NCBI RefSeq assembly: GCF_964355755.1
Contig: NC_092673.1
Coordinates: 10,051,001 to 10,115,000 of the forward strand
Length of the DNA stretch: 64,000 nt
Reading direction: 5' to 3'
DNA from: Antedon mediterranea
Lineage: Eukaryota > Echinodermata > Crinoidea > Comatulida > Antedonidae
Under the pieces are notes generated by a model. It was not told where the DNA came from. It did not search any database and saw only the letters and a list, made by a program, of their open reading frames with translations. This document shows positions 1 to 64,000 of this stretch, one piece after another; positions within the stretch are counted from its first letter, which is position 1; every line of letters starts with the position of its first letter. Made by a program: the position numbers and the translations under genes.

Positions 1-1112
1 CTTTAAATGTTCAATGACCATTTGACCTACAATGATGTCAATATATGTTACGTTTATTTTTTCACAATGAATATAACAATTAGGAAACCTACGCAGTACA
101 TAATTAATACCAAAAATATGCAAATGTGATCACTAAATACAAAGTTATTAGGAAAATGGTAACCCCTTACCCTATAATTGTTAATAATACATTACTATTA
201 ACAGACAGAATGTCCTCATAAATTCACAGAATACAGTATGTGTTTGTTAAATTCAATTTTCTTATTTATTGTGTCTATAGGTTTAAGAAAACATTAGTTT
301 GCATAAGATATCTTGTATTTTTATGTTTAAAATTGAAATTTATAAGCTAATTTAGAAGAAATTGCATTTTTTATTAAAGGTCATTGACCTTTGACCTCTA
401 AAAGACATCAATAGATGTTCGATTCATTTTTTAAAAGCATATTACAATAAAGAAATCCATACACTACATACTGATAGCAAGAAAATGCAAATCTGTTAAC
501 TAAATTGTAAGTTATTCGCAAGAATGTTACCCCCTACCCCATAATTGTAACTGATTACAAATTACTAAAAACAACAAATTTCTTCATAATACACAGCATA
601 GCATGTATTCATATTTTGTTAATCTTTAACTTCAATTTTCTTGTTTATTGGGTCTATATGTTCATGAAAACATCAGTTTGCATAACATCTATTGTATTTT
701 TTTTGTTAAAAACTGAAAGTTATAAGTTAATATTAGACAAAAAATCATTTTTTACTAAAGTTCAATGACCTTCTGACCTCTAATGGTGTCAATAATTGTT
801 GGATTTACTTAGAAAAATATATTACACTTAAGCAGTCTATGCACTACATATTGATACCAAGAAAATGCAAATCTGTTCATTAAATCCAGAGTTATTAGCA
901 AAAGTGTTACCCCTACCCCAAAATTTTGTGTTGCATATTTTCCGTAGGCGGTGTTATATAATCCTAAAAAATGACTATTAAGCTGTACAATTGGCATTGC
1001 TAGCATGGATTTCTGAAAAGTAGACATATTAAGCTTTCCAAAAATGTATGGTAGCATTTGCCACCAATTTGATACTGCTTTCGCAAAAAACTGGACCTGG
1101 CCCATGGACTAA
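1..1112. repeat. AT-rich block of ~370-bp tandem units
   Basis: Three diverged direct units are visible. Each carries a version of 'aaaatgcaaatctgtt' (near 115, 485 and 865), then a 'gttacccctacccc' box, and each opens with a 'tgacctttgacct'-like box. The block reappears in reverse orientation at 38613-40450, where at least five units are present. Both copies end at the same word, GGCCCATGGACTAA here (1099-1112) and its reverse complement there. No coding potential is visible. It is probably a transposon-derived or foldback-type repeat. Confidence 0.75.
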
Positions 1113-1535
1113 ATTCATGCTCTAAATTGATCAAAATTTAATTTTGAGCAATTTAAATTTTTAACGCGCGATTTTACGCGCATGACCCTACGTGCACGTG
1201 CATTTTATTGACTAATATTTTTACCCTTTACCTGAAGTTTACGTATAGTGAATTTTATTGATATGTGAGAAAGAGTTATGGAGATATGATTGATAATGTG
1301 ATTTCACAAAATGGCGTATAAATGACGTCACGGGTGAGTGATCACACTGAAAAACTAACTACGACTAAACTAAATTATTTTAAAGATATTCTGAAATTTT
1401 TGTGATTATTGACATTTAACTTTTTCAGATAATTGACACACAAAATCTCTACAGAAAGAAATAAATAATAAAGATTTTATACAATAACAGTAGGGGATCA
1501 TTTTATTCTAAATGATCACCTAAAAAGATTGGGAT
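1113..1535 (+). repeat. Dispersed repeat ending in a GATCATTT hairpin cassette
   Basis: The end of this segment reads 'acagaaagaaataaataataa', then 'acaataacagtagggg', then the palindrome GATCATTT-tattct-AAATGATC (1496-1517). The same tail closes the big array at 35219-35275 and a repeat at 44340-44436, so it is one repeat family. The body contains GC-rich 'cgcgcattttacgcgc'-type words like those in the array monomers. It is non-coding. Confidence 0.6.
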
Positions 1536-2440
1536 CAGTGAATGGCCAGATTCCTAGAAATTGTGAATTGAAATTAAAGGTGGGAGGATTGGGTGGGCAT
1601 CTGCCTATGCCATCCTGTGGATGAACTGGTATTATCTGATTCTGATGAATAGTAGTTTACGAATATTGTAGCCCTAATAAATGCAACTGTGTAGTGGCAA
1701 ATCATTGAAGGTCAGCGTAACATTTTAAAATCCATAATATTAATGTTATTATTTATTTTAAACTATCATAATACATTTAAAATAATGCGCACTAGAAAAA
1801 ATATCAAAATACCATAACTTCACAAATAACGTGATTACATTTATGACCATAGTTTGAATATCTTTGCATTATTTAGTATATCACTTGTTGACCTATGTCA
1901 ACTGTTGCTCTTTTGATTGTGTATGATTGATTAACAGGATGATAAACATAACATTTTGTCTTAAATGTTAGTTTTTATAGGCAAATTTTGTGATTGATCA
2001 AAATTGACATTTGACCTTTAATTGCAAAGTATTTGTTTTATAAGGTGACTGAATAGATACTGTACCTATAACCATATACAAAATTAATATATTAAAAGAA
2101 AAAATTGAACTTCACTGATAAATTGGTAATAATTTAACATACTGTATATACATTGTTATAATTGGTAAATTTTTAACTTTGACCCCTTATCTCTTGAAAA
2201 TGTTTCCTATACTGATTGAAGTCTGATTTGATTAAATACAGTATTATAATTATATTAATCAAAATTATATTGAAATAACATAACTTAACTGATCAAATAA
2301 TTTGATACTTGTAAAGCCATCGAGAGTTTGGACAACTTTGCATTTATTTGGTAACTAACCAATATGCATATTAAAATGTTGACCTTTGACTTTATGTCAA
2401 CTGATGAAATGATGTATTCGCTCTCTTTTACATTGCATAT
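1536..2440. other. Gene-free AT-rich stretch
   Basis: I see no reading frame or RNA gene here. The segment at about 1955-2080 ('ttagtttttatagg', 'ttgacatttgacc', 'ataaggtgactgaatagata') has a direct-orientation relative at about 5880-6005, on the far side of the foldback element. Confidence 0.5.
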
Positions 2441-3020
2441 AGTAGAGCAGTTAAAGCCATAAAAATAGCCAAGTTGTGCACTTTATTACCAAAGCATGAA
2501 ACTTTCCACAAAGTTTCTTTGATGTATATAGATTCAAAATATCGGGGGGTGCCAAGTGTCCAACGTCCGGTATGGCGGCCATCTTGATTTCAAAATGGCC
2601 ACCATAAAAACAAAAAGTGTTCATATCTTGGCAACTATAAACAGTAGAGACTTGATTCTGGTGTTAAATTGTTCACAAACCACATATTTCTATTTGCTCT
2701 AATGAAAAGTTTCGTCCAAAAATGACCGGAAATGACGTTTCTTCCAGTTTGACCTTTGACCTCTTATCTGTATATCTCAGTAACTACTGATCATTTTCAA
2801 TCGATTTTGGTGTCATTTTGTTCAGAATAGAGACATTTATATTTGTAGTAATGAAACATTTTCACATAAAATGACTGGAAATACAATTTATAACCTTTGA
2901 CATATATAATTATGTGAACATACTGTATGTGGTTTAATTGGTATAAATGCACCTAATTTTTTTACCGAAATAAATGACATTTTTAACTTTTGATGTGATA
3001 GGATAGGCATAAAGTATGAC
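2441..3020 (+). repeat. Foldback element, left arm
   Basis: This arm is the imperfect reverse complement of 5285-5846. Paired landmarks are AGTAGAGCAGTTAA (2441) with TTAACTGCTCTACT (to 5846), 'atggcggccatcttgat' with 'atcaagatggccgccat', and 'ccggaaatgacgtttc' with 'gaaacgtcatttccgg'. It contains a perfect TGACCTTTGACCT box at 2750-2762. Related sequence with internal ~215-bp units occurs in the 44892-48381 palindrome and in 62005-63818. It is non-coding. Confidence 0.8.
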
Positions 3021-3328
3021 AGATCACTGAGCTCATCTATGCCGACTTGTTTGCTAAACTGTGATGTGTCAATCGTTTTTTCGTTGCATCTTAAAAAATG
3101 TACTCCATTTTTATGGTAATGGGCCTTTGCTGTAAACCTTTCATCTGAATCCTTTTCCTTGATTTTCTCTAGTCATTGATTTTTTAGCAAAATCCGAACT
3201 AAATCAATTCGTAAAAGACATCTCAATATAATTATTCAATTAATCCTCAAATTAGTGACATTGACCTACAATATACTGTTCTGTACAAGACCTGAACAAT
3301 GTCTAATTTAATCAATCAAAGTAGTGGG

Positions 3329-4905
3329 TCCAGACAAAGAAGGGGGTGTCAGACCATCCACAGACAAAGAAGGGTTGTAAGACCATCCACATACAAAGAA
3401 GAGGGTGTAAGACCATCCACAGACAAAGAATGGGGTGTAAGACCATCCACAGACAAAGAAGGGTTGTAAGACCATCCACATACAAAGAAGAGGGTGTAAG
3501 ACCATCCACAGACAAAGAAGGAGGTGTAAGACCATCCACAGACAAAGAAGTGGGTGTAAGACCATCAACACACAAAGAAGGAGGTATAAGACCATCCACA
3601 GACAAAGAAAGGGGTGTAAGGCCATCTACAGACAAAGAAGGGAGTGTAGGACCGTCCACAGACAAAGAAGGGGGTATTAGACCATCCACTGACAAAAAAA
3701 GGGTATAGGACCATCCACAGACAAAGAAGGGGGCGTAGGACTGTCCACAGACAAAGAAGGGGGTGCAAGACCATCCACTGACAAAGAAAGGGGTATAGGA
3801 CCACTTACAGACAAAGAAGAGGGTATAAGACCATCCACAGACAAAGAAGGGGTGTGGGACCATCCACAGACAAAGAAGGGGGTGTAGGACCATCCACAGA
3901 CAAAGAAGGGGAGAAGATCATCCACAGACAAAGAAGGGGATATAAGACCATCCACGGACAAAGAAGGGGATATAAGACCATCCACAGACAAAGAAATAAG
4001 ACCATCCACAGACAAAGAAGTGGGTGTAAGACCATCCACAGACAAATTAAAGGAGTGCAAGACCATCCACACACAAAGAAAGGGGTGTAAGACCATCCAC
4101 ATACAAAAAAGGGGTGTAATACCATCAACGGACAAAGAAAGTGGTGTAATACCATCAACAGACAAAGAAGGGGGTATAAGGTCATCCACAGGCACAGAAG
4201 AGGGTGTAAGACCATCCACAGACAAAGAAGGGGGTGTAGGACCGTCCACAGACAAAGAAGGGGTGTAAGACCATCCACCACTGACAAAGAAAGGAGTATA
4301 GGACCACTTACAGACAAAGAAGGGGTATAAGACCATCCACAGACAAAAAAAGGAGGTTTAGGACCATCCACAGACAAAGAAGGGGTGTCGGACCATCCAC
4401 AATACAAAGAAGGACATGTAAGACCACCAACAGACAAAGAAGGGGTGTAAGACCATCCACATACAAGAAGGGATTATAAGACCATCTACAGACAAAGACA
4501 GGGGTGTAAGGCCATCCACACACAAAGAAAGGGGTTTAATACCATCAACAGACAAAGAAAGGGGTGTAATACCATCAACAGACACAGAAGGGGGTATAAG
4601 ACCATCCACAGACAAAGAAAGGGGTATATAAGACCGTCCACAGACAAAGAAAGGGGTGTAAGACCATCCACAGACAAAGAAGGGTGCATAAGACTATCCA
4701 CAGACAAAGAAGGGGGTGTAGGACCATCCACAGACAAAGAAGGGAGTGTAGGACCATCCACAGACAAAGAAGGGGTGTAAAAAGACCATCTACAGACAAA
4801 GAAATGGGTGTAACACCATCCACACACAAAGAAAGGGGTGTACAGTAATAATACCATCCACAGACAAAGAATGGGGTATAAGACCATCTACAGACAAAAA
4901 AGGAC
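3329..4905. repeat. Minisatellite, ~50 units of 30-31 bp
   Basis: The unit is close to GACCATCCACAGACAAAGAA followed by GGGGTGTAA, with point changes and 1-2 bp length changes between copies. It fills the loop between two foldback arms. Because the unit length is near a multiple of three, apparent open frames appear on both strands. They encode only the repeat and have no splice or initiation context, so I treat them as artefacts. Confidence 0.95.
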
Positions 4906-5284
4906 CATATTAACCGAGGAAGCATTCAAAAATAAGATGCAATCAAAATAGGCCTACCACTTGGAAAACAATAAATTGTAGAATAACTGAGGCTTGATTG
5001 TTGAAATAGAAAGGGTTCTTTGTAAGGTCATTAATAATATATTGATATAAACACAATTAGCATACTATTCATTTGACATTCAAGTACAGTCTGTCTCGAA
5101 AAGAAGCTCATACTATCACCTTTTCGAGGTTTTACGGTATTCAATAACATGTATGTTATTTCCTCTGTCAAACTATTAAAACTTTTAGCGAATCAGAAGG
5201 TTCCAACATCATTGAACTACGGTAATGACACCACCAAGCACAATGTTTACCAATTTTATGTACTATATACAATTTAAGTCCATT
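4906..5284. other. Loop of the foldback element, no gene seen
   Basis: AT-rich sequence between the minisatellite and the right foldback arm. No reading frame, RNA gene or further repeat is recognised. Confidence 0.5.
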
Positions 5285-5846
5285 AATCATTTAATATAAT
5301 TACGCCTATCAGGTCAAAGTTCAAAATTAGGTGCACTTTAGACCAACAAAAACCACATACAGTATATTCACATAATTAAAAATCAATAAATTAATGTCAA
5401 AGGTCATAAATTTTATTTCCGGTCATTTTATGTGAAAATCTTTCATTACTACAAATATAAATGTATTTATTCTGAACAAAATGACACTAAAATCGATTGA
5501 AAATGACCAGTAGTTACAGAGATATACAAATACAAGGTCAAAGGTCAAACTGTGAGAAACGTCATTTCCGGTCATTTTTGGACGAAACTTTTCATTAGAG
5601 CAAATAGAAATATATAGTTTGTGAACAATTTGAGACCAGAATTAAGTCTCTAATGTGTATAGTTGCCAAGATATGAACATTTTTTGTTTTTATGGTGGCC
5701 ATTTTGAAATCAAGATGGCCGCCATACCGGACGTGGGACACTTGGCACCCCCCGATATTTTGAATCTATATACATCAAAGAAACTTTGTGCCAAGTTTCA
5801 TGCTTTGGTAATAAAATGCACAGCTCTTGTCATTAACTGCTCTACT
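5285..5846 (-). repeat. Foldback element, right arm
   Basis: This is the reverse-complement partner of 2441-3020. It carries AGGTCAAAGGTCA at 5535-5547, opposite the box in the left arm. A short open frame at 5655-5861 is repeat sequence read through and has no independent support. Confidence 0.8.
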
Positions 5847-6604
5847 AATATGATTAACTAAGAAGATGAGAAAAATCCAATTGTTGTTAAATATTAGTTT
5901 TTATTTGGTTTTATAGGTAGGTTCTATGATATGAATATTGACATTTGACCCTCACAAAGGATTTTTTTTTAATAAGGTGATTGAATAGACACCTATAATC
6001 ATAAAAATGTAATAAAAGATCAAATTATCCTTCAATAAATTTGTTATAACTAGATGGTACGCCATACGATGACGTCATAACATCCGAGAGGTAGAAATTC
6101 TGCATGAATTCATTTCTACAATTTATCTTCTTGCATAATAAGTTAAAAAAAAAAAAACATGATTTTCGTACTCCGTGCGCACCATACGCGCGTGGGAATT
6201 TTTGTCATGATCAGCGTAGAAAGTTGATTAGAAATTATTTTTGCGCATTTTAAAATTTTAAATGCACGTGCGCGCGTAACTTCTTGTAAAACATGCCATT
6301 TTTAATCCATAGAAAGTTTGCCCTTGATATAACTTAAATTTTCACTAAGTGTCAATTCAAAATTACTTTTATCTTTTATCCTATGATCAATCATTGAAAT
6401 TCATAAAATCGCGCGTAATTCACGTTGCGCAACTTTGACGTCATTCAAAATATGGAGGTGCACAACTTCAGATAAATATCTATATGATGACCAAGTTATA
6501 AAATCTTATGTTGACAAGGATGAGAGATATGCATGCAACAAAATTCCGGGAAAGAAAGAAGAATAAAGAAGATGAAAAAAAAAAAAGATATTTACAATAA
6601 CAAG

Positions 6605-6764
6605 GGTTATCCGCAACTTCAAAAGTTGCGGATAACCAAAAAAGATGAAACAGGACAGTTCCAAGGAGTTATCCGCTGAATGCGGATAACTAATAAAAAG
6701 ATGATGTTGATGATGATGATTTCGTACAATCACAAGAGGTTATCCTGCAATTTCGTTGCGGATA
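6605..6764. other. Three successive tail hairpin cassettes
   Basis: Three palindromes sit in a row after the monomer tail. GGTTATCCGCAACTT pairs with AAGTTGCGGATAACC (6605-6637). GTTATCCGC pairs with GCGGATAAC (about 6669-6690). GGTTATCC-GCAA pairs with TTGC-GGATAACC (about 6739-6766). Two of the three follow a similar linker of the form 'acaatMacaag'. The hairpin at the next monomer start (AACTCGTC/GACGAGTT) follows at once. Confidence 0.8.
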
Positions 6765-7186
6765 ACCAACTAGACATGTAACTCGTCACTTTGACGAGTT
6801 AGTTATCCGCACGACAAACGCCACGCGCACGTCATACGTTGGAATTTTGTACACGGAAAAAGATTATGGCATTATGACCTGAACTGAAGAGTATCATATG
6901 CTGTTAAGGCCGGTGCACACCAAACGCGAAGCCGCGAATTTCGCGTTAAAATGTGACGCACGCGGCAGGCGACGGACGCTTCCAGTGTGAACATACAAGC
7001 GAACAGTGTACGATAAGTCGAATTTCAACTTCAACGCGTTGAAAACGACAGCAGCGAAGGCTTCGCACGCGAATTTTCAAAAGTTGAACCGTGGTCAACT
7101 TTTTGAGGCGTCGCGAGCGCGGTTCGCGTTCGTCAACCAATCAGAAGCCAGGAATATCTCTCATCGACGACACCGACGGCAAAAAA

Positions 7187-8099
7187 ATGGTGGCTGACGT
7201 GACGAGCGAGGTCTTTATGGAAATACTTTGTCATTACCCTTCTTGTCTTTACGATAAGGGAAGTAAGTCATACACAGACAGAAACATAAGGATTAATGCA
7301 TGAAGACAATAATTTTAGACAAACATAACATCTGTGTAGAAGAATGCCAGAAAAACTAGGCCTAAAACGCGTCAGAGATCAATTTGTAAAGTGAGTTGGC
7401 AAGCCTTCTATTCTATTTCTAGCCTACCTAGGCCTAGCTTTAGGCCATACTAGCGCCTAGCTAGGCCTAGGCCTACCTAGGCTAGGCTACATATACCCTA
7501 GTAGGCTAGGCTATGCCAAGTAGTACTTATAGGCCTACATAATACTTACTAATCCCTACTAGTCTACTATGTGCTAGGCCAGGCCTAGCCTAGGTTAAGC
7601 CTACTACTAAATATGAGTACAGTACTACTAGGCCTCTAGGCCTAGCCTACTTATTATTATTAATTAATATTTATAGGCCTAATATTTAGTTGATTTAGTG
7701 TTGTAAGGCTAGGATAGGCCTAGTAGTAATATTAATACATAAATACTGTTGTTTTTGTTTCTTTTAGGTCAATTAGATGAACATTGATAAATGGGATCCT
7801 TCAGGCTATTACCAGCGTCCTACAAACTCCACCAATGACCAAGCTAGTAGTTTAAGCGGCCAGTATATTATTGCCATGGAATTAACAGCAATTGCTCCTC
7901 AAAAACGTGGACTGGCAATTATGAGGCTGATACAGGTTTGTATAGACTTTTTTCAAATGGGTATGTCAGTTGGTGACACACATTGGCCAGAAAAAATGAT
8001 TTGAGCAATATGCCTTACTATAGCAATTTATTAATACTTGTTTCATTTTTTTTTTTTTAGAAAATGGAAGAGATTAAGGAGGAGTTGGACTGTAACTAG
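7187..8099 (+). pseudogene. Decayed MADF-domain protein gene of the Harbinger element
   Basis: The ATG at 7187 starts MVADVTSEVFMEIL, followed by LYDKGSKSYTDRNIR, which is the N-terminal half of a MADF (Myb/SANT-related DNA-binding) domain. The frame breaks near 7300, but further MADF-like pieces continue in other frames (ICVEECQK, then LKRVRDQFVK) up to a GTGAGT donor near 7389. A second exon (7768-7935; acceptor cttttag, donor cag|gtttgt) encodes ELTAIAPQKRGLAIMRLIQ, like the C-terminal helix of MADF proteins. A third exon (8061-8099) ends KMEEIKEELDCN-stop in phase. A CCAAT box (ccaatcag, about 7136-7143) lies just upstream. In PIF/Harbinger elements this protein normally partners the transposase. 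The frameshifts in the first exon make this copy non-functional. Confidence 0.75.
7395..7740. repeat. Intron dense in AGGCCTA words
   Basis: The first intron of the MADF pseudogene is built largely from the palindromic word AGGCCT and TAGGCCTAG variants. Similar clusters occur near 23110-23160, 42090-42370, 53250-53460 and 54840-54925. I see no coding or RNA feature. Confidence 0.7.
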
Positions 8100-9116
8100 T
8101 ATTTATTAAGTGGTTATAAAAGGAAAGCTGAACTGAATGTCTTTTTTTAGCAATAGAGAACACATCGAAATATAATATGTATATGTTTTGTTATACTCCA
8201 ATACTAAAAAAAATAGTCAAATTGGCATTTTTTTCATTTTATAAGTGAAAACATAAGTTTTTTGGGGTTTTTTTTCTATGCAAGTGATTAACTTTGTTAA
8301 AACTACAAAATGGCCTATTCAAATTTGATTTTAATCATCATTTTTCATGATTCTATGGGACAATACATCTTTAAGTTTAGTGACATTTTTTGGACAAGAT
8401 ATATTGTCTTCCTGAAAATATAATTTAAAACATTTTCGTTGTGTGTAATACAGTATAACACTTTAGGGTTAGTTATTCACTTTTTACAATAATAATATTT
8501 CTTCAATTTTCATTTTTTTTGGGATGATACATTTTTAATTTATTATTTTGATATTATTTTGCAAAAGTATTCAGGAGTAGTAAAAAAGAAAATCTGGTTG
8601 ATATTTAATAATACCTTTAAAAACAATGATTCACTATTTCAATAAGTGTATTTATGTGAAAAAAAAGTCATAAGATAATATACAGTGTAAATATGAGTTT
8701 GGGATATTTATTGCATTTAATCAAATGAGAATAAAACTGTATGTTTTGTCATGAATAATATAATATTTAATAATAATTAGAAAATAAATGTGACAACTTT
8801 ACATTAATATATAGGCCTATAGTTTATATTTTGAAAGTGACAAACCCATGAAGATTCCCAGTTCGTGTTTATATGAAATGTTTTATATGGTTATAATAAC
8901 CTCTGTTGAAAGATATTTGTAACGCCACTAATAAATACAGTCAGCAGATCACATGTACGTGTAATCAACATGCAATAAATGCTTTAATTCTTGTAACTGT
9001 ATTGATATTGGATACATCTTCTTCTGTCCTTGTGATATATACATACAATCATGCACATTTCAGGCTTTGGAAAAGGATAACATTTTCCCACCAAAACCAA
9101 ACACTGTGATTGGTGT
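8100..9116. other. Non-coding 3' part of the Harbinger element
   Basis: AT-rich with T-runs. Only short open stretches with no recognisable domain occur, and the transposase gene expected in a full-length element is absent. Confidence 0.5.
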
Positions 9117-9163
9117 AACCAGGGAAGAGTTAAATTACATTTTAATTTAACTCTTCTCTGGTT
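9117..9163. other. 20-bp-arm hairpin inside the Harbinger element
   Basis: AACCAGGGAAGAGTTAAATT (9117-9136) faces its reverse complement with one mismatch at 9144-9163 across a 7-nt loop. It may be a subterminal hairpin or a small secondary insertion. Confidence 0.8.
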
Positions 9164-12100
9164 AAACTTACATAGGAAATACTTCAGAGTCATCTTCTCT
9201 GATTATTTTAAATGTAGCATTGTATTATTGGCCAACCCACTATCTCCTAGGCCTAGCAATCGCGACGAATCAGCACATCGTGACGCGTTTAGTGGGAACC
9301 GACAAGAAAAACTAATAGACGCATGACAATTCAACTTTCAAAGCGATCCGTCGAATGACGCATGACGCTTCGCGGCTTCGCGTTTGGTGTGCACCGGCCT
9401 TTAGTGCTGAATTCTGTCAATTTTGTGTCATATAGTATATACAGTGCAAACGGTATAATCTGTATACATGTTAAATACAGTGTAGAATAGGTGAAATTAC
9501 GGGACCCCCCGTTTATTCTTATTTTTAACATGGCGACGGTATCAAAATGAAACACTAAGATAGCAATTTCGGAAGGACATTATCTCAGCAATCGCATATT
9601 ACCGTGTAGAAGAAATTTGAATACGTAAAATATAGATGCACGCCCTTTTAAATGTGATGAACTATTACAAAAAATATGAAAATACGACTTTTATTATTCA
9701 ACTGGCCATATGATGACATCACAACCTCGGATTGGAAAAATGTTCACATGAATTCGTATCTACAATCCAATAGCTTCCAGGAAACATTTTAATCATGATT
9801 ATCACTTTTTGTTCTGACGAGCTATAACAGATTGAAATTTACTGTAAAGATGAAAATAATTGACCCACGTTATTTACGTTTTTAGACATGATGACGTAAT
9901 AAAAATTAAAATATTTTTAACTCATGCGAAAGATAGTTGATTGATCTAGACAATATCATAATCAGGGTGAAAATGGAAAACGGATAAGTAGAGATGCGCT
10001 CTATTAAATGTGATGAGCTACGACGAAAGATACAAAAATCCTATATTTTAGATACGCGTGGCCATACGATGACGTCACAATGTCCGGTTAGCCATATTAA
10101 TACATGATCCAATATCTATCACTCATCAACTTCAAGAATATGTCATCCACAAAAAATTGACCGTCCAGTTTAGAAATTACGACTGTTTAAAAAAAGGCAT
10201 AATTTTGACAAATTTTGACGAATTATTTAACTTTTTCATCAAAAACTCGCGAAAATTATCCAATTCTACGTGCCCGTATGACGTGATTTTAAGTCGAAAT
10301 TGTTTAAAAGTTTGTAAAATTACTAGAAAAGGCTGGAAAAACATAAATCACGCGAAATAAAAAGTGTTTTGCGCTACGTGAGCCCGCGTGCGTAAAAAAA
10401 TTGCTCGCGCCTGGAAATTTTTGACATGCTTAAAATGACATGAAACGCGTAGAAAGTTGATTAGAAATTGATTTTTCGCATTTTGAAATTTTAAACGCGC
10501 GTGCGCGCCTAACTTCGTGTGAAACATGTCATTTTTTTACACATAAAGTTAGCGCATGATATAAATTAAACTTATGCTAAGTTTCATTTGAAATTGTTAT
10601 ATGGTTTTCGATCTATGTTAAATACGCGAAAAACGTAAAAACGCGCGTAAGTCACGTTGTGTAACTCTGACGTCATTCACAATAAGAGGTGCACAACTTC
10701 ACGCGAATGCCCATATGTTGACAAAGTTATGAAATGTTATGTTTACATGTTTTAGAGATACGCTCTGCACAAAAATGACAGAAAGAAAGAAGAATACAGA
10801 ACTAGACATGTAACTCGTCACTTTGACGAGTTAGTTATCCGCACGACAAACGCCACGTGCACGTCATACGTTGGAATATTCCACACAGAAAAAGATTATG
10901 GCATTATGACCTGAACTGATGAATATGATAATAGTTGTTAGTGCTGAATTCTGTCAATTTCGTGTCATATAGTATATAGTACAAACAGTATAATCTGTAT
11001 ATATATTATATACAGTGTAGAATAGGTGAAATTACGGGACCCGCCATTTATTTCAATTTTTAACATGGAGACGGTATCAAAATGAAACACTAAGGTAGCA
11101 ATTTCGGAAGCAAATTATCTCGGCAACAACATATTAATGTGTAGAAAAAATTAAAATACGTAAAATATTGATGCGCGCTCTTTTAAATGTAATGAATTAT
11201 GACGCAAAAGATGAAAATACGACTTTTTTTATTTAACTGGCCATATGATGACGTCACAACATCCGATTGGCAAAATTTTCACATGATTTCCTATCTGCAA
11301 TCAAATAGCTTCTAGAAAACGTTTTAATCGTGATTATCAGATTTTATTCTTACAAGCTATAACAGATTAAAATTTACTGTAAAGATGAAATTAATGCCAC
11401 ACGTAATTTAAATTTTTAGGCATGATGACGTAACAAAAATTAAAAAAAATTTAATTCATGCGAAAGATAGTTGATTGACCTACACAATATTAAAATCGGG
11501 GTGAAAATGGAAAACGAATAAGTGGAGAAGCGCTCTATTAAATGTGATGAGCTATGAAGAAAGATACAAAAATCCTAAATTGTATATTCGCGTGGCCACA
11601 CGATGACGTCACAATGTCCGGTTAGCCATATTAATACATGATCCGATATCTACAACTCATCAACTTCCAGAAAATGTCATCCACAAAAAGTTGACCGTGC
11701 AGTTTAGAAATTACGACTGTTTAAAAAAAGGCATAACTTTGACGAATTTTTGAACTTTTTCATAAAAAACGCGTGCAAATTGTCCAATTCGACGTGCTCG
11801 TATGACGTAACTTTAAGTCGAAATTGTTTAAAAGTTGGTAAAATTACTAGAAAAGGCTGGAAAAACATAAATCACGTGAAAAAATTATGTTTTCAACGCT
11901 ACGTGCGCACCGCACACGTTAAAAATTGCGCACGCGTGGGAATTTTTGACATGCTTAAAATTACATGAAACGCGTAGAAAGTTGATTATAAATTAATTTT
12001 GCGCATTTTGAAATTTTAAATGCGCGTGCGCGCGTAACTTTGTGTAAAACACGCAATTTTTTTTCAACAGAAAGTTAGCGCATGATATAAATTAAACTTT

Positions 12101-13893
12101 TGAAAAGTTTCAATTTAAAATGTTATTTGGTTTTTGACCTATGTTAAATACGAGAAAATCGTTAAATCGCGCGTAAGTCACGTTGCGCAATTGTAAACAT
12201 CCTGAAAAGGTTCGCTGCACAACTTCATATGAATGAAGATATGTTGAGAAAGTTACGAAATGTTATGTTTGCAAGTTTTACAGATACGGGTGACACAAAA
12301 TTTACAGAAAGAAAGAAGATAAAGACTAGACATGTAACTCGTCACTTTGACGAGTTAGTTATCCGCACGACAAAGGCCACGTAGACGTCATACGTTAGAA
12401 TATTGCACACAGAAAAAGATTGTGGCAATATGACCTGAACTGAAGAATATGATATGTTGTTATTGCTGAATTCTGTTATTTTGTGTCATATCATATATAC
12501 AATAAAATCTGTATACATATTACATACTGTGTAGAATAGGTGAAATGACTGGACCCGCCATTTATTCCAAAATTTTTAACATAGCGACGGTATCAAAATG
12601 AAACACTAAGATAGCAATTTCGGAAGGAAATTATCTCGGCAACAACATATTAATGTGTAGAAGAAATTTAAATATGTAAAATATTGATGCGCGCTCATTT
12701 AAATGTGATGAATTATGACGCAAAAGATGAAAATACGACTTTTTTTATTTAACTGGTCATATGATGACGTCACAACATCCGATTGGCAAAATGTTTACAT
12801 AAATTCGTATCTACAATCCAATAGCTTCCAGAAAACGTTTTAATCATGATTATCACGTTTTATTCTGACGAGCTATAACAGATTGAAATTTACTGTAAAG
12901 ACGAAAATAAGTTACCCACGTTATTTACATTTTTAGACATGATGACGTCATAAAAATTAAAATATTTTTAACTCATACAAAAGATAGTTGATTGACCTAG
13001 ATAATATAAAAATCGTGGTAAAAATAGAAAACAGATAATTGGAGATGCGCTCTATTAAATGTCATGCGCTATGATGAAAGATACAAAAATCCTATATTTT
13101 ATATTCGCGTGGCCATACGATGACGTCACAATGTCCGGTTAGCCATATTATTACATGATCCGATATCTACACCTCATCAACTTCAAGAATATGTCATCCA
13201 CAAAAAGTTGACCGTCTAGTTTAGAAATTACGACTGTTTAAAAAAAGGCATAATTTTGACAAATTTTAACGAATTTTTTACCTTTTTCATCAAAAACCCA
13301 CGTAAATTATCCAATTCGACGTGCCCGTATGACGTAATTTTAAGTCTAAATCGTTTAAAAGTTGGTAAAATTACTACAAAAGGCTGGAAAAACATAAATC
13401 ACGTGAAAAAAATTGTTTTCAACGCTACGTGCGCACGGCGCGCGTAAAAAAATGCGCACGCGTGGGAATTTTTTACCTGCTCAAAATGACATGAAACGCG
13501 TAGAAAGTGGATTAAAAATTGATTTTTCGCGTTTTGAAATTTTAAACGCGCGTGCGCGCGTAACTTCGTGTAAAACATGCCATTTTTTTTACAAAGTCAG
13601 TTAGCGCAAGATATAACTAAAACTTTTGTTAAGTTTCAATTTAAATTGTTATATGGTTTTCGATGTATGTTAAATACGCGAAATTCGTTAAAACGCGCGT
13701 AATTCATGTTGTGCAATTCTGACGTCATTCAAAAATAGAAAAGCACAACTTCAGGTGAATACCCATATGTTGACAAAGTTATGAAATGTTAACTTTACAC
13801 GTTTTTGAGATATGCTCTGCACAAAAATGACAGAAAGAAAGAATAATACAGAAAAAAAAAAAAAAAGATGATGAAACAGGACAGTTACAAGGA

Positions 13894-13981
13894 GTTATCC
13901 GCTGAGTGCGGATAACTAAAAAAAAAGATGATGATTTCGTACAATCACAAGGAGTTATCCTGCAACTTCGTTGCGGATAAC
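13894..13981. other. Double tail hairpin cassette
   Basis: GTTATCCGC-tgagt-GCGGATAAC (13894-13916) is followed by the linker 'gtacaatcacaagga' and then by GTTATCC-TGCAA-cttcg-TTGC-GGATAAC (13954-13981). The two palindromes share outer bases but differ in inner stems, with pairing kept. The next monomer starts 4 nt later. Confidence 0.85.
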
Positions 13982-15541
13982 TAACTAGACATGTAACTCG
14001 TCACTTTGACGAGTTAGTTATCCGCACGACAAACGCCACGTGCACGTCATACGTTGGTATATGGCACACAGAAAAAGATTATGGCATTATGACCTGAACT
14101 GAAGAATATGATATGTTGTTGGTGCTGAATTCTGTCAATTTTGTGTCATATAGTATACACAGTATAATCTGTATACATATCACATACAGTGTATAAGAAT
14201 AGGTGAAATTACGGGACCCGCTATTTATTGCAATTTTTAACATTTTGACGGTTTCAAAATGAAACGCAAATGTAGCAATTTCGGAAGGAAATTATCTCAG
14301 CAACAACATATTAACGTGTAGAAGAAATTTTAATACGTAAAATATAGATGCGCGCTCTTTTAAATGTGATGAACTATAACGCAAAAGGTGAAAATACGAC
14401 TTCTTTTATTTAACTGGCCATATGATGACGTCACAACATCCGATTGGGAAAATGTTCACATGATTTTGTATCTACAATCCAATAGCTTCCAGAAAGCGTT
14501 ATAATCGTGATTATCACATTTTATTCTTACGAGCTATAACAGATTAAAATTTACTGTAAAGATGAAATTAATGCCACACGTAATTTAAATTTTTAGGCAT
14601 AATGACGTCATAAAAATTAAATTATTTTTAACTCATGCGAAAGATAGTTGATTGACATAGACAATATCAAAATCGGGGTGAAAATGGAAAACGGATAAGT
14701 GGAGATGCGCTCTATTAAATGTGATGAGCTATGACGAAAGATACAAAAATCCTAAATTTTATATTCGCGTGGCCATACGATGACGTCACAATGTCCGGTT
14801 AGCCATATTAATGCATGGTCTGATATCTACAACACATTAACTTAAAGAATATGTCATCCACAAAAAGTTGACCGTGTAGTTTAGAAATTATGACTGTTTA
14901 AAAAAAGGTATAATTTTGACAAATTTTGACGAATTTTTGAACTTTTTCATCAAAAACGCACGTAAATTATCCAATTCGACGTGCCCGTATGACGTAATTT
15001 TAAGTTGAAATTGTTTAAAAGTTGGTAAAACTACTAGAAAAGGCTGGAAAAACATAAATCATTTGAAAAAATTATGTTTCAACGTTACGTGCGCACAGCG
15101 CGCGTAAAACTTTGAGCGCACGTGGGAATTTTTGACACGCTCAAAATGACATGAAACGCGTAGAAAGTTGATTAGAAATTGATTTTTCGCATTTTTAAAT
15201 TTTAAACGCGCGTGCGCGCGTAACTTCTTGTATGACATGCCATTTTTTTAGCACAAAAAGTTAGCGCATGATATAAATTAAACTTTTGCTAAGTTTCAAT
15301 TTAAATTGTTATATGGTTTTCAATCTATGTTAAATACGCGAAATCGATAAATACGCGCGTAAGTCACGTTGCGCAACTCTGACGTCATTAAAAAATAGGT
15401 GGTGCACAACTTCACGTGAATGCGCATATGTTGACAAAGTTATGAAATGTTATGTTTACAAGTTTTAGAGATACCCTCTGCACAAAAATGACAGAAAGAA
15501 AGAAGAATACAGAAAAAAATGATGAAACAGGACAGTTACAA

Positions 15542-17557
15542 TAGGTATCCCAATGAAGCGGATTTTCGTTACCGCGATTTTAACACGTTCGTGAAATTTC
15601 AAAAAGTGACGTGTCTTTGAAGTTAAAAATATACTATTTCTGATATACACATGTGAATAAAAATTATATGTCTGGAAAGATCTTGTTTAAGGGATTATTT
15701 TTATATATTTTTAATCTATGTTTATTAAATATTTTAATAGAAAACGCAAGTTAAAAATGAGGTACAAAAGCCGGCGAGCCGAAATCCGCGCGCTAAAAAT
15801 AACTTTGGAAAACACCTACCCATTTTCAAAACACGATCGCACGAGGTCCATAATAGGTGGTGGAGTAATTTTTGTTGCATGTTATCAGGCTTTAAATACT
15901 CTTTATTTTGATATGTAAATCGGTTATTATTATTATGTACATCCGCCTCAAATGTCAATTTTAACGATAAAAATTGAATTTTTTAGTCTTTCTCATTATC
16001 AAAATCTGGCTAATTTAGTATTGAATTGAAGCTAATTTATATTTCTGTTTGATAAACTACATCGTTTTATTTGACTTTGCGTGGACCTCGTGCGAAGAGG
16101 CCAACAAGACCAACCACTGAAAAAAATAATCCCTACCATAAATATCAGTGTTTACCATTTTCCTTACGGGGGGGATTCAGTTCTCTGCTTATTACTAAAT
16201 TATCATCGCCCAGACAATGTGCATGGTATGCATGTATTAGCGCGTTAATTAATGATTGGATAACCCCTGCAGTGGACTGTTCCATTTTCTGAACTAGTCT
16301 TCGCCGCACACGAGGCATGTCGAAAAATGTCGCCTCTCATGCTTCGAAACGTCAGTTTTACCGATTTATTAAATTATTTAATAAGTGGAATATTTATAAA
16401 TCTACTATATAAAGCAAGTACGTTAGGAAGAAATGTACCGAAGAAATTTAAGAAGCTTTGATTTTGCTATGCAGCGGCCGTAAGCCATTCTATGTAGGCG
16501 GCCGAAACGCGCTTTGGCCTGTGTGTTGCCGTTGTATGTCTACGCTGTTTCTAGGCCTAAATTTTATTCCGTATATTTCAATTCAAAGTGCAACTTTCGG
16601 TTAGAATAATCGAAAGGGAAATAAAATTAAACATGCTACAATTATACCATTGAGGTAATTACTTTGTTAAATAAAAAATTTCTTCCCGATATTTCTTAGG
16701 CAGAATTTAGCGTCAGGCTTTTATTTAGACCTTAGCAAGCTAGGGGCCTATCTTAACTTGTAGTAGGCGCGGCCGAGTCTACGTTCGGCCCGGCGCTCCA
16801 AATTGAATCGAACACATAATAAGCACGGGCTTAATTCTTATTTTTGGCGGTTCGAAAATCAATTTAAATAATATATGATTATAAATATAACTTTAAATAC
16901 TAGAATTATTAAAAAAATGTATACTTACGAAAAATAATATTTAATGAAAAGAAACAATACCCACACAGTTTTTTAACGCAATATTTTTTTTTTCACATTT
17001 TAACATTTTTTAACAATATTTTATGTTGTATTTCAGAATTACCTACCTGTCAATATAAATAACCTTACTAAAATACATATTACATTTTATGTAATGCAAA
17101 AAAAAAGAAGTTAATTCACACATTGGTTCAAAAGTTATGAATCATTTAAAGACAGGAACTTTTTGGACATTTTTGAGGCATTGGGAAAATCATGCGTAAA
17201 AAGCCGTCGGACGAATTTTGTAGGGCGATATCTAAAAAAAAAATGTCGAGGACACCCAAAAAAAATTTTTTCTTGTACAACTCTGTTGTATCTATGGGTT
17301 TGGAAAAAATAAGAACTTTAAAATTATTAGTATAAAAGTTATAACCCTTCAAAAATGGGTTCAAATAGAATTAGAAAAAGTGCCATTTTTCAAGCAAAAA
17401 TCACTGTTTTTTGGGCACTTTAACGGACCATAACTTTTGAATGGATAATCCGATTTCAATCATTTAAATTGCAAAAGTTTATGTTCAGTAAGTTCCTTCT
17501 GATTAACTGAAAGAAAAAGTACCATCATTAATTTGAATTTTTACATTGGGATACCTA
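15542..17557. mobile_element. Unclassified 2.0-kb TIR transposon in the array
   Basis: The 14-bp terminal inverted repeats TAGGTATCCCAATG and CATTGGGATACCTA are flanked by GTTACAA direct repeats (15535-15541 and 17558-17564). The duplicated word is part of the normal monomer tail 'gacagttacaaggag', so the empty site is known. A 7-bp duplication (8 bp if one terminal base is shared) would suit a hAT-like or related element, but no transposase is visible. Open stretches such as 16071-16292 show no domain. The interior is AT-rich with scattered GC-rich islands near 16450-16560 and 16760-16800. Confidence 0.75.
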
Positions 17558-20500
17558 GTTACAAGGAGTTATCCGCTCAATGCGGATAACTAACTAGACA
17601 TGAAACTCGTCACTTTGACGAGTTAGTTATCCGCACGACAAACGCCACGTGCACGCCATACGTTGGAATATTGCACACGGAAAAAGATTATGGCAATATG
17701 ACATGAACTGAAGACTATGATATGTTGTTATTGCTGAATTCTATTATTTTGATTCATATATAGTATACACAGTGTAATCTGTATACATATCACATACAGT
17801 GTAGAATAGGGGAAATTACGGGACCCGCTATTTATTGCAATTTTTAACATGTTGATGGTTTTAAAATGAAACGTGAAGGTAGCAATTTTGGAAGGAAATT
17901 ATCTCGGCAACAACATATTAACGTGTAGAAGAAATTTGAATAGGTGAAATATTAATGCGCGCTCTTTTAAATGTAATGAACTATGACGCAAAATATGAAA
18001 ATACGACTTTTTTTATTTAACTGGCCGTATGATGACGTCACCACATCCGATTGGCAAAATTTTCACATGATTTTGTATCTACAATCCAATAACTTCAAGA
18101 AAACGTTTTAATCGTGATTATCACATTTTATTCTTACGAGCTATAACAGATTGAAATTTACTGTCAAGATGAAATTAATGCCACACGTAATTTAAATTTT
18201 TAGGCATGATGACGTCATAAAAATTAAAATATTTTTAACTCATGCTAAAGATAGTTGATTGACCTAGACAATATCAAAATCGGGGTGAAAATGGAAAACG
18301 GATAAGTGGAGATACGCTCTATTAAATGTGAGGAGTTATGACGAAAGATACAAAAATCCTAAATTTCATATTCGCGTGGCCATACGATGACGTCACAATG
18401 TCCGGTTAGCCATATTAATGCATGATCTGATATCTACAACTCATCAACTTCCAGAATATGTAATAAAAATAATTTTTACCGTTTAGTTTAGAAACTACGA
18501 TTGTTTAAACAAAGGCTTAATTTTGACGAATTTTTGAAGTTTTTCATCAAAAAAGCGTGCAAATTATCATATTCTACGTGCTCGTATGACGTAATTTGAA
18601 GTCGAAATTGTTTAAAAGTTGGTAAAATTACTAGAAAAGGCTGGAAAAACATAAATCACTCGAAAAAATGACGTTTTTAACGCTACGTGTACACCACGCG
18701 CGTAAAAATTTGCGCACGTGTGGGAATTTTTGACATGCTCAAAATGACATGAAACGCGTAGAAAGTTGATTAGAAATTGATTTTTCGCATTGTAAAATTT
18801 TAAACGCGCGTGCGCGCGTAACTTCGTGTAAAACATGCCATTTTTAGTCCACAAAAAGTTAGCGCACGATATAAATTAGACTTTTGCTAAGTTTCAATTT
18901 AAATTGTTATATGGTTTTCGATCTATGTTAAATACGCAAAATTCATAAAAACGCGCGTAAGTCATGTTGCGCAACTCTGACGTCATTCAATTATAGGAAA
19001 GCACAACTTCACGTGATTGCCCATATGTTGACAAAGTTATAAAATGTTAACTTTACACGTTTTAGAGATACGCTCTGCACAAAAATGACAGAAAGAAAGA
19101 AGAACTAGACATGAAACTCGTCACTTTGACGAGTTAGTTATCCGCACGACAAACGCCACGTGCACGTCATACGTTGGAATATTGCACACAGATAAAGATT
19201 ATGGCATTATGACCTGAACTGAAGAATATCATACGTTGTTAGTGCTGAATTCAGTCTATTTTGTGTCATATAGTATATACAGTGCAAACGGTATACTCTG
19301 TATACATGTTACAGGTGAAATTACGAGACCCCCCATTTATTCTTATTTTTAACATGGCGACGGTATCAAAATGAAACACTAAGTTAGCAATTTCGGAAGG
19401 ACATTATCTCAGCAACCACATATTAACGTGTAGAAAATATTTAAATACGTAAAATATAGATGCGCGCCCTTTTAAATGTGATGAACTATTACGCAAAATA
19501 TGAAAATACGCCTTTTTTTATTCAACTGGCCATATGATGACATCACAACATCCGATTGGCAAAATGTTTACATGAATTCGTATCTACAATTCAATAGCTT
19601 CCAGAAAACGTTTTAATCATGATTATCACGTTTTATTCTGACGAGCTATAACAGATTGAAAGTTACTGTAAAGATGAAAATAGTTGACCCACGTTATTTA
19701 CATTTTTAGACATGATGACGTCATAAAAATTAAAATATTTTTAACTCATGCGAAAGATAGTTCATTCACCAAGACAATATCAAAATCAGGTTGAAAATAA
19801 AAAACGGATAAGTGGAGATGCGCTCTATTAAATGTGTTGCGCTATGACGAAAGATATAAAAATCCTATATTTTATATTGCGTGGCCATCCGATGACGTTA
19901 TAATGTCCCATTAGCCATATTAATGCATGATTCCATATCTACAACTCATCAACTTCCAGAATATATAATTAAAAAAAAGTTCACCTCGTAGTTTAGAATC
20001 TATGAATGTTTAAAAAAAGGCATAATTTTGACGAATTTTGACAAATTTTTGAACTTTTTCATCAAAAACGCACGTAAATTATCCAATTGGATGTGCCCGT
20101 ATGACGTAGTTTTAGGTCAAAATTGTTCAAAAGTTGGTAAAATTACTAGAAAAGGCTGGAAAAACATGAATCAGGCGAAAAAAATTTATTTTCAACGCTA
20201 CGTGCGCACCGTGCGAGTAAAAATATGCGCGCGCGTGGGAATTTTTGACATGCTCAAAATGACATGAAACGCGTAGAAAGTTGATTAGAAATTGATTTTT
20301 CGCATTTTGAAATTTTAAACGCCCGTGCGCGCGTAACTTCGTGTGAAACATGCCATTTTTTTTCCACAGTCAATTAGCGCAAGATATAAATTAAATTTTT
20401 GTTAAGTTTCAATTTAAATTGCTATATGGTTTTCGATCTATGTTAAATACGCGAAATTCGTTAAAACGCGCGTAAATCACGTTGCGCAATTCTAACGTCA

Positions 20501-22715
20501 TTCACAATAGGAGGTGTACAATTTCACGTGAATGCCCACATGTTGACAAAGTTATAAAATGTTTTGTTTACAAGTTTTTGAGATACGCGAGACACAAAAT
20601 TGACAGAAAGAAAGAATAATACAGAAAAAAAAGATGATTTCATACAGTTACAAGGAGTTATCCGCTACTAAGCGGATAACTAACTAGACATGAAACTCGT
20701 CACTGTGACGAGTTAGTTATCCGCACGACAAACGCCACGTGCACGTCATACATTGGAATATTGCACACGGAAAAAGATTATGGCATTGTGACCTGAACTG
20801 AAGAATATGATATGTTTTTATTGCTGAATTCTGTTATTTTGTGTCATATAGTATACACAGTATAATCTGTATACATATCACATACAGTGTGGAATAGGTG
20901 AAATTACGGGACCCGCTATTTATTCAAATTTTTAACATATTGACGGTTTCAAAATGAAACGCGAATGTAGCAATTTCGGAAGGAAATTATCTCAGCAACA
21001 ACATATTAACGTGTGGAAGAAATTTGAACACGTGAAATATTGATGCGCGTTCTTTTAAATGTAATGAACTATGACGCAAAAGATGAAAATACGATTTTTT
21101 TTATTTAACTGGCCATATGATGACGTCACAACATTCGATTGGCAAAATGTTTACATGATTTCGTATCTACAATCCAATAGCTTCCAGAAAACATTTTAAT
21201 CGTGATTATCCCATTTTGTTCTTACGAGCGATAACAGATTAAAATTTACTGTAAAGATGAAATTAATGACCCAAGTAATTAACATTTTTAGGCATGATGA
21301 CGTTACAAATATTAAAATATTTTTAACTCATGCAAAAGGTAGTTGATTGACCTAGACAATATTAAAATCTCGGAGAAAATGGAATACGGATAAGCGTGAT
21401 GCGCTCCATTGAATGTGATGAGCAATAACGAAAGAGACAAAAATCCTATATTTTATATTCATGTGGCCATACGATGACGTCAAAATGTCCTGTTAGCCAT
21501 ATTAATGTATGATTTGATATCTACAACTCATCAACTTCCAGAATATGTAATAAAAATAACTTTTACCGTTTAGTTTAGAAACTACGACTGTTTAAAAAAA
21601 GGCATAATTTTGACGATTTGTTTAGCTTTTTGGTCAAAAACGCGCGTAAATTTTCCAATTCGACGTGCTCGTATGACGTAATTTAAAGTCACAAATGGTT
21701 TTAAAATGGTAAAATTACTCTAGAAGGCTGGAAAAACATAATTCATGAGAAAAAAAGATGTTTTTCACGGTACGTGGCCACCGCGCGCGTAAAAAAATGC
21801 ATGCACGTGGGAATTTTTGACATGCGCGAAATGTCATGAGTCGTGTAAAAAGTTGATTAAAAATTAATTTTACGCATTTTGAAACTTTAAATGCGCGTGC
21901 GCGCGTAACTTCTTGTAAAACATGCCATTTTTAATCAATAAAAAGTTTGCACTTGATATGACTTAAATTTTCACAAAGTGTCAAAACTAAATTATGCTTG
22001 GTTTTTAGTCTATGAGCAATCATAAAAAATTATAAAATCGCGCGTAAGTCACGTTGCGCAACTCTGACGTCATTCAAAAATAGGAGGTGCACAATTTCAC
22101 GTAAATGCCCATATGTTGACAAAGTTATGAAATGTTATGTTTACCCATTTTAGAGATACGCTCTGCACAAAAAGTGAGGGAGAAAGACAGAAGAATAATA
22201 CTAGACATGAAACTCGTCACTTTGACGAGTTAGTTATCCGCTCGACAAACGCCACGTGCACGTCATACGTTAGAATATTGCACACAGAAAAATATTAAGG
22301 CATTATGACCTGAACTGAAGAATATGATATGTTGTTATTTCTGAATTCTGTTATTTTGTGTCATATAGTATACACAGTACAATCTGTATACATATCACAA
22401 ACAGTGTAAAATTGGTGAAATTACGGGACCCGTATTTTATTGTAATGTTTTACATCTTGACGGTTTCAAAATGGAATGCAAAAGTAGAAATTTCAGAATG
22501 AAATTATCTCAGCAACAACATATTAACGTGTAGAAGAAATTTGAATACGTAAAATATAGATGCGCGCTCTTTTAAATGTGATGAACTATGACGCAAAAGA
22601 TGAAAATACGACTTTTTTTATTCAACTGGCCATATGATGACGTCACAACGTCGGATTGGAAAAATGTTCACATGAATTCGTATCTACAATCCAATAGCTT
22701 CCAGGAAAAAATTAA

Positions 22716-23341
22716 AGCCCCATTCCCTACGTTTTTTAGATCTATTTTAAGATCACAAACTATATTTAATGTAAAAATAATACTATATGGTCCTATTGCG
22801 ATAACTTTTTTCGTCTTTAAACGGTTAAAAAAGTGAAAAATAAATTGATTCTAATAATTATAGAGGCCCGCTATAAATCCCAAAATGCAATGCGCGCGGA
22901 TTGATATTTTTGTTTTTCACCTGTAATTCGCCCACTTTTCGATCGATCGTGAAGCCAAAACAAATGGAAGACTCCTAACTTTTCAGCGAAAATACCGGGT
23001 TTTCCCCAATTTGTATCAACGGAGTCTGGCAAAAATAGAAAGACAATTAATGCAGCAACTATACAACGTCAGGCTAGGTATATAGCTAGCGTACGATGTT
23101 CGTACGTTATCGATGTTTACCAGCTAGGCCTACAAAACTAAGCCTAGCTAGGCTAGGCCTAAGACCGTCCACGAGAGGTCGATCGCCGCGAGCTACTTAG
23201 GTAGTGCATTGTTTCTCACTTTTTATCATAATTTACCATAAAACGTACATTTAAGACAAGGAATGACATGGTTTAATGTTTTTAAAGTGATATATATGTA
23301 TTATTTTCCAAAAAACGTCCAAAATTGCAGGGAAGGGGTCT
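22716..23341. mobile_element. 626-bp MITE with TTAA target site
   Basis: Termini AGCCCCATTCCCT and AGGGAAGGGGTCT are inverted with two mismatches. They are flanked by TTAA on both sides (22712-22715 and 23342-23345). The nearly identical monomer at 33704 lacks it and reads 'caggaaacattttaatcatg' at the same point near 34205, a clean empty site. TTAA targets are used by Kolobok and piggyBac elements. Nothing coding is inside. It includes an AGGCCTA cluster at 23110-23160. Confidence 0.82.
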
Positions 23342-26300
23342 TTAATCATGATTATCACTTTTTATTCTGACGAGCTATAACAGATTGAAATTTACTGTAA
23401 AGATGAAAATAATTGACTCACGTTATTTACGTTTTTAGACATGATGACGTAATAAAAATTAAAATATTTTTAACTCATGCGAAAGATAGTTGATTGATCT
23501 AGACAATATCAAAATCGGGGTGAAAATGGAAAACGGATAAGTAGAGATGCGCTCTATTAAATGTGATGAGCTACGACGAAAGATACAAAAATCCTAAATT
23601 TTATATTCGCGTGGCCATACGATGACGTCACAATGTCCGGTTAGCCATATTAATACATGATCCGATATCTATAACTCATCAACTTCAAGAATATGTCATC
23701 CACAAAAAATTGACCGTCCAGTTTAGAAATTACGACTGTTTAAAAAAAGGCATAATTTTGACAAATTTTGAAAAATTTTTTTACTTTTTCATCAAAAACT
23801 CACGAAAATTATCCAATTCTACGTGCCCGTATGACGTGATTTTAAGTCGAAATTGTTTAAAAGTTTGTAAAATTACTAGAAAAGGCTGGAAAAACATAAA
23901 TCACGCGAAAAAAAAGTGTTTTGCGCTACGTGCGCACGTGTGCGTAAAAAAATGGCGCGCGCCTGGGAATTTTTGACATGCTTAAAATGACATGAAACGC
24001 GTAGAAAGTTGATTAGAAACTGATTTTTCGCATTTTTAAATTTTAAACGCGCGTGCGCGCGTAACTTCGTGTGAAACATGTCATTTTTTTTACACAGAAA
24101 GTTAGCGCATGATATAAATTAAACTTATGCTAAGTTTCATTTGAAATTGTTATATGGTTTTCGATCTATGTTAAATACACGAAAAACGTAAAAACGCGTG
24201 TAAGTCACGTTGCGTAACTCTGACGTCATTCACAATAAGAGGGGCACAACTTCACGCGAATGCCCATATGTTGACAAAGTTATGAAATGTTATGTTTACA
24301 TGTTTTAGAGATACGCTCTGCACAAAAATGACAGAAAGAAAGAAGAATACAGAAAAAAAAGAAAAAAAAGAAGATGAAACAGGACAGTTACAAGGAGTTA
24401 TCCGCTGAATGCGGATAACTAACTATACATGTAACTCGTCACTTTGACGAGTTAGTTATCCGCATGAAAAACGCCACGCGCACGTCATACGTTGACATTT
24501 TGCGCACGAAAAAAGATTATGGCATTATGACCTGAATTGAAGAATGTCATGCTGTTAGTGCTGAACTCTGTCAATTTTGTGTCAAATAGTATATACAGTA
24601 TAAACAGTATAATCTGTATGCGTATTACATACAGTGTAGAATAGGTGAAATTACGGGACTAATTTTATTCCTATTTTTAACATGGCGGCAGTATCAAAAT
24701 GAAACACTAAGATAGCAATTTTGGAAGCAAATGATCTCATCAATAACATATTACCGTGTAGAAGAAATTTGAATACGTCAAATATAGATACGCGCTCTTT
24801 TAAATGTGATGAACTATGACGCAAATTATGAAAATACGACTTTTTATATTCAACTGGCCATATGATGACGTCACAACATCTGATTGGCAAAATGTTTACA
24901 TGAATTCGTATCTACAATCCAATAGCTTCCATAAAACGTTTTGATCATGATTATCACTTTTTATTCTGACGAGCTATAACAGATTGAAATTTACTGTAAA
25001 GATGAAAATAAGTGACCCACGTTATTTAAATTTTTAGACATGATGCCGTCATAAAAATTAAAATATTTTTAACTCATGCGAAAGATAGGTGATTGACCTA
25101 GACAATGTCAAAATCGGGGTGAAAATTGAAAACGGATAAGTAGAGATGCGCTCTATTAAATGTGATGAGCTATGACGAAAGATACAAAAATCCTATATTT
25201 TATATTCGCGTGGCCATACGATGACGTCACAATGTCCGGTTAGCCATAATATTACATGATCCGATATCTACACCTCATCAACTTCAAGAATATGTCATCC
25301 ACAAAAAGTTGACCGTCAAGTTTAGAAATTACGACTGTTTAAAAAAAGGCATAATTTTAATAAATTTTAACGAATTTTTTAACTTTTTCATCAAAAACCC
25401 ACGTAAATTATCCAATTCGACGTGCCCGTATGACGTAATTTTAAGTCAAAATCGTTTAAAAGTTGGTAAAATTACTACAAAAGGCTGGAAAAACATAAAT
25501 CACGTGAAAAAATTTGTTTTCAACGCTACGTGCGCACGGCGCGCGTAAAAAAATGCGCGCGTGTGGGAATTTTTTACCTGCTCAAAATGACATGAAACGC
25601 GTAGAAAGTGGATTAGAAATTGATTTTTCGTGTTTTGAAATTTTAAACGCGCGTGCGCGCGTAACTTTGTGTAAAACATGCCATTTTTTTTACACAGTCA
25701 GTTAGCGCAAGATATAACTAAAACTTTTGTTAAGTTTTAATTTAAATTGTTATATGGTTTTCGATGTATGTTAAATACGCGAAATTCGTTAAAACGCGCG
25801 TAAGTCATGTTATGCAATTCTGACGTCATTCAAAAATAGAAAAGCACAACTTCAGGTGAATACCCATATTTTGACAAAGTTATGAAATGTTAACTTTACA
25901 CGTTTTTGAGATATGCTCTGCACAAAAATGACAGAAAGAAAGAATAATACAGAAAAAAAAAAAAACTAGACATGAAACTCGTCACTTTGACGAGTTAGTT
26001 ATCCGCACGACAGACGCCACGTGCACGTCATACGTTGGAATATTGCACACGGAAAAAGATTATGGCATTGTGACCTGAACTGAAGAATATGATATGTTGT
26101 TATTGCTGAATTCTGTTATTTTGTGTCATATAGTATACACAGTATAATCTGTATACATATCACATACAGTGTAGAATAGGTGAAATTACGGGACCCGCTA
26201 TTTATTCAAATTTTTAACATATTGACGGTTTCAAAATGAAACGCGAATGTAGCAATTTTGGAAGGAAATTATCTCAGCAACAACATATTAACGTGTAGAA

Positions 26301-27481
26301 GAAATTTGAACACGTGAAATATTGATGCGCGCTCTTTTAAATGTAATGAACTATGACGCAAAAGATGAAAATACGACTTTTTTTATTTAACTGGCCATAT
26401 GATGACGTCACAACATCCGATTGCCAAAATGTTTACATGATTTCGTATCTACAATCCAATAGCAGAAAACATTTTAATCGTGATTATCCGATTTTATTCT
26501 TACGAGCGATAACAGATTAAAATTTCCTGGAAAGATGAAATTAATGACCCACGTAATTAAAATTTTTAGGCATGATGACGTTACAAAAATTAAAATATTT
26601 TTAACTCATGCGAAAGGTAGTTGATTGACCTAGACAATATTAAAATCTCGGAGAAAATGGAATACGGATAAGCGTGATGCGCTCCATTGAATGTGATGAG
26701 CAATAACGAAAGAGACAAAAATCCTATATTTTATATTCGCGTGGCCATACGATGACGTCACAATGTCCTGTTAGCCATAATAATGTATGATTTGATATCT
26801 ACCACTCATCAACTTCCAGAATATGTAATAAAAATAACTTTCACCGTTTAGTTTAGAAACTACGACTGTTTAAAAAAAGGCATAATTTTGATGATTTTTT
26901 TAGCTTTTTGATCAAATACGCGCGCAAATTATCCAATTCGACGTGCTCGTATGACGTCATTTTAAGTCGAAATTGTTTAAAAGTTGGTAAAATTACTAGA
27001 AAAGGCTGGAAAAACACAAATCACGCGAAAAAAGTATGTTTTTAACGCTACTTGCGCCCCTCGCGCGTAAAAATTTGCGCACATGTGGGAATTTTTGACA
27101 TGCTCAAAATGACAAGAAACGCGTAGAAAGTTGATTAGAAATTGATTTTTCGCATTTTAAAATTTTAAATGCGCGTGCGCGCGTAACTTTGTGTGAAACA
27201 TGCCATTTTTAATCCACAGAAAGTTGACTCTTGATATGAATTAAATTTTCACCAAGTCTCAATACAAAATGACTTTCGGTTTTTAATCTATGATCAATCA
27301 TTTAAATTCATAAAATTGCGCGCAAGTCACGTTGCCCAACCCTGACGTTTTTCAAAAATAGGAGGTGCACAACTTCACGTAAATATCTATATGTTGACAA
27401 AGTTATGATATGTTCTGTTTACACATTTTAGAGAAACAGGGCTCACAAAAAAAGGAAGAAAGACAGAAGAATAATACAGAA

Positions 27482-29071
27482 CTAGATTTGAACTCGTCAC
27501 TTTGACGAGTTCGGGTTATCCGCGCAACCGCAACATGCACAAACTTAACCATATTATGAACCTCGACAATTATTATTTCATCCTATGACATGAAATAAAT
27601 ATGTTTACAGTGCTGAAATGTACCTATTTTGTAGCATACATCATATTACAGTATTTACAGAATACGCTGTATATGTTATATACAGTGTAGCATAGACGAT
27701 ATCACGAGACCCATCTTTGAAATCCAATTATTAACACGATGACGTCATCAAATCGACGTATAAAGATAACAATTTTAGAAGATAATTATCTAAATAATTA
27801 CATTAATACAAATTTTAAGAAATTTAAATCCGTAAAATATAGATGCGCGCTCTTTTAAATGTGATGAACTGTGACGCAAAATATGAAAATACAACTTTTT
27901 GTATTCAACTGGCCATATGATGACGTCACAACATCTAATTGGCAAAATATTAACATGAATCTGTATCTACAATCCAATAGCTTCCAGAAAACGTTTTAAT
28001 CATGATGATCACTTTTTATTCTGACGAGCTATAACAGATTGAAATTTACTGTAAAGATGAAAATAGGTGACCCACGTTATTTACATTTTTAGACATGATG
28101 ACGTCGTAAAAATTAAAATATTTTTAACTCATGCGAAAGATAGTTGATTGACCTAGACAGTATTAAAATATCTGAGGAAATGGAATACGTATAAGCGATA
28201 TGCCCTCTATTTAATGTAATGAGCAATCGCGAAACAGTCAAAAATCCAATATTTTACATTCGTGTGGCCATACGATGACGTCATAACATCCGAAGGGTAA
28301 ATATTCCGCATGAATTCATATCTACAACATATCTGCTTACATATTAAATTAAAAAAAATTGGGGGTAACGGTTGATCCTGAGGAGCTATAATAGATTCAA
28401 AGTAGGCATAATTTTGACAATATTTTGTCACTTTTGCAACTAAAACGCACGCAAATTGTCTAAATCAACGTGTTGGTATGACGTCATTTTAATTTGAAAT
28501 GATGTAAATCTTTTTTAAAATGACTAAGAAAGGCTGTAAAATCATAATTCAAGAAAAAAACACATGATTTTCATGCTCCGTGCGCACCTTACGCGTGATT
28601 TTTTTCGCGTGCGTGGGAATTTTTGACATGCTAAAAATGTCATGATCAGCGTAGAAAGTTGATTAGAAATTAATTTTGCGCATTTTTAAATTTTAAATGC
28701 GCGTGCGCGCGTAACTTCTTGTGAAACATGTCATTTTTAATCCATAGAAAGTTTGCCCTTGATATGACTTAAATTTTCACCAAGTGTCAATACAAAACGA
28801 CTTTTGGTTTATAATCTATGACCAATCATTGAAATTCATAAAATCGCGCGTAACTTACGCTGCGCAACTCTAACGTCATATAACGAAGTTTCTTGCACAT
28901 CTACAGCTACAGGTCAATCTTTTGACAAAGTTATACAATCTTATGTTGACAAGGATGAGAGATATGCGACGCACAAAAATCCGGGAAAGAAAGAAGAATA
29001 ACAAAGAAGATGAAAAAAAAGATATTTACAATCACAAGGGTTATCCGCAACTTAAAGTTGCGGATAACCAA
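27482..29071 (+). repeat. Diverged array monomer (subfamily 2)
   Basis: Its start hairpin differs (AACTCGTC...GACGAGTTCGGGTT), and most of its first 300 bases and last 700 bases differ clearly from the neighbouring monomers, though the order of landmarks is kept. Its tail hairpin GGTTATCCGCAACTT/AAGTTGCGGATAACC matches that of the partial monomer at 6051-6769, so the two belong to the same subfamily. Confidence 0.75.
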
Positions 29072-32000
29072 CTAGACATGTAACTCGTCACTTTGACGAG
29101 TTAGTTATCCGCACGACAAACGCCACGTGCACGTCATACGTTGGAATATTCCACACAGAAAAAGATTATGGCATTATGACCTGAACTGATGAATATGATA
29201 ATAGTTGTTAGTGCTGAATTCTGTCAATTTTGTGTCATATAGTATATAGTACAAACAGTATAATCTGTATATATATTATATACAGTGTAGAATAGGTGAA
29301 ATTACGGGACCCGCCATTTTTTTCAATTTTTAACATGGAGACGGTATCAAAATGAAACACTAAGGTAGCAATTTCGGAAGGAAGTTATCTCGGCAACAAC
29401 ATATTAATGTGTAGAAGAAATTAAAATACGTAAAATATTGATGCGCGCTCTTTTAAATGTAATGAATTATGACGCAAAAGATGAAAATACGACTTTTTTC
29501 ATTTAACTGGCCATATGATGACGTCACAACATCCGATTGGCAAAATTTTCACATGATTTCCTATGTGCAATCAAATAGCTTCTAGAAAACGTTTTAATCG
29601 TGAATATCAGATTTTATTCTTACGAGCTATAACAGATTAAAATTTACTGTAAAGATGAAATTAATGCCACACGTAATTTAAATTTTGAAATGGAAAACGG
29701 ATAAGTGGAGATGCGCTCTATTCAATGTGATGAGCTATGACGAAAGATACAAAAATCCTAAATTTTATATTCGCGTGGCCATACGATGACGTCACAATGT
29801 CCGGTTAGCCATGTTAATACCTGATCCGATATCTACAACTCATCTACTTCCAGAATATGCCATCCACAAAAAGTTGACCGTCTAGTTTAGAAATTACGAC
29901 TGTTTAAAAAAAGGCATAATTTTGACGAATTTTTGAACTTTTTCATCAAAAACGCGCCCAAATTGTCCAATTCGACGTGCTCGTATGACGTAACTTTAAG
30001 TCGAAATTGTTTAAAAGTTGGTAAAATTACTAGAAGAGGCTGGAAAAACATAAATCAGGCGAAAAAATAATGTTTTAAATGCTACGTGCGCACCGCACAC
30101 GTAAACATTTGCGCACGCGTGGGAATTTCTGACATGCTTAAAATGACATGAAACGCGTAGAAAGTTGATTAGAAATTAATTTTGCGCATTTTGAAATTTT
30201 AAATGCGCGTGCGCGCGTAACTTTGTGTAAAACACGCAATTTTTTTTCAACAGAAAGTTAGCGCATGATATAAATTAAACTTTTTCAAAGTTTCACTTTA
30301 AAATGTTATTTGGTTTTCGACATATGTTAAATACGAGAAAATCGTTAAATCGCACGTACGTCACGTTGCGCAATTGTAAACATCATGAAAAGCTTCGCTT
30401 GACGACGTTACATAAATGTCAAAATGTTAACATAGTTAAGAGAATGTTATGTTTGCAAGTTTTAGAGAAAAGCGTTACACAAAAATCATACAGAAAGAAA
30501 GAAGATGAACTAGACATGAAACTCGTCACTTTGACAAGTTAGTTATCCGCACGACAAATGCCACGAGCACGTCATACGTTGGAATATTGCACACAGAAAA
30601 AGATTATGGCATTATGACAAGAACTGAAGAATATGATTATGTTGTTATTGCTGAATTCTGTTATTTTGTGTCATATAGTATATACAATATAATCTGTATA
30701 CATATTACATACAGTGTAGAATAGGTGAAATTACGGGACCCCCCGTTTATTCCTATTTTTAACATGGCGACGGTATCAAAATGAAAAACTAAGACAGCAA
30801 TTTGGGAAGGAAATTATTTCAGTAACAACATATTAAAGTGCAGAAGAAATTTGAATACGTGAAATATTGATGCACGCTCTTTTAAATGTAATGAATTATG
30901 ACGCAAAAGATGAAAATACGACTTTTCTTATTTAACTGGCCATATGATGACGTCACAACATCCGAATGGCAACATTTTTAGATGATTTTGTATCTACAAT
31001 CCAATAGCTTCCAGAAAACGTTTTAATCGTGATTATCACATTTTATTCGTACGAGCTATAACAGATTAAAATTTACTGTAAAGATGAAATTAAAGGCACA
31101 CGTAATTTAAATTTTTAGGCATGATGACGTCATAAAAATTAAAATATTTTTAACTCATGCAAAGGATAGTTGATTGACCTAGACAATATCAAAATCGGCG
31201 TGAAAATGGAAAACGGATAAGTGGAGATGCGCTCTATTCAATGTGATGCGCTATGACAAAAGAGAAAAAATCCCTATATTTTATATTCGAGTGGCCATAC
31301 GATGACGTCTAAATGTCCGGTTAGCCATATTGATGCATGATACGATATCTACAACTCATCATCTTCCAGAAAACGTAATAAAAACAACTTTTACCGTTTA
31401 GTTTAGAAACTACAACTGTTTAAAAAAAGGTATAATTTTGACAAATTTTGATGAATTTTTGAACTTTTTCATAAAAAAACGCACATAAATTATCCAATTC
31501 TACGGGCTCGTATGACGTGATTTTAAGTCGAAATCGTTTAAAAGTTGGTAAAATTACTAGAAAAGGCTGGAAAAACCTAAATCACGCGAAAAAAATTGTT
31601 TTCAACGCTACGTGCGCACCACGCGCGTAAAAATATTCGCGCGCGTGGGAATTTTTTACATGCTCAAAATGACATGAAACGCGTAGAAAGTTGATTAGAA
31701 ATTGATTTTTAAATTTTAAACGCGCGTGCGCGCGTAACTTCGTGTGAAACATGCCATTTTTTTTTCACAGTCGGTTAGCGCAGAATATAAATTTAACTTT
31801 TGCTAAGTTTCAATTTAAATTGTTATATGGTTTTTGATTAATGTTAAATACGCTAAATTCGTTAAAACGCGCGTAAGTCATGTTGCGCAATTCTGACGTC
31901 ATTCAAAAATAAAAAAGCACAACTTCACGTGAATGCCCATATGTTGACAAAGTTATGAAATGTTAACTGTACACGTTTTTGAGATATGCTCTGCACAAAA

Positions 32001-32090
32001 ATGACAGAAAGAAAGAAGAATACATAAAAAAAAAAAAGATGATGAAACAGGACAGTTACAAGGAGTTATCCGCTCAATGCGGATAACTAA

Positions 32091-33703
32091 CTAGAACTTA
32101 AACTCGTCACTTGAGGACGAGTTTGGTTATCCGCCCGCAACAAAACGTATCTTGCGTATTAAAGTACTTCTCAGTTATGACTTTTCCTAAAAAATTAGCC
32201 TATTCAAAATTAACTGCCCTTTCAGTGTAATAACCAAATAAATCCTTTTAATTAATTGTTTTCCCATTATGGGATTCGAACCCGATACCTCTGATACCAA
32301 TGTCGGTTGCACTACACATCCAGCCATATGAGCACCTGCTGAAGAAAATCCGAAGAAAGAGTCCTCGTTCATTCGGTATGTTGTGAACCCCCCTCGATGC
32401 AAGTTGATTATTACATAATAAACTTAAATCATAATTTTTACTATGATGAAATCTTCACAAATTTTAAATAGTGACATATTATGAAAGTGCAAACTTTCAA
32501 GTTTTATATATTAACATGTAAAGAAAAAAGATAAACGTTATGTTTATTGTTTTACTCTTTGAATATGTTTATGTTTGTTTGATGATAATTATTTCAAAAA
32601 TTACATTTAATATGCAAATAATGTAGCCACCAAACACTTTTTAACATTCAAGACTATAATAAATCAGATCTATGATTCATACACTGCAAGAAATTAAAAT
32701 AAAAAATGGGGGTAACCTTGCATTCTGATGAACTGTTTCATTTTTAAAAGTAGACATATTTTGCAACATTTTCACAATTTGTTGACGTTTTTGTGCGCAA
32801 CCTGTCATGTTTAACGTGCTCGTAGAACGCCATTTCAAGTTGAAAAGTGAATAAAATAACGTAAAACTGTTAACCGAAGATTTAAAAACACAAATCGTGT
32901 AAAATAAATGGTCATACGTGTTCCCTGCGTAAAAATGTGCGCACCAGTGGCAATTTTTTAAACGCTTAAAATGACCTGAATCGTGCTCTAATTTAATCAG
33001 AAATTGATTTGAAGCATTTTAAAATTTCAAACGCCGTTTACGCGCGCACTTTCTAATGTTACAAATTGCGGTAGCGTTAAGAAAAGTTAACTATTGATGT
33101 GAAGCAAACGTGGCTGAAAATGACGTTAAAAAATATTCATTTGTTTCGAAGTTATAACCAATTTAAGATTTTCAGAAAATCACGCGTAACTTACGCTACG
33201 CGGCTCTGACATCGTCAAAAAGCTTGGCTGGACAACTTCAGTAAAATGTCTAAATGCTGAACAAGTTACAACATATTATGTTTACACGTTGAAGAGAAAC
33301 AGCGTGCACAAAATAAGAAGAGTAAAATATTTCAAACGCAATTTACGCGAAAACTTTCTAATCTCCAAAAATGTATTAAACATTCCAAAAGTTAGCCATT
33401 GATGTGAAGAAAACGTGGCTGAAAATTTCGTTAAAAAATATTTATCGGTTTCGAAGTTATGACCGATTTAAGATTTTCAGAAAATCGCGCGTGACTTAGG
33501 CTACGTGGATCTGACAGCGTCCAAAAGCTTGGCTGTACATCTTCAGTTAAATGTCTAAATGTTGACCAAGTTACAACATTTTATGTTAACACGTTGAAGA
33601 GAAAACGCGTGCACAACATCTGAGAAAGAAAGAAGAATAATAAAAAAAAAAAAAAGTAACACTACAATAACAAATGCTTATCCGCTTGAGGCGGATAACC
33701 AAA
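32091..33703 (+). repeat. Most diverged array monomer, with an internal duplication
   Basis: The start is 'ctagaacttaaactcgtcac' and the tail hairpin is TTATCCGC-ttgag-GCGGATAA. Internally 'acgtggctgaaaat' through 'gaaagaagaataat' occurs twice (about 33060-33310 and 33370-33640). The stretch 32700-32880 ('gggggtaaccttgcattc') recurs at 44447-44600 outside the array. About 32165-32690 is unlike other monomers and contains a tRNA-like segment. Confidence 0.75.
32262..32343 (-). mobile_element. tRNA-like (SINE-type) segment
   Basis: On the minus strand there is a clear Pol III B box, GGTTCGAATCC (32272-32282), and 33 bases upstream an A-box-like TGGCTGGATGTG (32315-32326). Spacing fits a tRNA-derived promoter, but the acceptor stem and anticodon arm do not fold cleanly, so a working tRNA gene is unlikely. 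I infer a tRNA-derived SINE head or an old tRNA pseudogene. Confidence 0.5.
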
Positions 33704-35218
33704 CTAGACATGAAACTCGTCACTTTGACGAGTTAGTTATCCGTTCGACAAACGCCACGTGCACGTCATACGTTAGAATATTGCACACAGAAAAATATTA
33801 AGGCATTATGACCTGAACTGAAGAATATGATATGTTGTTATTTCTGAATTCTGTTATTTTGTGTCATATAGTATACACAGTATAATCTGTATACATATCA
33901 CAAACAGTGTAAAATAGGTGAAATTACGGGACCCGTATTTTATTGTAATGTTTTACATCTTGACGGTTTCAAAATGAAATGCAAAAGTAGAAATTTCAGA
34001 ATGAAATTATCTCAGCAACAACATATTAACGTGTAGAAGAAATTTGAATACGTAAAATATAGATGCGCGCTCTTTTAAATGTGATGAACTATGACGCAAA
34101 AGATGAAAATACGACTTTTTTTATTCAACTGGCCATATGATGACGTCACAACGTCGGATTGGAAAAATGTTCACATGAATTCGTATCTACAATCCAATAG
34201 CTTCCAGGAAACATTTTAATCATGATTATCACTTTATTCTGACGAGCTATAACAGATTGAAATTTACTGTAAAGATGAAAATAATTGACCCACGTTATTT
34301 ACGTTTTTAGACATGATGACGTAATAAAAATTAAAATATTTTTAACTCATGCGAAAGATAGTTGATTGATCTAGACAATATCAAAATCGGGGTGAAAATG
34401 GAAAACGGATAAGTAGAGATGCGCTCTATTAAATGTGATGAGCTACGACGAAAGATACAAAAATCCTAAATTTTATATTCGCGTGGCCATACGATGACGT
34501 CACAATGTCCGGTTAGCCATATTAATACATGATCCGATATCTATAACTCATCAACTTCAAGAATGTCATCCACAAAAAATTGACCGTCCAGTTTAGAAAT
34601 TACGACTGTTTAAAAAAAGGCATAATTTTGACAAATTTTGACAATTTTTTTTACTTTTTCATCAAAAACTCGCGAAAATTATCCAATTCTACGTGCCCGT
34701 ATGACGTGATTTTAAGTCGAAATTGTTTAAAAGTTTGTAAAATTACTAGAAAAGGCTGGAAAAACATAAATCACGCGAATTTTTAAACGCGCGTGCGCGC
34801 GTAACTTCGTGTGAAACATGTCATTTTTTTTACACAGAAGGTTAGCGCATGATATAAATTAAACTTATGCTAAGTTTCATTTGAAATTGTTATATGGTTT
34901 TCGATCTATGTTAAATACGCGAAAAACGTAAAAACGCGCGTAAGTCACGTTGCGTAACTCTGACGTCATTCACAATAAGAGGGGCACAACTTCACGCGAA
35001 TGCCCATATGTTGACAAAGTTATGAAATGTTATGTTTACATGTTTTAGAGATACGCTCTGCACAAAAATGACAGAAAGAAAGAAGAATACAGAAAAAAAA
35101 GAAGATGAAACAGGACAGTTACAAGGAGTTATCCGCTGAATGCGGAAACTAAAAAAAAGATGATGATTTCGTACAATCACAAGAGGTTATCCTGCAACTT
35201 CGTTGCGGATAACCAATA

Positions 35219-35275
35219 AAGATTTTGTACAATAACAATAGGGGATCATTTTATTCTAAATGATCACCTAATTAG
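35219..35275 (+). repeat. Terminal hairpin cassette at the array's right edge
   Basis: The linker 'gtacaataacaatagggg' is followed by GATCATTT-tattct-AAATGATC (35244-35265). The same cassette ends the repeats at 1113-1535 and 44180-44446. It marks the boundary between the satellite and the single-copy DNA that holds the next exon. Confidence 0.75.
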
Positions 35276-35727
35276 TGTTTCCGCTTCGATTTATTTCCAC
35301 TTTTTTATTGTATATATCAAATAAAGAATACACCAAAAAACACCCCAAATAATATAGTTTGGTATTGATTCACACAAAACAATTTTTTGTTTAGCGTCTT
35401 TTGTTTTCGTAAAGTCTGAAAAGTAAAAAGTAAAGTCTAAAGTTCCATATCCAGTATTGCTTTTTTAGCTTACAGATATTTTGAAGTGAAGATATAGTGT
35501 ATAACAAAATCAATGGCCATAAAATAGTTCCAAATTTTATTCTTGATACAATTTGTTTTTACTTTGATAATTTGTCAAAGTACTTTTATCAGAGTGCGCT
35601 TTTATTCCTATACATGCAATATATAATATAACCACATATTAAGGCAGAAAGACAGTGCAGAGCACGGGTTACAACTAGTATACATTATTAATATTATCAT
35701 ACAAAACATGGTGTTCTTAATTTTCAG
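35276..35727 (+). other. Single-copy AT-rich DNA, inferred intron end
   Basis: No repeat or reading frame is recognised. It ends in 'ttcttaattttcag', a good 3' splice site for the following exon, so I read it as the last part of an intron. Confidence 0.5.
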
Positions 35728-35965
35728 AATAACTAAACAACACAGAGAGACACTTGCAAAGGCAGCCAAGGAGTTTTGTGACAAGACAAAGGTTGATTTG
35801 AGAAATAAAAGATCAAAGTATATTATGAAGCTTCGCAAACAGACTGCTTCAAAGGATATTTTATTTCAAATTGAGAAACAGATTTCCCAGATTTCGGAAC
35901 ATTTTAATAAAAAGGCAGATGTTATGCTAAAAGAAAAGACAAGAGAACTAATTGAAGGTATATAG
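35728..35965 (+). CDS. MRRF: Mitochondrial ribosome-recycling factor, last exon
   Basis: The exon follows the acceptor 'attttcag' and runs open to a TAG at 35963-35965, about 78 codons. The product reads TKQHRETLAKAAKEFCDKTK, then VDLRNKRSKYIMKLRK, then a long helix ending EKTRELIEGI. This matches the C-terminal half of ribosome-recycling factor: the RE-LVK-AK helix, the VAIRN-R motif, and the final helix of the three-helix bundle with its KE-E ending. The mitochondrial factor splits post-termination ribosomes together with EF-G2. The first codon is split by the intron (its last base lies in this exon), so upstream exons must exist. None is seen in the window, so the preceding intron may span the whole 29-kb array or the gene may begin left of position 1. 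A retained gene fragment is the alternative. Base composition is richer in G and C than the surroundings. Confidence 0.82.
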
Positions 35966-36073
35966 AGACTTTTAAAAGTACCCCTTATTTTTTTTTTAAG
36001 AAAGAAAAAAGGGTTGTTTTTCGTAGTGGGTACTAACACAAACAACGATTTAAACTTGATTTTAACTTGTTGA

Positions 36074-36079
36074 AATAAA
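36074..36079 (+). other. AATAAA poly(A) signal after the MRRF exon
   Basis: AATAAA lies 109 bases past the stop codon in 'gttgaaataaaatcatc', a suitable distance for a short 3' untranslated region. Confidence 0.45.
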
Positions 36080-37369
36080 ATCATCTGGTTTCTAATGATA
36101 ACGTTAAACTTACGACTTATCGGCTACCTTTCTAAATATACATTAGGTGTGATGTAATAATTGGCCTGACCACGCTTGGCTAATGCAACCGGTTTCCTTC
36201 GAGTCGTATATGTTGCCGAATGGTTTTTGTTGTTCCGTTTTCTGTTTGAATTCCCTGTATAATTGTGATTTTGTCTTGAGAAACAAAAGGTGTATCATAC
36301 ATTCACTCGTAAAGTTGATCAAAGAATGTAAATTAGGCCTACACAAACACAATAACAACATGGCGTCGATTACGGAACACACGTTTCTCTATCTGAGGGT
36401 CCAATAAAATGTTGTTTCCACCGTGAAATCAGTGTTTATAAACCTCCATAAACATTACAGGTCCTAAATAAAGTGTTATATATGACGCTAGATGGTATTG
36501 CAAAGATTTGAAGAAGTAAATAAAACGACTAAACTTAGACATACAGACTTCATAAATTCTGATTTCACCTCGATTGGTGTTAAATTAAAACTACTGTTTA
36601 TGCATACATAGGCTACGGTCACACTACAGCCTGAAGCCTGGCACGACTCCGATTGAGATTTCAAGCCAGATTTCAGTTTATTGGGCGTTACACCATTCAA
36701 ATTCTGTTGGGTTGTTCTCCGAACGAAAACGGAAATCAGTCGGCTAGCTAAATAAATTACGTGAGCCAATCTGTAGTACATATTTACAATTTTATTTAGA
36801 ACTAGAAGCAGTACCAGTCTTCGATGGCTGGGTATAACTTTATAAGCTCAGAGTTCAACCGAGAAAATGATCGAGAGAAGTTATCAATTTATATGGAATT
36901 TAAATTGAATTTTTTATTGATGACTGTCTTACAGTAACCAGCCCAATGAAATAAGTCAATATCAAATAATATACCGAGCTGCATTCGTGATTGAGAATTG
37001 TCATTTTATGCAAAGAGACCAATGTGAATGAAATGGTTAGGAACCATTTTTCTTTTTAAACTGTAGGTAAAATGTAAATGAAAACGATAAGAATGTAAAG
37101 ATACATAAATAGTAAGTTCTGCATAGTAATAATACAATTAGTTCTGTTTCATCATGTCGCCCTCTGAAAATAAAAAAAAGTTGTTGGCTTTTTACGCAGT
37201 CGTCATGTGTTTTTTATTTTATAGTACTTATTACATAGACCGTATTTATTTGATGCCCTGAATGTTGAGACACCAGGATAATAATCGATTACAATGTAAT
37301 AAAATCAGTAATAAATGGTAACTGGAAAATGTCTACATTATATATATTTTGCCGTGAGAAAAGTTTTAA
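36080..37369. other. Intergenic DNA, no gene supported
   Basis: Short open stretches (36183-36407, 36488-36781) show no domain or splice context. Near 36610-36650 'acggtcacactacagcctg' resembles the ends of some MITEs, but no partner terminus was found. Confidence 0.4.
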
Positions 37370-37377
37370 AATACATT

Positions 37378-37500
37378 ATTTCATTTCATTTCATTATTTA
37401 TTTGGTCTATTTAAGTATATACAAAACAAAAAAAAACTGAAATTGGGGAGACCAGGGTCAACCTAAGTCACTAGCTGAGCCGGTTGACCCAACCCCAAAG
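37378..37500 (-). mobile_element. Possible non-LTR retroelement 3' end
   Basis: On the minus strand this reads '..gaccaaataaataatg' followed by three ATGAA-type repeats, the kind of short-repeat tail seen at the 3' ends of LINEs and SINEs. It lies downstream of the minus-strand frames at 37618-38307 and might be their 3' end. I could not identify the family. Confidence 0.3.
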
Positions 37501-37617
37501 TCAGTTTACACATAAAAGACGTAAAGACAAAATACAGTTACAGCGAATCAAAATGAATATGAACTTTAAAACTATAAAAAAACTATAACTATAACTATAA
37601 AAGAAACAACATACTAT

Positions 37618-38310
37618 TCATACTTTTTTTATTACTGTAAAGTGCTGCAGGATATACAATGTTTGTTGTTTTGGCATAGTATATATAATGATTTCGATTA
37701 TCCAACTCTCGAAAAACCAACATACAATTGACCATGTGAAAAACATGGTGAGGTTAAATCCAGTCCTTCTATGGTGAGAGATTGTCTTCGAGATTTGTTG
37801 ATCGTCATACTGAAGCACAGGCGGACTGGAAATTGTGGATGCCGAAACTTGCTCAAACGGAAGATCTTTTGGTATAATTTGGATTTTCGGAATGTTTACT
37901 ACATTCCTGTTTACTACATTCTCGTTTATTTTCACTTTTAATTTCTTAGGCAATTAAGTTAGTTTTTAATAAATCTGAATCGTCGTAAATAAATAGAGCC
38001 AAAGCTGCTGCTCTGACTCTTTTAGCTTTCTTTCCAATTGAGATATTTTGTTCAACGTATCTGTACGTATCTTTGACAACAGCAGAACACGCATGGGTCG
38101 ACTGGCCTGGACCATTCGTAGTACGCTTTGCAGCGTTCTAATATTGAATTGTTGATTGTGTGGCGTTTGTGCGATCGATAATCTGTATAGCACCAAACAT
38201 ATCTTTGTGTTGATGTCGTCAGTCGTTACATCTAATTTGTGGGTTAAACTATTAATTGATTTGCTAATCGTAGAAGTCGTTGGGTTGGCGACATTATCTG
38301 GAGACATCCT
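37618..38310 (-). CDS. Unrecognised protein-coding exon(s), coiled-coil product
   Basis: On the minus strand a 3' splice site (catctttttag) is followed one base later by ATG (38307-38305), opening a 113-codon frame to a stop at 37966. The product starts [17 protein letters not shown], is rich in Leu, Ser and Thr, and ends in a charged helix ([15 protein letters not shown]) likely to form a coiled coil. Just after the stop a second open frame without an ATG (37950-37618) contains [17 protein letters not shown] and a hydrophobic stretch [12 protein letters not shown]. The two may be one coding region split by a frameshift, or an exon plus chance sequence. No family was recognised. Placement above a retroelement-like tail leaves open that this is a retroelement ORF and not a host gene. 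Confidence 0.4.
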
Positions 38311-38612
38311 AAAAAGATGAAAAACATCAAGATGAAATACCAATATTACTAAAGTGCTGTGTTAATAAAATTATATGGAAATGATGATTGATGACTACCT
38401 TACACTAATAATACAATGTAAATTGGAAATAAAACATAAGTTTACTGTGTATGAATACTTACAGTGAAAAAAAATGTAAAACCTCGTGTTTCGTCTATCC
38501 TAATCTCGGCGTAACAGGAGAGGCACACTAAGCGATGAAACGTGATATAGGATTAATATAACGACTACCTTATACACTAATAATATGCTGGTAATGATTG
38601 GGGTAAAGACAA

Positions 38613-40450
38613 TTAGTCCATGGGCCAGACATTTTTTCGGTATCAAATTGGTGGCAAATGCTACCATATATTTTTGGAAAGCTTAATATGTCTACTTTTC
38701 AGAAATCCATGATAGCAATGCCAATTGTACAGCTTAATAGTCATTTTTGAGGATTGTATAACACCGCCTATGGAATATATGCAACACAAAATTTTGGGGT
38801 AGGGGGTAACACTTTTGCTAATAACTCGGGATTTAATAAACAGATTTGCATTTTCTTGCTATCAATATGTAGTGTATAGACTGCTTAAGTGTAATATATT
38901 TTTCTAAGTAAATCCAATTATTGACGCCATTAGAGGTCAAAAGGTCATTGAACTTTAATAAAAAATGATTTTTTTTTTCTAATAACTTGTAACTTTCAGT
39001 TTTTAACAAAACAAATACAATAGATGTTATGCAAACTAATGTTTTCATGAACATAATAGACCCAATAAACAAGAAAATTGAAGTTAAAGATTAACAAAAT
39101 ATGAATATGCTGTGTATTATGAAGAAATTTGTTGTTTTTATTAATCGTTTACAATTATGGGGAAGGGGGTTACATTTTTGCGAATAACTTACAATTTAGT
39201 TAACAGATTTGCATTTTCTTGCTATCAATATGTAGTGTATAGATTGCCTAATTGTAATATACTTTTTAAAAATGAATCCCGAATTTGTTGACATCTTTAG
39301 AGGTCAAAAGGTCACTGACCTTTAATCAAAAATGCAATTTCTTCTAAATTAGCTTATAAATTTCAATTTTAAACACAAAAATACAAGATATTTTATGCAA
39401 ACTAATGTTTTCTTAAACCTATAGACACCATCAATAAAAAAAATTGAATTTAACATTTTTTCAAAATTGAATATGCTGTGCTGTTCTGTAAAGTGTAATG
39501 TTTTTGATAAAAGGAAAAAAAAAAAATAAAAGTTTTTGGAAAAAAAAAAAAAAAAATGCTGTGCATTATAAAGAAATTTGTTCGTCATTAGTAACCTTTG
39601 ACAATAATTTTTGCAAATAACTTAAGATTTAGTGAACAGATTTGCATTCTCATGTTATCATTATGTAGTGTATGGATTTTATTATTGTAATGTACTTTTT
39701 AAAAATGAATCCAGCATCTATTGACGTGTTTAGAGGTCAAAAGGTCAATGACCTTCAATCAAAAATGCAATTTCTTCTAAATTAACTTATACATTTCAAT
39801 TTTAAACACAAACTTACAAGAGATCTTATGTTGATGTTTTCCTAAACATATACGGTAGACACAATGAACAAGAAAATTGAAATTAAACAAACAAATATTA
39901 TATGAATTTATGAAGACATTTTGTCTTAACATCAGTGTTAATAATAATTTTTTATTAACAATTATAGGGTAAGGGGTAACATATTTTCTAATAACTTTGT
40001 ATTTAGTGATCAAATTTGCATTTTTTTGTATTAATATGTACTGTGTAGGTTGCCTAATTGTTATATTCATGTTGAAAAAAATAAAACATAACATATTGAC
40101 ATCATTGTAGGATCATTGAACATTAACAAAAAATACAATTTCGTCCAAATTTAACATTAATAAAGTTTCAATTTTAAACACAAAAATACAACAAATCTAT
40201 TACAAACTGGTGTTTTTTTTTTTCAAACCTATAAAAACAATGTACAAATATGAATTAAAGTTAAAGATTAAACACAAATAAACATGTATGCCCTAACAAT
40301 AGGAAGAATTTTGACCGTATTAGTAATTTGTAATCCTAAAAAATTATGGGGTAAGGGGTAACATTTTTGCTAATAACTTTGAATTTATTGAACATTTCTT
40401 GGTAACAAAGTAGGGTACTGTATAAACTGTTTAATTAAAAATTGTTATCT
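38613..40450 (-). repeat. Inverted copy of the 1-1112 repeat, at least 5 units
   Basis: It begins TTAGTCCATGGGCCAG (38613), the reverse complement of the edge at 1112, and repeats the 'gatttgcattttcttgctatcaa' and 'ggggtaaggggtaacat' boxes at roughly 360-430-bp intervals (near 38850, 39208, 39640, 40015 and 40390). It includes A-runs at 39510-39560. It is non-coding; the apparent minus-strand frames are repeat sequence. Confidence 0.78.
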
Positions 40451-40702
40451 CAAATAATATTACCAATATTAAGGTTGTGTAGTTTTATTTAAAGCCTGTA
40501 GACAAATTAAAAAAATGTTGGTATTTAGTGTTGTTGTGGGGTACAAAATAACATTATGCATGACTAGACTTGTTGGAGGGGTATACATTATTTTATTTAT
40601 TGAAAAAAGAAATGAGGATAGGAGCTTTATAAAAACATTTCTTTTACCGTGAAATTACAAGATGGATAAACTATTTTATAATTTATCGTGATTATAAACT
40701 AA

Positions 40703-41655
40703 GGGTATGTTCAGCTTTCGTATCACAGCCAACGTCATATTTTAATGAGCGTCGTAAGAGCAAAGTGTTCAGATTCAACGGATATGATGTCACTCGCTGC
40801 AATTAACCAAACTCTAACGCACGCATAGACCTACCTTTGTTGTTATTAAAAGTAGTAGTGGTTGGTTTAGGAGTTACAGGCCTAGACCGAACACTTGGGC
40901 TCGGCATTATCGATTGGTTGTCAGGCATACCAACCAGCCGATCGTTTTGGGGTTTGGGTTTATATTTGGTCTATGACCTAAAATATCATTTATGCCCAGA
41001 AAAATGTTCAAATCCCGTACTTGCACCGGCTCCAGATTTATTTACTCGGTCTTTCGCCGCTTTATACGACGACCCCTTCAATTTCGTTTGGATATTAAAT
41101 CCTTCTTTATGAGGATGGCCCATCTGCTAACGTGTCCGCCATGTCGTTGAACACAGACATCTTGTTGCCGGTGCTTTTACGCCAGTTTTTCACTTCCAAC
41201 CGATCTCTGAACTCAGGGCTTCCTCACAATGAAATAAGGTATTTTACTTCGGTTTCTCGCCAATGCGCACGCTTCGATGACATTAATTAATTAATATAAT
41301 AATATTAATAATAATAATACTGTATAGTGTAACAACAAAAGGTATGATTTTTTCGCACGTTCACCGATCACAACAAATAGATCAGCCTGGCTATACGATG
41401 AGGAGCACATGTCACGATGTGATGTGGCGAATAATGTAATTTGATTGGCTAGATATCTAACCTAGGTCATATTCATCGATGCGTGACTTTCGTATTGTAA
41501 GCGACGTCCACTAAACTCATATCTTGAGCTTTTGTAGCGTATGAAATATCAGTGTCGTACGAGGTGGCTTCCACTAATCTTTTCCTGGTTCAGACCTATG
41601 GACTTGTACGCCGCGTACAATACGAAAGCATAACTCCGTAGATATGAACAGGCCC
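40703..41655 (-). mobile_element. Short PIF/Harbinger-type element (953 bp)
   Basis: Termini GGGTATGTTCA (40703) and TGAACAGGCCC (to 41655) are inverted with two mismatches, flanked by TAA direct repeats (40700-40702 and 41656-41658). A 3-bp TWA target and an internal Myb/SANT-like coding remnant both point to PIF/Harbinger. Its right TSD abuts the next TIR element directly. Confidence 0.72.
40900..41267 (-). pseudogene. Broken Myb/SANT-like accessory gene of a Harbinger element
   Basis: Reading the minus strand from 41267: HWRETEVKYLISL, a stop, then GSPEFRDRLE, SVFNDMADTLADG, then after a frameshift FNIQTKLKGSSYKAAKDRVN, KSGAGASTGFEHF and, after another break, GHRPNINP. The order of W-ETxxLIxL, F-DMAD-LA, KLKxLKxxYKxxKD-x-SG and FxxMDExLGxRPxxxP is the usual signature of the Myb/SANT-like proteins encoded by PIF/Harbinger transposons. 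The protein would bind the transposon ends and help import the transposase. At least one stop and two frameshifts disable it. The plus-strand frame at 40837-41112 is its shadow. Confidence 0.72.
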
Positions 41656-41657
41656 TA

Positions 41658-43149
41658 AAGGCTGGTTTCCTGTCGACGTAAGAAGTCAAATTTTGCAACG
41701 ATTCTTGCGTTTCATACGTTTCTTACAACTCTTACGAAAGTTAAGAAAAAATTGACGTCGTTGACGTTAGTCAAGATCGTGTCGGGCCGCAGAAAAACAT
41801 CTGTAGTTATGCTGCTCCCGAAAGTTGAAATTTTAGCTGTGAAACACACGTCGTATGCTTACGTCGATTTTAGTGTTGTTACGAAAGTTGAAATTTTTTT
41901 CTTACGTCGGTCAGATTTATGACGTATTTGAAACAACATCTCTGATTGGTGTTTCTTTTTAGAGCGGGTTTTATCATTTTTCGCGCGAAATGTTGAATGA
42001 TGTTATTGTACATGTAGCTACTCAGCATCAGTGTCAGTGCAACTCAGCATCAGTGTCAGTGCAGCACACCAACATATTGTTTTTAGTAGATAGGCTAGGC
42101 CCTAGTATTAGTAATAATACTTAATTAATACTGTACTAATAGGAATTGATTTGACCAAAATCTAATCAAACTAGCCTATAAGGAGCCTAGGCTAATAGGC
42201 CTATGTAGGCTATTATTGTATGAATCAAAATATGAATGAATTATCCTGGCCCTTTAGGCCTAGCCTTCAAAAGTTTTCAAAATTAAAAAAAGGCAAATCA
42301 TTTCGGGATTCCTATTATTATTAGACCTACCTAGGCCCTGGGCTAGGCCTTGGCCTATGGGCCCAGGCATACTCTAATCGAGCATGAGATAGTACTACCG
42401 CAGTAAGATACCCATTATTTACAGGCCTATAATAAGAATAAATTTAACAAAACAATATAAATTATACAAAATCAAGCAAACAATTTTTTTTTAAAGTTAC
42501 ATAATAATATTATATTGCTTACAAAGGGGCTTTCTATATCTTATCTTGTTGCAAATGTTCATTTTCGTGACGTTTCTACCGATGCTGATTGTTTATTGCA
42601 CGTCCATAAATAAGAGTATTAGATTTTGATATGAGTTGTAAACTCCCTGATTTGAACATTATTAGGCCTATATTGAAACTACTGTGCATTTGTAAAGTAT
42701 GTACGACATCGTAAAGTGGGCTAAAATTATAGTAGTAAATACATACAAATGTTATTGTCCGGCTTTATTTCACTATAAGGACATACACATTACGTCATAA
42801 CTCTTGTCGCTCATTGGTTGCTTGTTACGATTGCGCTTACGTCTCTTGCGAAAGTTGACTTCAAGTCAACTTTCGTAAGAGACGTAAGAAACGTGACGCA
42901 AGGGCGTTCATTCAAGCGTAAGATAAAAAATCCCGGTTTCCTGTAAAATCGGAAGAAAACGTCGTAACGCAACAATTGTTAGGTCATCGGTTTCCTGTAA
43001 AATCGTTTGTCGTTACCATTTTTCTTACGTTGCGTCGATTTTGTAAATTTTCGATCGTAATCGGTTTCCTGTAAAATCCGCATTTCTTACGACAAATCGA
43101 CGTAGTCGCAACAAAAGTGATGATCTTACGTCGACAGGAAACCAGCCTT
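41658..43149. mobile_element. 1.5-kb TIR element with subterminal repeats
   Basis: Termini begin AAGGCTGGTTTCCTGTCGAC and end with its reverse complement; the inverted repeat is about 25 bp with TA on both outer sides. The word 'ggtttcctgtaaaatc' recurs subterminally near 42936, 42989 and 43063, and variants of 'cttacgtc' and 'cgaaagttga' are scattered through both ends, as in elements whose transposase binds subterminal motifs. No coding sequence is seen. An AGGCCTA cluster lies at 42090-42370. A 2-bp TA target could indicate an ISL2EU-type or mariner-type element; I cannot decide which. Confidence 0.7.
42836..42888. other. 53-bp near-perfect palindrome
   Basis: The 26-bp arms (42836-42861 and 42863-42888) pair with a single mismatch around one central base. 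The arm carries both subterminal words of the surrounding element (CTTACGTC and CGAAAGTTGAC). Confidence 0.9.
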
Positions 43150-43205
43150 TAGTCTCACTTAAGGCTTAAGGAGTGGAGTTAAAAGAGTTCTGAGTTACAA
43201 CCCTG

Positions 43206-43275
43206 GCACTAGGTCGGGATTGAACCCTGGACGGATTGGAAGGCAAGCACGTTAACCACCAAGCTACAGCTCCAC
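43206..43275 (-). mobile_element. tRNA-derived SINE head
   Basis: On the minus strand an A box TAGCTTGGTGG (43266-43256) and a B box GGTTCAATCCC (43226-43216) are correctly ordered and spaced, within a tRNA-like 5' end 'gtggagctgtagcttggtgg'. Both boxes match the Pol III internal-promoter consensus. The acceptor stem is not matched by a proper 3' half and unrelated sequence continues, so I call a SINE and not a tRNA gene. The SINE 3' end was not found. Confidence 0.7.
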
Positions 43276-43497
43276 TACTTTAGATAGGGTATTTGGTTAT
43301 TTTTTAAATACATATCCTCCGGCTACTGTTTTTAGGCTATACTGTATAAATTGTTATTATTTTACAGATTGTACTTTAAATCAATTAATCGACTTTAATT
43401 TTTAAAATGACACTACCAATTAAATTTGTATTTAAAAGATATTTTTATATTGAAAATATTCTTTTTTCCAAACCAATAATTAGTAAAAACTAACCTT

Positions 43498-43533
43498 GAC
43501 AGTTTCGCTGTCCTGATCGGACAGCTTCTTCAG
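43498..43533 (-). ncRNA. Hammerhead-like motif, left arm
   Basis: Minus-strand sequence CTGAAGA-A-GCTGTCC-gatca-GGACAGC-GAAAC-TGTC has the core order of a hammerhead ribozyme: CUGANGA, stem II, GAAA, then helix III bases. One extra A lies between core and stem II. The cleavage-site strand was not located, so activity is unproven. Confidence 0.4.
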
Positions 43534-43552
43534 AAATAATGACGATCTATCA

Positions 43553-43951
43553 TCAAACAGACTGACCTCTAGAGGGCCTATTCTGTTTAATGACAGGGTC
43601 ATACACGTGACTGAGTTGGTGGGTGCCCTCGTCTCTGTTGATGATTTGGTTTCCTCGTCTGCGGATCCAGATGGCTTCTCTGATGCGTCGGTTGTTTGTA
43701 TCTGGTTCCCTGTCGATGATTTTAGGTTGTGTCCAGTCTATTATGTGATTTAACTTGACGGCATGATCTGCTATAGCAGCAATGTAGGTGTGATCACAAT
43801 TAGAACATGAGATTTCGTAGACGCAATTAGCCACTTTCAATTTGTCAACTTGGTCTTTTGGGTGGACAAGTAGTTGGCGTAATGAAGTGTGGGGTTTCAT
43901 AGCTGTGTTGATGCCAAACTGCCAACTCAGTAACGTGTATGACCCTGTCAT
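43553..43951 (-). pseudogene. Penelope-like GIY-YIG endonuclease remnant
   Basis: The 132-codon frame contains KPHTSLRQLLVHPKDQVDKL, then YEISCSNCDHTYI, then directly ADHAVKLNHIIDWTQPKII, then REAIWIRRRG and INRDEGTHQLSHVYDPVI. This is the C-terminal layout of Penelope-like elements: a cysteine-containing VYxIxCxxCxxxYIG start of the GIY-YIG domain, an AVADH-x-NH-I-W block, an IREAIxIR helix and a NRDEG ending. Between YI and ADHA the usual segment with the glycine-rich loop and the catalytic arginine is missing, so the nuclease must be inactive. Its ends read into the inverted arms. Confidence 0.8.
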
Positions 43952-44007
43952 TAAACAGAATAGGCCCTCTAGAGGTCAGTCTGTTTGATGATAGAACATC
44001 ATTATTT

Positions 44008-44043
44008 CTGAAGAAGCTGTCCGATCAGGACAGCGAAACTGTC
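44008..44043 (+). ncRNA. Hammerhead-like motif, right arm
   Basis: This is the plus-strand counterpart of the motif in the left arm, identical in sequence. A 7-bp stem II (GCTGTCC with GGACAGC) lies between CTGAAGA and GAAAC. The same reservations apply about the extra A and the unlocated cleavage strand. Confidence 0.4.
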
Positions 44044-44179
44044 AAGGTTAGTTTTTACTAATTATTGGTTTGGAAAAAAGAATATTTTCAATATACTTAT
44101 ACCTACAAACCAGATGAACATTTTCAATCATGTTAAAAGATATTCTTTTCTATAAAATGTTCATCTGACATTTTCCTGT

Positions 44180-44446
44180 ATCTATACGCATGAAACGCCA
44201 TATGTGCCAAAATATTTATCTTTTTACTAATATTAAGACAAAACTCCGTCTGGAACCCAGACTAATTATGATTAAGTATTTTAAAGACATTGTGAAAAAT
44301 TTGTGATCATTGACATTTAACTTTTTGAGATAATTGTTACACAAATTTGTACAGAGAGAAATAAATAATAAGAATAGGAAGAATACAGATTTCATACAAT
44401 AACAATAGGTGATCATTTTATTCTAAATGATCACCTAAAAATGGGG
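44180..44446 (+). repeat. Repeat tail with a 12-bp perfect hairpin
   Basis: 'gacatttaactttttgagataattg' and 'acagagagaaataaataataag' match the tail at 1400-1490. They are followed by the linker 'atacaataacaat' and then AGGTGATCATTT-tattct-AAATGATCACCT (44407-44436). Compared with the 1496 and 35244 copies the stem is extended by four pairs. Confidence 0.8.
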
Positions 44447-44880
44447 GTAACCTTGCATTCTGATGAACTGTATCACTTTTAAAAGTAGACATATTTTGCA
44501 ACATTTTCACAATTTGTTGACGTTTTCATGCGCAACCTGTCATGTTTAACGTGCTCGTAGAACGCCATTTCAGGTTGAAAAGTTAATAAAATAACGTAAA
44601 ATTGTTAACCGAAGTTTGAAAAACACAATCTATGCAAAATAAAGGCTTATACGCGTTCTCTGCGCCGTGTGTGCACCCAAGGCAATTTTTTAAACGCTTA
44701 AAATGACCTGATTCGTTCTCTAATTTAATCAGAAATTGATTTCAAGCATTTTGAAATTTTAAACGCCGTTTACGCGCGCACTTTCTAATGTTACAAATTT
44801 CGGTAGTGATAAAAAAAGTTACAAATTGATGTGAAGCAAACATGGCTGAAAGTTAAAAAATATTTATTTGTTTCGAAGTG
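44447..44880 (+). repeat. Fragment related to the most diverged array monomer
   Basis: 'gggggtaaccttgcattctg', 'gtcatgtttaacgtgctcg' and 'gccgtttacgcgcgcacttt' match 32705-33060 in the same order. It sits directly after the hairpin tail, so this monomer family also occurs outside the main array. Confidence 0.75.
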
Positions 44881-44891
44881 GACAACTTGGA

Positions 44892-46288
44892 ATTTACTCT
44901 TGTAGCTAGATCAACTTTCGTATGCACTTTGTGGTCCAGAGAATTTGACTTCAGAAATTGGTTTAGGATGGTCAAACAATCATTATTGGCTTGGTTACAC
45001 ATTTTGAAAATGTGGCGAAAGGTCAAAAGGTCAGGTTGAAAGGTTATCAAACTAAACACCAATAGGTCCATAAATCTCGACAACCACTGGTCACAGCGAG
45101 GTAATTTTGGTCTCAAATTGATCAGAAGGTATACATTTATATTCAGTCTAATGGGACATTTTAGTCAAAAATGACCGGAAATGCCATTTCTGACCTTTGA
45201 CCCACACCCCAGGGCATGTATGTATCTCCGTAACTACTGATCATAGACACTTGCATTTGGTCTTAAATTGTTTGAAATAAACATTTTGTTATTTGTTGCA
45301 CATTTTTAAAAATGTTACAAAAGGTCAAAGGGTCAGGGTCAAGGGTTATATGAACAAATATAAATAGATACTTGTATCTCGGCAACCACTCGTCGCAGCA
45401 AGTCAATGTTCAGAAGGCATGCTTTCATATTCAATCTTATGGGACATTTTAGTCAAAAATTATCAGAAATGCCATTTCTGACCTTTAACCCACATATCAT
45501 GGCATCTTCATATCTCTGTAAGTACTGGTCGTAGAAACTTAAATTTGATATCAAATTGTTCGAAATATACATATTTACATTCATTGTAATAAAAAATGTG
45601 GTTAAAAGATGAACAGAAATACTATTACTAATGTTTCAAACAAAAAACATATCTCTACATAACTTATCCTTACTAGACAGTAATGTTATGCAATAACTGA
45701 TACTTTAAATTGTTTCAATTTCAAGTACTAGTTATTGCTGTCCCCAAGAACATTTTGATAGAAACATCAAGCTCAACAGTTCTTTTCAGAATGCTAGAAG
45801 TAACTTGCCATGTGTATCCGATTAAGCATAGTTAAGCTTAGTTAAGCATAGTTAAGCTTAGTTACATTTTTTTTCACATTATTGATTGTCTCCATCCCCG
45901 AAACCTCGAATGGTGTCCGGCGGGGGATAGTTTATTACCATTAGTTAAGGTCTAATGTAAAGCACCTAGAGGGGTCAGTGATCCATTAGGCGCTATATAA
46001 ATACTGTTTATTATTATTATTATTAAACCCCCCGGGCATTTATTGTTCAAAAGGGTTTTTAGGGGGAGGGGAGGCAACTTTATTTGGGGTATAATATGGT
46101 AATATGTATAATCAAATAAATACCACCTAGATGTAAAAAAAAATACAGCACAATTAATATCAAAAAGTACAAAAAAATGCTTGGTAAATTGTAGATTATG
46201 GTAGTTAATGTAATGTGTTGTGATACAATTATTGTGTAAATGCATGTGGCGGGCGTATTCCACATGACGTTCTATTGGAGAGAATGGT
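44892..46288 (+). repeat. 3.5-kb palindrome, left arm
   Basis: It is the reverse complement of 47172-48381 over its whole length, apart from a 196-bp insertion at 45826. Landmark pairs include 'gtagctagatcaactttcg' (near 44903) with 'cgaaagttgatctagctac' (near 48354), and 'tagttattgctgtcc' with 'ggacagcaataacta'. Inside are ~215-bp direct subunits with 'atctcggcaaccact', 'cattttagtcaaaaat' and 'tgacctttgaccc' boxes. Non-coding. Confidence 0.85.
45826..46021 (+). mobile_element. Short retroelement insertion with a TTA-repeat tail
   Basis: The 196-bp insert is present in the left arm of the palindrome but absent from the right arm. It is flanked by ATTAA (45821-45825 and 46022-46026). It starts with tandem 'gcatagttaagcttagttaa' and ends 'ggcgctatataaatactg' plus (TTA)n, a tail shared by many SINEs and by CR1/L2-type LINEs. 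I call it a SINE or a truncated LINE 3' end. Confidence 0.7.
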
Positions 46289-47171
46289 GGCGTTTATTTG
46301 AGGGAGGCTTTTATTCAAAGCAGGTGTTAATTCGAATAAATACTCTAATTTTAATAATTATAATTCGTTTCTCAACTGATAAAAGGTACTTTACATGATT
46401 CGTTTTCTTCTTTATGCTTTTTAACAAAATGTTTTTGTCTTTTAGAATAAAAGTGACACTGTCATAGATAACATTTTAAATGGATCTTCTCCTCCAGGTG
46501 CCAGTATAATGATATAAAACAATGACATATCATTATCCTGACACGATTGCACTCATAATGGATCTTCATTCTATCATCTGTTTGTTTGCGACTAAAATTT
46601 GACAACAATCTTTTGCTTATTTTTAAATGCCAATACATAGTTTCATTACTATTGTACAATATGTCCAGCTTTCCTGAAAACACCCTTGTGTACTGTAGTA
46701 CAGTGTTGTAGTATGATTTTATCTTGATAACTTCTGATGCTTTTATTGTCAATGCATTCAGTACCTAAAACATGTCAAAGTTTCTAGTCGTATTGATAAT
46801 AATATCTACACTGGGAACAGACGTGTATAATATACACCGACAAAACTTATACATATTATGTATAAGTTTTGTCGGTAACATTCAAAAATATTATGCAACA
46901 GTGTGTTACGGAATAATGACAATGAATTGGTCTATTATAGTTGTCTCGGATACCTTTTATTACATGATTGTACTTGCACCAGGATAGAATGAGGTTTAAT
47001 CCAGTTATTATTCTTATTATATTAACTAATTTTTTTTATCTGGGGTGTATTTATTTGATTATACATGTTACCATTATTACACCCAAACAAAATAAACACC
47101 TTCCCTGAATAAATAAATGCACGGGCCTTTTACTTCTAGCATTCTTTTTTTTATTTTTTTTTATTTCATAC
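46289..47171. other. Loop of the 3.5-kb palindrome
   Basis: No gene is supported; open stretches at 46462-46752 and 46772-46987 have no domain. It contains a perfect 41-bp palindrome at 46836-46876. Weak inverted similarity continues from both arms into the loop ('ggtgttaattcgaataaata' against 'aataaacaccttccc'). Confidence 0.5.
46836..46876. other. Perfect 41-bp palindrome
   Basis: ACCGACAAAACTTATACATA and its exact reverse complement flank a single T. It lies near the centre of the larger palindrome's loop. Confidence 0.95.
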
Positions 47172-48381
47172 CCATTCCCTCCAATAGAACATCATGTGGA
47201 ATAAACGCTCCGCCACATGCATTTACAAAATAATTGTATCACAACACATTTCATTAACTACCATAATCTACAATTTACCAAGCATTTTGACATAATTTTA
47301 TCATTTTTTGATATTAATTGTGCTGTATTTTTTTACATCTACTGTAGGTGGTATTTATTTGATTATACATGTTACTATATTATACCCCAAATAAAGATGC
47401 TCCCCTCCCCCTAAAAACCCTTTTGAACAATAAATGCCCGGGGCGTTTAATCGGATACACATGGGAAGTTACTTTTAGCATTCTGAAAAAAACTGTTGAG
47501 CTTGACGTTTATATCAAAATGTTCTCGTGGACAGCAATAACTAGTACTTGAAATTGAAACAATTTAAAGTATCAATTATTGCATAACATTACTGTCTAAG
47601 GATAAGTTGTATAGAGATATGTTTTTTGTTTGAAACATTAATAGTATTTTCTGTTCATCTTTTAACCACATTTTCTATTACAATGAATGTAAATATGTAT
47701 ATTTCAAACAATTTGATACCAAATTTAAGTTTCTACGACCAGTACTTACAGAGATATGAAAATGCCCTGGTATGTGGGTCAAAGGTCAGAAATGGCATTT
47801 CTGATAATTTTTTACTACAATGCCCCATTAGACGGAATATAAATGCATGCCTTCTGAACATTTTGAGACCAAAATTGACTTGCTGCGACCTGTGGTTGCC
47901 GAGATACAAGTACCTTTATTTATTTGTTCATATAACCCTTGACCCTGACCCTTTGACCTTTTGTAACATTTTTCAAAATGTGTAACAAATAACAAAATAT
48001 ATATTTCAAACCATTTAAAACCAAATTCAAGTGTCTACGACCATTAGTTACGGAGATAATACATGCCCTGGGTTGTGGGTCAAAGGTCAGAAACGGCATT
48101 TGCGGTCATTTTTAACTAAAATGTCCCATTAGACGGAATATAAATGTATACCTTCTGATCAATTTGATACCAAAATTACTTCGCTGTGACCAGTGGTTGT
48201 TGAGATTTAAGGACATATTGGTGTTTGGTCTTATGACCTTTGACCCTGACCTTTTGACCTTTCGCCACATTTTCAAAATGTGTAACCAAGCCAAAAATGA
48301 TTGTTTGACCACCAATTTCTGAAGTCAAATTCTCTGGACCTCAAAGTGCATACGAAAGTTGATCTAGCTACTAGAGTAAAT
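47172..48381 (-). repeat. 3.5-kb palindrome, right arm
   Basis: Reverse-complement partner of 44892-46288 without the 196-bp insertion. It carries 'gggtcaaaggtcag' boxes opposite those of the left arm. The open frame 47626-47985 is repeat sequence. Confidence 0.85.
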
Positions 48382-48511
48382 GGGAAATGGGACATGGATT
48401 AATTAAGTTAAACACTTAAAATAAACTTCATAGAAAGAGTCAATCTTAATTGACTCACCTCAGCACCAGCTGGTGGTATAGATTTTTATTACTAATGTTT
48501 TATAAACTTAC

Positions 48512-48553
48512 CTGTGATGTCATTGTTTTCTTCTGCTTCAAAAGTTTCATCTG
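48512..48553 (-). CDS. Candidate 42-nt micro-exon
   Basis: On the minus strand, ttattgatcag|CAGATGAAAC...ACATCACAG|gtaagt has a good acceptor and a perfect donor. One frame is open and acidic (DETFEAEENNDIT). It might belong to the minus-strand gene with exons at 63951-64000 and 57581-57687, but the phase does not match directly, so another exon would be needed. Chance occurrence is quite possible. Confidence 0.25.
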
Positions 48554-48631
48554 CTGATCAATAATAAATGAAAAGTTAACAATTTAATATATTCCTAATA
48601 TCTATCTGTACATTATGTAATATAGTGTTAA

Positions 48632-49225
48632 TGTTGAGGTACTGACTTCTAATGAAGACTCTTACTCGCTTAACTGTAGTAACACATTGTTTATTCAATA
48701 ATACGTTATATACTCAATACAATACAATACAATATAGAAACAGGATCGGAACAGAGGATAGAGTGATGCTGTCGGTGAGGTGTGAAGTGTGTAGGTCTGC
48801 TTCTGAAGAAGTGGCTGTGAGGTGTGTGCTCTGTGAAGTGGCTGTAAGGTGTCTCTGGGCTCTTCTGAAACTTGGGGGTATGTTGGCTTCGGTTCATTTG
48901 CATATGTCCCTACGTCATCTGTGAGGGTAACGATTGGTCCTAAGTTGATCCAGGGGTGTTTAAGTAGAAGTGATTAACGGTATAATAAGGTATTTCAATG
49001 ATGGATAACACTGTCAAATCTCTACTTAAATAGTGTCAATCTCTCCTGATTTAACGGTGGGAAAAGTCACAAAGTTATTCTTTAGGGATTCGATTATAAA
49101 CTAAATGGTCATTAAAACATCTGGACAATTTCTCCTCTGGACTTTCTGGGCCAAGGTCGTGAACTTATTTGAATTCTGATACAAAGGTCGATTTCTTAAT
49201 TATAAAAGTATTTCATTATATTACA
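48632..49225 (-). mobile_element. Probable LTR with adjoining polypurine tract
   Basis: On the minus strand a polypurine run (49250-49226, 'aaaaaaagggaaacagaggg') is followed by TGTAATATAATG and, 594 bp later, a CA end (CAGTACCTCAACA at 48632). TG...CA borders and the preceding PPT are those of a 3' LTR. A TATATAAC box (48712-48705) and AATAAA (48695-48690) lie near the end. No internal region with gag or pol is seen. The plus-strand flank continues into the LINE at about 49340. Confidence 0.5.
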
Positions 49226-49395
49226 TCCCTCTGTTTCCCTTTTTTTTTTCTAATCTATTTAAAATATAAAAATTGTTATAATAGTGGCTTGCAAAATTAA
49301 AGTTATATTAAAAAGAAAAAAAACATTATTATACATATAAGCAAAATTGCTGAATCTAAAAGGAAGTTGCAAGAGTACCAAGATGTTAACTGAAT

Positions 49396-50335
49396 TTCGT
49401 TCAGCTTGCATCATCTTTTAAGGAGTTATGTGAGCAAAATGCCTCTTTGGAAACTCAGATTGCCAGCCTTCAAGCTTTATTAACAGAAAATGAGTTTCAT
49501 ACAGCTTCTCATCCCATTAGCAATCCTGTAATGTGTAAGTCAAACTCACAGCCTATTGCACTACACAACTCTTTTAATGCTTTGCAGAAAGAATTTAAGT
49601 CTCCAGCCTTAGCTTCTGAAAAAATCATGCAGCTGAAAACTTTCAGTCTGATATTACCATACAGAATAAAAGAAACCTAATAATTGGCGACTCAATGTTG
49701 AAATTAGTCAAGACTAAGGGTCTGTGTGACACAGCGGTGAAGACATTACGCGGTGCTATCACAACTCAGGTTTCTGATACTTTGGATCAAATGGATCTTA
49801 GCAAAGTACAAAATGTCATATTGCACGTTGGCACAAATGATTGTAGTGAGCTGAACTTTAAATTAGATCAGTTAAAGGAGGATTTCAGTGATCTTATGGT
49901 TCGTTTGAGGCATAAAACATCTGGTAACATCTATGTTTCAAGTATTTGCCCGCGTTTGGATGATCCAGAAATAAATATGAGAGTGCTAGAAGCAAATAAG
50001 ATGCTGAAATCAGTTTATGAAAATTGTTTTATAGACCACACTCTGGCATTCTCTTCCGAGCAAGGATATGATGCTTCCAAGTTTACACGCCATGGTCTCC
50101 ACCTTAGCAAATATGGAACATCTACACTGAATAAAGTAAATAAATAAATAAAGTAGTGTCTATTCTCTTCCCAGTCAAGAGACAAGAGCGCACAAAATCA
50201 GCGAATGTTCGATGTCACTACTGTAGCGAAAGTGGACATACACATAGAGTGTGTCGGCATGGAGGTCCAGTTATCTGCTGGAAATGCAAGCAGAGCGGAC
50301 ATAAAGCAAAGCTATGCCAAGTTCAAGAAAAGTGA
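49396..50335 (+). pseudogene. LINE ORF1: coiled coil, SGNH hydrolase, CCHC knuckles
   Basis: The first part (49396-49680) encodes a heptad-like stretch (LCEQNASLETQIASLQALL). After a frameshift, SDITIQNKRNLIIGDSMLK brings the SGNH block I GDS at 49686, followed by VILHVGTNDCSEL (block III, GTND) and RHGLHLSKYG (block V). The Asp normally next to the block V histidine is replaced, so an esterase would probably be inactive. The frame ends at 50147. In another frame, 50180-50335 encodes CHYCSESGHTHRVC and CWKCKQSGHKAKLC, two CX2CX4HX4C zinc knuckles, ending QVQEK-stop. ORF1 proteins of this kind bind the LINE RNA. Two frameshifts disable this copy. Confidence 0.82.
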
Positions 50336-50827
50336 GTTATTGGCAAAGAAGATATAGCCGACACAAACTTAATGGTGTTAAACGATCAAGAACGAAATGT
50401 AAATATAATCAATGTTAATGCTTCACAACCAATTACTAATTCTAAAATTAATGCCGAATGTACTTATAATAATAGTTTAAAGATCACATGACACGTTTTA
50501 AAAGTAGCAATTTTTCATCAAAATACGTTCTGCATACAACTATATATTGATATATTTAACATTTTTTGCAAAATTTTATGAAAAAAGTGATTTTTAACGA
50601 TGTTTAATAGAGGAAATTTTAAGGTGAGTGACGAAATCCTAAAAATCGGCAATGTCACATTCCAATCAGTTCGTGACGTCACTAATTGTAGTCGTCCGAA
50701 ATTCGGTTAGAGTGCACCGTCGCGCTGCATGTGGTACCACAGTATCTTCTCTATCCTTATTGTGTTGTATTGTATCTCTATTGAGCGAGTATATTTTCAT
50801 CGAAGTTTTACATTATTTTCCGATATT

Positions 50828-52066
50828 ATGCCAGTCAATTGTGTCGTTGGTGATTGTGTTCTTACTTCAAACGATGATGTAAGTTTTTTGGCTTTCCAAA
50901 AAACCCCAGAATAAGACGCCAGTGGATTCGTTTTGTCCAGTTTACTAGAGCCGATTTTCCTAGGCGAATGCTTTGAGTCGTCCTGTATGATGAAAAGAAA
51001 ATTGGGACTACCATCCACGCTAAGATAAGATAAGATACCATCCACGATGCAGATAAGAAAAAATAAAAGTAGTGAAACTGCGGAGAAACGCAAAAGGAGA
51101 AGTTCTGTCAAACGCCGGCCGGAGACAGGATGTAAGTATTCATTACCATTACTACTAGGCCTAGTCTAGTATCCTCTAGTAGGTCCCTGCCCCTAGGCCT
51201 ATTTCATTATTCTATCCAAACAAATCTCATTGTTGCCTTTAGTGTCGGGGTCCCATCAGTGGATGTAAGCCTACTTACTGTATCAATAATTAATAAAGCT
51301 AAACTGATTCAATAGCATTTTAAAGACTGTCTACATGCACCCATACCAGATGGCAGAAAAAAAAAATGGCTTCAACCAGGTACTAATTTATTTGTGCATT
51401 TAGAAATCACTAATAATAATTTGTTAGTACTGTTGTTTTAAATAATTGTGTAAATTTTCAACAGGGCTTGTGAGAAGCTAGCTGTGCAACCTGCTAGAAA
51501 AAACTCATCTACGAAAGGATGTTCAGAAATTAAGTCCACATGCTCAAACATCAGGAGTAGAGGCGTTCCATGGAACCATACTACATTTCGCACCCAAAAT
51601 GCTTGGGTATTCATACAATGGCATGTTAAGCAGCTTACTACTATTGTCATTTATCCTTACACTTACTATTGGTGTAGCATATTAAAAGTTAACATAAAAA
51701 TATCAACTAAAGAGAAAATTCTGGCAGGGCAGCAGCAAAAGATAGAGACGGTGTTTCCAAGAGCAAAAAGTGGTGGCTACACAATTACAGAAATTATTGA
51801 CAGATGCAACATTTGGTAAGCCAAAAAAATTTGATTGACAACCTGTATACTATTTTGTTTGATGACTTTGTTCATTTATTGACAATTGCATTTATTTTGT
51901 AACCACAGCTTATGTTGATGAGCTTATTTCAGAAACATTATACTTGTGCAGTAGTGGCAAGAAAGATTCTTCGGATTCAATTCCTGAATTAAGTTCACCA
52001 CCACCACCTGTGTGCTCAATCTTCGTTCCGCCAGATAAAGATGTTGCAATTTCAGATTACAAATGA
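50828..52066 (+). pseudogene. Broken THAP-domain gene of the TTAA element
   Basis: The ATG at 50828 opens MPVNCVVGDCVLTSNDDVSF, then LAFQKTP, which is the start of a THAP zinc finger (M-P-x-x-C-x4-C and the F-x-x-F-P-like box). A frameshift at about 50912 is followed by RRQWIRFVQFTRADF (the conserved Trp). Next comes ECFESSCMMKRKLGLPSTL in yet another frame, typical of the end of the domain. The second zinc-ligand pair (C-x2-H) falls in the break and is absent. A basic tail (EKRKRRSSVKRRPE) runs to a GTAAGT donor at 51132. Probable further exons lie at about 51465-51816 and 51909-52066; the last encodes YVDELISETLYLCSSGKK and SSPPPPVCSIFVPP before its stop. These downstream exons are inferred from splice sites only. 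THAP domains supply site-specific DNA binding in such transposases. Confidence 0.68.
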
Positions 52067-52134
52067 TGGTTTGCAAAGTAGACAAGAGCAAGAGCCACCA
52101 TTTTTTTCAATTTACTTCCATAATGTACTGTAGC

Positions 52135-52500
52135 ACGTATATAAACAAGAGATAGCATTGTCTTTTGTTATTTTTTTTTCATTTTAATTTATAAATATAT
52201 ACAGTATAAACAAGGGATAGCATTGTCTTCTGTTACTTTTTTACTACTTTCATATTATACAGTAATGTTCTGTAAAACCATAGAGATATTATAGTGAACT
52301 ATAATATCTCTATGGAAAACGTATAAACAAGGGATAGCATTGTCTTCTGTTACTTTTTTACTACTTTCATATTATACAGTAATGTTCTGTAAAACCATAG
52401 AGATATTATAGTGAACTATAATATCTCTATGGTAAAACGTATAAACAAGGGATAGCATTGTCTTCCGTTACTTTTTTACTTCTTTCATATGCAGTAATGT
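52135..52500. repeat. Tandem repeats carrying a duplicated 38-bp hairpin
   Basis: Four partial units of 'gtataaacaagggatagcat' to 'cagtaatgttctgtaaaac' begin near 52140, 52203, 52320 and 52437. In two of them an identical palindrome, CCATAGAGATATTATAGT-ga-ACTATAATATCTCTATGG, follows 'gtaaaa' (52278-52315 and 52395-52432). It could be a small hairpin insertion that was then duplicated with its unit. Confidence 0.85.
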
Positions 52501-52576
52501 ACTGTAAAACGTATATAAACAGCATATAAATAACAACTTGAAAAAAATTAAATATCTGCAATATTGCCTAATTTAC

Positions 52577-53750
52577 AGCCTGTATAGCCATCGTCTTCTG
52601 GGTTTGGGAAGGTTCTTCGAATCCACTGCACATGACGGGAGAACAACTCTATTTTCCCTACCAAGGTAGCCCCAACAGATTCTCACCAGGTTCCTGTATG
52701 CAACATGTCTCTACTGCCTGTGAAAGTATTGTTAAAAATTACAGGTTTAATATAACAAATTTCCTGTAAAAATACAATATGTTCAACAAGATACAAGAAA
52801 ATGGAATGAAAGCATATTGCACCTAGTATTAGTATACATAGAGCAGCTCAACTTACTCTTCGTTAGTGTGGGGTAAAGCAGCCATTGCGCCATACTGCTG
52901 TTTATATGACAGGTATGCTACTTGTATTGTAGCACCCACTCATTTAAACAGACTTCTCCGAATCCTGGATGGCGTGTTAAACACTCTTCATTCATCTCCA
53001 CTTTCTCCATTTTCTCTCATGGTCTTTGCAATTTCCTGGCAGCAAATGGACTTTCGTGCTGTTGGCATTTGTACACATACACCTGAATAAACAGGAATGT
53101 CAGATACACTGTTTTTACAGTTATATATGATGATATGATAGGGGTTGCAGCATTGCCATTACTATTTATTAATTACTGTATTAAGATTTTTTTACAACAT
53201 TAAATCAATTATGAATGATAAAGGCGAATCAATAGCAAATAAATAAACCTAGGCCTATTAGACTAAAGCTAGTACTCTGCAGTAGTAGCCTAGGCCTAGT
53301 AGTACTACTAGGGCCTACTAGTATTAGTAGTACTACTGGGCCTAGAGAGCTAGCTAGGCCTACTAAGTGTAGGCCTCTAGCTAGATAGAGGCCTACAATG
53401 ATATTAATAATACAGTATAATAAAAAAAAAATAGGCCTAGTTTAGCGCAGCCTATTATTATTACTACAACTTTACTTCATTCATCATCATTATAAGCTAT
53501 ATTGTACGTACCACTCTGTTATTAGCGTTCTCTTCGTGTGGTCCTCCAACCAAGTCTTCAACCTCTCCTTCTTCGTACTCAGGCTCGAACATATATGCTT
53601 GTGCGCCTAGCTACTGGGCTAGGCCCCTAGTAGGCCTTCATCACCATCGTCATTTTCTATATCTTCTTCTTCATCATTATCATCTTCGTCAAATGATGAA
53701 GATTTGTAATCGAGATTCAAACTAATGTTTTCTTCGGAATCAGATTCCAT
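52577..53750 (-). pseudogene. P2X7-ballast-domain-like gene inside the TTAA element
   Basis: Three exons can be traced on the minus strand. Exon 1 (53750-53512) begins MESDSEENISLNLDYKSSSF, continues with a long acidic run, and later reads AYMFEPEYEEGEVEDLV before a GTACGT donor. Exon 2 (53082-52857) reads MPTARKSICCQEIAKTM, then ECLTRHPGFGEVCLNEWVLQ, then VAYLSYKQQYGAMAALPHTN, ending at a GTAAGT donor. Exon 3 (52717 to about 52577) reads RHVAYRNLVRICWGYLGREN, RVVLPSCAV, then IRRTFPNPEDDGYTG. This is the order of the cysteine-rich ballast domain of vertebrate P2X7 receptors and of a large uncharacterised invertebrate family (MPT-x-E-S-x-CC, HPGF-x-x-VCLN-x-WVL, AYR-x-x-x-RW-GxLG, VLPSCVV, IR-x-x-FP-x-x-x-Y-x-GF). 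Several frameshifts, an in-frame TAG where a Tyr is expected, and an AGGCCTA-type insertion in exon 1 make it a pseudogene. No channel domain is present. Confidence 0.75.
53250..53460. repeat. AGGCCTA/TAGTACTA-rich intron
   Basis: The first intron of the ballast-like gene is largely made of AGGCCTA and AGTACTAGT words, like the intron of the MADF pseudogene at 7395-7740. Confidence 0.65.
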
Positions 53751-54387
53751 TACTGTTGTCTTTGATATTACTGTATATACACACGGCCGCTTTCAGTGTG
53801 TTGGTTCGGCGCCGGCCCAGCGCGCGTGTGTAACCTTTCCGGCCTTTTTGACTCCAACTTGTGACGTAGCAGTGATGACCTATAGGGTTGCCGCTTTTTT
53901 ATGACAATTTGTCCCAATTTTGAACAACGTAATTAAAAAATATTTTTAAAATATGAATTCGACCGAATTACTAATTACAAACACTTTATTCTTATTCTAG
54001 TAATCATTATCTAGCATATAAGTACAAAAATCTACAATATGTGATTTCAGTGTCATGTGATCTTTAAGTAATAATGTAAACCAAAGTGATTTTATGATAG
54101 ATTCAAAATTAGGTTCTGATAGTAAAAACAAGCTAAATATATTCTATTGCAATGTAAGAAGTGTTAAAAATAAGTTGCATGATATAAATTCTCGATTTAA
54201 TTCTTCATTTTATGATATTATATCTATGACAGAAACATGGCTTGACAATTCCATTTATGATAGTCAACTATTTAATAACGATTATATAGTTTTTAAAAAG
54301 GATAGAAACTCACATGGTGGGGGAGTACTTATTGCTGTAAAAACATCATTACAACCATCTGAGTGTCATGAACTAAATGATATTATA

Positions 54388-55296
54388 TAACACCTATATA
54401 AATTCCTGTCATTTGATTGGACGAATGTGGGTCACATGGCGTGCAATAGTACGCACTATTCAACGATCGTTAAATAGTACTTTTTGAAACATTTTTGTGT
54501 ACGAAAAAAAAAACGTCTCGCGGATGAAAAAAAATCTAGTACACAAATTATCCTATGATATGGCTATGTACTGTGAAATACAACAGCGCCACCTGTCGTC
54601 TGGTCTCAGTTTCATTTGTAAACACCACCGCGAGATATGCAACAGCAGCAGATATTTGTGTACGATTTGGACATTATGTACTAATTTCATTTAAAAAGGC
54701 ATTTAAATTAGCTTTAGATCGTTTTTAGGATTTTGATTAATTAATGGGGACATCCCTACAAGACGTGGAATTGTTGGAAAAACCATAATTAGCTTAGATA
54801 AGTTCCAATTGTCTGTCGAAGTTTTGCCTTTCAGCCAAGCTAGTACTAGGCTACTAGGTCTAGCCTAGGCCATGCTAGTATTAGGCTAGGCCTAGCCTAG
54901 GCGTTTTAGCCTTGCTAGGCCTAGGATTGTTTGGTCGTTTGTTGACATAATTAACACAAAAGTAGGTGTGTTTACGAAATCCATATAAATATAACATTTA
55001 ATATAACATTATTAAAAACCAAATGTTACTGTTTTTAATCAAATGTGTGTGAATGAAATGTAGTAAGCTTTGGCTAGGGCTACCTTTTATTTGATTCAAA
55101 TAACTAGAATTTATTTAGATGTTATATAAAACAAATAATGAATGTTTTGTATTCGTGTAATGGTACAAATAATGGCACTTGGTGAATGATGAAAGGTTAT
55201 ATCAACTCGGCTTTGCCTCGTTGATATAACCTTTCATCATTCACCTCGTGCCATTATTTGTACCATTGCACTCATAAACATTCATTATTTGTATAA
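54388..55296. mobile_element. 909-bp insertion ending in a long hairpin
   Basis: It is flanked by TATA direct repeats (54384-54387 and 55297-55300), and excising it joins the LINE endonuclease codons in frame (NDII then LELLWLEC). No inverted termini are obvious: the left end begins TAACACCTATATAAATTCC, while the right end is a 160-nt hairpin. It carries no recognisable coding sequence and includes an AGGCCTAG cluster at 54840-54925. Confidence 0.65.
55132..55291. other. 160-nt hairpin with ~77-bp arms
   Basis: The left arm CAAATAATGAATGTTT...GTTATATCAAC pairs with the right arm GTTGATATAAC...AAACATTCATTATTTG around a 'ggctttgcc' tip. There are only a few mismatches and one 3-nt length difference. 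The word ACAAATAATG also occurs inside each arm, so the arms contain a short direct repeat. Confidence 0.9.
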
Positions 55297-57580
55297 TATA
55301 CTGGAGTTATTGTGGTTAGAGTGTTACACTGGTATTGGGAAAATTCTTATAGGTGTATATTACAGACCACCATCTTCCAATATTCAATACACAAATGCTT
55401 TATACACCAATTTAGAAAAAGTACAAAGAAAAATGACTCAGTACAAATGGGTTTCGCTTATTGGTGATTTTAATATACATATTGAATGGAATGATATACA
55501 GGTAGATAAAAGTAGTGGTATTACCGCCAGTGGCGACGTAAATCAGAGTGCCAAACTTCTCGAAACTACACTAACCAACATTTTAGATAAACATGCTCCT
55601 TGGAAAAAACACAGGGTACGTAAAAAAATAGCTCCTTGGCTCTCTGATGATGTAATTGGAAATATGAGAGAAAGAGATAAACTCAAAAGAGAATGTAAAC
55701 ATTCTAAAAATGAATCACTCTGGAAAAGGTACAGAAAGTATAGAAATATGTGCAATAAATTAATATGTAAAACTAAAAGTAAAGCTAATTTTATTCAAGA
55801 AAGTATAAAAAGAAAATAAAAATGATGTAAAAAAAACATGGGATACCATAAGATATATTATATCGTCAAAAAAGAAAACTCAAACTATTCAAACAATTTG
55901 CAATGATAATGGCGATGTCCTCTATAAAGCTAAGGACATCGCAAATGAAATTAATACATTTTTCTCAAATATAGGTTCAAATCTTGCATCACAAATACAT
56001 GAGCCGATAAATGATATAAATTATGATGAAATCGATGCTTTCACCGAAAATAATTTTGAATTCGTACACATCACATGTGAATTTGTATATAAATACTTAA
56101 GTATTCTTTCAAAAAACAAAGCCACTGGTCATGATAACTTACCACCGGGCATTCTAAAACTGTCTGCCCCGATTATATCCCCAACAATTACAAGAATCGT
56201 AAATCACTCCTTCACAACATGTAAATTCCCAAATACGTGGAAAATAGCAAAGGTCACGCCAATTTTTAAGAATGGTGAAAAAACTAACCCTAATAATTAT
56301 CGTCCCATTTCCGTCCTACCTATACTTTCAAAAATAATTGAACGAGTCGTTTTTAATCAACTTTATGCTTTTTTGAATAATAATAATCTGTTATGTATAA
56401 ATCAATCAGGTTTTCGACCATCATACTCAACATCTACTGCACTTACAAAAGTGACGGAAGACTGGTATAGTGCAATAGACGAGGGTAAGCGGGTCGGAAT
56501 CTGTTTACTAGATTTTAAAAAGGCCTTTGATACGGTAAACCATAACATACTATTAAGCAAATTGAGACTTGAGCTATTGTAACATAATTTGGGGAAATAG
56601 TAGTCAAACTCTAATGAAAAGAGTTCAAACTATCCAAAACAGAACAGCTCGAATCGTGTGTGGTCTAACATGGGACACACCTAGTAGTGAGGCACTAAGA
56701 CAAATTAATTGGTCACCTTTATTTTATCAAGATAGATATGAATGTTGTATGGTTATATATAAGGTTTTGACAGATAATGCCCCACCTTACCTAAATAATG
56801 TATTTACATACAATGATATAAATTATAATCTAAGGCACAGTGATACACATCTATTCATCCCGAAGCCAAAAACCGATTTAAAAAAACGAAGTCTGTCTTA
56901 TCGTGGAGCAATTATATGGAATAGTCTCAATGTTGATACCCTTCCAAATTCAGTTAAGTTGTTTAAAACGTATCTAAAAAATGCATTGTAAAACATAATG
57001 GTATGGTAATCTACGATGGTGTACATCCAACTTTTAAAATGGCTAAATACTATGTAAAATGTGTGTTTTATCACTATTATTTTAAGGTAAATGAAATCAA
57101 AAAGATTTATCATGTATTACAGTAGAATTCCAATAAATTATACACTTCGATAAGGGTTTCCGTTTACACGGGAAGTACCGGTATGGTGTACCCTAAATAG
57201 AGGTGTCAGATGAAGGGGATTCTGCTGTAATTTTGTTTCTTTTCAATTTCAATTTTTTCGTTTCTGTCGTATTTATATGGTGTTGATTTTTTTTTGTAAT
57301 ACAGTATCACGAACTTGTGTAAAAACAATCAATATTGATTGAACGAGTTGTACTGCACATCAGTCTCGTGTCTAAATAAAGTTTATATATACTGTATAAT
57401 TTATGTATTAACATGCTCGTCTGTATCTCAAATTTAGAGGATCAGCTGTGTCTGTAGTATCCAATAAGAATTTAGTGAAGTTCGAGAAGCAAGGAAGAGC
57501 AACCCTGTGTTGATCTGGGCCTCCATGCCTATTCATGGTAACAACGACGTTTGTAATTTTATGAAAAAAATGATACTTAC

Positions 57581-57687
57581 TCAGGGTTGTAGCAAACTCT
57601 GACCAAAGCTCCCATGATGAAATCATTAATAAGCTTATTTATTACAATCAACACAATGGCCCATATTGGAAGACCAGGCGGATCATC
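57581..57687 (-). CDS. Exon of an unrecognised membrane-protein gene
   Basis: On the minus strand, 'gtgttttag' is followed by 107 coding bases and then GTAAGTATC. The peptide is DDPPGLPIWAIVLIVINKLI, then NDFIMGALVRVCYNPE. It has one hydrophobic segment suited to a single membrane span, preceded by a Pro-rich stalk and followed by R and C residues. It starts in phase 0, which fits the exon ending at 63951. If not spliced at its end, the next codon is TAA, so it could also be a terminal exon. I could not assign a family. Composition and splice sites are those of a host gene and no transposon contains it. Confidence 0.6.
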
Positions 57688-57951
57688 CTAAAACACAACA
57701 TATTATTGGTTAAAGATGTGTTGTACAGTATGATGAATAAATTATTTTGCGGTAAACAATGCGTTTTCAAAAAGGAAATTAAGTAAACCTAAGTTGTCTC
57801 GGTATTCAAATTCAAATATTCTTTATTCATCATCAACAATATATGAGAACATAAAATAAAGATGAAAAGAAAACACATAAAAACTCAAAAGAGCTTGATT
57901 AATTGTGTCCCCCTACGTCCCTAACTAGCCTAAAAACTAAAACATAAATAA

Positions 57952-60060
57952 TTAAAAAAAGGTAAATCCTGCAACAAGTATTATTTTATAATTATTTGTA
58001 AAATGATAATAAATGTTCTTTAAACAATGATTTAAATATATATATATTGATTTGGTACTTTGTAGTTCGTAATTCAAGTCATTCCACAATTTAGGTCCCA
58101 CACATGACACAGTAAAACTAGTAGAAGTACGATTACGTTTTCTGAGTCTCATTTTGTCTTTAGATCTTGTATTATAATTATGGTAAGAACCATTTTTAAT
58201 AAAGAGCGATGAAAAACGCACGTCCTGATTAGTAGTAACATTATACATGAAAAGCCCAATTTGGTACCTATTGATATCCGCAATTTTAAGAAGTTTAAAT
58301 TTATAGAAACATTCAGTCATTGAATCATTAAACTTTGACCATGTTATAGCTCGTAATGCCCTTTTCTGGAGTTTAAATAACTCACCTAGATAACTTGGAA
58401 ATGTACTACACCATATTATGTTGCAATAATTTAATACTGGTTCAATGAGTGATTTGTATATTGTCCAGAGAGCATAGGTTGGTACAAAATGTCTTACTTT
58501 ATATAGTATGCCTACATATCGAGATATTTTCCTAGCTGTAACATTGATGTGATTCTTATATGTGAGAAATTCATCAATATGTACTCCAAGGAATTTAGTC
58601 GATTTAACTCATCTATTCTTTTATTGTTGACATAAATATTTACATTCTCAAATTTACTTGGATTTCACTGATTGCGGAAAATTATTTAATTAGTTTTTTT
58701 AACGTTGATTGATAGTTTATTGCACATGAACCAATCCGAAACATTTTTTAGTTCACCATTAACTAGATCTATGAGCGTATCCAAGTTTTCGTGAGATGCA
58801 GATATGTTTGTGTCGTCAGCAAATAAAACAAAAGATAACGAGTTTGAGCAATTAAATACATCGTTAATGTACAAAATAAAAAGTAGAGGCCCCAGAATTG
58901 AACCCTGTGGTACACCGCAATTTATATCCATCAAACACGAACTTGTGTTATCAATAGACGTAAATTGTTTCCTTCCACTAATATAGTTTCTAAACCATTT
59001 AAGTGCCGTGCCTCTTATGCCATAGTGTTCCAATTTTTTAGAAGTATATCATGGTTGATGGTGTCAAACGCTTTTGACAAATCAATAAATATACCGATGG
59101 TATTTTTTTTTCTTATCAAGCGCATCGGTTATTCGTTCAACCAGATCTATAACGGCCATAAAAGTAGAACTGTTTTTTCTGAAACCATATTGTGCATTAT
59201 TAAGGATGTTAAACTTTGTGATATAATTATTTACTCTAATTTGAACAATTTTTTCAAGAATTTTTGAAGCGGTAGGCAGAATAGAGATTGGCCTATAATT
59301 ACTGACGTCATTTTTATTGCCAGATTTAAAAATTGGAACTACTCTAGCTGCTTTCATACTATCAGGGACCATGCCTGTCTCAAGAGAGAGGTTAAAGATA
59401 TGTACAAGAGCAGCAGCAATAATATGTTTTAGAATGCGATTACTTAAGTTATCAACACCTTCTGAATTTGAATTTTTGATTTGACTAACTATTTCAATAA
59501 CCTCTTCTTCATTCGTAGGATTGAAAAATATAGATTCGGATTGACTCTCTTTCATATATTGTTTAAAGTCAGAATTGTTTACATTTGGTATTTTGTTTGG
59601 TAATTCATTTCCAATGTTGGAGAAGAGTCATTAAAAGCGTCAGACATACCTTTTGGATCACATACCAAAGTTTTATTACTATGGTTAATTACCTCATTTG
59701 GCCTAACACTCGATTTTTTTCTATTTAGAACTTCATTTAAAACTTTCCATGTTTGCTTTGAATCGTGTCGAGCCGCATCCAGTTTTTTGGAATAATATTG
59801 TTTTTTCCGAATTGTAATTAAATGAGTTAATTTGTTTTTGTACTTTTTATATATTTGTTTTAATAATTGTGTTGGGTTTTTAAGGTATTTTTTATAAAGT
59901 TTATTTTTCTTTTTTATTGAAATCAAAATTCCTGTTGTGATCCATGGTTTTTTCTTTGTATTACCATTTGGCTTATTACTTTTTGTAGGTATCTTATTAT
60001 CTATGAGATTGGATAGTTTTTTAATAAATAGGTTTCACGTCACTTTCAAAGCAATCTATG
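57952..60060 (-). pseudogene. LINE ORF2: RT and C-terminal domain, endonuclease lost
   Basis: Reading down: KKPWITTGILISIKKKNKLY (RT linker), NSNSEGVDNLSNRILK, SNYRPISILPTASKILEKI, AQYGFRKNSSTFMAV, then after a frameshift in a Lys-rich run INCGVPQGSILGPLLFILYI and SFVLFADDTN. The last is the catalytic FADD, intact here. The next part, GVHIDEFLTYKNHINVTARK and LNYCNIIW, leads to the C-terminal frame (58320-57952) with YHNYNTRSKDKMRL and CVGPKLWNDLN. Breaks occur near 59570, 59090 and 58680. The product would reverse-transcribe its own RNA at the insertion site, but without the endonuclease and with three breaks this copy is dead. Confidence 0.85.
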
Positions 60061-60753
60061 GAATGTGTAGGACTCGATTTATTTTCATATCGAGTCGTGC
60101 TCATAAAGTAGTATTGGAAAAAAGAACAAAATACAATCAATTCACCAAAGCTTTTAAGCAAAATGGCGTTCAACTAAATGACTAAAAACCGGCAGGTTAG
60201 CAATACAATAATAAAAAAAAAACACAATTTGCAATATAAAGAATCACAATAAAGCACACACACCAAACAATTAATGCAGTCTATAATTTATACAATAAAA
60301 TTCTGGTTTCAGGGCAAAAACAAGAAATCTCACAATTTCACATTCAATGTAATACCACATGGTAAGTTAGGTGGAATGCAGTTTGTTGAGATCGGAAAAT
60401 TTTGTTACGACAATCTTCTTATTATTCTTAGTTAGTAATAGTACATGTATGCGTCCATCTTGGGTCCAGACTGCGGTCAAGGCGGAATTATGCTGGGTTT
60501 TGATGGTTCTTAACAATTTCATTCTTTTCATTGTTAGGTTCTCGTGTATAAAGGTATCAGTTTTCTTTTTGCTTTATAAACTTCATTTCTTTTATTGTAT
60601 TGAGCGAACTTCACAATAACTCCCCGGGGCTTGCCGTTACTTGGTTTCTTGGGGCCTAGTCTGTGACTCCTATCAATGTCATTATGATTCACCGTAAGGT
60701 TCATCTTAGAACTAAATAATTGTGTAACAATTTTATCGGTATTCTCACCTACT

Positions 60754-61781
60754 TACAGAGTAGTTACAGAGTGATTTAAATAAGATTTATGAATGGTCAG
60801 TTTTAAATAAACTACCATTAAATGCATCAAAATGTGCAGCAATGAGTTTATCCAGGTGTAAAGATCCCATCATATTTGCTTACAATATCAATTCCGATTC
60901 AACGGAAAGAGTCCATGAATTCAAACTACTTGGTGTATATATCAACAGTAAATTAACATGCCACTCTCATGTAGATTATGTTTGTAGTAAGGCAAGCAAA
61001 CTTCTTGGTTTTGTTTCAAGATGTAGTAAAGCAATGTCTTGGATGGCAATGCTAAATCTTTACAAAGCACTAATACTACCTGTTGTGACTTACTGTTGTT
61101 GTATGTGGGCACCTACTGAAATATCTCATATGTATAGACTTGAAAGGGTTCAGAGAAAGGCCACTAGAATAATTATGTACAGAAAAGAAGGAAATTGGGA
61201 CACTTCATATTTATATAGGTTAAAGACCCTAAATATTTTAAGTATTGAAGATATATTTAAAGTGTATAGACTCACATTAGGTTTTAAAATAATGAATGCA
61301 TGGCCTCTGTCCATCATCCTTTAATGAGTTTGTGAGATCAAGTGAGAGGTGTGAAGGGCGGTTAATACATTGGAAGGCAAAGACCAATACATTTTTAAAT
61401 TCATCGTTTGTTATTTTCCCTAGATTATGGGAGCAACTTCCCAATGAAATTAAACAATGTGCTACAATTTCAGACTTTAAAGCCCAACTCATCAAACATT
61501 TGATCTCAAAATATTAAGTTGTACTGTAATTGTTTATATTGTTTATTCAATGCAGCTTATTTTTAATTGGTGTATCTCATTATAACTTTGTTTTGTTTTG
61601 TTTTATTTTGACTTAATTTGTGCTACTTAGTTTTGTTATTTTTGTATTTTATAAGTAATGATGGAGTAAGAGCAGTTTTCTGTTTGGGCTCATGCCTATT
61701 ACTTGCTCCTGGCAAGATGAATTGTAAAATGTACTTTATGAACTTTTGCCGAATAAATATTATTAAATATTATTATTATTA
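60754..61781 (+). mobile_element. 5'-truncated LINE nested in ORF1 of another LINE
   Basis: Only the end of ORF2 and the 3' tail are present. The tail reads 'ttttgccgaataaatatt' followed by (ATT)n up to 61781. The host sequence on both sides forms one continuous ORF1 when the insert is removed; a 'tac' target duplication is possible. Strand is opposite to the host LINE. Confidence 0.85.
60766..61517 (+). pseudogene. LINE RT thumb and C-terminal domain fragment
   Basis: The frame starts inside the RT after the catalytic site: SDLNKIYEWSVLNKLPLNAS, KCAAMSLSRCKD, then VHEFKLLGVYINSKLTCHSH, YKALILPVVTYCCCMWAP and RLERVQRKATRIIMY. A frameshift near 61300 leads into the second frame with FVIFPRLWEQLPNEIKQC and a stop at 61517. 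Truncation at the 5' end is usual for LINE copies, so this piece was probably dead on arrival. Confidence 0.85.
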
Positions 61782-62004
61782 CTTTCTCCTCCAGTCCGTG
61801 TATCACCAAACAGTTCCTCCTGGAATATTGTTCACTTTCATCCAGTGATTCCCTAATGTCTTCGATTTCCTGTTCCATTTTCTTCATGCGATCATTCGAC
61901 TCGTCAAGTCTCTGGTGATTATAGCATAACAAATGAAAAATCAAGATTACCTTATTTTACTTCATTTTAGGAAACGCACTGTGTACCACAACAATTTACT
62001 ATTA

Positions 62005-63818
62005 GTCAGGTGGCTTAGCGACTAAAACGTTACACAGTGGACAAAAGCACCAAATTTTGCATTCGAGGCTTCTTTTAGACGTACTAATTGATTTTTGCCT
62101 AGGAGCCACCCAATCAGCTTCCGATTTTCCAAGATGGCGTCCAAAATCCAAAATGGCTGCCAGAAATTCATATATCTCTGGCTGTAAAAGTTACAATAGA
62201 CAAATAATGTACTGAATCAAGAATTTCTGAGGTCAGTAAAACCAATTCAGGAAATATTATATAAAGTGAGTTCCAAGATGGCACCCAAAAATGAAAAAAA
62301 TGGTAGCCATTGATATTGAAATACATATAATCGTATACAAAGTCACAAATAGTCCATTCCTAATGTATTTTAGTCTGCAAATCAGAAGGAAAGTGCAAGC
62401 ATTGCATTTTATGAAATTTTTAACCATGCTAGTTATAAAAACCCATGTTATCAAATTTCTAATGTTTTCTTTGACCTTTGACCTCAATTTGAATATTTTA
62501 ATCCAATTGAAAACAAAATAACCATATCTCCGCAACGCTTACATTAAATTAAATCATTTTAGTGTCAAATTATTTGGAAGATGCTTATTAATATTCGTCC
62601 TAATGGAAACATTTATCAAAAATGGCCGGAAGTATGATTTTTGGTATTTTTGACCTTTGACCTGCATGTCATATAACTTGGTAACTAACAGTTGGACAAA
62701 CTTTAAATAGGTCTCAAATTAATCAGAAGATGGATGTTTCTATTCAGTGTAATACAAACTTTTCCAAGAAAATGACCCAGATTCTTGTTATTGACCTGTA
62801 CTGGTAGTACACATTTCTATATCTCGAAAACTAGTGGTCGTAAAAATTCTTTATGAGAAATTGTTAAAAAAATATATATTTACATGTTTTATAATAAAAC
62901 AGTTTCTATGAAAATGTAAAAGAATCCGATTTATGACTAAACTAAATTTGTAATTTGTTAACATCCAATTAAAATGTGTTATATTTGCTGATTTTAGGCA
63001 CTTAACGTAAATTTATCTAAACTATGGATATTTAATGTAAAATTTGTTTTCTTTGTAATTATCTATCAAATAAGACCATTTAAAAAATATTCTGACAAAA
63101 ACTTAGTTAGTCACAGGTCAAAAAGTGTACTTTTACTTATGTCAACAGTGCTCTCAATCTTTATTTTCCCCAAAAATACCACATTTTATGTGGTTTCAGC
63201 CCGGGTTTCAGAAACTGAATTGGTTACTGAATAGATTTTTTTTACAGTTACTTGTAATTTACATACCACCTCTACCATTTACTACAGCTACTTCATTTAC
63301 ATATTACTTCTGCCGTCCACAGATACTGTATGTGATTTCCTAGTTGACTGGCAGCCATTTTGGATTTTTCCCACCATCTTTGCAACGAGTGACCTATATT
63401 ATGTACCATGTCTAAATTATGTTTCAATGACCATGATTAGGCCTACTCCATGTTTTCCTACTTCGTTTGATACCTATATGCGATTTCTGCAACCAGAATG
63501 ATATTCCAGTTTAGGCTACTGGCAGCCATGTTGGATTTTGGCTACCATCTTAACAACGAATGACCCATGTCATGCAACATGTCTAAAATATGTTTCAATG
63601 ACCATGAATACTTATATTTTGATTGTTCATTTGCCTATATGTGACTTCTGGAACAAATGAAATGTGATTTTCCAATGTATTGATCTTGAAAAATAAATTA
63701 CGACCAGAGTAGCTCCTAGGCAAAAATCAATTGGTAGGTCTCAACGAAGCTCCATGCCAAATTTGGCGCTTTTGTCCACCGTGTAACGATTTCCTCATTT
63801 TTTGTTAAGCCACCTGAC
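62005..63818. mobile_element. 1.8-kb foldback element
   Basis: Terminal segments of about 105-110 bp are imperfect inverted copies. They start GTCAGGTGGCTTA and end with its reverse complement, and share 'cgttacac', 'gtggacaaaagc' and 'caattgatttttgcctagg'. TA lies outside each end. Further in, 'caaaatccaaaatggctgcc' near 62144 and 'ggcagccattttggattttt' near 63350 are also inverted. The interior has TGACCTTTGACCT at 62472-62484 and 62651-62663. It is non-coding and belongs to the same repeat style as 2441-5846 and 44892-48381. Confidence 0.78.
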
Positions 63819-63950
63819 TATATTGAATGATATTAAATAAATTTACCATACAGTATAGGCATATTAATAATTAATTCTAAATTTTTATGAAATAAATTAA
63901 TGCAATAAATAAATACTGGTTGTATAAATAAAACAAACTCTTTGACTTAC

Positions 63951-64000
63951 AACTTCAGACTCATAAAGTTCACCATCAAGCAATATATAATTTGGATCTG
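63951..64000 (-). CDS. Exon of the unrecognised membrane-protein gene, cut by the window end
   Basis: The minus strand is open from the window edge (DPNYILLDGELYESEV) to a GTAAGTC donor at 63950. It ends in phase 0, matching the phase-0 start of the exon at 57687; joined, the acidic segment runs into DDPPGLPIW and the membrane span. The ~6.3-kb intron between them contains two LINEs and a foldback element. The extracellular part presumably lies beyond the window. Confidence 0.5.

Follow-up and report, generated by a model that had tools for sequence, protein, structure and literature searches.

The locus raises the question of why a gene resembling the cytoplasmic ballast domain of vertebrate P2X7 lies convergent to a THAP-type gene within one TTAA-bounded unit of feather-star DNA, and whether such units could have spread ballast domains. 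In the window, i.e., the whole 64,000-nucleotide stretch of Antedon mediterranea DNA that was analysed, the 3,583-bp unit at 50481-54063 is one precise insertion, its joined flanks being uninterrupted in related LINE copies: the 400 bases of joined flank are intact at four places over bases 1-399 or 1-400, and a fifth match covers bases 156-400 only. Repeat and terminus searches place perfect 14-bp inverted termini, AGATCACATGACAC, at 50481-50494 (plus strand) and identically at 54050-54063 (minus strand), which together with the flanking TTAA copies (50477-50480 and 54064-54067) form an 18-bp perfect inverted repeat (I8 of the repeat search); the terminus has no further match at up to two mismatches within the window. 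The element ends are AG...CT, i.e., 5'-RR...YY-3' termini, and the host site is a TTAA within a non-LTR retrotransposon (LINE). Borders, TTAA duplication and empty sites all agree with the 3.6-kb unit with 14-bp inverted termini proposed in the sequence-only reading. Three features had been missed in that reading, namely that both genes are broken, that the transposase lacks a DDE core and that the element is nested in a non-LTR retrotransposon. Between the convergent genes, a near-perfect palindrome of 38-39 bp is present twice (52277-52433; repeats I1, I7, and I12).

On the plus strand, the gene is what remains of a THAP/Kolobok transposase that has lost the DDE core. Its THAP-type N-terminal piece (50828-50973, plus) has a broken frame and scores below the cut-off against PF05485 (50878-50973; E 0.0015, 19.7 bits against a cut-off of 23.9), and the THAP domain of another genomic copy of the element, copy C, exceeds the cut-off at 49.2 bits, with internal stops. 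The transposase C-terminal pieces match the crinoid proteins P0015 and P0016: one piece (...CLHAPI..KKKWLQPGT; 51316-51384, plus) was detected by tblastn with both proteins, and a second (51482-51643, plus; 81% to P0015, 78% to P0016) contains a QTSGVEAFH stretch likely to hold the last catalytic E. The C-terminal tail of the transposase follows in an open frame at 51866-52063 (plus) and, used as a query, matches the tails of two other element groups of this genome, L060 and L073. Residues 1-141 of P0016, which comprise the DDE core, had no match at E 0.01 in the four copies spanning that region (the window copy, B, C, and E), and the window element is therefore a defective derivative rather than an autonomous Kolobok. 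P0016, a close relative, scores over the cut-off for PF20700, and its core reads DVWH (C/DxxH); the corresponding motif in the L073 family is DCWH, and matches of that family to MULE and ISL3 transposases stay below cut-off. The THAP-type plus-strand gene of the earlier reading is supported by the stronger copy C and the transposase pieces, its putative THAP domain in the window staying below the cut-off, and its assignment to Kolobok by the TTAA target, AG...CT ends, THAP-type piece and relatives with a PF20700-type transposase.

Regarding the minus strand, the convergent three-exon gene and its named motifs were located as described, and the gene is a ballast gene (PF20478) in which all three exons are broken. 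Exon 1 (53512-53750, minus), encoding an acidic N-terminus and AYMFEPE, was defined by tblastn with P0003 and by alignment; exon 2 (52857-53082, minus) was delimited by comparison with copies B and C; and the borders of exon 3 (52548-52717, minus) were read from the sequence. The last-exon piece alone is below the cut-off against PF20478 (P2RX7_C; E 0.016), whereas the three-exon read-through reaches E 5.5e-14 (52.9 bits against a cut-off of 23.5), a score that depends on the chosen frames, single-piece Pfam scores being independent of frame choice; with it the HMM search bore out the proposed ballast identity. The first CxCxxC zinc-ligand cluster is absent from exon 2 of the window copy and present in B and C, and the later cysteine clusters are kept. 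Residues R546-H547, R574, R578, and K583 (rat numbering) contact GDP in P2X7 (PMC7016195); across 15 aligned ballast proteins the RH pair is near-invariant (90% or more) and the R578 position is mostly R, while the other contact positions differ.

According to Kojima and Bao (2022; PMC9587614), KolX, a protein of Kol0 Kolobok transposons, adopts the ballast fold, and the second, ballast-fold (PF20478) protein is what would place the window element in Kol0. The best explanation, held with high confidence as long as the action of KolX is left aside, is a dead, internally deleted two-gene Kolobok (Kol0-type) transposon of the feather star, sitting at a LINE TTAA. In intact relatives, the transposase would shuttle the unit between TTAA sites, its THAP end serving in DNA binding and its DDE core in cutting; defective copies like that of the window would have moved with proteins from other copies and then decayed.

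Alternatively, this one element could have captured a host gene as a passenger, or received it by later insertion, as its ballast gene; the degraded state of the element, without its DDE core, would suit this view. Across the genome, the exact 18-mer (TTAA plus terminus) was found at six sites that form three facing pairs, and all three copies with both ends (the window copy, B, and C) carry both genes; B and C are also TTAA-flanked and hold the ballast gene in the same place and order, against a host-cargo origin. No ballast gene was seen in copies E, F, and G, which would favor that origin; these copies are incomplete and miss at least one end. In copy C a separate 11.9-kb insertion lies immediately upstream of the ballast gene, and no insertion boundary around the minus-strand gene is common to the window copy, B, and C. 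The sequence-only reading would have fallen with other copies lacking the gene and a clear secondary boundary around it in this one (52577-53750), or without a profile match to the ballast domain; neither outcome was obtained. The further 5.0-kb piece of copy B and 4.85-kb piece of copy C occupy separate positions and overlap briefly at their borders; transposon-like frames occur inside the former and inside the 11.9-kb piece of C, and no frame of 130 residues or more in the 4.85-kb piece. Neither extra piece is the lost core, as P0016 1-141 has no match anywhere in B or C.

Genome searches returned at least 70 further ballast matches, the counts being lower bounds because only the best candidates were scored; the window copy, B, C, and a further copy, D, fall outside the 70, their broken exons being under the threshold of that search. 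In the better-kept L073 family, each of the nine TTAA/TIR pairs encloses THAP and transposase together with a ballast gene convergent to them; THAP is over the cut-off in 9/9, and the ballast gene is a scored match in eight and broken in the ninth. A P0016-type match stands within 10 kb of at least 32 of the 70 ballast matches, in 29 cases convergently (mean 0.29, maximum 4 in 1000 random placements), and a THAP match within 10 kb of at least 37, in 35 cases convergently (mean 0.33, maximum 3 in 1000), the placements using a guessed length of C11 (20 and 19 Mb). A transposase piece on the opposite strand was found at 29 of 30 ballast loci (30 of 66 loci were taken) and at 1 of 13 controls, namely copy E of the window element; some tail queries derive from the same families, and cross-family links are weaker. 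The 32 of 70 matches without THAP or P0016-type match within 10 kb rest on a union count that took the 33 of 98 P0016 matches near ballast; 21 of the 32 fall in 18 loci, 17 of which have a transposase tail piece (no such piece was found at L056), and one of the other 11 sits in a 23-kb TIR pair. Capture of host cargo by a single element is very improbable given the native place and order in B and C, the ballast gene in 9/9 L073-family pairs, a convergent linkage far above chance and the position of the 12 P2X exon matches, which lie at two places on C3, both over 1.4 Mb away from even the nearest ballast match that was scored.

KolX-side ends in four other families are also CT|TTAA. Similarity between L073 and L074 continues past the element end, so that both probably stem from a single insertion. 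For the L049 family, the end pattern has 12 matches, five of them the KolX-side ends of L049-L053, with no facing pair among the 12 and the other terminus not located. The earlier idea of a vehicle for ballast domains fits this genome, with ballast convergent to transposase and TTAA-bounded where ends are seen, and it had already been published.

Some ballast loci, such as the low-copy L046/L054 type, might alternatively be domesticated host genes beside fossil transposase tails. Neither a THAP nor a P0016-type match lies within 10 kb of L046, L047, L055, or L054, no TTAA ends were found around L046 and L055 in the sequence examined, and two Antedon mediterranea proteins (P0017 and P0018) are listed in public records as 'P2X purinoceptor 7-like', all of which would agree with domestication. 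Against it, L046, L047, and L055 are three copies, 96-99% identical and spread over two chromosomes, each with a transposase-like tail convergent to it; domestication is rather unlikely. The link of the L046-type tail to other families is weak (25% identity, E 5e-5).

Regarding the action of KolX, four family pairs have pS of 0.76-0.90 against pN of 0.18-0.39, and a fifth, more distant pair gives a weak contrast (pS 0.63, pN 0.51). Within the L060 group pN/pS is 1.03 (12/13 exons, two shifting frame near the end), as expected if the KolX protein acts in trans; selection keeping KolX in non-autonomous copies is ruled out by this neutral drift. These are signs that KolX may be conserved between families and drifting in defective copies. 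By a small margin of preference, KolX, a small ballast protein structured by zinc and encoded on the opposite strand, would assist transposition in trans; the papers examined describe no experiment on KolX action. A selfish role of another kind, countering host silencing or blocking rival copies, is the less probable choice: a native KolX gene, its conservation between families and its drift in defective copies suit any trans-acting function and do not separate this role from that of a helper, and nothing indicates a silencing target.

Compared with Kol0 Kolobok elements with KolX (the Kolobok-1_XT group, as described in the main text of PMC9587614), the window element has in common the TTAA duplication, AG...CT ends, relatives of the THAP/DDE transposase and a second ballast-fold protein, and differs in the missing DDE core, the loss of both frames and its occurrence in a crinoid; none of the terms crinoid, Antedon, and Anneissia appears in that main text. 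Xenopus XKol shares the AG terminal sequences and TTAA, its usual motifs being THAP, DDE and an H2CH zinc finger, but full-length elements measure 6.8-13.9 kb, and KolX and P2X are absent from the main text of that report (PMC6004289). KolobokP likewise places an accessory gene on the strand opposite its transposase, but carries a His-Me nuclease and has long terminal direct repeats (PMC9587614); the repeat search of the window listed no long terminal direct repeat. In contrast to the cytoplasmic ballast domain of vertebrate P2X7 (PMC7016195; PDB 6u9v and others), the window ballast gene is not fused to a P2X channel part, and its KolX is a separate small transposon protein with the GDP-contact residues partly kept.

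Dead and unremarkable in itself, the window element mainly adds one more case of something already known, since the transposon-P2X7 link was published in 2022. New here are the crinoid member, the genome-wide linkage counts, which independently confirm in an echinoderm that, as claimed in 2022, ballast domains are genes of transposons, and the signs of KolX conservation and drift. The work also supplies families of near-identical copies usable for testing KolX. A weakly supported hint that the P2X7 tail may be nearer the L046/L054 type is also new and points to a KolX branch worth comparing with P2X7.

That transposon spread could explain how a P2X receptor gained its ballast domain was proposed correctly in the sequence-only reading, but P2X7 as a fusion of a P2X4-like protein with KolX has been in print since 2022 (PMC9587614). 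We tentatively suggest, at somewhat less than even chances, that the P2X7 ballast came from a second, divergent KolX type (L046/L054), which may still ride on transposons, and not from the window type; if so, a domain of a major immune receptor could be traced to a donor lineage with a name and a date. P2X7 groups with the L046/L054 type in trees of 20 rows (92/66, 83/78) and 41 rows (77/87), at values that are not strong; the AU test does not reject an alternative placement (p 0.131), and the tree program warns of long branches. An AlphaFold model of P0011 (mean pLDDT 57) served for a second-look alignment only, and two stretches of IMG/VR viral contigs fit the ballast pattern, with none confirmed. 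The L046 protein matches the human P2X7 ballast at E 7e-18 (68 bits) with all cysteine clusters aligned, against 3e-3 (20 bits) for the window-type ballast and rat P2X7, and relatives of the L046/L054 type occur in bivalves, starfish, sharks, lungfish, and teleosts.

Regarding the borders of the decayed two-gene Kolobok-type element, the unit measures 3,583 bp (50481-54063), and its ends are perfect 14-bp inverted repeats which, together with the flanking TTAA, form a perfect 18-bp inverted pair. The genome (354 Mb) contains the exact 18-mer of TTAA and terminus at six positions, which form three facing pairs: the window copy, an 8.9-kb copy on chromosome C3 (copy B) and a 20.3-kb copy on chromosome C2 (copy C); the search by termini and TTAA proposed by the sequence-only reading thus yields two further pairs. 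When 200 bp of each flank were joined by a single TTAA and the resulting 400 bases were searched against the genome, four places matched bases 1-399 or 1-400 at 92-97% and a fifth matched bases 156-400 at 99%, all across the junction, so the window element is one precise insertion. It lies within a non-LTR retrotransposon (49620-50480 and 54068-56991): on the left are a GDSL-like frame (match below the cut-off) and a zinc knuckle, on the right an endonuclease match below the cut-off and a reverse transcriptase match of 51.4 bits. At 3312-4887 the window is repetitive, and both strands have long open frames there.

In the plus-strand transposase gene, a THAP-type piece scoring under the PF05485 cut-off (E 0.0015) is followed by further pieces that match the C-terminal part of the crinoid transposase proteins P0015 and P0016. 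P0016 matches the Mutator-like transposase model PF20700, and its DVWH (C/DxxH) signature sits within residues 1-141; no match to these residues was found at E 0.01 in the window copy or in copies B, C and E, and the central transposase core is accordingly missing from these four region-spanning copies. Comparison of the copies ruled out that additional pieces in B and C are this core.

Besides the window copy and copies B and C, which have both ends, the genome contains copy D (97% identity over element positions 1156-2567, without ends), copy E, and two short right-end fragments, F and G. The window copy, B, C and D have the ballast gene, which encodes KolX on the minus strand; in E it was not found. 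In copy C, 11.9 kb are inserted immediately upstream of the ballast gene; fragment F starts exactly where C is interrupted (window 53806, element position 3326; loci L038-L040 and L044), and the two have some further bases in common at this position. Nested insertions with transposon-like frames are present in B (L037) and C (L038-L040), which we take to be Harbinger-like in B and LTR- and LINE-like in C. Between the two genes, a 38-39-bp near-perfect palindrome, CCATAGAGATATTATAGTGAACTATAATATCTCTATGG, occurs twice in a 117-bp tandem unit (52277-52315 and 52395-52433); it matches at least 28 other places outside copies of the element and is possibly a tiny mobile palindrome.

Across the genome, the ballast model PF20478 gave at least 70 exon matches at 66 loci, including several sets of equal score and excluding broken exons of the window element's own copies, and none in 14 control genomes; P0016 and THAP gave 98 and 75 matches, these counts being lower bounds. 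A P0016-type match lies within 10 kb of 32 of the 70 ballast matches, 29 of these tail to tail (1000 random placements: mean 0.29, maximum 4), and a THAP match within 10 kb of 37, of which 35 are convergent (random placements: mean 0.33, maximum 3). Either marker is near 38 of the 70; among the remaining 32 are the fetched L060-group copies (13), those of the divergent L046/L054 type and a single match enclosed by a 23-kb TIR pair. An opposite-strand transposase tail piece was detected within 1.5 kb of 29 of the 30 fetched ballast loci (L046-L075), the exception being L056, and at 1 of 13 control loci, that one being copy E; the queries were transposase tails of several families, some matches being to queries from the same families, and links across families are weaker (e.g., L046, 25% identity, E 5e-5). 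Three tandem THAP/transposase units of equal or near-equal score, ~7 kb apart, occur at C5:15229361-15246477, with no scored ballast match.

A well-preserved case is the L073 family, whose end TTAAAGTGCTAGTGCC occurs 21 times, as nine facing pairs (five of 4.72-4.75 kb, four longer) and three single ends. All nine pairs have transposase and THAP matches and eight have a scored ballast match, while in the ninth the ballast gene is present but broken, within sequence that shares 99% identity with L073; the expectation that intact copies always carry both genes therefore held in this family. On the KolX side, similarity between copies breaks off at ...CT|TTAA, as seen in the L049 family (5/5), the L056 family (4/4) and 9 of the 10 L060-group copies reaching the border, and in the L073 family from one comparison.

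The literature found to join the P2X7 ballast or KolX with Kolobok transposons consisted of PMC9587614 (Kojima and Bao, 2022) and otherwise a review naming each word once. As PMC9587614 already reports that KolX of Kol0 Kolobok transposons has the ballast fold and that P2X7 is a fusion of a P2X4-like receptor with KolX, the window element is a further, defective example of the KolX-bearing Kolobok and not a new kind. Ballast relatives were described earlier in PMC7016195, in the main text of which the word "transpos" is absent, and the usual Kolobok motifs, according to PMC6004289, are THAP, DDE and H2CH, with AG ends and TTAA.

Regarding the relation to P2X7, the L046-type KolX matches the human protein over 43-159 of 163 residues (E 7e-18, 68 bits), versus 20 bits for the window type against rat P2X7. 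Searching with a profile built from L046, L054 and rat P2X7 gave 303 proteins, a list that is not an independent test because the rat row is inside the profile; among the 120 matches listed are molluscs, echinoderms, a hemichordate, cartilaginous fishes, a lungfish, a frog, teleosts and mammalian P2X7. A 20-row tree joins P2X7 to L054 (92/66) and to L046 (83/78), and a 41-row tree puts it on the L046/L054-type side (77/87); for the latter tree the program warns of long branches meeting elsewhere, and the alternative position, beside the window type, is not rejected (p 0.131). The P2X7 ballast is thus possibly nearer to the L046/L054 type than to the window type, judging from these alignments and trees. 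P2X exons are present at two places on C3, and the closest scored ballast match is more than 1.4 Mb away, so that receptor and transposon gene are separate in the A. mediterranea genome.

Between families, the ballast exon has pS 0.76-0.90 versus pN 0.18-0.39 in four pairs, with a weaker contrast in a fifth (pS 0.63, pN 0.51), ratios not being given because synonymous sites are near saturation; within the defective L060 group pN/pS is 1.03 (12 of 13 exons compared). Long-term conservation with drift in defective copies is the pattern that a trans-acting KolX helper would show. Three cysteines, two of them adjacent, are invariant among 15 aligned proteins, and an RH pair is nearly so; this pair corresponds to R546-H547 of rat P2X7, which belong to the GDP site described in PMC7016195. 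The RH part of this site may be older than the P2X7 receptor. The public A. japonica KolX-type protein P0003 starts with MCIRDR, presumably an adapter artefact in the record. In the L060 group, a 75% inverted copy of one segment lies near both ends (L062:131-246 and 2638-2757), so that from either end a part of the N-terminal region of KolX is read towards the interior.
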